Assembly: GCA_903840315.1 (NCBI GenBank) | Contig: CAIMFK010000005.1 | Location: 1 to 57,000, forward strand | Length of the DNA: 57,000 nucleotides | Origin: an uncultured Candidatus Saccharibacteria bacterium | GTDB taxonomy: Bacteria; Patescibacteriota; Saccharimonadia; Saccharimonadales; UBA4665 | Reading direction: 5' to 3' | Part shown: in pieces, positions 1 to 57,000 of the stretch | Position numbering within the stretch: the first letter of the stretch is position 1 | Layout: the number at the start of each line of letters is the position of its first letter | Position numbers and translations under genes: made by a program | Notes under the pieces: model-generated | Told to the model about the DNA's origin: nothing | The model's database searches: none | Seen by the model: the letters and a program-made list of their open reading frames with translations, nothing else

Positions 1-1
1 A

Positions 2-418
2 GTACCAGATGAAGAAAAAGAACACCTATTCACTAAATTCTTCAGAGCTGACAACGCCCGTAAAGAAAGCCCTAACGGAACAGGCATTGGTCTATACCTA
101 GTCAAACGAGTCATAACTGACCAGCATGGTAAGTTGATATTTACCTCACAGGTTGGTAAGGGTTCTGTCTTTGGATTTACGCTTCCTATAAAAACAGAAA
201 TGCCAGCTAACGCTGCATTAGCCGCTTCAATAAATCCACCAGAAGATGCTCGTACAGACATAGATCAGGGTGATGGAACGATGACTAAGGTTACAGATGA
301 AATAAAATCTACCTCAGCAGGCGATATTTCGCAAGCAAGTAAGGACGATATCCAACCGGCTGCTCCAGTGATGAACGCTGTTACACCTCAATCCAATGAA
401 ATGACGGTAAAAGAATAA
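2..418 (+). CDS. Sensor histidine kinase, C-terminal part (cut by window edge)
   Basis: The 5' end lies outside the window; the frame is open from base 2. The visible start is the end of an HATPase_c domain: an F-box-like stretch (FTKFFRADNAR) followed by the G2 ATP-lid box GTGIGLYLV (visible residues 26-34) and the closing strand GSVFGFTLPI. This is the ATP-binding half of a two-component kinase. After the catalytic domain comes an unusual tail of about 75 residues rich in Ala, Asp, Thr and Pro, with no predicted fold. The TAA stop is directly followed by the ATG of the MMPL transporter, so the two are likely co-transcribed. The signal sensed cannot be inferred because the sensory half is missing. 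Confidence 0.9.
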   Translation, partial: VPDEEKEHLFTKFFRADNARKESPNGTGIGLYLVKRVITDQHGKLIFTSQVGKGSVFGFTLPIKTEMPANAALAASINPPEDARTDIDQGDGTMTKVTDEIKSTSAGDISQASKDDIQPAAPVMNAVTPQSNEMTVKE

Positions 419-2665
419 ATGTTTAATTTATTGGCTAGATTCGTAGTTAAAATGCGATGGCCTATCATACTATTTTGGATTGCCGCAGTCCCAATAACTT
501 ATTTTACCCTGCCATCACTTTCTAGCGTGACTAATTCATCTAATTCCGCTTTCTTGCCATCAAATAGTCCTTCGCAAAGAGCTCAGTATCTAGCCGAGCC
601 AATACAAGGAAAAGGCACAGCTAATACAGCATATATTGTTGCGCACAGAACGGATGGAAAGATTAATCTTCAAGATGATGTAGTTATCGGAAAAATTGAG
701 GCTCAGGTTAAGGCTTTGCCGAGCGTTGTCAATGTTGCTGACCAATCAGTATCTAAAGATGGCCAAGTTAGACTTATTAGTATTGGATTCAAAAGCGCAA
801 GTTACGGTCCCGCTGGAACACAAATTGTAGATTCGATACGCAATATGTTTTCACAGTACTCATATGATAATGGGCTTAATTTGCATATGGGGGGAGACTT
901 AGCCTCAACCGCAGATTCAGATAGTGTAACTAACGCAAGTAAGAATAATACACAGCTATGGTCTGTCGTATTCATTGTTATTATTCTAATAATTGTCTAC
1001 AGGTCATTATTAGCATCATTTGTTACTCTCTTGCCTCCACTTTTCGCGCTTCTTATTGCTAGTCCTATCATCGCTGAATCAACTAAAATTGGAGTAGATG
1101 TATCTCCCACTACAGAACTTCTATTAGTAGTTCTGTTATTGGGTGCCGGTACAGATTATGGATTGTTCTTGGTATTTAGATTCAAAGAAGAATTAGCCAA
1201 GGGTCACAATTCTAAGCAGGCTGTTATTGAAGCTTTGACTAAAGTCGGTCAAAGTGTAACATTTTCAGCTCTTACAGTTATATCTGCATTACTATGTCTC
1301 TTAGTGGCAAAGTTTGAATTCTATAAAGGTCTTGGCCCATCATTAGCGATTGGCGTAGCAATAACTTTACTAGCATCTTTGACACTGTTACCGGCACTTC
1401 TTACTTTCTTTGGTAAAAAACTATTTTGGCCAGTAAAAGTAAGAATAGATCGCCAACAAAAACTTGGCCTCTGGGGCAAATTTGCAAGTTTTGTGATTAA
1501 GACACCATATGTAATTCTTTTGGTGGCTTTTGTAATATTCTCAAGCCTTATTTATGGCACAAAGGGATGGAAAACTGGTGGACTAACCAATGGTGGACCT
1601 CCATCGACATCTGACTCTTATATTGCATCACAAATAGTCAATGAACACTTCCCTTCTTCTGTAAGTGATCCTCAATTGCTTGTCATGCATTTTGATAAAT
1701 CTCAATGGAATAGCCTGTCAAATATATCAACCGCTCAGTCTTCTCTGCAAAATTCAAATGTATTCAGTAATCTTATAGGCCCTATAGACCTAACCCATCC
1801 ATCAATTAGTGAACTCCAAATATCTAAATTGTATAAATTATTAGGTGCTCCGAGTGATTTGCCGCTAAAACAACCTTCTAGTATAAAGTTGCCAAATGAT
1901 ATTTATCTACAATATAGATCTCTGAGCCAATTTATAAGCGCAGATGGTAAAACTATTGAGTTCTTTGCTTCTATTAAGGGTGTCACTCAAGGAAGTAATC
2001 AGGCTTCTTCTAAAATACCTGCCGTAAGAGATGCTTTAATAAATGCTGGTACTGCTGCTGGTGCTTCTGAAACTGGAGTAGATTCAGCTAGTAGCTTTAC
2101 TTATGATATAAATCATCTTTCTAATCAGGATCTAAAGAAAATAATACCCATAGTATTGGCTTTAATAGCTATCCTATTGGCAATTCTACTTAGAAGCTTA
2201 ATTGCACCAATTTATTTGGTTATTACCGTAGGCCTTACATATCTTGCATCTATGGGATTCGCAAATATAGTATTTAACCATCTATCTCCCAATAGTTCCG
2301 GAATTAATTTCGTTTTACCATTCCTTTTATTTGTATTTTCTATGGCATTGGGTGAAGATTACAATATTTTGGTTATGAGTCGAATTCGTGAAGAATCAAC
2401 TAAGGATGTTAGTTTGAGGCAAGCTATAACTAAAGCAATTTCAGTCACTGGAACAACGGTTACCTCCGCAGGACTAATTCTAGCCGGTACTTTTATAGTT
2501 CTTAGTGTGGTTGGTGGTTCTACTGAGGTGCAACAAATTGGCTTCTCAATTGCATTTGGCATTCTTCTTGATACATTCTTCGTAAGAACTCTGCTTGTGC
2601 CTTCAATAGCAGTATTGTTAGGAAGATGGAACTGGTGGCCATCGAAACTATCCAGAAAAAAATAG
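419..2665 (+). CDS. MMPL-family (RND superfamily) membrane transporter
   Basis: This 748-residue protein has the duplicated RND/MMPL layout. An N-terminal membrane helix (about residues 12-31) is followed by a large extracytoplasmic domain, a helix bundle, a second extracytoplasmic domain (about 390-570) and a second bundle. Both halves carry the family signature at the cytoplasmic end of a helix: GTDYGLFLVFRFKEE near residue 243 and GEDYNILVMSRIREE near 644. The acidic residues in these motifs are the proton-relay positions of MMPL proteins. The family exports lipids, siderophores or drugs using proton motive force. The substrate is unknown. It starts directly after the upstream kinase stop, suggesting that the kinase system controls or senses envelope export. 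It lacks the C-terminal extension of mycobacterial MmpL3. Confidence 0.92.
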   Translation: MFNLLARFVVKMRWPIILFWIAAVPITYFTLPSLSSVTNSSNSAFLPSNSPSQRAQYLAEPIQGKGTANTAYIVAHRTDGKINLQDDVVIGKIEAQVKALPSVVNVADQSVSKDGQVRLISIGFKSASYGPAGTQIVDSIRNMFSQYSYDNGLNLHMGGDLASTADSDSVTNASKNNTQLWSVVFIVIILIIVYRSLLASFVTLLPPLFALLIASPIIAESTKIGVDVSPTTELLLVVLLLGAGTDYGLFLVFRFKEELAKGHNSKQAVIEALTKVGQSVTFSALTVISALLCLLVAKFEFYKGLGPSLAIGVAITLLASLTLLPALLTFFGKKLFWPVKVRIDRQQKLGLWGKFASFVIKTPYVILLVAFVIFSSLIYGTKGWKTGGLTNGGPPSTSDSYIASQIVNEHFPSSVSDPQLLVMHFDKSQWNSLSNISTAQSSLQNSNVFSNLIGPIDLTHPSISELQISKLYKLLGAPSDLPLKQPSSIKLPNDIYLQYRSLSQFISADGKTIEFFASIKGVTQGSNQASSKIPAVRDALINAGTAAGASETGVDSASSFTYDINHLSNQDLKKIIPIVLALIAILLAILLRSLIAPIYLVITVGLTYLASMGFANIVFNHLSPNSSGINFVLPFLLFVFSMALGEDYNILVMSRIREESTKDVSLRQAITKAISVTGTTVTSAGLILAGTFIVLSVVGGSTEVQQIGFSIAFGILLDTFFVRTLLVPSIAVLLGRWNWWPSKLSRKK

Positions 2666-2666
2666 A

Positions 2667-3083
2667 TTAGTTGTTAGAATTTTGAAGGCTAATTATAAAT
2701 TTAGGAATTGAAACTAGCTTCTTTTGATAATTACGATCTATTCCCATTCTGACGAAAGTTGAAATAACTATATCTAGAGGCTTTATAACTTCATCCCCTT
2801 CTAGGTTTCTTCTAAGTAGTCTTTCAAGAACACCATATGCAATACTTTCACCATCCATCTCGGACGATATTATTCCCAGGTTACTAATGATCTGAATATC
2901 AGTATTAATGTACCTTCCATAAGATAATGTATTGCTTATGTATTTTGTGGCTAGTAATGGCTCATCTTCAGAAATTTCTTCAAGTGTTTTCTCGTGAGAA
3001 TATACAGGGATATTGTTCATCTTTTCATAATCATATTCAGCAAGTGATAAAAATACAGATTTGGGTAGTTCTAGTCCATTCAT
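2667..3083 (-). CDS. Hypothetical protein, 138 aa
   Basis: I do not recognise a family. The protein is soluble, mildly acidic and mostly helical by composition, with no membrane segment, signal peptide or Cys cluster. It ends one base beyond the convergent MMPL stop. The ATG at 3083 is preceded by a TATACT box (3091-3096) with a 7-base gap, which supports this start and a leaderless transcript. It is divergent from the next orphan gene, so both may share the 80-base spacer for regulation. Its ESIAYGVLERLLRR segment faintly resembles helices in two other orphans of the window (29114-29485 and 9344-10036), but the similarity is too weak to assert homology. Confidence 0.6.
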   Translation of the reverse strand: MNGLELPKSVFLSLAEYDYEKMNNIPVYSHEKTLEEISEDEPLLATKYISNTLSYGRYINTDIQIISNLGIISSEMDGESIAYGVLERLLRRNLEGDEVIKPLDIVISTFVRMGIDRNYQKKLVSIPKFIISLQNSNN

Positions 3084-3162
3084 ACGAAAAAGTATATATA
3101 AAAATAAAATACTATTCCATAGATATTACAAAATGCCATTAATGTACTATAATAGGCTTCAA

Positions 3163-3507
3163 ATGAGAACAGAAAAACCAATTACTGAGGTTTTGAATGT
3201 CGAACTACTCCCAACTACAGGTGGTGAAATGTTGGTAAAGTATGTCTTGTCGGAACTAGGCGTAACATTTGAACTAACTCACGGTTTATATGGCCAAGTT
3301 TTTGATTTTCACGATGGCGAATCCATAGTTTATGCAGAGGATGGCACTATAATTTCTCTTCATGAAGATAATAGCTTAACAATATACGATGACGGTGAGA
3401 TTGATGAAATGCCAAACTATTTGGCCCATGAAAATGTAAATTTTTTTGATCAAATTGTAAGAAAAGCTTTACGAGGCACTGAAAATTATGAAGGGTTTGA
3501 TTACTGA
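3163..3507 (+). CDS. Hypothetical acidic protein, 114 aa
   Basis: No recognisable domain. The protein is soluble and strongly acidic in its C-terminal half (runs of Asp and Glu), with alternating hydrophobic strands that suggest a small beta-rich fold. The frame is open upstream with possible starts at 3061 (TTG), 3133 and 3142. I prefer the ATG at 3163 because a good promoter (ATTACA at 3125-3130, 17-base spacer, TATAAT at 3148-3153) would start the RNA at about 3160, and the earlier starts lie inside the promoter. The last seven bases overlap the convergent epimerase-like gene. Confidence 0.55.
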   Translation: MRTEKPITEVLNVELLPTTGGEMLVKYVLSELGVTFELTHGLYGQVFDFHDGESIVYAEDGTIISLHEDNSLTIYDDGEIDEMPNYLAHENVNFFDQIVRKALRGTENYEGFDY

Positions 3508-4379
3508 AAAACTTTATCTAGTGGCTCGGGTTCAATATCTGGAAATATTTCTTTAGCAGAATCATTAGTTACTACCATTTCATTAGCCATAGATTCAACC
3601 ATTATTCTGCCAACTTTAGCCTGATTTCTTGGTGTGAATAAGTTGAGCCACCATGCAGAGACGGCAATCGGAATTATAGGGATTCTTATGAATATTCTCT
3701 TCATTCCCTTCCACTTAGCGTATCTTCTCATTAGTTCTAGATAACTTAAAACTTCAGGCCCGCCAATCTCTATGATAAGATTTTTTGACGAATTAAGGCT
3801 TTTTGAAGCAACCAAATACTTAATAGCATCATTTAGTCCAATTGGCTGAGTAAATGTCTCTGACCACCTAGGAACCGTTAGGAAAGGCAATTTTGATACC
3901 AGGTTGACTATTATTTCGTATGATATTCCTCCCCTACCAATAACCATTGATGCTCTTAGTTCAATAACGTTAATATTACCAGTTCTTAAAATATCCCCGG
4001 TTGTATGGCGGCTTTTGAGATGTTTGCTTAAGCTATCATTGTCATTGCCAAGTCCGCCTAGATAAATGATTCTTTTTACTTTAGAGTCCACCAAGGCTAG
4101 ATTAAGAGCTTCTGCTGCTTTCCTTTCAGCTTCAGCGTAGTCCATTTTGTTTTGACTCATCATATGGACTAGATAATAGACAACATCACAATCTTTAAGG
4201 TTAACTTTTAGGTTTGAATCGAAAACAGATTGATTAATTTTTGTTAATCTTCTGTCATTCCTCGGAATTGACTGTGCAGATTGAGATATTGCTACAATTT
4301 CGTTAGTGCTGTCTTCAAGGAGTTTGTTTAGTAGATTTCTGCCAATGTATCCGTTGGCACCAATTATCGCTATTTTCAT
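3501..4379 (-). CDS. NAD(P)-binding NmrA/atypical SDR-family protein
   Basis: The 292-residue protein opens with a Rossmann dinucleotide motif GANGYIGRNLL at residues 7-17, then acidic and hydrophobic strands typical of atypical short-chain dehydrogenases (NmrA, NDUFA9-like, nucleoside-diphosphate-sugar epimerase group). The YLVHMM and GGLGND segments match conserved loops of this group. The canonical YxxxK pair is not obvious, so it may be a redox-sensing or structural NAD(P)-binding protein rather than an enzyme. Its start overlaps the permease stop by one base (TAATG), so it is the third gene of an operon with the ABC ATPase and permease. Confidence 0.8.
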   Translation of the reverse strand: MKIAIIGANGYIGRNLLNKLLEDSTNEIVAISQSAQSIPRNDRRLTKINQSVFDSNLKVNLKDCDVVYYLVHMMSQNKMDYAEAERKAAEALNLALVDSKVKRIIYLGGLGNDNDSLSKHLKSRHTTGDILRTGNINVIELRASMVIGRGGISYEIIVNLVSKLPFLTVPRWSETFTQPIGLNDAIKYLVASKSLNSSKNLIIEIGGPEVLSYLELMRRYAKWKGMKRIFIRIPIIPIAVSAWWLNLFTPRNQAKVGRIMVESMANEMVVTNDSAKEIFPDIEPEPLDKVFQ

Positions 4380-5701
4380 TATTCAGTTCTTAACGCTTCT
4401 ATTGGATCAAGATGTGCGGCTTTTCTTGCTGGCAAAAGGCCGGCAATTATTCCAATTATTATTAGAGCAATTATAAGAAGGCCAACCTGGCTAAACTTGA
4501 ATATTAGTAGCTTACTGTCACCTAGGCCTAATTTTGAAGATATAACAGGATTCAGGGCTGTTCCTCCAATAATGGCAAGAATAGATCCAATCAGTCCTCC
4601 TAGTAGCCCTATGAGACCTGCCTCTATCCTGAATAGCCTAGATATATCCTTCCTGTGCATTCCGAGTGCCTTCATAAGTCCAATCTCTCTGGTTCTTTGG
4701 AGAACGCTTATATACATAGTATTAACAACTCCAAATACTGAGGCAATAATGGCTATGATTCCAAATACTGTAACTATACCCTCAATCACGCTAATTATTT
4801 GAGTAATAGTCTTTTCGGTATCCACAACACTCTGCACCCCATAACCTTGGGCTTTAATTAGATTTTCGACATCATTCAATTTGGTAGCATTTGTCCCATC
4901 AGTAACTTTAACCACTGCTTCTAAATATTTCTGATAGTTGCTAGTTCCTTGATATATAAAGTTATTAAGATTTTCGACTGAGCCCAAGCTAGCATAGAGA
5001 TTCAATGATGTGGCTGCGGATATTGCAGTATTGGGTGTTTTATATACAGCGATAATCTTAAAGTTGCTAACCTGACTTTTTGTAGCACCAGGAATTATGT
5101 TAGATGCTCCTTGATTTAGTACTGAAAGTTTTACTGTTTGATTGATGGCTGACTGAGCATTTAAAAATCCGAGAGCGCTCAGATAACCCTCTGGCAGTAT
5201 TAATGTATTATCTTGAAGCTGACTGGGGATTTTACCGGCCAATAAAGTAGGATTTTGGTATGGGTTATAAGTAGTAAGGGTGCCGATGTATTTATTAGAG
5301 TCATCCCTAGTTAAATATTGTAAGCTAACATTGATTGAAGGCTGAGCCCATGAAACTCCTTTTATTTGTGCCAATTTTTGTATGTCAGAATTATCCAGCA
5401 TTTTAATTTGTCTAGTTTGACCTCCAAAGGTTGTGACTGATCCATAGCTTGGATCGTATAACTGAGGAGTTGATGCATCTTGACTTTTGAATAATCCTGA
5501 ATCTTTAGACACAAATAGCTCTGAAGGATCAAAATTAGTCTTAACTATATTCTGTGCGTAATCTTGAGCTCCATTACTAGCCCCAAGGGTAAGTGTTAGA
5601 GCAAATGTTCCTACGGCAATTGCAAGAGCTGTAAGAATTGTTCTAGCTTTGGAGCTTAGTAAGTTTCGTAAAGCTCGCTTGATTATGTCCAAGTAAAACA
5701 T
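4379..5701 (-). CDS. MacB/FtsX-type ABC transporter permease
   Basis: The 440-residue protein has one N-terminal helix after an RALRNLLSSKARTILTALAIAVG segment, a periplasmic domain of about 250 residues (MacB_PCD-like), and three C-terminal helices with the FtsX motif region LQRTREIGLMKALGMHRKDI. It ends with the usual LLPARKAAHLDPIEALR tail seen in MacB and LolC-type permeases. These mechanotransmission permeases work with a LolD/MacB ATPase to extrude peptides, lipoproteins or drugs, or to control cell-wall enzymes. The ATPase gene sits directly upstream with TAATG coupling. Confidence 0.92.
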   Translation of the reverse strand: MFYLDIIKRALRNLLSSKARTILTALAIAVGTFALTLTLGASNGAQDYAQNIVKTNFDPSELFVSKDSGLFKSQDASTPQLYDPSYGSVTTFGGQTRQIKMLDNSDIQKLAQIKGVSWAQPSINVSLQYLTRDDSNKYIGTLTTYNPYQNPTLLAGKIPSQLQDNTLILPEGYLSALGFLNAQSAINQTVKLSVLNQGASNIIPGATKSQVSNFKIIAVYKTPNTAISAATSLNLYASLGSVENLNNFIYQGTSNYQKYLEAVVKVTDGTNATKLNDVENLIKAQGYGVQSVVDTEKTITQIISVIEGIVTVFGIIAIIASVFGVVNTMYISVLQRTREIGLMKALGMHRKDISRLFRIEAGLIGLLGGLIGSILAIIGGTALNPVISSKLGLGDSKLLIFKFSQVGLLIIALIIIGIIAGLLPARKAAHLDPIEALRTE

Positions 5702-6384
5702 TATTTTTTACCCTCATCAATAGATTCAATTTTTCCATCTTTTAGTCTAATTCTCATGTCGGTCTGCTTTGCTAAATCATTATCATGAGTAACTAAAATA
5801 ACTGTGCAGCCTAGTTTTTTGTTTAGACTAAAGATAAGATTCATTATTTTATCTCCTGTCACACTGTCAAGATTCCCGGTTGGTTCATCGGCAAAAAGAA
5901 TTGATGGCTTGTTTACAATAGCTCTTGCAACTGCAAGTCTTTGTTTTTGGCCACCAGATAATGTCCCTGCCTTTACGTTAGCTTTGTCTTCAAGCTCTAC
6001 AGCTCGCAGAGCATCCAATGCTAACTTTTTCCTTTTGGTTATACTGACTCGGGCAATTTCTAGAGGCAACATTACGTTTTGTAAACATGTTGCATTGGCT
6101 TCAATAAAGAATGATTGAAAAACAAAACTCATTTCATTGGCACGAAATGAATCAATTTTTCTTTCACTCATTTCGAAAATGTTTTTGTCGGCTATTACGA
6201 CAGATCCTGATGTTGGTTCATCAAGACCGCTCATTATATGCATTAGCGTGGATTTTCCGGATCCACTTTTTCCAATTATTGAAACGGTTGAGTTACTTTT
6301 GATTTTGAGAGAAACGTCATTTAGGGCAGTAAATTTATTATCTTTTTTGCCATATATTTTGGTAAGATTTTTAACCTCTATCAT
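5701..6384 (-). CDS. ABC transporter ATP-binding protein (LolD/MacB type)
   Basis: About 227 residues with all ABC ATPase motifs: Walker A GKSGSGKS, a Q-loop near FVFQSFF, signature LSGGQKQR, Walker B ILFADEP followed by TGNLD, and switch His in LVTHD. The TGNLD sequence after Walker B is typical of the LolD/MacB/FtsE branch. An ATG three codons earlier (6393) is part of the TATAATG of the promoter (box 6392-6397), so the second ATG at 6384 is chosen, 7 bases from the box. It is the first gene of the reverse operon with the permease and the NAD-binding protein. Confidence 0.93.
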   Translation of the reverse strand: MIEVKNLTKIYGKKDNKFTALNDVSLKIKSNSTVSIIGKSGSGKSTLMHIMSGLDEPTSGSVVIADKNIFEMSERKIDSFRANEMSFVFQSFFIEANATCLQNVMLPLEIARVSITKRKKLALDALRAVELEDKANVKAGTLSGGQKQRLAVARAIVNKPSILFADEPTGNLDSVTGDKIMNLIFSLNKKLGCTVILVTHDNDLAKQTDMRIRLKDGKIESIDEGKK

Positions 6385-6391
6385 TTTATTC

Positions 6392-6397
6392 ATTATA
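6392..6397 (-). promoter_or_regulatory. TATAAT box of the ABC operon, leaderless type
   Basis: A perfect TATAAT on the minus strand lies 7 bases from the ATG at 6384. The overlapping ATG at 6393 lies inside the box, so it cannot be the translation start if this promoter is used. Confidence 0.6.
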
Positions 6398-6509
6398 TAC
6401 TAGTCTCGCTCAAAGTCATATTAGGAGCAGTATTTTCTAACACCTATGAACATCTGAAAAATTAAGTTTAACTTTAAGCATACATTGTATATAATATTCT
6501 CTTAAGAAA

Positions 6510-7493
6510 ATGAGTTTATTAATATCACTAATTATCGTTGCAGTACTAGTATTTCTATCTGCGATTTATTCTGGTCTAAACGTGGCACTATTGTCTTTGA
6601 ATATTCCAGATTTAGAGCGTAAAGCAAAGCTGGGCAATGTCTATGCTAAAAAATTATTACCACTTAGAAAAAACAGCAATCTCACCATCGCTAGTATAAT
6701 TATTGCCAACGTTGCAACAATATCCGCAGTATCTTTAGTCTTAGATAGACACTTAAACGGATTTATTGCAGGAATTATCTCAACCCTTTTAATTGTTATT
6801 TTCTCGGAAGTTCTTCCTCAAGCTTTCTTTATTAGAAGATCACTAGACTTGTCAGGTAAATTAGTCCCATTGATGAAGATTTTGATATTTGTAACTTATC
6901 CTATATCCAAACCCCTAGATATTTTGCTGGATAAACTTCTGGGCAATGAGAATCATTACCTTATGACGAGAAATGAACTCGGAATTTTGATTGCTGAACA
7001 CACCGACTCCAAAGCTAGTGAACTTGATTCAGACGAAATTGAAATTATGATGGGCGCATTAAGACTTAGCGAGAAGCAGGTTAAGTCAATAATGACACCA
7101 ATTGAAAAAACTTATTGGTTCACTCAAGACACAAAATTAACCCCAGAAAAAATTGATGAAATGAAAGCTAATAGCTATAGCCGAATACCAGTATTTAATA
7201 GTAAGCTAACCAATTTCTATGGCGTAATACTAATGAAAGACTTAGTTGATGTGGATTTTGATGAAGAGACTGTTGAAATCGATGACATATATCTGCACCC
7301 TTCTCAAACCGTTGGAAGCTTAATGGCTCTTGATACTCTTTTCAGAAAATTCATCCTTGGAGATTACTCACATATGATTGCTGTTGAAAAGAATGATAAA
7401 ATTGTTGGTGTAGTTACTATCGAGGATCTATTAGAAGAGATTCTACAGCATGAGATAGTAGACGAAACAGACAAACTTAAGCACAGGTTGTAA
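6510..7493 (+). CDS. CNNM/CorC-like protein (DUF21 plus CBS pair)
   Basis: The 327-residue protein has an N-terminal DUF21 membrane domain (helices around residues 3-25, 55-75, 85-105 and 115-140). A tandem CBS module follows (about 190-320), with MTPIEKTYWF at its start and VGVVTIEDLLEEILQHEI at its end. This is the CNNM/CorC/HlyC architecture, linked to Mg2+ (or Co2+) export and, in older annotation, called hemolysin. The C-terminal CorC_HlyC transporter-associated domain, present in most homologues of about 430 residues, is absent. A lipoprotein gene starts one base after its stop, suggesting an operon. Confidence 0.88.
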   Translation: MSLLISLIIVAVLVFLSAIYSGLNVALLSLNIPDLERKAKLGNVYAKKLLPLRKNSNLTIASIIIANVATISAVSLVLDRHLNGFIAGIISTLLIVIFSEVLPQAFFIRRSLDLSGKLVPLMKILIFVTYPISKPLDILLDKLLGNENHYLMTRNELGILIAEHTDSKASELDSDEIEIMMGALRLSEKQVKSIMTPIEKTYWFTQDTKLTPEKIDEMKANSYSRIPVFNSKLTNFYGVILMKDLVDVDFDEETVEIDDIYLHPSQTVGSLMALDTLFRKFILGDYSHMIAVEKNDKIVGVVTIEDLLEEILQHEIVDETDKLKHRL

Positions 7494-7494
7494 T

Positions 7495-8163
7495 ATGAAA
7501 TATGAATCTAGCCGTAGAATGAAATCAGTCGGTCTAGGTTTATCTCTTGTCTTCGGGTCGATGGCGTTAAGTGCCTGCAGTAATAATAGTGGACAGTCGA
7601 ATACATTAAGAGCAGATAATTACGCCCCAGAGAAATGCGTAAAAATTTTTCCGAATAATCTTAGTTTTTCTAAAGCAATATATCAGGATGAATATGATCA
7701 GATTCTCGCTATAGATAAGCAAATTAGCGAATCGGTATGCAATGTTGCAAATGTCGTCAGTAAAGATACATTTAACCTGATTAATCATCATGGTAAAAAT
7801 ATTAAATTTGATGTCTTTAGCGACGGATCAACAATTGACATTATGATGACTAACAAAAAGACTGGCACATATACAGATTCAGAATATTGGGTCACAAAAG
7901 ACGGACAACCTAAGTTCAATCATATACAAGGACTTATGATTGGTCGTTCACAGAATGGTCGTGAAGGAGCAATTAGCATTGATTTAAAACCAAACACAAA
8001 AGGCACAGATTGGAGTATTAGTTCAATCGGCAACTATCCTGATGCAAAACTACCCAAGTTTGATAGCTCACAGGTAATTGATAATCCCAGTGTTGATCGA
8101 ATAAAAATGAATCAAATAGCTGCCTACGTATTATCTGTTGAGATGATTAGTCATAATAGGTAA
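7495..8163 (+). CDS. Putative lipoprotein, 222 aa
   Basis: The N-terminus has basic residues (KYESSRRMK), a hydrophobic stretch and a lipobox LSAC with the lipidated Cys at residue 28, so it should be a surface-anchored lipoprotein. The mature part is soluble with no recognised domain; it has two further Cys (KCVKIF and SVCNVANV) that could form a disulfide. It is one base downstream of the DUF21/CBS gene, so it is probably co-expressed. Function unknown. Confidence 0.75.
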   Translation: MKYESSRRMKSVGLGLSLVFGSMALSACSNNSGQSNTLRADNYAPEKCVKIFPNNLSFSKAIYQDEYDQILAIDKQISESVCNVANVVSKDTFNLINHHGKNIKFDVFSDGSTIDIMMTNKKTGTYTDSEYWVTKDGQPKFNHIQGLMIGRSQNGREGAISIDLKPNTKGTDWSISSIGNYPDAKLPKFDSSQVIDNPSVDRIKMNQIAAYVLSVEMISHNR

Positions 8164-8237
8164 ATACATAGCTCACTCCTTGATAATCTTCCCTCTTAAA
8201 TATATGATTAAAGAGTAAAATTAATAGAAAAACATAT

Positions 8238-9242
8238 ATGACGCAAAAAAATGTATTACTTACAGGCATAAAACCAACTGGCCAGCCACACCTCGGTAAT
8301 TATTTCGGTGCTATTGAACCAGCACTTAAACGAGCAGATGGTAATAGGGATAATTTTTTCTTCATAGCCAATTATCATGCACTTAATACAATCGATTCTG
8401 CTGAGGAGCTTAAAAAGCTAACACATATAATTGCTGCTACATGGATTGCTTCAGGATTAGATCCAAGTAAGTGCCATTTCTATAAACAGTCTGACATTCC
8501 TCAAATATTTGAACTGGAAACTATTTTAAACGCCACAGTTCCTAAGGGTTGGATGAATAAAGCCCATGCATATAAAGCAGCGGTAGATAAAAACCGTGCA
8601 GACAAAAAAGATATTGATAGTGACGTAAATATGGGTCTGTATAACTACCCTATTTTAATGGCTTCAGACATATTAATTTTTAATGCCAATAAAATTCCAG
8701 TAGGAAAAGACCAGATTCAACATGTTGAGATTGCGCGAGATATTGCGATGAGATTCAACTCTAAATATTCAACTACCTCGCTTACATTGCCTGAGTATAT
8801 TGTTGAAAAGGATATCCAAGAAATTCCTGGAATCGATGGTAGAAAAATGAGTAAAAGTTACGGTAACGTTATTCCTTTATATGGTACAGAGGAAGATTGG
8901 TTCAACAGTATCAGAAGAATTGTGACCGACTCTGAAGCGAATCATACCATTGAAACTTTTAAGGCTACAACTTTTTATGGCATATACCATCACATTGCCA
9001 CTGAAGAGGAATCACAAAAGCTTTGTGAGTCAATGGTTGGTCATAATATTGGCTGGAAAGAAGCCAAAGAAGATTTAATGGAAAAGATGATAAAAAGATT
9101 CAAAGAGCCATCTAGCGTATATCTAGATTTGCTTCATGATACAAATCATATTGATTCAATTCTTGATGAAGGTGCAAAAAAGATCTTACCAATAGCAAAA
9201 GAAACACTTGGTAAAGTAAAAAAATCAGTCGGTGTTATTTAG
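8238..9242 (+). CDS. trpS: Tryptophanyl-tRNA synthetase
   Basis: A class I aminoacyl-tRNA synthetase of 334 residues that charges tRNA-Trp with tryptophan using ATP. The HIGH-like signature appears as GQPHLGNYFGA (about residues 14-24) after TGIKPT, and the KMSKS loop as GRKMSKSYGN near residue 200. Length matches bacterial TrpRS (325-340). A GIDGRKMSKS context and an SDILIFNA-type segment confirm TrpRS over TyrRS. The gene stands alone with 74 bases upstream and 101 downstream. No T-box motif is visible in the leader. Confidence 0.97.
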   Translation: MTQKNVLLTGIKPTGQPHLGNYFGAIEPALKRADGNRDNFFFIANYHALNTIDSAEELKKLTHIIAATWIASGLDPSKCHFYKQSDIPQIFELETILNATVPKGWMNKAHAYKAAVDKNRADKKDIDSDVNMGLYNYPILMASDILIFNANKIPVGKDQIQHVEIARDIAMRFNSKYSTTSLTLPEYIVEKDIQEIPGIDGRKMSKSYGNVIPLYGTEEDWFNSIRRIVTDSEANHTIETFKATTFYGIYHHIATEEESQKLCESMVGHNIGWKEAKEDLMEKMIKRFKEPSSVYLDLLHDTNHIDSILDEGAKKILPIAKETLGKVKKSVGVI

Positions 9243-9343
9243 TATCTTTAATTTGAAATAATAACTTAAATAGTTAGTTTTGAATCAAGACATTTTAAAA
9301 TGTGAGACTGATTTTTATTGAGTTGTAGATTAGTTTTGCGTAC
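9243..9343. other. Intergenic spacer with a 14-base palindrome
   Basis: This spacer between the convergent trpS and orphan genes is AT-rich. It holds a perfect 14-base palindrome, ACATTTTAAAATGT, at 9290-9303. The stem is all A/T apart from one C-G pair and no clear T-run follows at the right distance, so I do not call it a terminator. Confidence 0.3.
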
Positions 9344-10036
9344 TTATTTTTCTTCTAGTTTGCGGATGACATTTTCTTGCTTTACCTGCATAAACATCTC
9401 TATGGCATTAGCTATGCCATGCTTGAAGCCTTCTATATGAGCTACTGTCCTGTCGTCTAGGCTGTTCTTGAAGTTGTATGTAAGCATTTGATTTATGTTA
9501 TTAATTTCCTCATCCATTAAAGCTTCAAATCTGATTGCTTCGAAAGTATAATTACCGGCATCAATATAGGCTAAATCTGAACTGTCATCTAGAAATTCTG
9601 GGTCACTAACCTTATCGATTATAGCTTGCCCAGATCTCACAAATTTAATTCTCTCTAGATCTCTTTCATTCATGTTTACTATGTAGTTGTCTTCATGATC
9701 ACTTTTAATGTATTGATCGACTTCTTTATGGCCGCTTCGAATAAACGCCAATAGTCCGTGAACCCCTATGAAGAATGAGTAGCCTGAGGCAATACCATTA
9801 CAGAATTCATCAATTTCATCGTTTTCTAGATGTTCGGGTAATTCGAAATTCACCCAGTGCCGAATATCATATTGAATCACTTCACCTATTCGGGGATTTT
9901 TTAGCATAATAGCTTCAGAAATAAGGTAAGGATTTAAATCAGTATCATCATCTATCGCACGTTCAGACTGAATTATAAATAATTCTTCATAACTTGGGAC
10001 AGGAAGACCATTGAAATAATTTAGGTTTTCTGACAT
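9344..10036 (-). CDS. Hypothetical protein, 230 aa
   Basis: No family recognised. The protein is acidic, soluble and helix-rich, with two helices of similar pattern: CNGIASGYSFFIGVHGLLAF (about residues 83-102) and FKHGIANAIEMFMQVK near the end. It has no signal peptide or membrane helix. The ATG at 10036 has a TATAAT box (10043-10048) only 6 bases upstream and no SD, which supports the start and a leaderless message. It lies downstream of another reverse-strand orphan, separated by about 60 bases, but has its own promoter. Confidence 0.65.
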   Translation of the reverse strand: MSENLNYFNGLPVPSYEELFIIQSERAIDDDTDLNPYLISEAIMLKNPRIGEVIQYDIRHWVNFELPEHLENDEIDEFCNGIASGYSFFIGVHGLLAFIRSGHKEVDQYIKSDHEDNYIVNMNERDLERIKFVRSGQAIIDKVSDPEFLDDSSDLAYIDAGNYTFEAIRFEALMDEEINNINQMLTYNFKNSLDDRTVAHIEGFKHGIANAIEMFMQVKQENVIRKLEEK

Positions 10037-10042
10037 AAGCTA

Positions 10043-10048
10043 ATTATA
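10043..10048 (-). promoter_or_regulatory. TATAAT box 6 bases before an orphan gene
   Basis: Perfect TATAAT on the minus strand; only 6 bases separate it from the ATG at 10036, so the RNA should begin at or within a base or two of the start codon. Confidence 0.6.
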
Positions 10049-10097
10049 ACATAAAATCAGTTAAAAACCAATAGTAATTTGAGTGATGCCGTAGATT

Positions 10098-10802
10098 TCA
10101 ATAGAGATGACGTATGAGGGTCTCGGCTATTTTACCCCTAATACCCCTACTTGGCTGATCGATTATGCATAATGGTGAATTTGAGATATCTCTCGTGTTC
10201 TCTGGCAGTAGAATATTGCCCCCATGCAACATAGCTCCAGACTTAAGGCCTAGGTCGGTCAATCCATATTTCATGTATGTTTTATTGAGATAATTATTAA
10301 TATCTGATTTTTTCGACTCATATATTTCTGTCCTGTCTTGTTCGACTATGCCTAGATCGTCACAAACTGATTTAATTTGTTTCCATCCTATCATATCTTC
10401 TTCTCCTTTTATGTAATCGCCGTCGATATTTCTGAAGGCAAAATATTGTTCAGGAACAGTAATATAGCCATCACTTGAAGAATCAATATATTTCTTAAAT
10501 AGTTCAAGAAAAGATAATTGTCTGATTAGGTTCTCTGGTTTAGATCTGGCTGGATTCTTCCAGGCTATTTTTCCGGTAGAATGACTAGATATTTTCAATG
10601 CGATATCATTTATAGACCAAACAGCTGAATGATTACCGCTTCCGAGATATTTTTCGCCGCGCAATTCTGACTCGGCTAAATTAGAGCTAATACAAAATTT
10701 ACCAAGGATATTATAAATTTTTTCATTCGTGCAAAGAATTTCGAAGCCACTTTTAGTAATAGTGCTTTGATGACTCTTCATTTTAAGCGATTCCAGATCC
10801 AT
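10098..10802 (-). CDS. Protein-kinase-like / phosphotransferase-fold protein
   Basis: The 234-residue protein shows a compact kinase-like pattern. A glycine-rich loop GSGNHSAVW (about residues 52-60) is followed by the strand ALKIS, whose Lys fits the ATP-anchoring lysine. A late LHGGNILLP segment followed by CIIDQPS resembles the HxxxxN catalytic loop and the metal-binding Asp of kinases and aminoglycoside phosphotransferases. The catalytic Asp of HxD is replaced by Gly (HGGN), so activity is uncertain. The start is supported by a TATTAT box (10809-10814) 6 bases upstream. No partner gene indicates the substrate. Confidence 0.5.
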   Translation of the reverse strand: MDLESLKMKSHQSTITKSGFEILCTNEKIYNILGKFCISSNLAESELRGEKYLGSGNHSAVWSINDIALKISSHSTGKIAWKNPARSKPENLIRQLSFLELFKKYIDSSSDGYITVPEQYFAFRNIDGDYIKGEEDMIGWKQIKSVCDDLGIVEQDRTEIYESKKSDINNYLNKTYMKYGLTDLGLKSGAMLHGGNILLPENTRDISNSPLCIIDQPSRGIRGKIAETLIRHLY

Positions 10803-10917
10803 TAAAGGATAATAACAGATAGAGAAAGGATATCAAGCTTCTAAGACTTTACGACAGACTATATTATGGAATAAAAATGCTTGCTTATATCAATAATTAT
10901 TATAGAATATATTGATT

Positions 10918-11526
10918 ATGGTCAATCGCTATCATAGGAAAAAGACTCAAAACAAGAAACCTTCCATGAGGGAAATTGTTAGAGAGCGCGGAATCATAGC
11001 CGTTCGGAGACCACTACACGAAACAACTATCCCAATCTTTGAGGAAATAGCCACAAATCTAATACCTGAGCTTCCTAACGCGGCTAGATTGTTTGACCCA
11101 GAGACGCTTGGAGTCACTATTATTGGCTTTAGTCGTTTCGATGACCATCACAAACGTTTTGGAGCTTCAACGAGAGAAATTGCCGAGAAGGTTCCATCAT
11201 CTTCAAAGAAAATCGAAGTAGGTCTTGGCAGTCTTGGTATATATGATTCACACTCCAAGCATAAACTAGGTTTTAGTATTTATGGTGATGCAATTGAGGA
11301 TGAAGTTGTAGCTTTTCAAGAAGAATTCAGGGACTCAGGAACAAAATTACGTCGAGATCCTAATAAGCCAATGGGTGAGCTAGCAATACATATCTGCATT
11401 GCGCTGATGTATGAGGATCATATTGGTCATTTTAGTGATCCAGCTACACTATCTGCTTTAGGCAATATCGCATTGCAGGGTATTCCCTCTAAACCTATTT
11501 ATCTAGATAAGATTTCAGATAAATAA
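10918..11526 (+). CDS. Hypothetical protein, 202 aa, possibly 2H-phosphoesterase-like
   Basis: I do not recognise a definite family. After a basic N-terminus (RYHRKKTQNKK) come alternating strands and helices. VTIIGFSRFDD and LAIHICIALMYED resemble the paired central strands of the LigT/2H phosphoesterase fold, but the HxT/S motifs are not intact (HIC only), so this is a weak guess. The ATG at 10918 is chosen over an in-frame TTG two codons earlier; a TAGAAT box lies 9 bases upstream. Alanine racemase follows 15 bases downstream with its own promoter. Confidence 0.5.
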   Translation: MVNRYHRKKTQNKKPSMREIVRERGIIAVRRPLHETTIPIFEEIATNLIPELPNAARLFDPETLGVTIIGFSRFDDHHKRFGASTREIAEKVPSSSKKIEVGLGSLGIYDSHSKHKLGFSIYGDAIEDEVVAFQEEFRDSGTKLRRDPNKPMGELAIHICIALMYEDHIGHFSDPATLSALGNIALQGIPSKPIYLDKISDK

Positions 11527-11528
11527 TA

Positions 11529-11534
11529 TATAAT
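11529..11534 (+). promoter_or_regulatory. TATAAT box of alr
   Basis: Perfect TATAAT, 7 bases before the ATG of alanine racemase, overlapping the end of the preceding gene's 3' region. No SD site fits between, so a leaderless RNA is likely. Confidence 0.55.
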
Positions 11535-11541
11535 TCTAGTA

Positions 11542-12708
11542 ATGATTAGAAAACGAATTAAGAATATATTAAGTTCAGTTTCTAGAAATAACTACAAGAC
11601 TTTAAACACTATTGAAATAAGTAAAAAACGTTTAATTCATAATTACAATTTAATAAAAAAACAAAATAAGGGCTTTAATATAATTCCAGTACTTAAGGCT
11701 AATGCATACGGACATGGTTTGATTCAAGTTGGAGAAATATTAAATAAAGCCGATTGTGATTTAATTGCCGTCGATGGCTATTTTGAAGCAGCGAAGTTAC
11801 TGGGGGTTACTAAGCATAGAATTTTAGTGCTTGGATATATTCTGCCAGAAAACTACTCACTACTAAACACCAGAAGATGCTCTTTTGTAATACAGGATGT
11901 TGATAGTCTTAGGTCTATAGCTTCAATAAATAAGAGAGTTAATGTCCATCTTGAAATCAATACGGGAATGAATAGGCTGGGAATAAATCCCGATGAACTA
12001 AATGATTATTTGAGCACCCTAAAAAGCCTGCCTAACCTTAATCTAGAAGGAGTTATGTCACATCTTGCCGATGCCGATAACGAAATCGAAGATTCCTTTA
12101 CCGATGATCAGGTTAATATTTTTGATAATTGCGTAAAAAAAGTTTTTGAAAGTGGATTTGAGCCCAAATATATACATATTGCTCAAAGCGCTGGCAGTAC
12201 AAAGACTAAGAGTAATTATGCAAACTCAATTAGACTTGGAATTGCTCTTTATGGAATAAATCCACTTAGTCCAAATGATAAAAAATTCAGTGCTCTTCAG
12301 TCATTATTGCCCGTATTGACTCTCAAAACTACAATTATTAAAACTGAAAACCTTAAAGCGGGAGATCGAGTTAGCTATAACGGCATATATAAAGCTGAAG
12401 GACCAAAGAAAATAGCTACTTTGCCATTAGGCTACTATGAGGGAGTTCCAAGGCAATTAAGTAATTTTGGTACGTTTCTTTCAGCAAACGGAAAAAAGCT
12501 GCCAATACTTGGCAGGGTTTGTATGAACCACACGATAATCGATATAGATAGTAGCCCCAACTCAAATGTTGGTGATCAGGTAATTGTAGTGAGTAACGAC
12601 AATAAAGACATTAACTCTATTTCAAACCTATCTAATATGGAAGGGCTATTTAGCTACTCTCTTATGACAGGACTATCTGAATCTACAAAAAGAATTATAG
12701 TCGATTAA
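11542..12708 (+). CDS. alr: Alanine racemase
   Basis: A PLP-dependent enzyme that interconverts L- and D-alanine for peptidoglycan, 388 residues (family about 360-390). The PLP lysine is Lys52 in VLKANAYGHG. The phosphate-binding and substrate regions are visible as HLEINTGMNRLG, the C-terminal-domain strand GDRVSYNGIY with its Tyr, and GRVCMNHTIID near residue 330. The first 20 residues are a basic extension before the TIM barrel. It gives the cell its own D-Ala supply. It ends two bases before a convergent membrane-protein gene. Confidence 0.95.
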   Translation: MIRKRIKNILSSVSRNNYKTLNTIEISKKRLIHNYNLIKKQNKGFNIIPVLKANAYGHGLIQVGEILNKADCDLIAVDGYFEAAKLLGVTKHRILVLGYILPENYSLLNTRRCSFVIQDVDSLRSIASINKRVNVHLEINTGMNRLGINPDELNDYLSTLKSLPNLNLEGVMSHLADADNEIEDSFTDDQVNIFDNCVKKVFESGFEPKYIHIAQSAGSTKTKSNYANSIRLGIALYGINPLSPNDKKFSALQSLLPVLTLKTTIIKTENLKAGDRVSYNGIYKAEGPKKIATLPLGYYEGVPRQLSNFGTFLSANGKKLPILGRVCMNHTIIDIDSSPNSNVGDQVIVVSNDNKDINSISNLSNMEGLFSYSLMTGLSESTKRIIVD

Positions 12709-12710
12709 CT

Positions 12711-13391
12711 CTATTTTGATTCAGGTGCAACAATTGATGCTTGTTTAGTGAGGTGAAGGTAAAGCATTGCAAATACTGGATAGTACATTATGCCGAAGTA
12801 TACTGTGGCAATGATCCCAATGATTGTGATAGATGCAAGTATGATTAGTATAGAAACACCAACAATTCCATAAATCTTGCCATAGTTTCCTTCAGTTGTG
12901 CTCCAGCTAGCTTTAATGGCGTCGACTGGTGACATGCCTTTATCCAAAACGAAATATTGAACTAGGGCTAATCTAGGAATGACGAAAAAAGCTGGAATTA
13001 TTAGTAGAAGAATTGAAGCAGCTGCAATCAATCCAGAGAGAATAAGCGCACCAACGATGTACCAAAATCTTTTTATAATAATTTCGTAAATATCATCCCA
13101 TCCAATACTTGTACCTTTAGATATTTCTAGGAAAGTATAGGTTAAGGCTGCACTCACTACTACTGAAACAAAATAAGAAATTGTGCTACCAACTAGACTA
13201 AAGCTATTATGTGCACTCATGCTGCCTATTAAATTTGCAAAAAAACCTAAGACTGCAGACACAAGCAGTATTGTTATAACGAAATTAAGATTATTTTTAA
13301 CAGCAGATTTTGTGTATTTATATATGCCAAATGCCCCTGGCCATTCTTTTAAAATTGATGTTTTGTTCGCTTGATTTGTTTTGTTATCCAT
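12711..13391 (-). CDS. Multi-spanning membrane protein, 226 aa
   Basis: About five to six hydrophobic helices follow a hydrophilic N-terminus. The layout and the segment GMSPVDAIKASWSTTEGNYGKIYGI resemble the DUF975/UPF0259 (YciC-like) and glycerophosphodiester-phosphodiesterase membrane-domain superfamily, which has a conserved amphipathic loop between helices. Function unknown; some members are proposed to shape or stabilise membranes. The frame opens upstream (13430), but the ATG at 13391 is chosen because a TATAAA box (13398-13403) lies 6 bases before it. Confidence 0.7.
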   Translation of the reverse strand: MDNKTNQANKTSILKEWPGAFGIYKYTKSAVKNNLNFVITILLVSAVLGFFANLIGSMSAHNSFSLVGSTISYFVSVVVSAALTYTFLEISKGTSIGWDDIYEIIIKRFWYIVGALILSGLIAAASILLLIIPAFFVIPRLALVQYFVLDKGMSPVDAIKASWSTTEGNYGKIYGIVGVSILIILASITIIGIIATVYFGIMYYPVFAMLYLHLTKQASIVAPESK

Positions 13392-13479
13392 AACAAGTTT
13401 ATAACAGTATGTTGAATATAATGCAACCAATCAGCTTATGCTAAATATATGATTACTGGATAAAATAAGTAAAAAGTTA

Positions 13480-13485
13480 TATAAT
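13480..13485 (+). promoter_or_regulatory. TATAAT box of the GNAT gene
   Basis: Perfect TATAAT, 8 bases before the ATG at 13494; the gap is pure A/T with no SD. Confidence 0.55.
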
Positions 13486-13493
13486 ATATATAA

Positions 13494-13919
13494 ATGGAAT
13501 TTCGTGAAATTGATCTGAATGTTGACCCACTCACCGCTGATGCAGTGGGTATGGTTCATAATGCATTTTATTCAGATTCAATAACTGCAGATAGAGGCAT
13601 TCCTTTTCTTCACAAAGTTATGACCGAAAGAGCTAAAAGTTACTGCTTAGAATCGGGTAATAAATTAATCGCAGTCGGGTCATTTAATCTTGTTAGTCTG
13701 GATTGGAAAATTGCCCACATTACTAATTTGGTTATTGAGAGAACCATGAGAGGACAAGGATTCGGCGCTACAATACTTTCAAGTATGGAAGCTGAAGCTA
13801 AAAAGTTAGGCTGCTTTGCTTCTGAACTTAGACCACACTTTGATACCGAAGAGTTTTACATAAAACAAGGCTATGAAGTATCCGAAGAAGACTCCAGGCT
13901 TTATGAGAAATTTCTATAA
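13494..13919 (+). CDS. GNAT-family N-acetyltransferase
   Basis: A 141-residue single-domain acyltransferase. The acetyl-CoA pyrophosphate loop is RGQGFGATIL (about residues 84-93, matching R/QxxGxG/A), preceded by the strand HITNLVIERTMRG and followed by the helix MEAEAKKLGC. The C-terminal EFYIKQGYEVS is the usual F/YYxxxGF element. The acceptor cannot be predicted (protein N-terminus, small amine or antibiotic). It stands alone with a leaderless-type promoter. Confidence 0.88.
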   Translation: MEFREIDLNVDPLTADAVGMVHNAFYSDSITADRGIPFLHKVMTERAKSYCLESGNKLIAVGSFNLVSLDWKIAHITNLVIERTMRGQGFGATILSSMEAEAKKLGCFASELRPHFDTEEFYIKQGYEVSEEDSRLYEKFL

Positions 13920-13964
13920 CGTTTAATGGTTATATTTTCACAACTATTAAGATAAAATATAATC

Positions 13965-14219
13965 ATGAATAAGATAGTTTTATCTTCAGGTGTTGTGCAT
14001 GAAATTCCAAAAGATCTAAAAAAGAAATTAGTCTCTGACGAATCTGTTATTGAAAGATGGAATGATTTAACCCCCCTGGCCCGTAATGAATGGATATGCT
14101 GGACAGTAACAACCAAAAAGCCAGAAACTAGGCTAAATCATATTGAACGTACAATGACAGAGCTATTGGCTGGAAAACGCAGGCCTTGCTGCTGGTCTGG
14201 TTGCTCTCATAGAAATTGA
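13965..14219 (+). CDS. YdeI/OmpD-associated (OmdA) family small protein
   Basis: The 84-residue protein matches the C-terminal OmdA module of the YdeI family: a basic strand then VHEIPKDLKKKL, ERWNDLTPLARNEWICWT, KKPETRLNHIERTMTELLAGKRRPC. These proteins have been called bacteriocin-protection proteins in databases, but their biochemistry is unclear. The usual N-terminal DUF1905 domain is absent, so this is the stand-alone form. A TAAAAT box lies 6 bases before the ATG. The extreme C-terminus carries three Cys (CCWSGC). Confidence 0.7.
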   Translation: MNKIVLSSGVVHEIPKDLKKKLVSDESVIERWNDLTPLARNEWICWTVTTKKPETRLNHIERTMTELLAGKRRPCCWSGCSHRN

Positions 14220-14280
14220 AACTATTTTAATGTTAAGAATAAAAGACCACCTACTTTCATAGATGGTCAAAAAACTTAGA

Positions 14281-14289
14281 CTTGGCTCG
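14281..14289. repeat. Left copy of a 9-base inverted repeat flanking the DUF3800 gene
   Basis: CTTGGCTCG here is matched in inverse orientation by CGAGCCAAG at 15156-15164, enclosing about 880 bases with the DUF3800 gene. Nine bases could arise by chance between two 100-base flanks. Just upstream (14244-14268) an imperfect hairpin GACCACCTA/TAGATGGTC is present. Confidence 0.25.
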
Positions 14290-14388
14290 CAGTAGCCGAC
14301 ACATTGCGAACGGCTAGTGTTGACTTTGATACTTATCATATCAACGCCATAAAAGAACTGCTAGTTGCAGTATAATATGGTAACACTT

Positions 14389-14994
14389 ATGCGAAACAAG
14401 CAACTGGTATTTATTGATGATAGTGGCGACGCTGGTATCAAGCCTGACAGTAGTAGTCACCTTGTTATGGCTGCCGTCGTTTTCAACGATGACTTGGTTG
14501 CCGAAGAAACTGCCCTTGCTATGCGGAAGTTCCGTCGTCAGCTTGGTTGGACTGATGACCACGAGTACAAGTTCAACAAAACCAAGAAAGACTACATCAA
14601 ACAGGTACTACGGCTCGTATCACAATATGACTTTGCCATCTACGCCGTAGTGGTCAATAAAGCTCGCTTCAAATCAATGCCAAAGGGTCTTTATAACGAT
14701 AGTGCAAGCGAATTACTCAAGGTTATTCCGCTCAAAAAGGCTTCCATCAAGATTGACGGACACGCTGGTACGAACTACACAAAACGTGCCATTTCTCAGG
14801 TACGTAAGAACGCCAATGTTGCCGTTGGTCAGGTGGCTGACATAAAGTTCGCCGACAGTAAGGAAAACGTGCTTATTCAACTTGCCGACTTAGTAGCCAG
14901 CTCAATCTTTCGTTCTACCCAAACAGGCAAAGCTGACCATCAAGACTATGTTGCCATCTTGAAGAAGCATATTACTGAAATACGCCAAGTGTAA
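14389..14994 (+). CDS. DUF3800-family protein (RNase H-like fold)
   Basis: A protein of about 201 residues matching DUF3800: the N-terminal acidic strand LVFIDDSGDAG (two Asp for metal binding), a central strand DFAIYAVVV, an IKIDGHAG strand with another Asp, and the C-terminal ENVLIQLADLVASSIFR, the most conserved motif of the family. The Asp set suggests a metal-dependent nuclease fold. Members often sit on mobile or defence islands. Codon use (GCC, GTC, TTC, ATC) is GC-richer than the neighbours, suggesting transfer. ATG 14377 abuts the TATAAT box (14371-14376), so ATG 14389 is preferred. Confidence 0.85.
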   Translation: MRNKQLVFIDDSGDAGIKPDSSSHLVMAAVVFNDDLVAEETALAMRKFRRQLGWTDDHEYKFNKTKKDYIKQVLRLVSQYDFAIYAVVVNKARFKSMPKGLYNDSASELLKVIPLKKASIKIDGHAGTNYTKRAISQVRKNANVAVGQVADIKFADSKENVLIQLADLVASSIFRSTQTGKADHQDYVAILKKHITEIRQV

Positions 14995-15010
14995 AAATAC
15001 CCTAGAAAAC

Positions 15011-15070
15011 GAAAACAGCCCCTATCCTTTCGGAAAGCGCACCATACGGTGTCAGTTCGGGACTGTCTTC
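15011..15070 (+). terminator. Structured RNA / possible terminator after the DUF3800 gene
   Basis: An outer stem of 12 positions (15011-15022 with 15059-15070, 10 of 12 paired) encloses two small hairpins: CTTTCGGAAAG (15027-15037) and CACCATACGGTG (15040-15051). The result is a three-way-junction shape. It is followed only by a weak T-rich tract (CTTCTTTG), so it could be a terminator or a small structured RNA. Confidence 0.4.
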
Positions 15071-15155
15071 TTTGTAGCTACATATTAGCACGAATATAGC
15101 CTTTTCGTCAATGCTCTAACGGGTACTATATAAGCCAATAGAAATGCGTTGGTAT

Positions 15156-15164
15156 CGAGCCAAG
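15156..15164. repeat. Right copy of the 9-base inverted repeat
   Basis: CGAGCCAAG, inverse of CTTGGCTCG at 14281-14289. See the left copy; significance is low without further examples. Confidence 0.25.
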
Positions 15165-15180
15165 GAAGTGTTAGGCTCTA

Positions 15181-15939
15181 TCAATAGTGCATTGACTCGA
15201 TAACGAGCTTGGCGTTTTGATATTCCTTATCTTGCATCGCTTGTTCGACGGATGAGAAGTACTTGGCGCTACCAGTATATGAGCCGATTATGGACATTTG
15301 TCCTGGTGCAGAAGATGACGATGAAGATGCTGACGACGAATAGTAACTAGCCATATGAACAGTTACATTTTTGTTACTAGGCACAGACGTTTGGTCATTT
15401 GGGTTAGTTAACAACATAAAGCCTGCTACTTCACTATTATTTACCGACCCTGGCGCACCTGGATTACCTGCATGGCTGAACACCATGTCTGCTGATTGAC
15501 CAGCGTAGGTAACGGCAACGGGGTCATTAGATATAAGGGATATTGGGTCGCCACCATTAAGTCCATCGTTAATATCAAACTCGAAACCATCGGCAGCCGT
15601 AAGGGTAACCCAATCCGCATGATAGTCCTGATTACCTGTGCCAGTGTTCGTGTAGTCTTTAAGTTGCCACGTTGATGGGTATTGGAATGACAGTTTTTCA
15701 TCGGTCAAAGTGTAGCTTTTCCATCCAGCATATGGGTCAGGAGCTGTGGTCGTTGTTTGTTTGTTGGTTGTTGAACTTTTTACTGTGCTGCTTGACGTCG
15801 TAGTGTTCGTGCTAGTCTTATTCTGGTGTTGCGTATGCCAGACATAATATCCACCAAAGCCAATGACAGCTAAAACTAAAACAATAAGTAGTCCCTCGAC
15901 TGCACCGAACCCGTTTTCATTATTCTGTAATTTGCCCAC
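15181..15939 (-). CDS. Prepilin-like secreted protein, 252 aa
   Basis: Starts at a GTG with an AAGGA site about 10 bases upstream. The N-terminus has a type IV prepilin signature: a short hydrophilic leader ending in Gly, then FGAVEGLLIVLVLAVIG, with Phe at +1 and Glu at +5 of the predicted mature protein, followed by one hydrophobic helix. A Thr/Ser-rich linker (about residues 40-66) leads to a C-terminal domain of mixed beta structure (SFQYPSTWQLKDY resembles PsbP/DUF-type extracellular domains), interrupted by a long Ser run. It may be a minor pilin or a surface protein using the pilin pathway, which in Saccharibacteria serves twitching and host contact. Confidence 0.7.
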   Translation of the reverse strand: MGKLQNNENGFGAVEGLLIVLVLAVIGFGGYYVWHTQHQNKTSTNTTTSSSTVKSSTTNKQTTTTAPDPYAGWKSYTLTDEKLSFQYPSTWQLKDYTNTGTGNQDYHADWVTLTAADGFEFDINDGLNGGDPISLISNDPVAVTYAGQSADMVFSHAGNPGAPGSVNNSEVAGFMLLTNPNDQTSVPSNKNVTVHMASYYSSSASSSSSSAPGQMSIIGSYTGSAKYFSSVEQAMQDKEYQNAKLVIESMHY

Positions 15940-16070
15940 TGTAATTATTCCTTGTTAATGCTTTGATTGAATTATCCAGCTTTTATTAAGTAAACACAAG
16001 CGGTTTTACTCAGTTTGCTAAAAACTTTATTACATCCTCTTTTTTGTATCGCCGTAGCTTGCGTTCTATT

Positions 16071-16145
16071 TGGCTCCGGGGACTGGGTTCGAACCAGCGA
16101 CCTAGTGGTTAACAGCCACCCGCTCTACCGCTGAGCTACCCCGGA
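16071..16145 (-). tRNA. tRNA-Asn (anticodon GTT)
   Basis: Read on the minus strand, the 75-base gene folds into a full cloverleaf: acceptor TCCGGGG/CCCCGGA, D arm GCTC-AGCGGTA-GAGC, anticodon loop CTGTTAA (GTT, Asn), variable region AGGTC, and T arm with TTCGAAC. The 3' CCA is encoded in the DNA after discriminator G. It lies between the prepilin-like gene and the glycosyltransferase, beside the GC-richer patch, a classic position for integrated DNA. I see no duplicated 3' tRNA end nearby. Confidence 0.95.
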
Positions 16146-16218
16146 ATATTGATAACAGATTAGATTATACAAGAAAGTGGATATCTATCGCAAGAAACTT
16201 TAATAAATGAGGTAATTA

Positions 16219-17499
16219 TTATTTTAGATGGATTGTTTTGTCATATTTTGCAAGAAGTTCTTTATATAAAATTTCGAGCTTTTCTGCTTGCTTTCTCTCA
16301 GTAAACTGTTTCGCAAGTAGCTTACTTTCCTTGGACATACTTGTCTCTAATTCATCTGAATTTAATATTTTAAGAATAGCCTTTGCTAGGTCTTCTTTTG
16401 TAGGCTTAGCAATTATTCCATTTATATTGTTCTCGACAACAGATGTTATATCCTTGTCTATCATAACTATTGGTAGACCCGCAGAAGCAGCTTCATTTAT
16501 AACGAGCCCTTGAGTGTCTGTGAGTGACGGAAAGGCAAAAACATCCGATAGCTCATACAGTGACCCAAGTTCATCGTGAGGGATGTGTCCTGTGAAAATT
16601 GCACCCTTTTCTGTATATTGCTCAATTTTGTTTTTTTCGTCTATATCGGCCTCAACGGTCTGGCTCCCTGCCCCACCTATAACTAAAAGTCTAGCATCGG
16701 GATTTGATGCCTTAATTATGTCGTAAGCTTCAAGAATAAGGTTTAGATTCTTTTCTTTACCGAGTCTGCCTACAAAAGCTATTACCTTGTCTTCTTTAAG
16801 TATACCAAGCTCTTCTCGTCTAAGATTAATTTTTTCTTTGGTAGTTGGGATTCTATCTACACCAGTAGGCAGAATTTCAATTCTGGCGTCGGTATTCCAA
16901 CCGACTAATTGATCTTTCATTTTTTTGGAAGGAGATATAACTACATCACAGCCTTCAAGAAGAGATTTAACGCCCTTTTCAACAATTTTTTGGTTCCAAT
17001 CATCAATTGTCTTTTGTGGCCTTATATTTAGTAATGCTTGTCTATAGTCTTTCAAGCTGCCACCGGTTATGGCGGGTGTAAGTAGAGATAGTGCTATCAC
17101 TCCGGGCAATGTCTTTTTATAGTGCTTAACATATTGGTAATAGTCTGTGTGGTAGGTCGTAATAATAGGAAGGTTTCGTTTCATTCCATAGTAAGCACCT
17201 AAGAATCCTACTTGCCCAAGGGTATGATAGTGAACTATATCTAGTTTTAATTCATCGATTTGTTTTAAAGCTACTGGAGGAAAAAATAAGCTTGTTAGAT
17301 AATCTTCGTAGAATAGACCTTTGAATGCTGGGAATCTTATTATGTTTTTAGATTCTTCTTTATATCTAAGATTCGGTGATGGTGCTATAACAAAGACTTC
17401 ATGACCCATTTTTTCAAGTTCAGCTCTAAAGGTTTCAACGGAAATAGCGATTCCGTCTCTTCCAGGTAGATAATTATCTGTAAAAAAACCTATCCTCAT
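16219..17499 (-). CDS. GT4-family glycosyltransferase (lipid glycosyltransferase-like)
   Basis: A 426-residue GT-B glycosyltransferase. The N-terminal domain begins MRIGFFTDNYLPGRDGIAIS and contains DIVHYHTLGQVG; the C-terminal Rossmann domain contains FVGRLGKEKNL (about residue 245) and FPSLTDTQGLVINEAASAGLP, the nucleotide-sugar-binding region with the conserved second Glu of the EX7E motif. The first Glu is replaced by Asp (TDTQ). Closest overall to diacylglycerol glucosyltransferases and PimB-like enzymes, so glycolipid or teichoic-type synthesis is likely. Its ATG overlaps the smpB stop by four bases (ATGA). Confidence 0.88.
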   Translation of the reverse strand: MRIGFFTDNYLPGRDGIAISVETFRAELEKMGHEVFVIAPSPNLRYKEESKNIIRFPAFKGLFYEDYLTSLFFPPVALKQIDELKLDIVHYHTLGQVGFLGAYYGMKRNLPIITTYHTDYYQYVKHYKKTLPGVIALSLLTPAITGGSLKDYRQALLNIRPQKTIDDWNQKIVEKGVKSLLEGCDVVISPSKKMKDQLVGWNTDARIEILPTGVDRIPTTKEKINLRREELGILKEDKVIAFVGRLGKEKNLNLILEAYDIIKASNPDARLLVIGGAGSQTVEADIDEKNKIEQYTEKGAIFTGHIPHDELGSLYELSDVFAFPSLTDTQGLVINEAASAGLPIVMIDKDITSVVENNINGIIAKPTKEDLAKAILKILNSDELETSMSKESKLLAKQFTERKQAEKLEILYKELLAKYDKTIHLK

Positions 17500-17954
17500 G
17501 ATGACTTCAACGCTCTATTGATCTGCCTAGTTTCATCCCTAGCTTTAAGTGTTTGTCGTTTGTCATAGTTCTTCTTTCCTCTACCTAAAGCAATGCGAAC
17601 CTTTATATATCTACCCACTGGAATGATCTCAATTGGAATAATTGTATTGCCTTGTTTTTTATTCATTATGAGCTTATCTATTTCGGATTTTTTGAGTAAT
17701 AATTTTCTTGTACGTGTTTGGTCATCTTCAGAAATCGGTATTCCCTGCGCACCATTTATAGTGGCATTGATTAGCCAAAGTGCGCCATCTTTTTCCGTAA
17801 CATAGGCACCCTGTAGATGACCATGACCCATTCTAAGGGACTTAGTCTCCGCACCAGTAAGCATGATGCCAGCAAGCAGACTATCTTCAAGGAAATAGTC
17901 ATGGCTAGCTCTCTTATTGGTAATCCTTTTTCTTTCAGGTTTCTTCTTTGCCAT
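17496..17954 (-). CDS. smpB: SsrA-binding protein SmpB
   Basis: A 152-residue protein of normal length that binds tmRNA and delivers it to stalled ribosomes. Family hallmarks: ITNKRASHDYFLEDSLLAGIMLTGAETKSLR at the start, the OB-fold strand GALWLINATI, HLQGAYV, RKLLLKKSEI and the basic tail LGRGKKNYDKRQTLKARD. The DKR-rich tail that enters the ribosomal mRNA channel is intact. It is translationally coupled to the downstream glycosyltransferase. No tmRNA gene was found in this window. Confidence 0.96.
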   Translation of the reverse strand: MAKKKPERKRITNKRASHDYFLEDSLLAGIMLTGAETKSLRMGHGHLQGAYVTEKDGALWLINATINGAQGIPISEDDQTRTRKLLLKKSEIDKLIMNKKQGNTIIPIEIIPVGRYIKVRIALGRGKKNYDKRQTLKARDETRQINRALKSS

Positions 17955-17987
17955 AATTCTCTTATTATGCTCTAATTAGCAGAAAAA

Positions 17988-19157
17988 TTACAGTTGGTTT
18001 TTGTTTATACTGGCAAATAATTGAATCGATTTTGGGTTATTGCTGGATTGCATATTCTTTTTTTCGATTTTCAGATTCTCTTCAGAGTTTTGCATGAATT
18101 CAAATTTTGCTGTATTCCAGACACTAGGGTCGTGATTGTTTATCATTCTTGAATACCACCATTCAGCACCCCACATATATATAGTCCTAATTCCAGTAGC
18201 TTCCCCGTATTCAAATCTTGACGCTAGCCTTTTTGCATCCATAGATTTATTCTGTTCTTCGATTGATGTAGTGGATAGGGGTCCGGGAGGCCATGGCTCT
18301 GCTTGAAGTTCATGAATGATCATGTTTCTTCCCTTAATTATTTCACCACCTCCCGCCAAGAAGCCGTAAAACCAAGCTGGAAAAGGATATTCATAATATC
18401 TGTGTGTGATTGTTTTATCGTAAACTCTCTTATATACCGAAACTCCAAATAGGTCAGGAGTTGGAGCGTCTATAGGTAGACCTATTGCATTATTGCTTCT
18501 ACTTATAACGACTTCATGATTGGGGTCTCTTTTTTTGACAAAATTAAATTCATCAACCAGTCTACTTCTGGAGAAATCAGTACAAGTTCCAAAAACTTTA
18601 AGGAAGTACTCATTTTCTAATTCGTAGTTAGATAATGCTGGATTATTTTTGTATCTATCTATTACTGCTCCCATGTAATTAAGGAGTTGAGGATACCAAA
18701 CACTTTTTGGTTCGTTTTTAGCCCAATCAGGAACATGACATTCAGGCCATCGTGGCTGCCTAAGTCCAATACTTAAACTGACTTTACCGTGCGCTTGGTT
18801 AATCATATTGAATTCCCAGTCTAGATTCGTAAAGTCATAATGACCTTGTGATGGCTCACCATCTGACCAAAAGCTAGTCAATCTGAAGTCTCTAACTTTC
18901 ATATCATCTATTAATGCACTCAATGTTTGCTTGGGATCAACTCCGAGATAACTAGCATAATCTGGCACGAAACTAGTTCCAAGAGTAAGGGGCGTATTTG
19001 CCTGGGTGGCTATGTACCAACGAGCGATACCATACATTGTGCCGACTGAAACAATTATAAATACTGAAATAATTGTTACGATTTTTTGCCATAGCTTAAA
19101 CTCTCTCCATGGATTTATCCTGAAGTTTTTGATTCGATTGATGATTTTCTTATACAT
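17988..19157 (-). CDS. Membrane-anchored clan GH-A glycoside hydrolase-like protein
   Basis: A 389-residue protein with a cytoplasmic basic N-terminus, one helix (about residues 25-46) and an extracellular TIM barrel. The clan GH-A acid/base pair appears as NYELENEYF (Asn182-Glu183), and the nucleophile candidate as IHELQAEPW (Glu283, or Glu287) on the expected later strand. Nearby WSDGEP, GLRQPRWPE and YMWGAEWWY aromatics fit sugar-binding loops (GH5/GH39/GH42-like). It probably trims or cleaves an extracellular or host polysaccharide. The start codon lies at the same spot as the divergent GT2 gene's upstream region, so the two share a very short spacer. Confidence 0.75.
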   Translation of the reverse strand: MYKKIINRIKNFRINPWREFKLWQKIVTIISVFIIVSVGTMYGIARWYIATQANTPLTLGTSFVPDYASYLGVDPKQTLSALIDDMKVRDFRLTSFWSDGEPSQGHYDFTNLDWEFNMINQAHGKVSLSIGLRQPRWPECHVPDWAKNEPKSVWYPQLLNYMGAVIDRYKNNPALSNYELENEYFLKVFGTCTDFSRSRLVDEFNFVKKRDPNHEVVISRSNNAIGLPIDAPTPDLFGVSVYKRVYDKTITHRYYEYPFPAWFYGFLAGGGEIIKGRNMIIHELQAEPWPPGPLSTTSIEEQNKSMDAKRLASRFEYGEATGIRTIYMWGAEWWYSRMINNHDPSVWNTAKFEFMQNSEENLKIEKKNMQSSNNPKSIQLFASINKNQL

Positions 19158-19173
19158 TGGTTTTAATATTTGC

Positions 19174-19179
19174 TACTAT
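19174..19179 (+). promoter_or_regulatory. Extended -10 box of the GT2 gene
   Basis: TGC-TACTAT (TGn-extended) ends 7 bases before the GTG at 19187. This supports the GTG start rather than the TTG at 19157. Confidence 0.5.
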
Positions 19180-19186
19180 TTTTAGA

Positions 19187-20071
19187 GTGAAAACTACCGA
19201 AAAAACATTAACGCTATCAATAATTATACCAGCATATAATGAAGAGCGTTACATAGAAAAATGTCTAGATTCTATTAAGAATCAAACCGTTATGCCCGAT
19301 GAGGTTATTCTCGTAGACAATAATTGCACCGATAAAACTATTGAACTAGCTAAAAAATATAATTTTGTGACTATCGTAACTGAACCAAAACAAGGCATGG
19401 CTCATGCCAGAGATAAGGGTTTCTCTGTTGCAAAAGGAGATATTCTTGGTCGTATAGATGTGGACGCCAATCTGACACCAAATTGGGTCAAGGTGGTTAA
19501 AGAGTGTTTTTCGGATCAGAATATATCTGCAATAACTGGTCCTGGAATTACTTCAACAACTCCTATAATCAGAGGCAAGCAAATATTTCCATCACTTAGA
19601 ACCGCATTTTGGTCTAAGCTATATTTATGGATTGCTAAAGCTGTTATGAGGGTTGTTGTTCTGTGGGGGGCTAATATGGCTGTAAGAGCTAGTGCTTGGA
19701 ATCAAATTAAAAATGGAGTTTGTGACGATGATAGGCAGGTTCATGAAGATCAGGACATGTCGCTACTTCTCGCAGGCAAAGGATTCAGAGCTAAAATTAT
19801 TCATGGACTAGATATTAAGACTGATGGTACTTCCTATTTTTTCTGGCCAAAGTTTTGGGAGTATTTCATAAGAAGCTTCAAGACAATTAGATACCGCAAA
19901 AATCTTGGAACATTGAATAATCCAAATGCAGTACGTGTTTCGTGGCTTTATTCAGCTTTTGTAATTATTGTTTGTTTGATTCCTGCACTAGCCTTTATCT
20001 GTGTTAGCTACCTATTTTTCACCATACCTGCGGAAATATTAAAAATAAGAATTAGTTTTCGTAAAAATTAA
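19187..20071 (+). CDS. GT2-family glycosyltransferase with C-terminal membrane helix
   Basis: About 294 residues, GTG start. GT-A fold signatures: LSIIIPAYNEERYIEKCLDSI, DEVILVDNNCTDKT, the DxD-like metal site IDVDAN, and a VHEDQDMSLLL segment that supplies the catalytic acidic residues. A hydrophobic helix near the C-terminus (about 258-285) anchors it to the membrane. It transfers a sugar from a nucleotide donor to a lipid or surface glycan; the acceptor is unknown. Its TTAA stop is shared with the convergent diacylglycerol-kinase-like gene. Confidence 0.85.
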   Translation: MKTTEKTLTLSIIIPAYNEERYIEKCLDSIKNQTVMPDEVILVDNNCTDKTIELAKKYNFVTIVTEPKQGMAHARDKGFSVAKGDILGRIDVDANLTPNWVKVVKECFSDQNISAITGPGITSTTPIIRGKQIFPSLRTAFWSKLYLWIAKAVMRVVVLWGANMAVRASAWNQIKNGVCDDDRQVHEDQDMSLLLAGKGFRAKIIHGLDIKTDGTSYFFWPKFWEYFIRSFKTIRYRKNLGTLNNPNAVRVSWLYSAFVIIVCLIPALAFICVSYLFFTIPAEILKIRISFRKN

Positions 20072-21054
20072 GGATTTTGTATTGTCGATACAATTCTTAC
20101 TGGGCTTTTAGAGTAAGTTACATCGAAAATTGTTCCCGGCTCTACATACCATGATTCGCCATCAACTTGAGCCATAATTCCATCCGAAATTACTTCAAAT
20201 ATATGATTTTCTTCCATGAAACTTCCATTGCTTCTGCCAATTGCTAATCTCGCAATCGATCCAATAACTCTTGGAGCACTTTTTCTAGGGACTTCTAGCA
20301 TATATGCTGGGCCAGTAAGACTCACTTTGGGAGCATGGATTACCTTTGCAATATGGGGTGCGTTAATAAAGAGCATTTCGAAAACATCTTTTTTGGTTCC
20401 GTCTGAATCGCTATACTCAAATTCATCTGCAAATTTAAGGCTTTGAAGTACTCTTATTGGGTCGGTGAGTATTTCACCAAATCTTTTATTTCTAAGCCTA
20501 GAAGCTCTGTAATCTGGATCGTTTAGGAATTCTGCTGCTAATGCCATTGCACCAACGCTAAAAATGCTCGCTGCTAATCTGTCTTCGGTTTTTCCAGATT
20601 GTTCTGATGTTGTAATAGATAGTGGATAAAATTCTTCAATAACACCATGTCTAATAACCTCATCGGGTCGACGATAATATATTCGGTCTGTAACAGCTTT
20701 AAATAAATTAATTGCATTACCGCCTCCGGGAGTCCATAGTGGTGAATCTCTTACTACTTCTGGAGTTTCGGGATCCTGCTTAATGAGTAAGTGACTATTA
20801 ATAGAGCCATCACCTGAGATCGCTCCAGTTATGGTCTCTCCGTCCTTGGCTTCGATTGCCTCAATTACAATTTCTTTAAAATGATCTAAATCAGCAGATG
20901 TTCTGTGATATTGAACTCTTGGTCCACCATCCCACCTTTCGAATCGTTTTTGAACATGAGCTAAGGTTTCTTGGGCGCTTGTACTATAAGGGTTATAGAA
21001 TATATCTATATCCTTATATTCACTTGCTAAAACATGGCCTTCTTTAGAGCTCAT
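20068..21054 (-). CDS. Diacylglycerol/sphingosine kinase-like (DAGK catalytic) protein
   Basis: A 328-residue protein with the two-domain NAD/DAG-kinase layout: DIFYNPYS near the start, the nucleotide loop ISGDGSINSHLL (equivalent of GGDGT), TPGGGNAINLF (equivalent of the GTxN loop), and the C-terminal strand QVDGESWYVEPGTIF, which matches the conserved DGE of YegS/DgkB. It would phosphorylate a lipid, probably in membrane lipid recycling. The substitutions in the GGDGT loop make the substrate uncertain. It starts immediately after the stop of the cobO-like gene, so they form an operon. Confidence 0.82.
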   Translation of the reverse strand: MSSKEGHVLASEYKDIDIFYNPYSTSAQETLAHVQKRFERWDGGPRVQYHRTSADLDHFKEIVIEAIEAKDGETITGAISGDGSINSHLLIKQDPETPEVVRDSPLWTPGGGNAINLFKAVTDRIYYRRPDEVIRHGVIEEFYPLSITTSEQSGKTEDRLAASIFSVGAMALAAEFLNDPDYRASRLRNKRFGEILTDPIRVLQSLKFADEFEYSDSDGTKKDVFEMLFINAPHIAKVIHAPKVSLTGPAYMLEVPRKSAPRVIGSIARLAIGRSNGSFMEENHIFEVISDGIMAQVDGESWYVEPGTIFDVTYSKSPVRIVSTIQNP

Positions 21055-21624
21055 TTAATAGTCTATTCCTTTGTTTGCCAAGTATTTATCATCGAAATGG
21101 TGTTTTATCTTGGTCATATTTGTCACAATGTCAGCTTTTGCCAATAATTCTTCAGGGAAATTACGGCCGGTTAGACAGATACTTGTTTTTTCAGCTCTTG
21201 CATCAATTAGTTTTTCGAGTTGCTTCACTGAAATAAGGCCATCATGTACAGCGTTATTGATTTCATCGCAGACAACCAATTCAAACTTACCAGAAGAAAC
21301 TGCTTTTAGAGCTTCATCGTAAGTAGTTTTTGCTGCATCCTTGTGTTGATCCTCAGTAATTTCACTATCGCTAAGATCTCCAGCATTGTAAAAACCTTTA
21401 CCGCCTTTGTAAAAGTAGAGATCGTCTTTAAAAAGCGGAGCTAGATCTCTTAATAATACGTGTTCGCTTACACCCCAGTGTTTGATGAATTGTATGAAAG
21501 CTACGCGCCACCTATTTCCCAGGGCTCGAACTAACAAGCCTAGACCTGCGCTAGTCTTTCCTTTACCTTCACCCGTATAGACGACTACAACATTGTCTTT
21601 AGTTTTAAAATCTTCAAATGACAT
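21055..21624 (-). CDS. CobO/BtuR-type corrinoid adenosyltransferase-like P-loop protein
   Basis: A 189-residue P-loop protein matching the CobA/CobO/BtuR family: VVVYTGEGKGKTSAGLGLLVRA (P-loop residues 17-24), FIQFIKHWGVSEHVLL, ELVVCDEINNAVHDGLI (Walker B) and ICLTGRNFPEELLAKADIVTNM, the family's signature C-terminal segment. These enzymes adenosylate cob(I)alamin. No other B12 gene is nearby and its neighbour is a lipid kinase-like gene, so the physiological substrate is open. The gene is 17 bases downstream of an orphan in a reverse operon. Confidence 0.88.
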   Translation of the reverse strand: MSFEDFKTKDNVVVVYTGEGKGKTSAGLGLLVRALGNRWRVAFIQFIKHWGVSEHVLLRDLAPLFKDDLYFYKGGKGFYNAGDLSDSEITEDQHKDAAKTTYDEALKAVSSGKFELVVCDEINNAVHDGLISVKQLEKLIDARAEKTSICLTGRNFPEELLAKADIVTNMTKIKHHFDDKYLANKGIDY

Positions 21625-21641
21625 AATTTCTATATATTACA

Positions 21642-22070
21642 CTAAGAAGCTGATGCTAGTCCTGAAATATCTTTTTCTTGATTTGCAGTGTTTCTGAATT
21701 CATCATAAAAGATTTCAAATGCTCTTAGTCGAAGATTTTGCTTAACTCCCCTATCCTGTTCTGTATTACCAGTTGGTCTTAATGCAAGCAATTCTTGAAA
21801 TACAGCATCTTCATAGATTTTTTCTTGAGTAGTTTCATCATATTCTATTTCATAATCTGCGCCAGCATTCTGAGCTGCATAATACTTAGCTAGAATCTCT
21901 TTTTCCGGGTCAGAGTCACTGAAGAGATCTTTCAGCTGAGAGGGATTATTTTTATAGATTACATCTATTAGCTCTAGTAATATTTTCTTTTTAGCATCTG
22001 GAACGTATTCAGCAGCGCTAATAGTAGGCTCGGTGTTTGTCTGTGGTTCGATTTTCTCTATCTCACTCAT
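21642..22070 (-). CDS. Hypothetical acidic protein, 142 aa
   Basis: No family recognised. A disordered N-terminus (IEPQTNTEPTIS) leads to an acidic helical body with KKKILLELIDVIY, AKYYAAQNAG and RLRAFEIFYDEFR helices. It has no signal peptide or membrane segment. Unlike most first genes in the window it has a visible SD (GGAG about 9 bases before the ATG), consistent with a leadered message. It precedes the corrinoid-adenosyltransferase-like and lipid-kinase-like genes on the same strand. Confidence 0.6.
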   Translation of the reverse strand: MSEIEKIEPQTNTEPTISAAEYVPDAKKKILLELIDVIYKNNPSQLKDLFSDSDPEKEILAKYYAAQNAGADYEIEYDETTQEKIYEDAVFQELLALRPTGNTEQDRGVKQNLRLRAFEIFYDEFRNTANQEKDISGLASAS

Positions 22071-22147
22071 AAATAACTCCGTATTAATACGTATATAATA
22101 GCATAATTAAGCTAATTTATCAATAAAGCTTTAATTGTTAATGATGT

Positions 22148-22402
22148 TTAGATAATTTTGTGTTTTTTTAATGCTTCATCTAGTTTTGGTCTATCAAAAC
22201 CAACAATAATGTCACCTGCTATATCGATAACTGGTATTCCCATTTGTCCAGACTTATCGATTGATTCTTGGGCAATCTCTTTATCGCTATCAACATCTTT
22301 ATCAATATACTTAACATTTATACTGTCCATATAGTCTTTTGCAGCATGACAGAATGCGCACCATGATGCGCTATAAATTGTTACTGTTGGAGTGTCGCTC
22401 AT
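22148..22402 (-). CDS. Glutaredoxin-like protein
   Basis: An 84-residue thioredoxin-fold protein. The active site is WCAFC (Cys15 and Cys18), followed by the cis-Pro loop GIPVIDI and the GFDRPKLDEAL C-terminal helix typical of glutaredoxin and NrdH-like proteins. It reduces disulfides in the cytoplasm, perhaps for ribonucleotide reductase or stress repair; the electron donor is unknown, since CPR bacteria usually lack glutathione synthesis. A TATAAT box (22411-22416) lies 8 bases before the ATG. Confidence 0.88.
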   Translation of the reverse strand: MSDTPTVTIYSASWCAFCHAAKDYMDSINVKYIDKDVDSDKEIAQESIDKSGQMGIPVIDIAGDIIVGFDRPKLDEALKKHKII

Positions 22403-22442
22403 TACAAATAATTATATATCATATATTTTATTTATCATAGTA

Positions 22443-22472
22443 TTGATTAACAGATGTAAAGACTGGTATAAT
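22443..22472 (+). promoter_or_regulatory. Promoter of the ATP synthase operon
   Basis: TTGATT at 22443-22448, an 18-base spacer ending in TGG, and TATAAT at 22467-22472 form a near-consensus sigma-70 promoter with extended -10. The ATG of the first operon gene follows after only 8 bases, so translation of the first gene is probably leaderless. This is the only good promoter seen ahead of the eight following genes. Confidence 0.7.
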
Positions 22473-22480
22473 GGGGCGAA

Positions 22481-22780
22481 ATGAATAAAACAGCCGCGCC
22501 AAAGACGACGTCGACTACTAAAACTAGTGATAATCAATCTGTTAACTCAGCTTTAATAGCACGTAGCAATTTTATTGCCGCTACAGTTTCTATGAGCTGG
22601 CAATTAGCTATTGTTTTTCTAATTCCTGTTATTGGGGGTTATGAATTGGACAAGGTTACCAAGACTTCGCCTGTGTTCTTTCTTATTGGATTTGTTCTTG
22701 CTATGACCCTTTCTTTTCTTGTTGTTAGGCGTTTTTATGTTGAGTTCAATAAGATCAACTCTCTGGGAGATAAGAAATAA
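22481..22780 (+). CDS. AtpI/AtpZ-like ATP synthase accessory membrane protein
   Basis: A 99-residue protein with a Thr/Ser-rich N-terminus and two membrane helices (about residues 40-55 and 63-85) joined by GGYELDKVTKTS. Its size, topology and position directly before atpB match the AtpI/AtpZ group, which assists c-ring assembly and possibly Mg2+ or Ca2+ uptake. The sequence is not diagnostic by itself; context drives the call. Its stop overlaps the atpB start (TAATG). Confidence 0.7.
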   Translation: MNKTAAPKTTSTTKTSDNQSVNSALIARSNFIAATVSMSWQLAIVFLIPVIGGYELDKVTKTSPVFFLIGFVLAMTLSFLVVRRFYVEFNKINSLGDKK

Positions 22781-23607
22781 TGTTTGGTCTTCTTGCGTTA
22801 TCGACTCCCCCAATCCACATTACTAGTGCATATTTATTTAAGATTGGTCCGCTCCTAATAACCAACTCAATTTTCTATGGTTGGATCTGCTCTATTATTA
22901 TGTGTACTCTTTTTATCTGGGTTGCGAGGAGAGTTACTGTTCATCCTCAGGGTGGATTGGTCCAGTTCATTGAAGCTGGTGTTGAATTTATAAGAAACTT
23001 AGTTGAATCCAGTTTTGAAGATAAAGAAAGATCATACAAGTATGTTCCTTACTTTGTGACTCTTTTCTTTTTCCTATTAATGAGTAACTGGCTTGGCCTT
23101 ATTCCAGGGGTTGGTGAATCATTTTTAAAGGGTGAGAATCCACTTTTCAGAGCATTTACTGGTGATCTTAACGCAACTCTTGCTGTTGGAATCATAACCA
23201 TGGGCTACGTCTATGCTTCGTCTATTAGAGAATCGGGTGCTAAAGAATACTTTGGTCACTTCTTTATAGGCAGCCCATTGAACCCCCTATATTTAGTACT
23301 TGGAATTCTTGAAATGTTTACTGATGCCACTAGAGTTATAAGCCTTTCGCTTCGATTGTTTTTGAATGTTACCATTGGAGAAATTATTATCGCTGTATTC
23401 TCTTACCTTGGAGGAATTGTAGCTCCACTTACTGCCGCACCTTTTACTTTGATGGAGCTATTTATATGTGCTCTACAAGCATTCATTTTTGTCATCCTAT
23501 CCGTGATGTATCTAGCAATCACAGTCAATCACTCTACTGAAGAGCACTTGACCGATGAAGATATAACTGAAACAATTAACGGAGATGCTAAGATGGCAAC
23601 ATCTTAG
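22780..23607 (+). CDS. atpB: ATP synthase Fo subunit a
   Basis: A 275-residue membrane protein that forms the proton half-channels. The essential Arg is in the SLSLRLFLNVTIGE helix (about residues 186-200), and the last helix carries the QAFIFVILSVMYLAI segment with its conserved Gln. LLMSNWLGLIPGVG is the conserved earlier loop. It converts proton flow at the c-ring into rotation. TAATG coupling with the AtpI-like gene and a 51-base gap to atpE. Confidence 0.96.
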   Translation: MFGLLALSTPPIHITSAYLFKIGPLLITNSIFYGWICSIIMCTLFIWVARRVTVHPQGGLVQFIEAGVEFIRNLVESSFEDKERSYKYVPYFVTLFFFLLMSNWLGLIPGVGESFLKGENPLFRAFTGDLNATLAVGIITMGYVYASSIRESGAKEYFGHFFIGSPLNPLYLVLGILEMFTDATRVISLSLRLFLNVTIGEIIIAVFSYLGGIVAPLTAAPFTLMELFICALQAFIFVILSVMYLAITVNHSTEEHLTDEDITETINGDAKMATS

Positions 23608-23658
23608 AATAATTGGATGAAAAATTTAATAAGTAAAAATAAGGAGAAGTAAATTTAA

Positions 23659-23889
23659 ATGTTAATACTAGCAGAAGTTACAAACGTAGCAATCATTGGT
23701 AAAGGTCTTATGATTGGTGGAGGTCTAATTGGACCTGCATTAGGAATTGGACTTGTTGGCGCAAGCTATATGCAAGCAGTTGGTCGTAATCCAGAAGCAT
23801 CTAAATTCTTAGGTCAAGCACTAGTTTTCATAGCTATTATTGAGCTAATGGCGCTTCTAGCATTCGCATCAATCTTCATCGTAAAATAA
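23659..23889 (+). CDS. atpE: ATP synthase Fo subunit c
   Basis: A 76-residue hairpin of two helices linked by the conserved polar loop GRNPEA. The ion-binding carboxylate is the Glu in AIIELMALLAF. The residues around it (no Ser-Thr after the Glu, no Gln in the Na+ position of helix 1 that I can see) fit a proton rather than a sodium c-ring. An AGGAGAAG SD site lies upstream. A glycine-rich helix 1 (GLMIGGGLIGPALGIGLVGA) packs the ring. Confidence 0.96.
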   Translation: MLILAEVTNVAIIGKGLMIGGGLIGPALGIGLVGASYMQAVGRNPEASKFLGQALVFIAIIELMALLAFASIFIVK

Positions 23890-23907
23890 GAAATTTATAA
23901 TTAAATA

Positions 23908-24432
23908 ATGAATACAACATATTTCGCGGACCAATCATCTGGCTTAGGCGCTTTTGGAGTTAATTTCCAGGCGCTAATTATTCAGATGTTAACTTTTCTG
24001 ATTGTCTATTTGGTACTTAGGAAATATGCTTTCAAGCCAATTCTTAAGGTTCTTAAGGAAAGACGAGATACTATTGAGGCCGGCCTAAAACTTGGTGCTG
24101 AGATGCAAAAGAAAAATGATGAGCTCAATGCCAAGACTGAAGAACTGCTCCATAAAGCTCAGAAAGATGCCGATAAACTTATTTCTGACTCGCGAGATGA
24201 AGCTAAGGCTATCGTTTCTGAGTCTGAAGAAGCAGCTAAAGCTAAGGCTGAAGGTATTCTAAATGATGCCAATAGAACTATTGAACAAAATACTCTAAAG
24301 GCTAAGAAGAAGCTCGAAAAAGAACTTGTTGGCCTTATCTCTGAAGCTACAGAGGCATTAGTTGGAGAAAAAATAGATTCAGAAAAAGATTCTAAGATTA
24401 TCGACGGCATTCTAAAAGGTAAAGAAGCTTAA
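23908..24432 (+). CDS. atpF: ATP synthase Fo subunit b
   Basis: A 174-residue stator protein: one N-terminal membrane helix (about residues 20-40: ALIIQMLTFLIVYLVLRKYAF) and a long charged coiled coil rich in Ala, Glu and Lys. It dimerises and links subunit a to the F1 head through delta. Length is normal. It lies 18 bases after atpE and 5 bases before atpH. Confidence 0.93.
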   Translation: MNTTYFADQSSGLGAFGVNFQALIIQMLTFLIVYLVLRKYAFKPILKVLKERRDTIEAGLKLGAEMQKKNDELNAKTEELLHKAQKDADKLISDSRDEAKAIVSESEEAAKAKAEGILNDANRTIEQNTLKAKKKLEKELVGLISEATEALVGEKIDSEKDSKIIDGILKGKEA

Positions 24433-24437
24433 TAGTA

Positions 24438-24833
24438 ATGAAAACTTCAATCTCTAGCTTATCCAGCATAATTTCAAAGAAAACCATTAGTGGTGGTCAA
24501 TCAAAGGATTTGCCTAAAGAAATCGCTGCGTATTTGCTAGATAATGGCCGAACTGGAGAGCTATCTTCTCTGCTTAGGTCTGTTCAGGAAGATTGGGCAA
24601 ATGACGGAAGAGTTGAGGCTACTGTAGTTTCTGCATTTAAAGTCAGTAAGACCACAGAAGCAGATATAAAGGCTGAACTTAAGAAGATATATCCAAGTGC
24701 CAAAAGCATAACTTTACTTTACGAAATTGATCCCAAGTTAGTTGGCGGACTAAAGATTAGTACGGCGAATTACCAAATGGATCTTAGTATGCTGAGTAAG
24801 CTAAGTAAATTTAAACAGTTAACCCTATCGTAG
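24438..24833 (+). CDS. atpH: ATP synthase F1 subunit delta (short form)
   Basis: At 131 residues it is about 45 shorter than the usual 175-180. The C-terminal region is recognisable: EATVVSAFKVS, then LLYEIDPKLVGGLKISTANYQMD (the conserved GG-x-x-I strand pair). The N-terminal helical domain that binds the tip of alpha is reduced. The gene position between atpF and atpA supports the call. The shortening suggests a modified peripheral stalk contact. Confidence 0.88.
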   Translation: MKTSISSLSSIISKKTISGGQSKDLPKEIAAYLLDNGRTGELSSLLRSVQEDWANDGRVEATVVSAFKVSKTTEADIKAELKKIYPSAKSITLLYEIDPKLVGGLKISTANYQMDLSMLSKLSKFKQLTLS

Positions 24834-24857
24834 AGATATAAGGAAAGGAATAAAGTT

Positions 24858-26410
24858 TTGAGCGAATTATCTATTAAAGAACTATCACAGGACATTAGAG
24901 CTGCAATTGAAGAACTGAAAGCTAGACCTGAAATTGAAAAAGTTGGAGTAGTAACCCGAGTTGGTGATGGTATTGCCTGGATTTATGGTCTCCGAAATTG
25001 TGGCTATAACGAAATTATTGAAATTGATGGTGAAAATAGCTCAAAACTAACAGCTTTTGCCTTCAACCTAGGTGAAGACGAAATTGGTGCTGTGATCTTG
25101 GGTGATGATTCATCTGTCAAAGCTGGAGCTAAGGTTCGACTGACTGGTAAGGTTATGGAAGTTCCTATTGGTCCAGAACTAGTTGGCCGTGTTGTTGATC
25201 CACTTGGTAACCCTATTGATGGTGGAGCTCCAATTAATGCCAAATTAACTGCTAAAGTTGAGCAAACTGCACCTGGAGTATTGGATCGTAAGAGTGTTAA
25301 TGAGCCTCTTATGACCGGTATTACTGCTATTGATGCAATGGTCCCAATTGGACGAGGACAGCGAGAGCTAATCATTGGTGATCGTCAAACCGGTAAAACA
25401 GCAATAGCCATTGATACTATGATTAACCAGCACCGTCAAAAGACTGGCGTTATTAACATTTATGTAGCAATCGGTCAAAAGATGAGTAAAGTTGCTCGTT
25501 TAGTCGAGAGATTGAAGCGAGAAGGCGTAATGGATCAGACAATTGTGGTGGCTACTAGTCCATCTGACTCAGCTGCTCTTCAATACCTAGCTCCATATTC
25601 AGGTTGTGCAATGGGTGAATATTTCAGAGATAATAAAAAACACGCTCTAATTATTTATGATGATCTTTCAAAGCACGCTGTTGCTTATCGTCAGATGAGT
25701 TTGCTATTGAGACGCCCACCAGGCCGTGAAGCCTATCCAGGAGATGTATTCTACCTTCATTCAAGATTACTCGAAAGAGCCGCTAAATTAAGCGATAAAC
25801 TTGGTGCCGGAAGTCTTACAGCTCTTCCAATAATTGAAACTCAAGCCGGAGATATATCTGCATATATTCCAACCAATGTTATTTCAATTACTGATGGCCA
25901 AATCTTCATGGAAACAAACTTATTCTACCAGGGTATTCGACCAGCTATTTCGGTAGGTTTATCAGTATCTCGTGTTGGTGGAGCAGCTCAAACTAAGGCT
26001 GTTAAGTCTGTGGCTAAATCACTTCGTATTGACCTTGCACAGTTTAGAGAGCTTGCTGCTTTTGCTCAGTTCTCAACAGATCTTGATGCCGATACTCGTC
26101 AACGAATTGAAAGAGGTCAAAGATTAACAGAATTATTAAAACAACCACAGTACTCTCCTCAGGCTATCTGGGAAATGTATAGCTCATTACTAGCAGCAAC
26201 TGAAGGTATATTCGATAAAATTCCAGTCGAAAAAATAAAGGCTGCTGAAGATAGTCTACTTAGAGATATTAAGAAGAATCACCCAGATGTAATTAAGGCC
26301 CTAGAAGACGGCAAAGAACCAGAAGAGTCTATTGTTAATAAGATTAAGGCAGCAGCTGAAAAAGTTGCTTCAGGCTATAAATCAACTGAAGGAGCTGTGA
26401 GTAAAAATTA

Positions 26411-26411
<1 letters not shown>
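24858..26411 (+). CDS. atpA: ATP synthase F1 subunit alpha
   Basis: A 517-residue subunit with a non-catalytic nucleotide site: P-loop [11 protein letters not shown] (about residues 172-182), the [29 protein letters not shown] stretch and the arginine finger in [15 protein letters not shown]. The start is TTG with SD AAAGGAA 7 bases upstream; no better ATG or GTG fits the N-terminus [10 protein letters not shown]. Its stop overlaps the atpG start (TAATG). Confidence 0.98.
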
Positions 26412-28691
<2,280 letters not shown>

Positions 28692-28692
<1 letters not shown>

Positions 28693-29117
28693 TGATTCAC
28701 TTAAAGCTAGTAACATTATCTGGGGTTAAATTCGATGGAGATGTCCATGAGGTTGTACTGCCCACTATGACAGGTCAAATTGGTGTACTTACTGATCATA
28801 TGCCTCTCATTTCAGCAGCTACTGCTGGCATTATATCTATTAGAAATAACCCAAAAGATACCGATTACCAGATGGAACACTTTGCCACATTTGGTGGGGT
28901 TATAGAGGTTGCTAGTAATAACATTAGAGTTATTGTTGATGAAGCTGATAATTCAAGCGAAATAAATGAAGCTGAAGCCAAAAAAGCATTAGACTTAGCG
29001 ATCAAAATGAAGAGTGAATCTAAAGACGAGATTAGTCTTGAAAGAGCTCAAAAATTAGTTGATAGAAACAGCATTAGATTACAAGTTGCTCAGCTAAAAA
29101 GACGTAGCAGATCTTAA
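28692..29117 (+). CDS. atpC: ATP synthase F1 subunit epsilon
   Basis: A 141-residue subunit with the N-terminal beta sandwich (GVKFDGDVHEVVLPTMTGQIGVLTDHMPLI) and the C-terminal helical pair (EAEAKKALDLAI and LERAQKLVDRNSIRLQVAQLKRR) that can inhibit ATP hydrolysis. It closes the operon. It is coupled to atpD by TAATG and shares a palindromic TTAA stop with the convergent orphan gene; no hairpin terminator is seen. Confidence 0.95.
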
Positions 29118-29485
29118 TTAGCGTGTTTTCCTTGAAAGGCTCGCATGCATAATCTTCCTAGTTGTTTATGCAAAGGTATTATATGAGCATCAGTTTCTTC
29201 GTGTTCGGTGGTTTGCTTGTTCTTTGAGCGCCCAATTTCTGCAACTGTAGAAAGAGCATCTGCAACTCCCTTGGCGTATGCGTCTCTATCTATTCCTTTT
29301 TCTTCAGCTTCAGATAAAAGTTCTAGCGCTAGGTAGGGTTCAAGCTCAATTATTTTAGTCATTGGCTCTACTTGGTAGTTTCTTTCAAAATTTTCAGCAT
29401 TATCAAAAAGCGAGACTACTCTCTCGACAATCTCTCTTCGGTGATTACTTTCCATTTCTCCATCAATGTATAGTTCTCTGCTCAC
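29114..29485 (-). CDS. Hypothetical acidic protein, about 123 aa
   Basis: No family recognised. The protein is acidic and helical; RDAYAKGVADALSTVAEIGR is a well-formed amphipathic helix. A TTG at 29503 is in frame, but the GTG at 29485 is preferred because a GATAAT box (29492-29497) sits 6 bases before it. It faces the ATP synthase operon and overlaps the atpC stop by four bases. Confidence 0.5.
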   Translation of the reverse strand: MSRELYIDGEMESNHRREIVERVVSLFDNAENFERNYQVEPMTKIIELEPYLALELLSEAEEKGIDRDAYAKGVADALSTVAEIGRSKNKQTTEHEETDAHIIPLHKQLGRLCMRAFQGKHAN

Positions 29486-29587
29486 ATTTAAATTATCTCT
29501 CAATACTACATATAGTGTATGTGATTTATCTCACTACGCTTTATATAAGGTTAAGCGATTAATATTGCATATATATTCAATAAGAGG

Positions 29588-29593
29588 TAGAAT
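29588..29593 (+). promoter_or_regulatory. TAGAAT box and leadered start of the carbonic-anhydrase-like gene
   Basis: TAGAAT is followed at once by an ATG (29594) that would lie upstream of the RNA start. The next in-frame ATG (29627) has an AAGGA site (29615-29619) 7 bases before it, so the gene is likely leadered and starts at 29627. Confidence 0.5.
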
Positions 29594-29626
29594 ATGTTTT
29601 TTAAAGTACAAAATAAGGATATTTAC

Positions 29627-30721
29627 ATGACTTCAAGTGAACTAAATTTACAAAATGATAAGGCTGACATTGACCTCGATGAAGTCGATACTCGTTTAGG
29701 CTCACTTGATGAAGTAAAGGAAAGAACAAGAGAGATTTCATATATGGGAGCTAAGGTTGTAGATTTAGGAATAATTGACGAAGTAGTAGAGGGTGTTTCA
29801 GGTTCAGATATATGGAAAGGCCATTACTCACTTGCCGACAGACTGAACGAAACTGGTACAGAGGCAGATCTTCGGCTTAACGAGCTAGATCGAGCAAAAG
29901 AATTATTAGCCGTTTCCTTTGTGCCTACTCCTAAAGAAGCAGCAATTAGATGTATACATGCTGGGCAAATTGCTGATTACAACAGTGATAGCGCATCAGA
30001 TTATGGTAGACACCTAGGACCACAATTCCCTGCTGGAACAATTGGTTTTGGTATTTCAAGAAGGCTTGCAATTCCATCTTCAGAATTAAATGACGCAGTA
30101 TTACTAGAGGATTTTGAAGCAGAATCTAAGGTAGCATATGATCTAGGATTCAAACCAGGAAACCACCAGGGCATGAACGCTACTGAAGCTGCTACTGGTT
30201 GTGGTGCGGTAGATGGCGCTAAAGAAATATTAGATATTTTCTCGGACAGTAAAAGGTCTGAAGCCGCCAAGAAAGTAACAATTGAGCTTATATCTGCAGT
30301 TTACGGTAAGGAAGCCGTCAAAATGGATCTTATCGACCAAGTATATACTCAAGGAGCTAAATTGGCAGTAGCAAAGGATGCATACCTTCCAAGTAAAAAA
30401 GAAATGCTTGAGTTAGTTGAGGGTGAAAATCCTAAAGGCGCACCAAGACTTGGCAGCAACGACAATACTGCATTTATAGTAGTAAACAATTTGCCAAATA
30501 CAACTCTCCACACAGATGAATTTGACTCCAAAACTGATAACAACATTAAGGCATTCAGTCTTGATTTATGGCACATCCAAGAAGTTGCTGATGCAAGCTT
30601 TGAAAATAAAGATGATAAGTATAGATTTACTGTTGCTGCTGTAGCTTTCACGGTCATGGCTGCAATGACTTTAACTGACGGTACTTTGAGGCTTATTGCT
30701 CGTACTCCAGACGCTAAATAA
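29627..30721 (+). CDS. Zeta/cadmium carbonic anhydrase (CDCA)-like protein
   Basis: 364 residues. From memory of the diatom CDCA1 sequence, the middle and end align: a first Cys (codon 29951) in AIRCIHAG; LGPQFPAGTIGF against a GPxxPGG loop; His (codon 30164) and Cys (codon 30200) in GNHQGMNATEAATGCGAVD, matching the second and third metal ligands; then VVNNLP, a Trp in FSLDLWHI and FTVAAVAFTVMAAMTLT. The Asp-Arg dyad that follows the first Cys in zeta and beta enzymes is replaced (His, Gly), so catalysis is uncertain. An acidic N-terminal region of about 100 residues is extra. The aquaporin gene follows 93 bases downstream. Confidence 0.55.
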   Translation: MTSSELNLQNDKADIDLDEVDTRLGSLDEVKERTREISYMGAKVVDLGIIDEVVEGVSGSDIWKGHYSLADRLNETGTEADLRLNELDRAKELLAVSFVPTPKEAAIRCIHAGQIADYNSDSASDYGRHLGPQFPAGTIGFGISRRLAIPSSELNDAVLLEDFEAESKVAYDLGFKPGNHQGMNATEAATGCGAVDGAKEILDIFSDSKRSEAAKKVTIELISAVYGKEAVKMDLIDQVYTQGAKLAVAKDAYLPSKKEMLELVEGENPKGAPRLGSNDNTAFIVVNNLPNTTLHTDEFDSKTDNNIKAFSLDLWHIQEVADASFENKDDKYRFTVAAVAFTVMAAMTLTDGTLRLIARTPDAK

Positions 30722-30814
30722 TAAGTCACCCCTCAAGAAACACCATAACTGCTTTACATGTTCTAGATGTATATGCTAATATTTCTCCATAAATTAATTT
30801 TCCGGAGGGTAATA

Positions 30815-31489
30815 ATGGTTAATAAAAAAATGTATGCAATGTTGCTTACAGAACTCTTAGGAACTGCGCTACTAACGCTTGTTTTCCTTTCAGTTAAAAG
30901 TTCAGCAATCGGTATTGGATATTTCATAGCTTTAGGAATTGGCTTAGCTTACGCTGGACTCATCCTATTTGCTAACTATGAAGAAAAAGAAGCTGACACA
31001 AAATGGATTCCTCAATTCAATCCAGCTCTATCTGTAGCTCTTTGGACAGTTAAAAAGATCAAGACTGTTGAATTACTGCTTAACGTAGTAATGCAATTTT
31101 TAGGTGCATACGCTTCATACGCGCTATTCATTTACCTGATCAACAATAAGATTCCTAACTCAGCAGCTCATTATTCAACACGCGCATTTGTAGCTGAAGC
31201 TGTTGGTACATTTATCTTTGTATTGATTGTATCGGCAACAGCATACAAAAAGTTTAGCGCTCCTGTAGCTGCCACTGTTGGTGGTGCAGCATATGCAATT
31301 GGTATAGTTGTCGCTTCTAGCGCCTCTAACGCTCTAATCAACCCTGCAGTTGCTCTAGGAGTTAATTCATTCAGTTGGGCGGTATACACACTAGCTCCTG
31401 TAGTTGGTGGTGTAATAGCTATTAATCTATACAGCTTACTCTATGTTGATAAAATCAGCTCGGGTAAGAAAACCAAGAGTAAAAAATAA
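30815..31489 (+). CDS. Aquaporin/MIP-family channel with non-standard filter
   Basis: 224 residues, six membrane helices and two half-helices bearing FNPALSVAL (Asn69-Pro70-Ala71) and INPAVALGV (Asn176-Pro177-Ala178). The residue after the second NPA is Val179; in most MIPs it is the Arg of the aromatic/arginine filter. The pore may therefore be wider or less selective. A GGAGGG SD site (30804-30809) selects the ATG at 30815 over earlier starts in the frame. It probably conducts water or small solutes or gases; context with the carbonic-anhydrase-like gene hints at CO2. Confidence 0.8.
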   Translation: MVNKKMYAMLLTELLGTALLTLVFLSVKSSAIGIGYFIALGIGLAYAGLILFANYEEKEADTKWIPQFNPALSVALWTVKKIKTVELLLNVVMQFLGAYASYALFIYLINNKIPNSAAHYSTRAFVAEAVGTFIFVLIVSATAYKKFSAPVAATVGGAAYAIGIVVASSASNALINPAVALGVNSFSWAVYTLAPVVGGVIAINLYSLLYVDKISSGKKTKSKK

Positions 31490-31508
31490 TATAAATTACA
31501 AAAACTTT

Positions 31509-31543
31509 AATAGCACTTCTTGAAAAAGAGGTGCTATTTTTTT
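31509..31543. terminator. Bidirectional intrinsic terminator
   Basis: A 13-base-pair stem AATAGCACTTCTT/AAGAGGTGCTATT (one G-T wobble) with a four-base loop, T-run on the right and A-run on the left. It serves both the aquaporin gene and the convergent helicase gene. Confidence 0.88.
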
Positions 31544-34500
31544 ATTTCTTTGATTAGATCTTGTTCAAAGGCTTTTATTCCGGCCAGTGATTTTTTATAT
31601 TTTGAGATATTTGGAAAATCTAATTCAGTGATTCTTCTATATATAGCTCTTATTAGAAGGCTTGTTTCTTCGAGCTTTTCATCATCAAAAATTATATGAA
31701 GCTTGTTTATTTTGCCATTCTTATCTGGCTCGACAAATTCGAGATAAGCATCAGTAACTTTATACCTCTTATATGTTCTTGAATTCTCAATAAGTAGTTT
31801 GTAGAAATATAATTGTCTTTCGTAATTGTGTAGTTTCGTTTCAGATTTCCACTTGAGATAGCTCTTGCCGGTTTTGTAATCAATAATAGTAGCAGTTCGC
31901 TTTCTTGGATCAATTATTACTTTGTCAATATTTCCCGCTATATGTGCATCTTCAATGTAGACATTCTCATTAGCAAAAGGAACTTCAGAAAGAACCATGT
32001 TTGTTTCATCAAGTTGAGCCTGATCATAATAAATCTTTAAGGCTTCTTCACCTCTTTTTTCCAGAAGTTCTTTTTCCTTGTCGTTTATGTCTTTAGCCTC
32101 TAACTGTTCTTTGAAAATAGACAAGAAACTCTCGAGTGAGGGCTTAAGTTTTTTAGCATCCATTTCTTTATATAGCCATTCTAAGGATTTGTGAACAGAT
32201 GTTCCATATTCTGCGATAGGCGCCTTTGCTTTAGGAAATCTTAGTAAACTATCGAGGAAAAATGACTCGGGCCCTTCCCTTTCAACATTGGTGAATTTAT
32301 TAAGATTTGTTGGGCTTAATTTGAAGTTACCAAGTCTTTCAGAAAGCATATCTCTTAATTTGATATCCTTCATCCCTTCAATATGTTTTGCTTGCCAGTA
32401 TGAGATTGACTGCTCTATAGTTGGTGCTTTAACTGTTGGACAAATTACAACTTGGTTTTTTTCTGGTAGGAACGGACTGATACTATTTTTTTCATCGTCC
32501 TCATGTTCAGCTAGATATTTTAATTTCAAAGTATCTCGATTATTATTCGTTTTATCATAACTAGTAATTATTAGATTCTTTTTGGCACGAGTAACAGCTA
32601 CATAAAATAATCTAATTCGTTCATCCTCATTTATACCTATAGAGCGTAATGCTTCCATGCTTGGTGGGGCTGTAATCTTATCCGATTGATCATTCGATTT
32701 GCTGCCCCAAATTGATTCAAGAGCATCTATTATGTAGACGGTATCAAACTCTAAACCTTTAACGCTGTGCGCTGATGATATATATACCGAATCATCTGAT
32801 TCTATAATCGGGCTATTATTGATTAGTTTAATTTCTGACTTAATATTTTCCTCTATGAATGAGATGAAGTCTTTGAGTTTTAGGTTACTGTCCTGATTTG
32901 AACTATATTGTCTTAGATACTGTCTTAATGCGGTTAGGTTCTGAAGAAGTGTCCAAAAATCTGCATTAATTGTTTCTAAATTATGATTTTTGAAATAATA
33001 GTCATAAAAATTAGATTTCATAGTTAATCCATCGGCTTCGTGCAGGTCTAGTTCATTAATTCCGATAAGATAATCTAACATAGTCTCTAATGTTTCTTCC
33101 TCGGCAATAAGCGAGAGTCTGTAAAAGAAGAGACAAATATTTTTAGTCATCTGGTTAGCTATTAGAAGATCCTTCCATAGCTTAAGATTGTCGTTAGCTT
33201 CCCAAGATATTTGCCAAATGAGGGATGTTGGAATGCTGAAAAAATCTGCTGAAAGAACTTCTGGCCATAAGGCGTTTAGCTCTGATCTTCTAGATTTTTT
33301 AAGTGCTAAAACAAGCTTAGACATAGTTACTAGAGTACTTACTCTTGGATCATCTAGGATATTATCTCTTTTATCGTATCTAAGCTTGATGTCTCTTTTA
33401 TGAAGATATGGAACTATTGGTACTAGTAGAGAATGTTTTCTTCCAATAATAGCTATATCCTTAGCCGATACACCTGACTCTATCTTTCTTTTGATGTCGT
33501 CAGAAATAAAAGCTAATTGATTAACCTCATTATTAAAGTCGTATCTAATAATAGAGTCATCTACATCGGAAATATTTGCATCAAGGTTTTTGGATTCCAT
33601 GCCAGGAAGTCTTAGCCTTTCCTCAATTTGACCACTTATAGATTTGGCTAAATTAACAACTGATGGCGTTGACCGGTAATTCTGATTTAGCGTAATTACC
33701 AAAACATCTCTATAAAGATTATAGAACTTATTCATGTGAGAATAATTTGCGCCTTGGAACGAATAAATTGCCTGATCGTCATCACCAACCGCCAATACGT
33801 TAGGCCGCCTTTCAAATACTGGATTATCTGTCAAAAGTTCTATCAGTTTAAATTGAGCACCATTTGTGTCTTGAAACTCATCTAGCAACAGATATTGATA
33901 CTTTTCTTGAATGTTATATCTAAAATCGTCATTGTGCTCCAGGGCGCCTATAGTAAGATTTATCATGTCATCGTAGTCATAGATTCCGTTTTTGTGCAGC
34001 TCTCTTTCGTAAATTGCGTATATGTCTGCTAGAGCCATAATCTTCTGGTTTTGCTCAATGGCCTTGAGGATAAAAGTATTATCGATATTTTTTTCTAGCC
34101 ATTTATCTTTCCATGAAGTTATAGCCTTAGTTGATTTATTCTCATTGAATTTCAAAATTGCATCTTCTAATTCACCAATAATAAGTCCGCTAAGCTCAGT
34201 ATTTTTTGTTTTTATAGTCATTATGTCTTTAAGTAGTGACTCAAAAAGTGGTGCTGTTTTCTTCGACATTCTATCGAAAGTTACTAGGCTAGTATCTATA
34301 AAAGGTTGAACAGTTTTTAAATATTCAATATTTTTATTAGCTTTGTCTAGCAAATCATCAGGGCTTAATGATTCTCTTTTTGCATTTGATATCATTTTTT
34401 TAATTGATGATACAAATATTTCATTTTTCAAAGGATTGCTGTATGGCAACTCAGATAGGATTGACCTTAATAATTTATCTAGTGTTAATTGGTCTGCAGG

Positions 34501-34839
34501 CTTTGATTCCTTATAGCTAGGAAAATATTGATGATAATTTCTAATCAGTTCATTACCAAAACCGTGGTAGGTATTAATGTTAACGCTGTAGGCTTCCTTG
34601 CCGATTAGATTATTTAATCGATTTTTCATATTGGTTGCACCGGATTCGGTGAACGTTAGGCAAAGAATTTGGCTTGGGTCAGTATCTGTATTGGCCAAAA
34701 TGTTAGCAACTCTTGTTGTTAGCAACTGAGTCTTACCGGTTCCTGGGCCTGCTATAACAAGAACTGGCCCTTCAATATTATCCACAGCATTTTTTTGAGC
34801 CGAGTTTAGTCTAAGATATGAACGCTTAAATTCTTCCAT
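31534..34839 (-). CDS. UvrD/PcrA-family helicase fused to a RecB-like nuclease
   Basis: At 1101 residues, a superfamily 1A helicase: Walker A AGPGTGKTQLL (about residues 30-40), QILCLTFTESGATNMKNRL (Ia), LLLDEFQDT (II), VGDDDQAIYSFQGA (III), NYRSTPSVVNLA (IV), VKGLEFDTVYI (V) and RLFYVAVTRAKKNLII (VI). The C-terminal 250 residues form a PD-(D/E)XK RecB-type nuclease: HKSLEWLYKE, AGNIDKVIIDP and ATIIDYKTGKS (near residue 985). This architecture resembles AdnA/AdnB and AddA subunits that resect double-strand breaks. A TAAAAT box lies 6 bases before the ATG. Confidence 0.93.
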   Translation of the reverse strand: MEEFKRSYLRLNSAQKNAVDNIEGPVLVIAGPGTGKTQLLTTRVANILANTDTDPSQILCLTFTESGATNMKNRLNNLIGKEAYSVNINTYHGFGNELIRNYHQYFPSYKESKPADQLTLDKLLRSILSELPYSNPLKNEIFVSSIKKMISNAKRESLSPDDLLDKANKNIEYLKTVQPFIDTSLVTFDRMSKKTAPLFESLLKDIMTIKTKNTELSGLIIGELEDAILKFNENKSTKAITSWKDKWLEKNIDNTFILKAIEQNQKIMALADIYAIYERELHKNGIYDYDDMINLTIGALEHNDDFRYNIQEKYQYLLLDEFQDTNGAQFKLIELLTDNPVFERRPNVLAVGDDDQAIYSFQGANYSHMNKFYNLYRDVLVITLNQNYRSTPSVVNLAKSISGQIEERLRLPGMESKNLDANISDVDDSIIRYDFNNEVNQLAFISDDIKRKIESGVSAKDIAIIGRKHSLLVPIVPYLHKRDIKLRYDKRDNILDDPRVSTLVTMSKLVLALKKSRRSELNALWPEVLSADFFSIPTSLIWQISWEANDNLKLWKDLLIANQMTKNICLFFYRLSLIAEEETLETMLDYLIGINELDLHEADGLTMKSNFYDYYFKNHNLETINADFWTLLQNLTALRQYLRQYSSNQDSNLKLKDFISFIEENIKSEIKLINNSPIIESDDSVYISSAHSVKGLEFDTVYIIDALESIWGSKSNDQSDKITAPPSMEALRSIGINEDERIRLFYVAVTRAKKNLIITSYDKTNNNRDTLKLKYLAEHEDDEKNSISPFLPEKNQVVICPTVKAPTIEQSISYWQAKHIEGMKDIKLRDMLSERLGNFKLSPTNLNKFTNVEREGPESFFLDSLLRFPKAKAPIAEYGTSVHKSLEWLYKEMDAKKLKPSLESFLSIFKEQLEAKDINDKEKELLEKRGEEALKIYYDQAQLDETNMVLSEVPFANENVYIEDAHIAGNIDKVIIDPRKRTATIIDYKTGKSYLKWKSETKLHNYERQLYFYKLLIENSRTYKRYKVTDAYLEFVEPDKNGKINKLHIIFDDEKLEETSLLIRAIYRRITELDFPNISKYKKSLAGIKAFEQDLIKEIKK

Positions 34840-34878
34840 ATACTTATTTTATATCAAATGATTGAAATAGACTGTTGT

Positions 34879-36069
34879 TTATTTCTTATCGCAAATAGGA
34901 CACTGGTCATCCTTTAGAAATTCTGTAGTCCATTGGGCACCAGCCTTCCACCATGGTTGAAGATCATGAAATGCTATAAAATCGGCTGCTTCTCTGAGTA
35001 CCCAGCCCAGCCAGCCATATAACTTAATTTTGCCCCAAATAACTGCTGCCCATTTTTTACCCGCCGGAATAACCGAAACAGGCATTTTAGGAACATCCAT
35101 GACTATCGATTTTCCTGATGCCAGCCTAATTAGATTATTGCTAACAAGAACTGCATTTTGGAGTGCAGTTTGAGCCATTCCGGAATATTGAGTTGCTGCA
35201 TTATCGCCTATGACAAATATGTCTTGTTCTGCCTGAAGATATCTATCGACTACAACTTTGCCCTTTTCGTTTAATTTGAAGTTATTTTCTTTAAAGAATG
35301 GATTATTAGTTACACCAGCTGTCCAAACAACTGTATGACTTTTAATTGGCTTTCCGCTCACCATCAGACTATCTATATTTTCCGATTGTACAGCTTTATT
35401 TGTCATAACATTAATACCAATGCTCTTGAGTCGATTAGTAACGGCAATAGATGTTTGTTCGCTTAAAGTCGGAAGTACTCTAGGGGCTGCTTCGATTAGA
35501 TCAATTTTTACTTTTTTATTCTTTATACCGTGATTTTTTAAAAGATCTTTTAAGTAAAATGCTAATTGGCCGGATAGTTCTATGCCAGTTGGGCCGGCTC
35601 CAATTACAACGTAATGCCTGTCAGGTGAGCCGTCCGTTATTAAGGTTTGATGTAGATGGCTTTTTAATTTTTCTGCTTCTTCTTTGGATTTAATTCCATA
35701 GGAGAACTCTTGAAGTCCATCAATACCGAAATAGTTTGTTACTACTCCTAGAGCAATAATTGCCTTATCGTAGTTAATGTCCTTGCCGGATTCGGTCTTG
35801 AATACCTTATTTTTTCTATCAATTTTAGAAACTTTGTCTATAACAATATTGATATCATGATTTTCAAATATTGAAGTCAGTAGAATCGAGGTTTCCTTAG
35901 AATTACCACCAGTAGCCGTGTGGTATAGTCTCGGATAATATCTAAATGTATCTTTGTCGTTTATTATGGTTACGTCAAAGTTAGGGTCATTAGATAAAAG
36001 TAATCCAGCCTTAATGCCACCGAATCCTGCTCCAACTATAACTATTTTTTCTTTTTTAATTTCACCCAT
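34879..36069 (-). CDS. ndh: Type II NADH:quinone oxidoreductase (NDH-2)
   Basis: 396 residues, two Rossmann domains: FAD motif IVIVGAGFGGIKAGLLL at the N-terminus and NAD motif HYVVIGAGPTGIELSGQL near residue 155. The FAD-contacting strand IFVIGDNAA is followed by AQTALQ, the AQxxxQ quinone-site motif of NDH-2. It passes electrons from NADH to quinone without pumping protons. A C-terminal amphipathic region (GWVLREAADFIAFHDLQPWW) should bind the membrane face. Oddly it ends in CPICDKK, a CxxC pair. It is divergent from the FAD oxidoreductase gene. Confidence 0.93.
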   Translation of the reverse strand: MGEIKKEKIVIVGAGFGGIKAGLLLSNDPNFDVTIINDKDTFRYYPRLYHTATGGNSKETSILLTSIFENHDINIVIDKVSKIDRKNKVFKTESGKDINYDKAIIALGVVTNYFGIDGLQEFSYGIKSKEEAEKLKSHLHQTLITDGSPDRHYVVIGAGPTGIELSGQLAFYLKDLLKNHGIKNKKVKIDLIEAAPRVLPTLSEQTSIAVTNRLKSIGINVMTNKAVQSENIDSLMVSGKPIKSHTVVWTAGVTNNPFFKENNFKLNEKGKVVVDRYLQAEQDIFVIGDNAATQYSGMAQTALQNAVLVSNNLIRLASGKSIVMDVPKMPVSVIPAGKKWAAVIWGKIKLYGWLGWVLREAADFIAFHDLQPWWKAGAQWTTEFLKDDQCPICDKK

Positions 36070-36077
36070 TGCTCTGT

Positions 36078-36083
36078 ATTATA
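36078..36083 (-). promoter_or_regulatory. TATAAT box of ndh
   Basis: Perfect TATAAT on the minus strand, 8 bases from the ATG at 36069; no SD and no convincing -35. Opposite it, GATAAT at 36125-36130 serves the divergent gene, so both respiratory dehydrogenase genes start from a 70-base region. Confidence 0.6.
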
Positions 36084-36124
36084 CAAAATTCTAATGGATT
36101 ATGCTTAAGATTATATTCTAATCT

Positions 36125-36130
36125 GATAAT
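36125..36130 (+). promoter_or_regulatory. GATAAT box of the FAD oxidoreductase gene
   Basis: GATAAT lies 9 bases before the ATG at 36140 (or TAATAT, 7 bases). Leaderless-type spacing. Confidence 0.5.
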
Positions 36131-36139
36131 ATAGTTGAT

Positions 36140-37804
36140 ATGGATCAATTCGAAAAACTGCTAGAAGATAACGGCTTTAAGGGCGAGATAGACATGTCAG
36201 AAAAGTCTTTGGAGACTTATTCGCACGACGCAAGCCTATTTGAAATAAAGCCTCAAATGATTGTATTTCCTAAAGATTCTGATGATGTTAAGAAAATAGT
36301 TTCACTAGTCGCCGATAATAAACATAAAATTAAAGACCTATCATTAACTGCTAGGAGCGCCGGAACTTGCATGTCCGGTGGAGCTGTAAATGACTCCATA
36401 ATTATGGATTTCAATCGTCATTTTACTAATATCGAAAATGTTACCGATAAATCAGCTCGGGCTCAACCTGGTGTTTTTTTCAGAGATTTTTATGAAGAGA
36501 CTCGAAAGAATTTGGTTTTTATGCCTAGTTACCCAGCTTCAAGAAACCTTTGTACTATCGGCGGAATGGTAGCTAATAATGCCGGCGGAGAAAGATCGTT
36601 GGAGTTTGGCAAAACTGAGAATTTTGTCGAAGAGCTGAAGGTTGTTTTTTCTGATGGTAATGAATACGTAGTTAGACCACTCAATAAAATTCAATTAGTT
36701 AAAAAAATGGCTCAGAAAGATTTTGAGGGTGAGCTATACAGAAAAACATTTGATCTTTGTGAAAAGCATTATGATTCAATCAAGAGCGCAAAACCCAATG
36801 TTTCAAAAAACTCTATGGGATATAATCTTTGGGACGTTTGGGACCGCGAGACGGGCATCTTTGATCTTTGTAAGCTTATTGTTGGTTCCCAGGGAACCTT
36901 AGGTTTCGTAACAGATATTAAATTCAGAATGGTGCCTATAATGCCGAATTCAGGACTTTTGGTTCTATTTCTAAAAGACATTGATGATTTAGGTGAGATT
37001 ATACCTAAGGTTTTAGAGTCGAAACCATCAACTTTTGAGAGTTTTGATGACGCAACTCTCAAATTAGCAATACGTTTCATGCCTAGCTTTCTAAAAACGC
37101 TCGGACTCAAAAAATTCTTACATCTACTAATAAGCCTTATGCCAGATGGACTACAATTACTCAGAGGCGTTCCTAAGCTAGTATTAATGGTTGAATTCAA
37201 TGGAGCTACACCTCAAATTGTTAGAGAAAAGATACATAATCTTCATCAAGAGCTTGGTAAACATAGGGCTAGATATGAGATTAATGGTTTTGAAGAGGAT
37301 CCCACATACTATAAGAGTGAAAAGTTCTGGATACTAAGGCATGAGAGTTTCAATTTACTTAGGAGCAAGGTAAAGGACAAGCACACTGCACCTTTCATCG
37401 ACGATTTTGTAGTAAATCCTGAGTACTTAACTGAATTTTTACCCAAAATGAGAAAGATAATTACGAAATATAAACTTCTAGCTACTGTTGCTGGACATAT
37501 GGGTGATGGAAACTTCCACATAATACCACTTATGAAGCTTGATGATCTAAAAGAGCGGGCTAAGCTCTTGCCCGCGATGAAAGAAGTCGATAATCTTGTT
37601 TTGGAGTACAAAGGTAGCTTAAGCGGCGAACACAATGACGGTCTTGTTCGAGGTCCTTGGTTAAAGGATATGTACGGTGCCACCGTCCTTGGGTACTTTA
37701 AGAAAGTGAAAGAAATATTCGACAAAGACAATATATTTAATCCTCACAAGAAGTCTGATGCTGACTGGGATTATAGCTTCTCTCACATTCGAGACAATTT
37801 CTAG
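36140..37804 (+). CDS. FAD-dependent D-2-hydroxyacid oxidoreductase (D-lactate dehydrogenase/GlcD-like)
   Basis: 554 residues. An N-terminal PCMH-type FAD domain (LTARSAGTCMSGGAV, TIGGMVANNAGGERSLEFGKT, LIVGSQGTLGFVTDI) precedes an FAD-oxidase C-terminal domain with the metal and substrate motifs VAGHMGDGNFHIIPL (about residue 450) and SGEHNDGLVRGPWL (about 495). This family oxidises D-lactate, glycolate or similar acids and reduces quinone or a cytochrome. It lacks the GlcF-type Fe-S domain, so it acts as a single-chain membrane-associated dehydrogenase. Together with NDH-2 it would feed quinol to the bo3 oxidase. It shares a CTAG stop with the convergent kinase gene. Confidence 0.88.
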   Translation: MDQFEKLLEDNGFKGEIDMSEKSLETYSHDASLFEIKPQMIVFPKDSDDVKKIVSLVADNKHKIKDLSLTARSAGTCMSGGAVNDSIIMDFNRHFTNIENVTDKSARAQPGVFFRDFYEETRKNLVFMPSYPASRNLCTIGGMVANNAGGERSLEFGKTENFVEELKVVFSDGNEYVVRPLNKIQLVKKMAQKDFEGELYRKTFDLCEKHYDSIKSAKPNVSKNSMGYNLWDVWDRETGIFDLCKLIVGSQGTLGFVTDIKFRMVPIMPNSGLLVLFLKDIDDLGEIIPKVLESKPSTFESFDDATLKLAIRFMPSFLKTLGLKKFLHLLISLMPDGLQLLRGVPKLVLMVEFNGATPQIVREKIHNLHQELGKHRARYEINGFEEDPTYYKSEKFWILRHESFNLLRSKVKDKHTAPFIDDFVVNPEYLTEFLPKMRKIITKYKLLATVAGHMGDGNFHIIPLMKLDDLKERAKLLPAMKEVDNLVLEYKGSLSGEHNDGLVRGPWLKDMYGATVLGYFKKVKEIFDKDNIFNPHKKSDADWDYSFSHIRDNF

Positions 37805-38826
37805 GACTTTTTAAGTGGCAATGTTATTAAAATGCTTGTCCCTTTATTGAGATTGCTGGACACTGCTATGGTTCCATCATGGAGTTCTACTATGAATTTT
37901 GCCAATGGCAAGCCAAGACCATATCCACTATCGTTTCCAGGCTCTTTTGTTCTTGATCTTTCAGCTCTATAAAATCTATCAAATATATATGGCATATCTT
38001 GATTTGATATGCCTATACCGTGATCCTTAACTTCTATAATTGCTGATGACTTCTTTTTTCTCGCAATTAAATCAATTGTAGAGTCATGATTAGAGTACTT
38101 GATAGCATTATCTATAAGGATTGAGACAGCCTGTATTAGATTGTCTTCATTGCCAAGAATGTGGAGTTTATCTGCATGAAGATTAATCACAATATTCTTT
38201 TTATCCGCAGCTTTAATATTATTTCTTCTAGCGATTGAAACCACTTTATCTAATGCAATATCTGTGAATAATTTCTTCAAATCCTGATTTTCAAGTTTTG
38301 AAATTCTCAGTAAGTTATTGGTCAAATTCTGCATTTTATCAATTTCTTCGAGGTTGCTTTTTAGGATATCTCTTAGCTCTTCGTTAGAAAGAGTCGGGTC
38401 TATCAATGCAACCTCAGATTCAGTTTTCATGGCAGAAAGTGGTGTTCTAAGCTCATGACTAACGTCACTCGTAAACCTTGCCTGCTGTTCATGGGCAGCC
38501 TCTAAAGGTTGCAGGGCTCTCTTAGCAAGAGCATAAGAACCAACTCCGGCAATACCTGCAGCGAATATATTGAAATACATAAGGCTTACTAATAAGTGGT
38601 GAGATCTAAGATTTATTTCATCATCAGTACTCGCTGGAATGATTCTTTTGTTCTTTTTTATGATATTTCCGTACATGTCTATTTCAATTCTTTTGTATTG
38701 ATTTATTAGGCCAGTAGAAATTTCTCTATTAGATATCTGATAAAGAAGAAAACTGAAAAACAAACAAAGACCTAAAATTGTAGCTAAGTACCAAAGTGTT
38801 AGTTTCAGAAGAGCAGATTTAAACAT
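37801..38826 (-). CDS. Two-component sensor histidine kinase
   Basis: 341 residues: membrane helix near the N-terminus (about 10-30), a short extracytoplasmic loop, a second helix (about 78-98), then the dimerisation/phosphoacceptor region FTSDVSHELRTPLSAMKTE, N box LIDNAIKYS, F box YIFDRFYRAERSR and G2 box GYGLGLPLAKF. The sensor loop is only about 45 residues, so it may sense a membrane or small-molecule cue. Coupled to the response regulator upstream by TAATG. Confidence 0.95.
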   Translation of the reverse strand: MFKSALLKLTLWYLATILGLCLFFSFLLYQISNREISTGLINQYKRIEIDMYGNIIKKNKRIIPASTDDEINLRSHHLLVSLMYFNIFAAGIAGVGSYALAKRALQPLEAAHEQQARFTSDVSHELRTPLSAMKTESEVALIDPTLSNEELRDILKSNLEEIDKMQNLTNNLLRISKLENQDLKKLFTDIALDKVVSIARRNNIKAADKKNIVINLHADKLHILGNEDNLIQAVSILIDNAIKYSNHDSTIDLIARKKKSSAIIEVKDHGIGISNQDMPYIFDRFYRAERSRTKEPGNDSGYGLGLPLAKFIVELHDGTIAVSSNLNKGTSILITLPLKKS

Positions 38827-39506
38827 TATTTATTACTCAATTTATATCCAAAACCTCTTACAGTTTTAATTATGCTACTTTCTTTTGGAAAAGGCTTATC
38901 TATTTTATTGCGTAGATATCCGATGTATACCTCTACAGTATTTGGCAATATATCTGAATCGCCATCCCATACATGATTAATAATTGCTTCTTTCGTTAGT
39001 ATCTGATTTGGGTGGCGCATCATGTACTCGAGTAATGAGAATTCCTTAGCAGCTAGCTGTATATCAACTCCAGATCGTTTAACCTCATAGCTTCCTGGGT
39101 TTAGTTCTAAATTGGAAACTTTTAGTATTGTTCCAATGCTCTTAACAGGTCTTCGGAGCAAAGCTTTAATTCTCGCGAGTAATTCATCAAAAGCAAATGG
39201 CTTAACTAGGTAGTCATCTGCTCCGATGTTTAAGCCTTGGACTTTATCATTCAATGTTCCCTTTGCTGTTAGAACTAAGATAGGAGTGCTTATGTTTTGA
39301 TCTCTTAATTTATTGACTACGTCTAGACCGTCCATGCCACCAGGCAACATTCTATCCATAATTATGAGATCATAATCTGAATCAAGCCCATAAGAAAAAG
39401 CACTCTCGGAATCGTGCACCATATCAGCTGCGTATCCTGAGAGTTCTAGGCCCTTTTTTATTGAGCTAGCAATTTTTAACTCATCTTCAACTATCAAAAT
39501 CCTCAT
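38826..39506 (-). CDS. OmpR/PhoB-family response regulator
   Basis: 226 residues: receiver domain with acidic pocket (VEDE at the start), phosphoacceptor Asp in DLIIMDRMLPG, Thr and Lys in VLTAKG and DDYLVKPFAFDEL, and a C-terminal winged helix (LAAKEFSLLEYMMRHPNQILTKEAI, VEVYIGYLRNKI, IKTVRGFGYKL). It would act as a transcription factor under control of the adjacent kinase. Its target genes are unknown; adjacency to respiratory genes is suggestive only. A TATAAT box (39515-39520) lies 8 bases before the ATG. Confidence 0.95.
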   Translation of the reverse strand: MRILIVEDELKIASSIKKGLELSGYAADMVHDSESAFSYGLDSDYDLIIMDRMLPGGMDGLDVVNKLRDQNISTPILVLTAKGTLNDKVQGLNIGADDYLVKPFAFDELLARIKALLRRPVKSIGTILKVSNLELNPGSYEVKRSGVDIQLAAKEFSLLEYMMRHPNQILTKEAIINHVWDGDSDILPNTVEVYIGYLRNKIDKPFPKESSIIKTVRGFGYKLSNK

Positions 39507-39514
39507 ATACTTAT

Positions 39515-39520
39515 ATTATA
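39515..39520 (-). promoter_or_regulatory. TATAAT box of the two-component operon
   Basis: Perfect TATAAT on the minus strand, 8 bases from the ATG at 39506. Leaderless-type spacing. Confidence 0.6.
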
Positions 39521-39546
39521 TTCTATAAGTTGAAATTGAGCTGAAG

Positions 39547-39762
39547 CTAATCTTCTTTTTCCCAGTCTTTCGTGAACCATAGGAGATAGATTAGAGGAAG
39601 AATTCCTGCTGAATCGAATATTAGGATAAGAATAAACCAAACTTTGTGTTTATTTCTACTAGCCCTCCATAGAGCGAAACCTTTAAGGGTTACGTCAATG
39701 ACTAGAACGATTAATAGTGTAATTAATAAGACTTTACCTTTGGTTGTTGATGTATTAAGCAT
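39547..39762 (-). CDS. DUF5652-like small membrane protein, 71 aa
   Basis: Two hydrophobic helices (about residues 11-31 and 42-62) flank a WRASRNKHKVWF loop, then ILPLIYLLWF. This pattern matches DUF5652 and the PLDc_N-type small proteins common in CPR genomes. A short GGG-type SD site and an upstream TATAAT are visible. Role unknown. Confidence 0.65.
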   Translation of the reverse strand: MLNTSTTKGKVLLITLLIVLVIDVTLKGFALWRASRNKHKVWFILILIFDSAGILPLIYLLWFTKDWEKED

Positions 39763-39888
39763 ATTTCCCTTTACATTTTATTATATTATATTGATATTGC
39801 TTATAATTTATTAATTGTCTTATATTTGTAGCTTAATAGCAAATCATATCAGTTAACAAAACATATTTATTGTATTATGATAATGGTA

Positions 39889-40848
39889 ATGAAAAACATA
39901 AAAATAATAGCTATTGTTCCATTCCTCGCATTTGTTCTTTTTCTGAGTGGTAATGCGAGTGCCTTAAATTCTCCTGCACCTACAGCCACTACTACTGCAG
40001 ACTCCAATGGTGGTTGCGGTAATCCTAACTATTTTCAGTATAGTTTGCTCGCACCCAAAACAGTATCCGGTTCGCTCTTTCTAAGATTACCAAAGGGCAC
40101 TAAAGCGTCTGATGTTCAATTCTACACACAAGACGGTTCAAATTCAGACTGTGAGCAAATTGGCTCCGCAACTGTGGGGCCTGATTTATGGGTTAAGCTA
40201 GGGCCGATTGATTTAACTGAGTCACAATCAAATCTTGTTGCTGTTGGTTCAGCAATAGGCGCTGAGCCATATGCCGCTGCTATACAGGCCCTAATTGTGC
40301 CAGATGGTAGTGTTTGTCAGCCCTCTACTGACTGCATGGTTACTTATGACGGTTTGAATGGATATATTGTTCCTAAGCTATTGTCTGGAGATACTGACTC
40401 TATTGCACTATTTAGCGTATCGTCATTGACGGACTCGAAGGTTAAGTCAGTACAGTATTTTGCAGATAATGTATTCCTTTACAAAAAGAATGTGTTAGCC
40501 CCAATTAATAAAAACTATCTAAACAATGGAGTCCACAATACTTCTATTCAAGTTCAATTTACTAATGGTGAAATTTTTATGGTAAACCAAAAAATTGATG
40601 CTGGTCAAAACTGGCCTGGAGTAGCTTATCTTCGCACAATGTACTTTAAGTCCTCAAATCAAATAAAAATATATATGCTTGCAGGACTATTTATTATATC
40701 TGGATTATTGGTGATAATTATTGCTCGTATAATTCATGTTAAGCTTCTATATAGAAATGACCATGGATTTAATAACTACCATAATGTTAAGCCTGAGATA
40801 AAACATGTAGAGGCAGTAGTAAGAGATATAGAGTCAAATGATCAATAG
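39889..40848 (+). CDS. Secreted single-pass surface protein, 319 aa
   Basis: Signal peptide (IIAIVPFLAFVLFLSGNASA, probable cleavage after ASA) and a second helix near residues 262-285 (IYMLAGLFIISGLLVIIIA) followed by a short basic cytoplasmic tail: a type I membrane protein with an ectodomain of about 230 residues. The ectodomain is beta-rich and has four to five Cys (GGCGN, SDCEQ, VCQPSTDCM), probably disulfide linked. No family recognised. Three ATGs (39877, 39883, 39889) are possible; the last is chosen to fit the promoter and signal peptide. It overlaps the convergent lepB end by 7 bases. Confidence 0.7.
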   Translation: MKNIKIIAIVPFLAFVLFLSGNASALNSPAPTATTTADSNGGCGNPNYFQYSLLAPKTVSGSLFLRLPKGTKASDVQFYTQDGSNSDCEQIGSATVGPDLWVKLGPIDLTESQSNLVAVGSAIGAEPYAAAIQALIVPDGSVCQPSTDCMVTYDGLNGYIVPKLLSGDTDSIALFSVSSLTDSKVKSVQYFADNVFLYKKNVLAPINKNYLNNGVHNTSIQVQFTNGEIFMVNQKIDAGQNWPGVAYLRTMYFKSSNQIKIYMLAGLFIISGLLVIIIARIIHVKLLYRNDHGFNNYHNVKPEIKHVEAVVRDIESNDQ

Positions 40849-41633
40849 ATTGTGATTTTATTAAGTGGCCATAATTGAATAACAACTTGTCCAATAATTT
40901 CTTTTGATGGAATATTACCCATACTAGATCTTGAATCTATTGATGCACCAGGAGTTCGGTTGTCACCCATAACGAATACTTGACCATCATCAACGTTAGA
41001 TGAGAAATCCATGCCTGGTTGATATAGAGATAGCCTATTCCCATATTTTGCTTTATCTGGATCAAAACCACCTGGGTTATCCTGATTTACAATTTTAACA
41101 ATACCTGAGCTAACAGTGACTTTGTCACCGGGAAGGCCCACTACTCTTTTTATATATAGTTCCCCGTTATTATTGGGGTCATTTACGATAATTACCTGTC
41201 CTCGCTTAGGAATATATTGAGTATTTGTGAGTTTTGCCCAGCTCTGAGGTAGTTTGTAAGTGAGCACAAAATCACCCGTATGAAATGTGGGCTGCATAGA
41301 AATACCATTAACTGCAATTGGTGTAGCTATAAAATTAAACACTATAAAAATTACAGCCAGCGTAGTTACGACAATTGCAATCTTTTTGGCGTTTTCTCTG
41401 ATTTTCTTTAATAGATTTCGTTTTTCCTTGGCAGCCCCAATGTTCTCATTAAACGTTGGCCCAATAACAGTTGGTTCGTTGTTTGTGATTGGTACTTGAG
41501 TCTGTTGTCCTGATGCTGGATTATTTTGGCTAGCAATTATTTGTTCCTGATTATTGGAAATGGGAGTAGAAGGAGCAGCGGGACCGGGGTTCGGTAATGG
41601 TTTTATATTATTGTTATGTTCGTTTGGGTTCAT
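40842..41633 (-). CDS. lepB: Signal peptidase I
   Basis: A 263-residue type I signal peptidase that removes leader peptides outside the membrane. An N-terminal cytoplasmic tail of about 80 residues rich in Asn, Pro and Gln precedes a single helix (about 84-105). The catalytic Ser112 is in NGISMQPTF and Lys162 in YIKRVVGLPGD; the box E element is VFVMGDNRTPGASIDSR. It lies 36 bases downstream of cyoE on the same strand. Confidence 0.95.
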   Translation of the reverse strand: MNPNEHNNNIKPLPNPGPAAPSTPISNNQEQIIASQNNPASGQQTQVPITNNEPTVIGPTFNENIGAAKEKRNLLKKIRENAKKIAIVVTTLAVIFIVFNFIATPIAVNGISMQPTFHTGDFVLTYKLPQSWAKLTNTQYIPKRGQVIIVNDPNNNGELYIKRVVGLPGDKVTVSSGIVKIVNQDNPGGFDPDKAKYGNRLSLYQPGMDFSSNVDDGQVFVMGDNRTPGASIDSRSSMGNIPSKEIIGQVVIQLWPLNKITIY

Positions 41634-41669
41634 AAATTATCTTTATTCTAATGCTAATTAAATTATCTA

Positions 41670-42533
41670 TCAAACAAATACTTTTGAATAGGATAAAACT
41701 GAAAAAATTAAAAGTATGTATAGAGAATATTTAAAATCCTTTTTTGCCCATAAATTCTTATTCTCAACACTTAATCCGTTCACTGCAAAAATTATCCAAG
41801 CAAATGATACTAGGCTCATAACTACAAAGAAAAAAGTATCAATATAGCTAAAATAATAAAGTCCAAAAATAGATAAAGAGTAGGCCACGGTATATGCAAT
41901 AGATTCATATTGGGTTCTTTTTATCCCCTTAATAACGCTTAGTAACGGAATTTTGGCTTTAAGGTATTCATTTTTTCTATATATAGCAATTGCATAGAAA
42001 TGCGGCATTTGCCACGTTGTCATTGAAATAAATAGCATTAATGCAAATAAGTCAAACCTGTCGGTGTATGCCGTGTATCCAGCAACTATTGCAGCTGATC
42101 CAGATATAGTTCCTATAAGCGTACTGTGAGTGCTCCTTCTCTTAAAATATGAATATAGAATTACATAATCTAAAAAGCCAGCTATACCTACAATGATCGT
42201 TGCAATACTAAAATAAATAGAAATTAGTGAAAATCCAATTGTGCCGAGAATCACAGCATAGGTAGCAGCATCTTTTATTGCAATTGAATTCATAGCTAGA
42301 GCTCTATTCCTAGTTCTTTCCATTTTAAGGTCAATATCTCTATCCAATATATTATTCAATACACAGGCTGAGGCTATTATGAAAGTCGTAGATATTAGTA
42401 TTAATAAGAATCTACTGAGAATAAAGTTTTTTCCGGCAACGATAGTGTAACCTGCTGCGCAGCTGATTAGATTGCCGTAAATAATTCCTGGCTTTGTTAG
42501 CTTATACCATTCCTTAAGTCTTTTAGAGTCCAT
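41670..42533 (-). CDS. cyoE: Protoheme IX farnesyltransferase (heme O synthase)
   Basis: 287 residues with seven to nine helices of the UbiA prenyltransferase superfamily. The prenyl-diphosphate/Mg2+ motif is NNILDRDIDLKMERTRNRAL (about residues 65-84), and the second acidic region near the middle contains MPHFYAIAIYRKNEY. It makes heme O, needed by bo3-type oxidases, from heme B, so the cell must obtain heme B. Overlaps cyoD by 11 bases. Confidence 0.93.
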   Translation of the reverse strand: MDSKRLKEWYKLTKPGIIYGNLISCAAGYTIVAGKNFILSRFLLILISTTFIIASACVLNNILDRDIDLKMERTRNRALAMNSIAIKDAATYAVILGTIGFSLISIYFSIATIIVGIAGFLDYVILYSYFKRRSTHSTLIGTISGSAAIVAGYTAYTDRFDLFALMLFISMTTWQMPHFYAIAIYRKNEYLKAKIPLLSVIKGIKRTQYESIAYTVAYSLSIFGLYYFSYIDTFFFVVMSLVSFAWIIFAVNGLSVENKNLWAKKDFKYSLYILLIFSVLSYSKVFV

Positions 42534-42870
42534 CTTGGCTCTGATTATACTTAACCATATCGTTACTCGATGGCATCATATGAGAGTTAAGATTATTCAT
42601 TATCCAAACACTACCCGTAACAAGAATTATTATAATTAGCATAATTAAAGAAGCTATTATCAGCCTATATCTATCTTTCTTTTGTAGGGATAAATGTAGG
42701 AAATATATTCCTTGAATTACTAATTGGCTGAGTGCCAAAACTCCTATTACAAAAATTTCGTAATAGTTAGTTTTACCCGATGATGATGTTGCTATTGAAT
42801 ACGCGCCAAAAGATAGGAATATGCAGCTTACAAAACCAATCAAATAGTTGTGATATCTTTCTTTTATCAT
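42523..42870 (-). CDS. cyoD: Cytochrome bo3 ubiquinol oxidase subunit IV
   Basis: 115 residues, three membrane helices (about 8-28, 38-58, 72-92). The size, topology and position between cyoC and cyoE match CyoD, an assembly and stability subunit. QLVIQGIYFLHL is the conserved second-helix segment. Overlaps cyoC by four bases and cyoE by 11. Confidence 0.85.
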   Translation of the reverse strand: MIKERYHNYLIGFVSCIFLSFGAYSIATSSSGKTNYYEIFVIGVLALSQLVIQGIYFLHLSLQKKDRYRLIIASLIMLIIIILVTGSVWIMNNLNSHMMPSSNDMVKYNQSQDGL

Positions 42871-43454
42871 AGTCCCATATGTCCCATTAAATAAACTACA
42901 CTAAATATAAAAATCCAGACAATATCAAGAAAATGCCAAAATAAATTGAACATAACTAAACCTTTCATAGATTTAATGGTCAGACCTTTTATTATGATTA
43001 TAAAACTGAGTACGATCATCCAGATTAGTCCTATAATTATGTGTAATCCATGAGTACCAACTAAAACAAAGTATGATGATAGGAAGCCACTTTCCCGCCA
43101 GCTATCACCTATTGCTACAAGATGATTAAATTCCCTGATTTCTAAGAATAAGAAAATTGTGCCAAGAATAAAAGTTGCTAGCGTCCAAAATAAAATCTTA
43201 TTTTTGTTTTTATTAAGAGCGGAGATTATTGCAAGACCACTTGTTAAGCTACTCGATAAAAGTATGAGAGTTTGTGTCAATGCTAGAGGCATTGAAAAGA
43301 GCATCTGTGCCGAGGCTCCACCATTCGTATTAGAATGTAGAGTTGCGTAAACTGCAAACAAGCTCGCAAAAACTACACAGTCAGTTAATATATATATCCA
43401 AAAGCCTAAGTAGGTCTTAGAATTTTCGGCTTTTATTGCTAGATTATTATCCAT
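42867..43454 (-). CDS. cyoC: Cytochrome bo3 ubiquinol oxidase subunit III
   Basis: 195 residues, five membrane helices as in quinol-oxidase subunit III (aa3 types have seven). Recognisable features are GFWIYILTDCVVFASLFAVYATL at the N-terminus, the conserved Glu in FLFLEIREF and HGLHIIIGLIWMI. The final helix HFLDIVWIFIFSVVYLMG is canonical. It is coupled to cyoB by TAATG. Confidence 0.95.
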   Translation of the reverse strand: MDNNLAIKAENSKTYLGFWIYILTDCVVFASLFAVYATLHSNTNGGASAQMLFSMPLALTQTLILLSSSLTSGLAIISALNKNKNKILFWTLATFILGTIFLFLEIREFNHLVAIGDSWRESGFLSSYFVLVGTHGLHIIIGLIWMIVLSFIIIIKGLTIKSMKGLVMFNLFWHFLDIVWIFIFSVVYLMGHMGL

Positions 43455-45430
43455 TACTTAGCCTCTCCATAAAATTTCATATCATCACGTATTAGGCTTT
43501 CTTTGGTAATAATATATTCCGTATTTTCATCCAATGTACGAATAATAATTGATGAAAAAATTAAAATTAATCCAATTATTGATAACCAAAATATATGCCA
43601 AACTACACCGAAACCGAATGAAAATGCACCGGCTGAAATAAATAATCCCAAATAACTATTTTTGGGCATGGATATATCACTGTAATTCAATTCTACTTTT
43701 CTGTTGGTTTGTTTTAAGTCCCAGAAATCATCAGGCTTTTTTATCGTAGGCAAAACTGAGAAGTTATAAGATGGAGCTGGTGATGGAATCGACCACTCTA
43801 AGGTTCGACCATCCCAGGGGTCACCGGTCTTATCTCTATAGTCTAGGTGTTTGTATATGCTGTAAGCAACCTGCGCAACAATAGCTAAAAGACCAGATCC
43901 AATGATAAGAACGCCAACACCCGCGACAATAAATAATGGTTGCCAACCCATTGATGCTGAATAATGATCCATCCTTCTAGTAGCTCCCATTATTCCCAAT
44001 GCATATAAAGGGACAAAAGCTACAATGAATCCCAGTATCCATAAATAAGCAGCAATCTTGCCCAATTTTTCATTAAGTCTAATGCCAAAAAACTTTGGAA
44101 ACCAGTACACAATACCGGCAAAATAACCAAACAGAACTCCGCTAACAATCATTGTATGAAAATGCGCTACTAAGAAAAGACTATTGTGTAGCTGGAAATC
44201 TGCTGGAGGGACTGCTAATATTACTCCAGCTACTCCTCCTATGGAAAATAGTAATATGAAACCTATGAACCAAATCATAGGTGCGCTGAATGTAATTCTG
44301 CCCCTGAACATAGTAAATAACCAGTTAAATATTTTTACGCCAGTAGGTATGGCTATAATCATGGTCATTATTCCAAAAAATCCATTAACGTCAGCTCCTG
44401 CTCCCATAGTGAAAAAATGATGCAACCAAACAGTAAATGAAAGGATGACTATAGCCCAAATTGCCCATACCATGGATTTATAGCCGAATAATTTCTTCCT
44501 TGAAAACGTAGCGACAATTTCTGAGAAAATACCAAATGCTGGAAGTATAAGTATGTATACCTCTGGATGACCCCATGCCCAAATGAGATTCACATACATC
44601 ATAGGGTTGCCTCCTCCGCCACTAGTGAAGAAATGTGTTCCAATGAGCCTATCTAGAGCAAGTAAGGCTAGTGTGGCAGTAAGGACTGGGAAAGCGAATG
44701 TTACAAGAGTCATTGAGCCTAGAATGCTCCAAACAAACATCGGCATTTTCATGAGATTCATGCCCTTTGCTCTTTTTGTTAAAATAGTAACTATAAAATT
44801 AATGCCAGATAAAAGACTGCCTACCCCTGCAATTTGTAGACTCCAAATCCAATAATCAACTCCTACTGTGGGGCTGTATTGCAGCTCACTAAGAGGTGGA
44901 TAAGCCAACCACCCTGCACCAGAAAAATCTCCAATCGCCAAAGAAGTATTAAGTAATATCATTCCTGCTGCAAAAAGCCAAAAACTTACTGAATTTAGCC
45001 ATGGGAAAGCAACATCTCTAGTTCCTATCATTAATGGCACAGCAAGATTGATAATTCCAAACATTAATCCCATTGCAGCAAAAAATATCATTGTAGTACC
45101 ATGTGATGAAAATATTTGTTGATAGTGAGACGACGATACTATTCCATGATGATTGCCTACAGATAATGCTTGCTGCGTTCGCATTATAAGAGCATCGAAA
45201 CCTGCTTTAGAAAGCATAAGTACGGCCACCACTATATACATTATTCCAATTTTTTTATGATCAAGTGATGATAGCCACTCTTTGAACAGCCAACGCCACT
45301 TCTTAAAATAAGTTAAACCCAATATTACAAAAATTACAGAAAGACTCATAATGGCGACACCAATATTTTGAATTAAGTCATGTCTGAATGAATCAATATT
45401 TAAAAGTCCGAGTAAATTTGCTTCAATCAT
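43454..45430 (-). CDS. cyoB: Cytochrome bo3 ubiquinol oxidase subunit I
   Basis: 658 residues, as in E. coli CyoB. The A1-type proton-channel motif WGHPEVYILILPAFG has the key Glu and Tyr/His; the binuclear-centre HH is in VWLHHFFTMGA; the heme ligands are in HGTTMIFF and HNSLFLVAHFHTMIVSG. Quinol-site residues compare as follows with E. coli: Asp75 conserved (FDALIMR), His98 and Gln101 conserved (HYQQIF), Arg71 replaced by Lys. It reduces O2 to water and pumps protons. The presence of the quinone residues argues for quinol, not cytochrome c. Confidence 0.97.
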   Translation of the reverse strand: MIEANLLGLLNIDSFRHDLIQNIGVAIMSLSVIFVILGLTYFKKWRWLFKEWLSSLDHKKIGIMYIVVAVLMLSKAGFDALIMRTQQALSVGNHHGIVSSSHYQQIFSSHGTTMIFFAAMGLMFGIINLAVPLMIGTRDVAFPWLNSVSFWLFAAGMILLNTSLAIGDFSGAGWLAYPPLSELQYSPTVGVDYWIWSLQIAGVGSLLSGINFIVTILTKRAKGMNLMKMPMFVWSILGSMTLVTFAFPVLTATLALLALDRLIGTHFFTSGGGGNPMMYVNLIWAWGHPEVYILILPAFGIFSEIVATFSRKKLFGYKSMVWAIWAIVILSFTVWLHHFFTMGAGADVNGFFGIMTMIIAIPTGVKIFNWLFTMFRGRITFSAPMIWFIGFILLFSIGGVAGVILAVPPADFQLHNSLFLVAHFHTMIVSGVLFGYFAGIVYWFPKFFGIRLNEKLGKIAAYLWILGFIVAFVPLYALGIMGATRRMDHYSASMGWQPLFIVAGVGVLIIGSGLLAIVAQVAYSIYKHLDYRDKTGDPWDGRTLEWSIPSPAPSYNFSVLPTIKKPDDFWDLKQTNRKVELNYSDISMPKNSYLGLFISAGAFSFGFGVVWHIFWLSIIGLILIFSSIIIRTLDENTEYIITKESLIRDDMKFYGEAK

Positions 45431-45433
45431 AGA

Positions 45434-46318
45434 TTACATCCCCATTGCTTTACTCATATTATCATCTGTAGCGTTATATTTATATAGTATGCTTTTGTAT
45501 AATTCTGGTGAAACGAATGAGTAGCTGAACGGCGTTACATTTTCTGTGGGTTTTGCAAGCTGATCGTAGGAAGTATTATTTAGTACTCTTGAGGATAATC
45601 TGGTATCTTTCACCCAATTATTGTATTGTGACTGGTTAACGACATTTACATCAAAAAGCATGCCCGCAAAACCTTCTCCGCTTATATTTGCAGATCTGCC
45701 CGAATAAACTCCCAATTTATCAGACATTATGCTGAGCTTTGTATTCATTCCAGGCATAGCATAAATTTGACCACTCAATTGAGGTACCCAAAAGGAATTC
45801 ATTGGTGCGTCTGCGGTGAGTTCAAAATTAATAGGAGTATCTTTTGGAATATATATTGCATTAACAGTGGCTATTCCCTCTTCAGGATAAATAAAAAGCC
45901 ACTTCCAATCCATTGCTACAACCTGGATATTAATTGGTTTTGTAGAAGAATTAATTTTTTTATATGGGTCTAGATCATGACTGCTTTGCCAAGTAACTAT
46001 CGAAAGAATAAAAATCAAAATTGTAGGTATTAGCCACCAAACTGATTCAACGATTCTACTGCTTCCAAAATTGGGACTATACTTTGATGATTTATTATCT
46101 GCTCTATATTTTATTGAGAAGAAAATAAGCATTATATAAACTGGTAACAAAACAAAAAGTGATAAAAATAGTGAGAATAGAATCAATGATTTTTCTTTAC
46201 TCGCTATTATCCCGGCAGAATTGAAAACTTGTGCATTATGACTAGAAACATAAATAACGATTGAAGCTATAAAAAATAATGGCACTGAAATTAATGCAAT
46301 TATTTTAAAAAACTTCAT
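45434..46318 (-). CDS. cyoA: Cytochrome bo3 ubiquinol oxidase subunit II
   Basis: 294 residues: a signal/anchor helix (about 5-27), a second helix (about 45-68) and a cupredoxin domain (PINIQVVAMDWKWLFIYPEEGI, then MNSFWVPQLSGQIYAMPGM). The CuA-binding Cys and His residues are absent, as expected for a quinol oxidase. The lipobox Cys of E. coli CyoA is also missing. A TATAAT box (46345-46350) and an SD (GAGGGAGAG) indicate a promoter of its own with a short leader inside the longer WhiB-cyo cluster. Confidence 0.95.
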   Translation of the reverse strand: MKFFKIIALISVPLFFIASIVIYVSSHNAQVFNSAGIIASKEKSLILFSLFLSLFVLLPVYIMLIFFSIKYRADNKSSKYSPNFGSSRIVESVWWLIPTILIFILSIVTWQSSHDLDPYKKINSSTKPINIQVVAMDWKWLFIYPEEGIATVNAIYIPKDTPINFELTADAPMNSFWVPQLSGQIYAMPGMNTKLSIMSDKLGVYSGRSANISGEGFAGMLFDVNVVNQSQYNNWVKDTRLSSRVLNNTSYDQLAKPTENVTPFSYSFVSPELYKSILYKYNATDDNMSKAMGM

Positions 46319-46344
46319 ACTCTCCCTCGCACAAGCATATGCGA

Positions 46345-46350
46345 ATTATA
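46345..46350 (-). promoter_or_regulatory. TATAAT box and leader of cyoA
   Basis: TATAAT on the minus strand with about 26 bases to the cyoA ATG and a purine-rich SD just before it. This is one of the leadered genes and would allow the oxidase to be made independently of the WhiB genes. Confidence 0.5.
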
Positions 46351-46371
46351 ACATTAATTTATAACAAATGT

Positions 46372-46650
46372 TTATTTTGTTCTAACTATGTTGAGTTTTA
46401 GATAAAGCACATAAGAAGCTGCAAACAATGATGTATAAGCCAGTCCTGCATAACAACTACTCACAAGATTTGCGTTGAAGGCCAAAACAAGAACTGTGCC
46501 TGTAGCCAATATGCCTATCATTGAATATGATGAGTATTTCGCGAAAAGACTAGACTTATTACTTCCAAGATACTTTAAAATACTAGCTGATAGAATTAGC
46601 GGTAGACATGTCAGCGCAAAAATAATGTGAACAATTAGCAATATAACCAT
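46372..46650 (-). CDS. Small membrane protein ahead of cyoA, 92 aa
   Basis: Three hydrophobic helices (about residues 2-22, 40-60, 66-86) with a conserved-looking His near the start (IVHIIFALTCLP). No family recognised; size and position could suit an oxidase assembly or heme-handling factor. It lies 9 bases after the first-listed WhiB gene stop and 53 bases before cyoA. A GATAAT box (46659-46664) sits 8 bases before its ATG. Confidence 0.6.
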   Translation of the reverse strand: MVILLIVHIIFALTCLPLILSASILKYLGSNKSSLFAKYSSYSMIGILATGTVLVLAFNANLVSSCYAGLAYTSLFAASYVLYLKLNIVRTK

Positions 46651-46659
46651 AAACTTATA

Positions 46660-46968
46660 TTATCGTAATCTTCGTGTACATGCAATTCTATTTCTCTCAT
46701 CTGGGGTAGTCCCTCCCCACACACCATTACTCTCTTGATTAAGGATTGCGAAGTCTAGACACAAATCTTTTATTTCACAATCAGCACATATTTTTTTTGC
46801 TTCTTTTATTTTGCTTGAATCGAATTCAAAGAATAATTCCACTCCTTTATCCTTGCAAGCTGCAGAACCTAAATTATTCACCAGCCTATCGTAAGCTATA
46901 AGTCTACGAGTTTCTTGGCTGAAATTAATTGGGCTTGAATCCTCTGAGTTATTTTTCTCGTGAATCAT
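46660..46968 (-). CDS. WhiB-family Fe-S transcription regulator (102 aa)
   Basis: The WhiB domain is complete: Cys38, then Cys61-x2-Cys64-x5-Cys70 (KKICADCEIKDLCLDFA), which bind a [4Fe-4S] cluster, followed by the G-V/I-W-G-G turn NGVWGGTTPDERNR (residues 81-94) and a basic C-terminus (CTRRLR) for DNA contact. WhiB proteins sense O2, NO or redox state and act with sigma factor. The family is regarded as actinobacterial. Its ATG overlaps the upstream WhiB gene by 20 bases and has a GAGGG SD, so the two are co-translated. Confidence 0.9.
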   Translation of the reverse strand: MIHEKNNSEDSSPINFSQETRRLIAYDRLVNNLGSAACKDKGVELFFEFDSSKIKEAKKICADCEIKDLCLDFAILNQESNGVWGGTTPDERNRIACTRRLR

Positions 46969-47422
46969 TTTCCCTCGATTTTATGATCTTTTTTCTCTCA
47001 GAAGGGGTTTTGCCACCCCAAATACCATGTTTTTCGGATCCATCAATTGCGTATTCTAAGCATAATTCTGCAATTGAGCATCCTGCACATATTTTTTTAG
47101 CATCACTATCAGACTCATATTGTTCAGGAAAAAAAATTAACGGATCAAATCCTTTGCAGTTTGATTCATCGGATCGCTTTATGAATTCTCTCTGATTTTC
47201 TGTTAATTTTGTTGGATGACTATCACTACTTTTACGGCTATTGCCGCTTGCGACCAAATTAGCTAAAGTATACCCGCCAATACCGAATCCCATTCTTAAA
47301 TTTATTGAGATAGGAGTATCTACTATATTGACTCTATTAGCTTCTATGTCACGTATAGTAAACGCAGATTCAATCAATTTATCCTGATCAATTTTACTAA
47401 TCCGGTTTTCTTTATCTCCCAT
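46949..47422 (-). CDS. WhiB-family Fe-S transcription regulator with N-terminal extension (157 aa)
   Basis: Second WhiB domain: Cys89, Cys112-x2-Cys115-x5-Cys121 (KKICAGCSIAELCLEYA) and HGIWGGKTPSERKK, then a basic tail (KKIIKSREN). Unlike the 102-residue copy it has an N-terminal extension of about 85 residues with a helical region (DQDKLIESAFTIRDIEANR) that could be a partner-binding module. The frame opens upstream (47455), but the ATG at 47422 with an AAGGAG SD 4 bases before it is chosen. It is divergent from the rhodopsin gene and heads the cluster leading to cyoABCDE. Confidence 0.88.
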   Translation of the reverse strand: MGDKENRISKIDQDKLIESAFTIRDIEANRVNIVDTPISINLRMGFGIGGYTLANLVASGNSRKSSDSHPTKLTENQREFIKRSDESNCKGFDPLIFFPEQYESDSDAKKICAGCSIAELCLEYAIDGSEKHGIWGGKTPSERKKIIKSRENDSREK

Positions 47423-47510
47423 AATACTCCTTATATTAGATAACAATATTAACATATTTGATAGACTTGCAAATAGTATAGTTTTATTAAATGATGTTAG
47501 AGCTTAAGTA

Positions 47511-47539
47511 TTGTCGTGCCTAAATTATTATGCTTTAAT
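47511..47539 (+). promoter_or_regulatory. Promoter of the rhodopsin gene
   Basis: TTGTCG at 47511-47516, 17-base spacer ending in TGC, and TTTAAT at 47534-47539 give a sigma-70 promoter with extended -10. The predicted leader of about 50 bases ends in AGGAG (47587-47591), 6 bases before the ATG. This gene is thus leadered, unlike most lone genes here. Confidence 0.55.
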
Positions 47540-47597
47540 TCTAGTAACATTAATATTAAAATAATTAGTGTTTATAAATATTAAATAGGAGTTAGAA

Positions 47598-48314
47598 ATG
47601 GAACTTACATCAACAGTAACTAACTGGCTATGGGTCGGATTTTTCGGCATGCTAGTCGGTACGGCTATGATCTACTTGCTTGGATCTACGCTTAAGGCAA
47701 CAGAAAAATACCACGTATATACTGCAATGGCAATTACAACAATTGCTGCAATTGCTTATTATGCAATGGCAAATAACCAAGGTATCTTCATGATTGGCGG
47801 AAAGCCACTTTTCTTGGCGAGATATTTGGATTGGCTAGTAACAACACCCCTTCTTTTAATAAGTCTTTTCTTCTTGGCTTACCCTGCTGATAAAGATGCA
47901 GTTGGCATTAGACAGAAATTAGGTGTAATTGCTTCAGCAGTATTTGCAGATATTGTGATGATAGTTACTGGCGCGTTTGCTAACCTATCAGGTGGCCACG
48001 ACAATAAGGTTTTTTGGTATGTAGTAAGCTGTGTAGCTTTTCTAGTAGTGCTTGGAGTTATGTATGGTGCAGTTCGTAATAGCGCTATGAGTCTTGGACG
48101 AGGCCCAGCAAAACTTTACAGCAACTTATTAACCTACTTGATGGTACTTTTCTTTATTTACCCAATTGTTTGGCTGATTAGTACAAGTGGAGTTGGCTCA
48201 ATAAACCTTGGAACTGAAGTTGCGATTTACGCAGTATTAGACCTATGTGCTAAGGCTGTGTTCGGAATATTGATTGTATTATCGCTAAAGGGCGAAAAAG
48301 CTATCGACAAATAA
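47598..48314 (+). CDS. Type-1 (microbial) rhodopsin, probable outward proton pump, DTS motif
   Basis: 238 residues, seven helices. The helix C signature is ARYLDWLVTTPLLLIS: Arg75, Asp78 (proton acceptor), Thr82 and Ser89 in the bacteriorhodopsin 82/85/89/96 positions, i.e. D-T-S rather than D-T-D or D-T-E. Helix G has Asp215 and the retinal Lys219 (LDLCAKAVFG). Helix F keeps YPIVW. Leu86 sits at the proteorhodopsin spectral-tuning site, which predicts green absorption. Tyr141 fills the helix E position where antenna-binding rhodopsins have Gly. It lies divergent from the WhiB genes. Confidence 0.95.
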   Translation: MELTSTVTNWLWVGFFGMLVGTAMIYLLGSTLKATEKYHVYTAMAITTIAAIAYYAMANNQGIFMIGGKPLFLARYLDWLVTTPLLLISLFFLAYPADKDAVGIRQKLGVIASAVFADIVMIVTGAFANLSGGHDNKVFWYVVSCVAFLVVLGVMYGAVRNSAMSLGRGPAKLYSNLLTYLMVLFFIYPIVWLISTSGVGSINLGTEVAIYAVLDLCAKAVFGILIVLSLKGEKAIDK

Positions 48315-48335
48315 TTTCAATAATTATAGGAACTT

Positions 48336-48365
48336 AGGAGCGGATTTATCAGCTCCTTTTTCTTT
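48336..48365 (+). terminator. Intrinsic terminator after the rhodopsin gene
   Basis: AGGAGC/GCTCCT stem with a 10-base loop followed by TTTTTCTTTT. It isolates the rhodopsin gene as a single transcription unit. Confidence 0.88.
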
Positions 48366-48387
48366 TCATGAATTGTATGGTTTTAGT

Positions 48388-48393
48388 TATAAT
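48388..48393 (+). promoter_or_regulatory. TATAAT box of the GT2/GtrA pair
   Basis: Perfect TATAAT 6 bases before the ATG at 48400, which selects this start over the TTG at 48373. Confidence 0.6.
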
Positions 48394-48399
48394 CTTATT

Positions 48400-49371
48400 A
48401 TGAAAAACAATCATAAAAAGAATCTGTCTATTGTTGTGCCAGTTTTCAATGAAGCCGATTCCATAATTGAATTTAATGATAGCCTAGTCAAAAGTATTTC
48501 CTCACTTCCTTATAACTTTAAGATAATCTATGTTAATGATGGAAGCACTGATAATAGTTTAGAGATTATTTCGAAATTAGCTTCCGAAAATATTTCTGTA
48601 CTTTGTTTATCGAGGAATTTCGGAAAAGAGATTGCCTTAACGGCCGGCATTAGTCACGCTAAAGGTGATGCCATTATTTGCTTGGATGCAGATGGGCAGC
48701 ATCCTCCCAAGTACATTGCAGACATGGTGGCAAAATGGGAGCAAGGGTCAGATATAGTTATTGGCGTAAGATCAAATAATGAATTCAGGAGCTTTATTTC
48801 ATCATTGAAGTCTAAGATTTTCTATGGTTTATTTAATTATCTCTCAAACGATAAGTTAGTACAGGGATCAACTGATTTCAGATTGATTGACAGGGCAGTT
48901 GCTGATGAGTTCATAACCTTGAATGAGCCAGATAGGATGACGAGGCTTCTCATAGATTGGTTAGGATTTGATAGGGATTATGTTTATTTTGAAGCTGAGG
49001 AGAGAAAGCACGGCCAAGCTACATACTCAAATAGAAAACTTATAAATCTAGCTTTTTCTGCGATGATATCTTCTTCTCCCAAGCCTCTGTATTTATTTGC
49101 TAACCTAGGAATTATTATTTCTTCCCTTTCACTTTTGCTAGGCTTTACTGTATTGATTGAGCAAGTACTTATAGGAGATCCATTAAAATGGAATTTCACA
49201 GGTACGGCAATGCTGGGAATATTAATTATTTTTTTGGTTGGCATTGTTCTTATGTCTCAGGGTATCATTTCGATGTATATATCTAATATAAATAATCAAA
49301 CAAAAGGTAGGCCGATATATGTCATTAATCGAAAAAAATCGATTGGTTTCACTAGCGAAGAAATATATTAA
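48400..49371 (+). CDS. GT2-family polyprenyl-phosphate glycosyltransferase (DPM/GtrB-like)
   Basis: 323 residues: GT-A domain with LSIVVPVFNEADSI, IIYVNDGSTDNS, LSRNFGKEIALTAGI and the metal site CLDADGQHPP, then RHGQATYSNRKL-like conserved loop (ERKHGQATYS) and two C-terminal helices (about 232-255 and 268-292). This is the architecture of undecaprenyl-phosphate glucosyl/mannosyltransferases that prepare sugars for transfer across the membrane. The GtrA gene overlapping its end would be the flippase partner. Confidence 0.9.
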   Translation: MKNNHKKNLSIVVPVFNEADSIIEFNDSLVKSISSLPYNFKIIYVNDGSTDNSLEIISKLASENISVLCLSRNFGKEIALTAGISHAKGDAIICLDADGQHPPKYIADMVAKWEQGSDIVIGVRSNNEFRSFISSLKSKIFYGLFNYLSNDKLVQGSTDFRLIDRAVADEFITLNEPDRMTRLLIDWLGFDRDYVYFEAEERKHGQATYSNRKLINLAFSAMISSSPKPLYLFANLGIIISSLSLLLGFTVLIEQVLIGDPLKWNFTGTAMLGILIIFLVGIVLMSQGIISMYISNINNQTKGRPIYVINRKKSIGFTSEEIY

Positions 49372-49747
49372 TACAAGCCTTAAACGATATATAGTTGTTG
49401 GTGGTTTTGCTTATGTAAGTGAAATGTTTGTTATATTCATTTGTCTCAACATTTTAAATGTAACCAACGTTGAATCAGTAGCTATAAGCTACTGGTTTGG
49501 ATTGGTTATAGCATTCTTCTTACAGAAACTAATAACCTTTGGCAATACAGATAAGAGACTACATATCCTCGGTAAGCAAATTGTAATTTATGCATTCTTA
49601 GTTGGATCTAATTATTTTCTAACGCTAATTGCAGTTGGTATTTTTTCTAAATATATAAATGTATATGTTGTAAGAACACTTGTAATCGTTTTCATTACGG
49701 TTATTAACTATAATGTCTATAAGATTATATTTAGAAACAAGGATTAA
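49319..49747 (+). CDS. GtrA-family membrane protein (putative lipid-linked sugar flippase)
   Basis: 142 residues, four membrane helices; KRYIVVGGFAYVSEM is the typical first-helix motif (FxxVGxxxxxxx), and VESVAISYWFGLVIAFFLQKLITF is the second-helix F-x-x-x-K-x-x-T-F region. GtrA proteins flip undecaprenyl-phosphate-sugar made by GtrB-like GT2 enzymes. The ORF starts inside the GT2 gene with a 53-base overlap in another frame, which is unusually long; a downstream non-ATG start is conceivable. TTAA stop shared with the convergent orphan. Confidence 0.82.
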   Translation: MSLIEKNRLVSLAKKYINTSLKRYIVVGGFAYVSEMFVIFICLNILNVTNVESVAISYWFGLVIAFFLQKLITFGNTDKRLHILGKQIVIYAFLVGSNYFLTLIAVGIFSKYINVYVVRTLVIVFITVINYNVYKIIFRNKD

Positions 49748-49947
49748 TCCTTGGTATCTTCAATGATTTGCATAATGAATTTGGCCAGTTCATTTACTAC
49801 CGACATCTGTCCTATGAGCATAGCTTTTTCAAAAGTTTTAACCATAATGTCCTGATTGGATGATTCAATTATTACTTCAGTACTTTCAAGCATGATCAGT
49901 TGTTCGTTGATCAAATTAAGAATTTGATTATTAGTCACTTCACCCAT
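49744..49947 (-). CDS. Hypothetical helical protein, 67 aa
   Basis: A small, acidic, all-helical protein with no recognised family. The frame is open to 49998, but the ATG at 49947 forms a TAATG overlap with the upstream gene stop, the coupling mode used repeatedly in this window. Its SVVNELAKFIMQI helix resembles nothing I can name. Confidence 0.5.
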   Translation of the reverse strand: MGEVTNNQILNLINEQLIMLESTEVIIESSNQDIMVKTFEKAMLIGQMSVVNELAKFIMQIIEDTKD

Positions 49948-50357
49948 TAATTGTCCAAGTGTTTTCCGTAAAAATCTTGTATATCTACACTCATCCATTC
50001 CGTATCACTGATTAAGTCAATAAACATGAACAAATCATTTTCAGACATTCTGGTTTCATTATCTTCAACATTGAATAAACCTTTATTGCTTAAATAAAAG
50101 CAACTATCATCAACGAGATATATAAAACATTCACCATTTTCATTGTCATAAAAATTAGTAATCTCAACTTCACATCTTTCCTCTGGTAAATTTCCGTAAT
50201 TAACCATGCCAGTTAGGATTGCTGCGGTTGGCTCTTTGAAATTGGAATTGTCACCCATTAAAAGTACTAGGTCGGGATTTTGCGAGAAAGCTTGCATTGA
50301 GATTTTCTTAAGTTCATTCTCAAGTGGCATGTTTTCAGATTTTTCGTGGTTTGTCAT
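49947..50357 (-). CDS. Hypothetical acidic protein, 136 aa
   Basis: No family recognised. A short helical N-terminus (ENELKKISMQAFSQNP) is followed by an alpha/beta region (EEVEITNF-like strand EVEITNFYDN, FIYLVDDSCFYLSNKGL). The sequence alternates strand and acidic turn, perhaps an immunity-like or SMI1-type fold, but I cannot support this. The ATG at 50357 is chosen: GGAG lies 5 bases before it and TATAAT about 30 bases upstream. Coupled to the 67-residue orphan by TAATG. Confidence 0.55.
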   Translation of the reverse strand: MTNHEKSENMPLENELKKISMQAFSQNPDLVLLMGDNSNFKEPTAAILTGMVNYGNLPEERCEVEITNFYDNENGECFIYLVDDSCFYLSNKGLFNVEDNETRMSENDLFMFIDLISDTEWMSVDIQDFYGKHLDN

Positions 50358-50431
50358 AGGTTCTCCAAATATCCGTATATTATATAACATTCTTCACAAA
50401 TTCATATACCTATACAGATTAATTGTTTTGA

Positions 50432-50437
50432 TATACT
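50432..50437 (+). promoter_or_regulatory. TATACT box of the phosphotransferase-fold gene
   Basis: TATACT lies 6 bases before the ATG at 50444. Leaderless-type spacing. Confidence 0.5.
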
Positions 50438-50443
50438 TTAAGC

Positions 50444-51316
50444 ATGAGCGATTTATATGAACATGTTAGCTGGAATGATGTATTAAATCATTTAGACACT
50501 TTGAACATTGCTAATGGCGGATTCACTAATTCTTTAAGTGGAACTTTACATCTACCCCAAAAAGGTAATTATTTTTTGAAACTAGCTCAAGACACAGAAA
50601 ATGCCAAATGGGTTAGTAAGGAAATAAGCATCTATAAAATACTGAATAAATATGGATTTAAATTTACTCCAAAATTAATAACCACAGATTCGGTTAATAG
50701 GGGTTTCTTAACTACTGCGCTTACGATTGAGGATGGATGGGATTGGAGTAACGTGTGGAGTGTGGCGCGGCTTAATGCGACATTTGAGTCTATGAAAATA
50801 CTATCCGATATTGATTTAGATAAAGCCGATAGGCAGGTATTTGAAACACATAGAGGATCATATTTCCATAACGGTTGGATAGCGATAAACAAAAGTTATG
50901 ACAAAACTAGATTTATTTATGATCGCATTGATAAAAATATAGGGTTAGATATTTTGAAGGAACTATATTTCATCCATAACTTCACTCCTAATAAAGATAC
51001 ATTGGTGCACAATGATCTTCGAAGTGGTAATACTGCCTACTCAGAAAAATTAAATGCTGTTATGCTAGTCGATTGGCCGTGGGCTGAGATAGGAGATAAG
51101 AATCTAGATGCAAATGCACTGCTCGTTAATGTTTCATGCTCTGGAATGAAATTGCCAGAAAAATATAAGAACCTATTAAGACCCAAGGAGCTTCATTGGC
51201 TTGCTGGATTTTGGCTAGATTGCGCTTATAAAACATGGAATGAAGAGAAAGTTGAAATATCTGAATCATTCATTAAATCTGCAAATAGGGCATTAAACCT
51301 TGCAAATGAGTTTTAA
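50444..51316 (+). CDS. Aminoglycoside phosphotransferase-fold protein
   Basis: 290 residues in the APH/choline-kinase fold. An N-lobe with NYFLKLAQ (ATP Lys) is followed by the catalytic loop LVHNDLRSGNTAY (H-x-D-x4-N, near residue 190) and the metal-binding VDWPWAEIGDKNLDANALL (D-x-P). The intact HxD and DW motifs suggest a live kinase acting on a small alcohol or sugar substrate. It shares a TTAA stop with the convergent ABC gene. Confidence 0.85.
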   Translation: MSDLYEHVSWNDVLNHLDTLNIANGGFTNSLSGTLHLPQKGNYFLKLAQDTENAKWVSKEISIYKILNKYGFKFTPKLITTDSVNRGFLTTALTIEDGWDWSNVWSVARLNATFESMKILSDIDLDKADRQVFETHRGSYFHNGWIAINKSYDKTRFIYDRIDKNIGLDILKELYFIHNFTPNKDTLVHNDLRSGNTAYSEKLNAVMLVDWPWAEIGDKNLDANALLVNVSCSGMKLPEKYKNLLRPKELHWLAGFWLDCAYKTWNEEKVEISESFIKSANRALNLANEF

Positions 51317-53091
51317 TTAGCAATATCAAATTTTTTAAGTTTATCTTTCATATCTTCACTATGACCTTTTTGTAGTTTTAGTAATTGATCATAAATACCA
51401 CCTGATTTAGATAGTTCTTGAGGAGTTCCAATTTCATTTACCGTACCATTTTTGATAGTTATTATCTTATCTACGTTTTCAATAGTAGAAAGCCTATGAG
51501 CAATAATCAATGTGGTTCGATTTTCCATTAATTTGGTTAAAGCATCTTGGACACTAATTTCGCTTCGACTATCTAGGCTTGATGTTGCTTCATCTAAAAT
51601 AAGAATTGGTGCATTTTTAACAAAAGCTCTTGCAATTGCTATTCGTTGTTTTTGACCACCACTCAACTTAAGACCTTTTTCTCCAATTTGAGAATCGTAG
51701 CCGTCCTTGAATTTAGAAATAAAATCATGCGCATTTGCAGATTTTGCTGCAGAGATTATTTCTTCTATTGTTGCATCTGGTCTTGCATATGCAATGTTTT
51801 CACTAATAGTGCCCGAGAATAATGCAGGTTCTTGAAAAACAACACCAATGCTATCTCTTAGGCTTTTTTGGGTTACATTCGATATGTCAGTTTCATCTAT
51901 TAATATTGTTCCGTGGGAAGGTTCATAAAGTCTCATAAGCAAGCTAGTTATAGTTGTCTTCCCTTCACCACTTTCGCCAACAAGTGCAGTTTTTGAATTA
52001 TAGTCTAGTACGAAATTCAATTTGCTAAGTACTTTCTCGGTGTCGTATGAGAAATCAACATTATTAAATTCTACTATTCCCTTTGTTACTGATAGCGATC
52101 CTGCATTAATGTTATCTTCAATATTTGGCTCTACATCCATTACTTCGAAATAGTCTTTTGTGTTTGAGATAGCTCTTTGACTCTGATCAATAATGTAGCT
52201 AATTGAGAATATTGGAATTCGTATTAGCATTGCATATTGAATTAATAGAACCATTGTTCCAATATTGTATTTGCCATGTGCAGTTTCAATGAAGATGTAT
52301 GCGAATATGAAGAAGAATATAAGATTTAGAATAAGTCTTCTATAGGCGTCCCTTTTGTGCCAATAAATACTCTGAGGTTTTGTAGTGCTTATTACCTTAT
52401 CGAACTGATTATTAAAGAATGACATTTCCCTTTTTTCTTGTATGAAACTTTTTACGACTTTAATTTGAGAAACAGTTTCGGCAAAGCGTCCACTAGCGAT
52501 GTCTAGGTTGTTATTGATTTTTTTCTGATATTCCATCCAAACAGAACTTGTCCTCGTCGTTAGCAGTATGAAGATTGGATAAATAGCTAAAAGCATTAAT
52601 GCAACTTGCCATGAGAAATACGCGACTATAGCCAAAGAAAAAACTGATGAAAATATGAACTGCATAGTATTATTCGAAAACATCTGGACAAAGTCAGTAA
52701 TTTGATTAATACCTCTACTCATTCTATTAATGATTTTTCCGGTTAGCTCTGAATCAAAATAAGATTGTGGGAGTTTGAGTATGTGATTATAGTATTTTTG
52801 ACTCATGAGCTTAGTTAGTTTTATGCTCATAATGTCACCAAGATATCCGCTGTAGTCGCTAATAATTGTTGATAATGCGTCTGACAGAAAAATCGCAATT
52901 GCAAATATGGCAACTAATTTCACGTCTGCGTGACCACCACCGATTATTTTACTAACCTGATCAATAGCGCCCTTAGTGAATAACGGATATAGCTGATTCA
53001 AGATAGCAATTGCAATAGTAAATAGGCTTATTGAAACAAAGTATCGAGCTAAGCTCTTAGAAAATTTAAAAAGGCGGATTATGTTCTTCAT
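51313..53091 (-). CDS. ABC exporter, fused membrane and ATPase domains
   Basis: 592 residues, half-transporter layout: six membrane helices (about 15-310, ABC_membrane type I) and a C-terminal ATPase with Walker A GESGEGKTTI, Q-loop VVFQEPALFSG, signature LSGGQKQRIAIARAF, Walker B ILILDEATSSLD and switch His in IIAHRLSTI. It probably homodimerises and exports lipid, peptide or drug (MsbA/LmrA group). A TATAAT box (53101-53106) lies 9 bases before the ATG. Confidence 0.95.
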   Translation of the reverse strand: MKNIIRLFKFSKSLARYFVSISLFTIAIAILNQLYPLFTKGAIDQVSKIIGGGHADVKLVAIFAIAIFLSDALSTIISDYSGYLGDIMSIKLTKLMSQKYYNHILKLPQSYFDSELTGKIINRMSRGINQITDFVQMFSNNTMQFIFSSVFSLAIVAYFSWQVALMLLAIYPIFILLTTRTSSVWMEYQKKINNNLDIASGRFAETVSQIKVVKSFIQEKREMSFFNNQFDKVISTTKPQSIYWHKRDAYRRLILNLIFFFIFAYIFIETAHGKYNIGTMVLLIQYAMLIRIPIFSISYIIDQSQRAISNTKDYFEVMDVEPNIEDNINAGSLSVTKGIVEFNNVDFSYDTEKVLSKLNFVLDYNSKTALVGESGEGKTTITSLLMRLYEPSHGTILIDETDISNVTQKSLRDSIGVVFQEPALFSGTISENIAYARPDATIEEIISAAKSANAHDFISKFKDGYDSQIGEKGLKLSGGQKQRIAIARAFVKNAPILILDEATSSLDSRSEISVQDALTKLMENRTTLIIAHRLSTIENVDKIITIKNGTVNEIGTPQELSKSGGIYDQLLKLQKGHSEDMKDKLKKFDIAN

Positions 53092-53100
53092 AGGTTAGTC

Positions 53101-53106
53101 ATTATA
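53101..53106 (-). promoter_or_regulatory. TATAAT box of the ABC exporter gene
   Basis: Perfect TATAAT on the minus strand, 9 bases from the ATG at 53091, within the 17-base gap after the photolyase stop. Confidence 0.5.
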
Positions 53107-53108
53107 TC

Positions 53109-54503
53109 CTAAGACATCTTATTTATCTCAGAAAATATATCTAATGTTATCTTTCGAGCTTTTGAGTGATCAACTATTCTTTTTGGGTAATCAACTCCTA
53201 TAATACAATTATATTTTTCTTGCTGCTCTAGAGTCATATTGCCTGGGTTTGATATGTAATCGATCGGTACATCATTCAGTTCGGGTACAAATTTCTTTAT
53301 ATATTTAGCATCGGGGTCAAATTTTTCTTGTTGGGAGTCAGGATTTAGAAATCTTCTCCAAACTGGGGCTGGATCAACCCCGACACTTGCAATCCACTGC
53401 CAATTTCCATTGTTATTAGACTTATCTCCATCGACTAGCATCTTCATGAAATAACTCTCACCCACTCTCCAATCGATAAAAAGATCCTTAGTCAGGAACG
53501 AACCAACAATAAGTCTTGCTCGATTATGCATCCATCCGGTTTCTTTAAGTTCTCGCATTCCGGCATCGACAATTGGATAACCGGTCATTCCCATTTTCCA
53601 CGCATTTATTAAGTCTTCATCATATTTCCAAGGAAGCTTAATATATTTATGTTGAAATTCCTTATTAGAATCTGGATAGAATTTTAGAATATAGTTATAG
53701 AAATCTCTCCAGCATAACTGGCGTCTGAAGCTCTGACTAGCTTCGCTTTCATCAAGTAGCGATTCTATATACAGTGGACTTATGCATCCGAAATGTAAAT
53801 AAGCTGAAAGTTTACTAGTTTTATTACCAAATAAATTATCGTGATTTTCAGAATAATTTTTTAGATCATTCTCGATGAATTCATTGAGTCGGATAAGTGC
53901 ATTTGCTTCTCCTCCGATTTGAAGATTTGGCGAAATGCTATTTTGGTCTAAATGTATGTTTATCTCATCATTGTTAATATTTGGGGTTTGAATTTGTGTT
54001 GGAATAAGGGAAATGTCGCGCCTTTTTACATTTACCCAATTGTTATAAAAAGGGGTATATACTTTGTAAACTGATTCACTTCCTGTTTTTATTTCGTCTA
54101 AATTATTAACAGTTAATCTACCAGGAAATGATCTAAATTTAATATTAAGTTTTTTGAATAAAGATTTGGCAAATTCATCTCTTTTTAATGAAAACTGAGT
54201 GTAATCTTCAGAGATATAAACCGCATCAACATTAAACTGTTTATCTAATTCTTTAAAAATATCTTCAATATTGCCAGACTTTATTATCAATTTTCCACCA
54301 AGATCTCTTAACGATTTATCTAAATCTAATAGAGACTCAAGTAAAAATTTATTTCTATTTGAGCTAGAGTTTTTGCCTTGAGTTAAATTAGCGTCAATAA
54401 TATAAAGAGGTATTACCTGATCCGAATTTTCTACTGATTCAAAAAAAGCAGGGTTATCTAATACCCTCAAATCATTCCTAAACCACATTACTGATGTCTT
54501 CAT
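53109..54503 (-). CDS. phr: Deoxyribodipyrimidine (CPD) photolyase, class I
   Basis: 464 residues. N-terminal antenna domain (VMWFRNDLRVLDNPAF, QVIPLYIID) and C-terminal FAD domain with LSAYLHFGCISPLYIESLL, RRQLCWRDFYNYIL, YPIVDAGMRELKETGWMHNRARLIVGSFL and NNNGNWQWIASVGVDPAPVWRRFLNP. These include the FAD-binding and CPD-contacting residues of class I CPD photolyases. The enzyme repairs UV-made pyrimidine dimers using blue light, so the organism meets sunlight. The single gene has a TATAAT box 7 bases before its ATG. Confidence 0.95.
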   Translation of the reverse strand: MKTSVMWFRNDLRVLDNPAFFESVENSDQVIPLYIIDANLTQGKNSSSNRNKFLLESLLDLDKSLRDLGGKLIIKSGNIEDIFKELDKQFNVDAVYISEDYTQFSLKRDEFAKSLFKKLNIKFRSFPGRLTVNNLDEIKTGSESVYKVYTPFYNNWVNVKRRDISLIPTQIQTPNINNDEINIHLDQNSISPNLQIGGEANALIRLNEFIENDLKNYSENHDNLFGNKTSKLSAYLHFGCISPLYIESLLDESEASQSFRRQLCWRDFYNYILKFYPDSNKEFQHKYIKLPWKYDEDLINAWKMGMTGYPIVDAGMRELKETGWMHNRARLIVGSFLTKDLFIDWRVGESYFMKMLVDGDKSNNNGNWQWIASVGVDPAPVWRRFLNPDSQQEKFDPDAKYIKKFVPELNDVPIDYISNPGNMTLEQQEKYNCIIGVDYPKRIVDHSKARKITLDIFSEINKMS

Positions 54504-54510
54504 TTCTATT

Positions 54511-54516
54511 ATTATA
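54511..54516 (-). promoter_or_regulatory. TATAAT box of phr
   Basis: Perfect TATAAT on the minus strand, 7 bases from the ATG at 54503. Confidence 0.6.
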
Positions 54517-54560
54517 ATTGAAATTAGTTAAATTCTATATAAATCTTTAATATAAGTATT

Positions 54561-55874
54561 ATGACTCAGGACGATGCTCTAAATATTCTTAAACTTGGGA
54601 AAAATGTTTTTCTTACAGGAGCTGCTGGTAGTGGAAAAACATATGTTCTCAACCAGTACATTAAGTATTTAAAGAAAAATAAGGTCAATGTTGCTATCAC
54701 CGCATCAACTGGTATAGCTGCAACACACATGAATGGAAAGACAATTCATTCTTGGGCACATATTGGAATTAAGGACAGTCTTAGTGAGGCTGATTTAAAT
54801 AGAATTTTTAGCCGTACTGATTTTCGTATGCAAATTATGTCATCACCGGTTTTAATAATTGACGAGATTTCAATGCTTCATGATTTTCGTCTCGATCTTG
54901 TTGATAAAGTTCTAAAAAAGATTCATCAAAACACATTACCTTTTGGTGGAATTCAAGTTGTCCTTTGTGGTGATTTATTTCAATTACCTCCAGTCAGTCC
55001 CTATGGACAGGTACCAAAATATGTTAATGAGTCACAGTCTTGGACAGACATGGATATTAATGTTTGCTATCTATCGGAACAATACAGACAAAATGATGAT
55101 AATTTTATAAAAATTTTAAACGAAATAAGAGAAAACGAAATAAGCGAATTATCTTTAGAGCATCTAAATTCTAGAATGAATAGAGGATCCGAGATAAAAG
55201 ATAAAACCAGATTATTTACACATAACGTTGATGTTGATGCTCTTAATAAGAAAGAGTTAGATAAAATAATAGGAATTACTCATAAGTTTGTTATGAAGCA
55301 AAAAGGAGATAAATTTATCGCCGAAAATCTTGCAAATAACTGCTTAGCTCCTGTTGAGCTTAAACTCAAAAAAGGTTCAATTGTTATGTTCGTACAAAAC
55401 AACTATAAGCAAGGATATGTGAACGGTACAATTGGAAAGGTTGTGAAGTTTGATAGCGAAACAGGTTTCCCAGTCGTAAAGATACAAAACGGCAAAAAAA
55501 TTACAGTTCCTATGGGTTCTTGGAGGGTTGAGGATGGTGAATATACTGTTGCAGAAATAAATCAGATACCACTTCGTTTGGCTTGGGCAATAACGGTACA
55601 TAAGTCTCAGGGCATGTCGCTTGATGCAGCCGAGATTGATCTAAGTAAAGCATTTACCAGTGGTATGGGATATGTGGCTCTATCTAGAGTAAAATCACTC
55701 GAAGGACTAAGTCTACTCGGTTTAAATGCCAATGCATTAAAAATTGATCCCAAAATTATAGAATTCGACAAGGAATTTAGAAAAAATAGTGAACAAAGTC
55801 TGAATGAACTCAAATCACTAGATGAAGATGAAATTATAAAAGATCAAAAAGAGTTCATTCAATCAATAAATTAG
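54561..55874 (+). CDS. PIF1-like / RecD-superfamily DNA helicase
   Basis: 437 residues, superfamily 1B: Walker A GAAGSGKTYVLNQYI (residues 20-27 core), ITASTGIAATHMNGKTIHSW (PIF1 signature), Walker B LIIDEISML, GGIQVVLCGDLFQLPPV and LSEQYRQND, then the SH3-like insert and the final motif WAITVHKSQGMSLDAAEIDL with YVALSRV. PIF1 helicases resolve G-quadruplexes and R-loops. It is shorter than eukaryotic Pif1 but normal for bacteria. Divergent from phr with a 57-base spacer. Confidence 0.93.
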   Translation: MTQDDALNILKLGKNVFLTGAAGSGKTYVLNQYIKYLKKNKVNVAITASTGIAATHMNGKTIHSWAHIGIKDSLSEADLNRIFSRTDFRMQIMSSPVLIIDEISMLHDFRLDLVDKVLKKIHQNTLPFGGIQVVLCGDLFQLPPVSPYGQVPKYVNESQSWTDMDINVCYLSEQYRQNDDNFIKILNEIRENEISELSLEHLNSRMNRGSEIKDKTRLFTHNVDVDALNKKELDKIIGITHKFVMKQKGDKFIAENLANNCLAPVELKLKKGSIVMFVQNNYKQGYVNGTIGKVVKFDSETGFPVVKIQNGKKITVPMGSWRVEDGEYTVAEINQIPLRLAWAITVHKSQGMSLDAAEIDLSKAFTSGMGYVALSRVKSLEGLSLLGLNANALKIDPKIIEFDKEFRKNSEQSLNELKSLDEDEIIKDQKEFIQSIN

Positions 55875-55892
55875 TGTATAAATATAAGCAGT

Positions 55893-57000
55893 ATGAAAAT
55901 TCAGGGTAGGCTTAATATTGTTCTTCTTGCAGTCTTTGTTTCTGTAAGTATATTTATCGTCTTCCAAAGAAATTCAAATATACACAAAAATGGAGCCTTA
56001 CTTTCAAATGAAGTGACGAACCAAGAACAGCAAATTAATGCCGATCTTGAAAGCGAAGGACAGCTTCTAAAATCTCTTCAAGTTGATTATTCTTTCTGGG
56101 ATAACATGGTTTCATTGGCTAAAGACAACCCTTCAAATCTTTCCAAAACTAATTACACTTTTGCTCAGCAAAATATCGATACATCACTTGATACATTCCG
56201 AGCTGATGCTGCCTGGGTTTATAATCTGAATGGAAATCTAGTCTACTCATCATATAAAGATTCAGGCAGTAGCATTGGAAAAATACCTGTGTCGGATGCA
56301 TTTTTTAAAAAAATTAGTAAAAACATTTACTTGGACTATTATTTAAATACTCCAAACGGATTTCTAGATATTAAGGCAACAACTATTGTTCCAAGCGATG
56401 ATGAGTCACATAAAACACCTGCCCAAGGCTATTGGATAGTAGCCAGATATTTAGGCAAAGATTTTATATCTTCAATATCTAAATTATCTCAGTCGAATAT
56501 TTCATTATCAGCAACAAAAACAGATTTAAAAAATTCCACATCTAACTCAACCGTTAAAATAAATCATGATTTACTTAATTGGGATGGATCGAATTCCTTT
56601 TACCTAACTTCATCATTCAATGTGGCCGCTATTGACAACATAAACAGATCATTTAAGAATGAATTAATTTTAATAGGATCACTAGCAGCAATACTAGTTG
56701 TTATATTAACTTCATCAATTTATTTCATAATATTAAGGCCGTTAAAAAAAGTAACAGATTCAATCTCAATGAATAATCCATCTTTGATAGAGCCAGTGAC
56801 AAAATCATCATCCGAATTTGGCACCCTAGCAAAGACAATTAAGGAATTCTTTACTCAGAAAGCCAAAATCGAACAAGCCACCGCCGAACTCACCAAAGCC
56901 AATGAAGCCCTACAGAAACAAGACTCTGTAAAGAACGACTTCATCTCCATGATCTCTCATCAACTAGGTACTCCCCTTGCTGTAATGGATGGCTTCCTAA
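55893..57000 (+). CDS. Sensor histidine kinase, N-terminal part (cut by window edge)
   Basis: Open to the end of the window (369 codons visible). Membrane helix at residues 7-23, an extracytoplasmic region of about 220 residues with CHASE4-like features (DYSFWDNMVSL, AAWVYNLNGNLVYSS), a second helix (about 253-275), a HAMP-like linker (LRPLKKVTDSIS), then a coiled coil and the phosphoacceptor box KNDFISMISHQLGTPLAVMDGF with His356. The usual Arg after HQL/HEL is Gly here. CHASE4 domains bind small ligands outside the cell. It follows the helicase by 18 bases, with a TATAAA box 10 bases before the ATG. Confidence 0.85.
   Translation, partial: MKIQGRLNIVLLAVFVSVSIFIVFQRNSNIHKNGALLSNEVTNQEQQINADLESEGQLLKSLQVDYSFWDNMVSLAKDNPSNLSKTNYTFAQQNIDTSLDTFRADAAWVYNLNGNLVYSSYKDSGSSIGKIPVSDAFFKKISKNIYLDYYLNTPNGFLDIKATTIVPSDDESHKTPAQGYWIVARYLGKDFISSISKLSQSNISLSATKTDLKNSTSNSTVKINHDLLNWDGSNSFYLTSSFNVAAIDNINRSFKNELILIGSLAAILVVILTSSIYFIILRPLKKVTDSISMNNPSLIEPVTKSSSEFGTLAKTIKEFFTQKAKIEQATAELTKANEALQKQDSVKNDFISMISHQLGTPLAVMDGFL

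Follow-up and report, generated by a model that had tools for sequence, protein, structure and literature searches.

A review describes WhiB proteins as exclusive to Actinobacteria and cites WblP of plasmid SCP1, a Wbl protein fused to an ECF sigma factor (PMC6282962). Binding of M. tuberculosis WhiB3 is abolished by the replacement of SigA H516 with Ala, and the equivalents of F17, F18 and W60 are required for sigma binding (PMC10245118). WhiB7 also lacks the cluster-shielding Trp, which leaves it with an exposed and more O2-sensitive cluster (PMC10245118). Oxidase genes of CPR bacteria derive from Proteobacteria according to published trees (PMC9166423). We analyzed a DNA stretch of 57,000 nucleotides (the window) that represents an entire contig of a 751-kb, 98% complete Saccharibacteria genome, and which harbors two adjacent genes, W2 and W1, for the sole WhiB proteins of that genome.

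W2 comprises 157 residues (46949-47422, minus strand) with the WhiB domain at about residues 75 to 157, and W1 comprises 102 residues (46660-46968, minus strand). Both open reading frames match the Pfam family PF02467 (Whib), W2 with 63.1 bits (E = 4e-17) and W1 with 66.2 bits (E = 4e-18), about 40 bits above the curated cut-off of 23.6 bits. W1 also matches WhiB and WhiB1 among PDB sequences; its PPR-type PDB matches were rejected as a repeat artefact. A C-xn-C-x2-C-x5-C pattern is formed by C38, C61, C64 and C70 in W1, and by C89, C112, C115 and C121 in W2. The four Cys are invariant across the six cyo-linked WhiBs, namely W1 and W2 of three species. Both proteins contain the G[I/V]W[G/A]G beta turn (GVWGG and GIWGG), and the FF pair and Trp that correspond to WhiB1 F17, F18 and W60, which contact sigma region 4, are found in W1, W2 and the sister-species copies. 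The AF2 model of W2 displays a pLDDT above 90 from about residue 70, and Foldseek matches to this model with E below 0.001 are WhiB proteins only, including WhiB3, WhiB and WhiB1 (E = 2e-5 to 3e-4, TMt 0.73-0.81). W2 is predicted by this model to adopt the Wbl fold and, judged by their sequences, W1 and W2 are genuine WhiB-family proteins. The two complete WhiB domains of the original prediction are confirmed by the PF02467 scores, the four Cys and the G-V/I-W-G-G of both proteins, including the match to the Whib model that it had named as decisive. It had also suggested that an extension of about 85 residues on one copy binds a partner. The extension is present in W2, but a folded partner-binding domain is not supported, residues 1 to 65 being modelled as disordered with low pLDDT. 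Outside the WhiB domain the six proteins diverge fast. W2 has a basic tail; the W1 orthologue of sister species G002 is without one.

The W2 start is an ATG with AAGGAG upstream, an alternative longer ATG at 47455 being less likely. The last 20 nt of W2 are also the first of W1, whose start is preceded by GAGG; this makes the proposed translational coupling plausible in the window species, whereas the genes are 11 to 16 nt apart in the sister species. The next gene encodes a small membrane protein of 92 residues with conserved His/Cys/Cys (46372-46650, minus strand), found at the equivalent position with 59-60% identity in two sister species. It shows weak similarity to DUF420 (best E = 0.0034), with no confident family match, and is probably an oxidase-assembly-type protein. 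It is followed on the minus strand by cyoA (45434-46318), with a TIGR01433 score of 278.1 bits, which exceeds the NCBIfam equivalog cut-off, and cyoB (43454-45430), with a TIGR02843 score of 967.6 bits, just under the cut-off of 1020.35, and a PF00115 match. The open reading frames of cyoC (42867-43454), cyoD (42523-42870) and cyoE (41670-42533), also on the minus strand, keep their order in G002. By these matches cyoABCDE are predicted to encode a cytochrome bo3 quinol oxidase. Divergent from W2, a type-1 rhodopsin gene lies on the plus strand (47598-48314; PF01036 172.4 bits); its sequence contains a DTS motif (RYLDWLVTTPLLLIS). Pfam matches at 22780-28692 of the window identify genes for subunit a, subunit b and two alpha/beta-type subunits of an F-type ATP synthase, so that ATP synthase, oxidase and rhodopsin are found on one contig.

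The order of rhodopsin, W2, W1, small membrane protein, cyoA and cyoB is identical in three species of the genus (the window genome, G001 and G002). It runs on through cyoC, cyoD, cyoE and lepB in the window genome (G000) and G002, and the G001 contig stops within cyoB. Identity between the window and sister species is 34-45% for the WhiBs, 54-65% for the rhodopsin, 54% for CyoA and 74-82% for CyoB. The predicted arrangement, with the WhiB pair heading the cyo genes on one strand and the rhodopsin divergent, was therefore correct and is kept in three species. The assignment to Saccharibacteria also agrees with the G002 contig, deposited as uncultured Candidatus Saccharibacteria bacterium, isolate Umea3p3_bin-0045. 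None of the 14 other Saccharibacteria cyo clusters checked has a WhiB upstream of cyoA, and the rhodopsin genes of six further genomes of the order have neither WhiB nor cyo beside them. The rhodopsin-WhiB-cyo block is thus a wiring of this genus. In another relative, G017 (L390), a similar-looking 92-residue protein is encoded upstream of cyoA in the opposite orientation.

A rhodopsin promoter is predicted at 47511-47539 on the plus strand (TTGTCG-N17-TTTAAT, with TGC before the -10), with identical spacing in the three species. A 13-bp block, TTATGCTTTAATT, at 47528-47540 is identical in the three species and is located mostly inside this predicted promoter; none of 2000 shuffles shares a 13-letter word. 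This block was rejected as a candidate WhiB operator, since the rhodopsin -10 (TTGTYG-N17-TGCTTTAAT) is the better interpretation. In the rest of the three genus genomes, every occurrence of the pattern has a mismatch within the block. On the minus strand, the predicted cyoA promoter consists of an extended -10, TGTTATAAT, at 46345-46353, without a recognisable -35, and is kept in the three species, each of which has a perfect extended -10, TGNTATAAT, 26-38 nt upstream of cyoA; in any one species the chance of such a match is about 0.002 in 60 nt. A weak extended -10-like element, TGTTAATAT, precedes W2 at 47446-47454 on the minus strand, where the sister species have TGNTANAAT; the element is weaker in the window. 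A generic promoter scan of the region returned no more sites than were found in shuffles, so it is the conservation in three species that argues for the predicted promoters. With this predicted promoter before cyoA, cyo could be transcribed independently of the WhiBs. At promoters without a -35 a partner of sigma region 4 could matter, yet such promoters can also work alone.

We searched for PF02467 among relatives and found matches in 32 of 60 sampled genomes. Across 380 evenly sampled genomes of the phylum, matches were observed in 18 of the 37 genomes of the window's class versus none of the 343 others (Fisher p = 6e-21). Among 14 named control genomes, Corynebacterium was the only one with a match. 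The restriction of WhiB to Actinobacteria and their phages, which the original prediction gave as the general view, thus does not hold: WhiB outside Actinomycetota is real, but it is a class-wide trait of Saccharibacteria and not a peculiarity of this genome. No prior report of WhiB in Saccharibacteria was found in the open-access literature, and a subscription paper may exist; a text search of PMC9296517 and PMC9166423, on the SacR rhodopsin and on CPR cyo operons, found no mention of WhiB. Several variants were observed in the class. Four consecutive WhiB genes are present in G055 (L037:6141-7888), tandem WhiBs occur at three further loci, and at six loci the WhiB domain belongs to a long protein (about 330-590 residues or more) with additional parts.

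A tree of the WhiB domain was built from 53 Saccharibacteria and 43 actinobacterial sequences; with 73-74 usable columns and long branches, its details are weak. A few mislabelled rows (G746/G747) were contained in the first tree and left out of a second. Some Saccharibacteria WhiBs group with class I, some with class II and some with an Acidimicrobiia group, and W1 and W2 lie on unsupported branches in both trees (73-74 columns; Wbl classes I-V). A topology with all Saccharibacteria sequences in one clade is rejected (p-AU = 0.0015), by a test that is subject to the same long-branch pull of the model as the tree itself. Because of this rejection, repeated exchange of WhiB between Actinobacteria and Saccharibacteria is likely, presumably in the direction of Saccharibacteria. 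The phylogeny thus supports the predicted acquisition in the form of repeated exchange with Actinomycetota. A viral origin of W1 and W2 was rejected, since the identity of phage and IMG/VR WhiBs does not exceed 54% within the matched stretch and no viral gene was seen at the locus. One 2.0-Mb genome deposited as Saccharibacteria (G746, L144) has actinobacterial-type WhiBs; it is probably mislabelled and was excluded from the argument.

In seven Saccharibacteria genomes of at least four families, a distance of 0.6-3.5 kb separates the principal rpoD gene from a WhiB gene, where a rough count would expect 0.5 such neighbours by chance (Poisson about 1e-6, kinship ignored). G013 encodes a 511-residue protein (L066:5766-7301) with sigma-70 regions and a degenerate C-terminal WhiB domain, 2.4 kb from rpoD. 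In sister species G002, a further WhiB gene abuts the gene for a 289-residue sigma-region-4 (sigma-like) protein (L035:324-2113). The proximity to rpoD, the fusion and the abutting sigma-like gene together support a sigma partnership of the WhiBs of this class. Region 4 of the window genome's RpoD reads KLRKH, with Lys at the H516 position, and LRKH (or LRRH, LKKH) was found in all Saccharibacteria genomes read, with or without WhiB. Region 4 of actinobacterial SigA, which we take to read KLRHP (usual LRHPSRS), aligns its H516 site to this Lys. The principal-sigma partner residue is thus absent in the window RpoD, which is a property of the partner and not of the WhiB, and the WhiB-sigma interface must differ from that of M. 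tuberculosis. A second RpoD-like match (C11) was rejected as an alternative sigma factor: it is of sigma-4/HARE-HTH type and occurs in nearly all relatives searched. At five of the loci with a nearby principal rpoD, the WhiB gene lies close downstream of it.

The Trp equivalent to WhiB1 W3, which shields the cluster, is absent in all six cyo-linked WhiBs and kept in 43 of 62 Saccharibacteria WhiBs (Fisher p = 4e-4, kinship ignored). With this Trp absent, as in WhiB7, an exposed and O2-sensitive cluster would be expected in W1 and W2. An O2-labile switch would be sensible at an oxidase, NO or other oxidants being equally possible signals. We infer that W1 and W2 would carry a [4Fe-4S] cluster and bind a sigma factor, and their DNA targets, signal and sign of regulation are proposed in the same sense.

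We regard it as reasonably probable that W2 and W1 are tandem Fe-S, sigma-linked regulators that form a local redox or O2 switch on the promoters of this island, including that of cyo and possibly that of the rhodopsin. Cluster-bound W2 and W1 would bind sigma region 4 where a promoter has a good extended -10 and no -35, at cyoA and probably at W2 itself. Attack of O2, NO or oxidants on the exposed cluster would abolish or change their activity, and expression of the terminal oxidase, perhaps also of the rhodopsin, would thereby track the redox state. W2 would be the likelier DNA-contacting member because of its basic tail, and a role as partner or modulator is possible for W1, given that the orthologue in one sister species no longer has such a tail. 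This proposal builds on the fold of W2, the motifs of both proteins, the three-species linkage, the conserved predicted promoters and the association of other WhiBs of the class with sigma factors. A function of W1 and W2 at cyo is likely from sequence. The Lys at the H516 position of RpoD and the fast divergence outside the domain count against it. So does the lack of any excess of WhiB-cyo co-occurrence across the sampled genomes of the order (23/32 versus 22/28, p = 0.77, three genomes being taken as cyo-negative for not being listed as positive), by which a general association is rejected. A transfer special to the energy module, as first proposed, is likewise not supported, since WhiB occurs widely in the class and in most cases away from cyo.

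The pair could instead be a general cell regulator or sigma partner with targets elsewhere, its neighbourhood being inherited from one ancestor of the genus. That W1 and W2 are the only WhiBs of the genome, that WhiB genes are frequent in the class at sites not linked to cyo and that the linkage is confined to three species of one genus all fit such a regulator. However, the order of the entire block is kept at 34-82% protein identity in reduced genomes and a small cyo-type membrane protein gene separates the WhiBs from cyoA, which leaves it a serious but unlikely alternative. It is improbable that the two-component system at 37801-39506 of the window is the main regulator of cyo and that the WhiBs regulate only themselves. 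A close homologue of its response regulator (65% identity) and the kinase do lie directly upstream of cyoA in G028 (L395:2000-3730), but in the window this system is located beyond cyoE and lepB, away from the cyoA promoter.

Some apo-WhiB proteins have been credited with thiol chemistry, and with the missing basic tail of the G002 W1 this would suit disulfide reductase-like redox enzymes or Fe-S/NO scavengers associated with the oxidase rather than transcription factors. The sigma-contact FF and the GxWGG are nevertheless kept in all six cyo-linked WhiBs, and WhiBs are sigma-linked in the class, so that we consider such a role very improbable. Contamination or misassembly with actinobacterial DNA, which the reported exclusivity of WhiB would suggest and which the original prediction had named as its refutation, has a negligible probability and is refuted: the arrangement recurs in three independent assemblies, two of them from further species, the GC content of W1 (36%) and W2 (35%) equals that of the window, and WhiB is found across the class, in some cases on contigs of 0.1-1.4 Mb.

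The known hosts of Saccharibacteria, which are ultra-small bacteria, are Actinobacteria. WhiB may thus be a marker of gene flow between episymbiont and host, as a supposedly Actinobacteria-only family is common in one class with actinobacterial hosts and absent from the sampled rest of the phylum. We give little credence to the wider reading that repeated uptake from these hosts created a shared redox-signalling language; in its extreme form some WhiBs would act on the RNA polymerase of the host, given that H516 is missing from their own RpoD and present in actinobacterial SigA. The local switch that we favor would provide a concrete regulatory system in organisms with poorly known gene regulation, located at a respiratory oxidase and at a light-driven proton pump. 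Since the Saccharibacteria sigma factor lacks a contact needed by known WhiBs, the locus also invites the question of how WhiB and sigma could rebuild their interface.

The best WhiB sequence match of both proteins is the class II WhiB of S. venezuelae (PDB 8dy7/8dy9; E = 2e-14 and 1e-11). They share with it the four Cys, the FF, the GIWGG and a similar spacing, and it is a Foldseek match for W2. They differ from it by the absence of the Trp before Cys1, the long disordered N-terminus of W2 and the linkage to cyo and rhodopsin. Together with Streptomyces WhiB, M. tuberculosis WhiB1 and WhiB3 are the best WhiB relatives of known structure. Like M. tuberculosis WhiB7 (PDB 7kif, 7kug), W1 and W2 have no W3 equivalent; unlike WhiB7, they have no recognisable AT-hook, a lower sequence similarity and a sigma partner without H516. 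WblP is a precedent for the sigma-WhiB fusion of G013, whereas that fusion involves a sigma-70-like protein and a degenerate WhiB motif, and the window pair is unfused. The window rhodopsin is of the same DTS type as Saccharibacteria SacR (PMC9296517), and the cyo operon is of the same kind as freshwater CPR cyo operons (PMC9166423). With an oxidase of a kind that published trees derive from Proteobacteria, a SacR-type rhodopsin and WhiBs with actinobacterial relatives, the island appears to be pieced together from different sources. The protein family is known; the phylum and the wiring, with rhodopsin and cyo on either side, are new.
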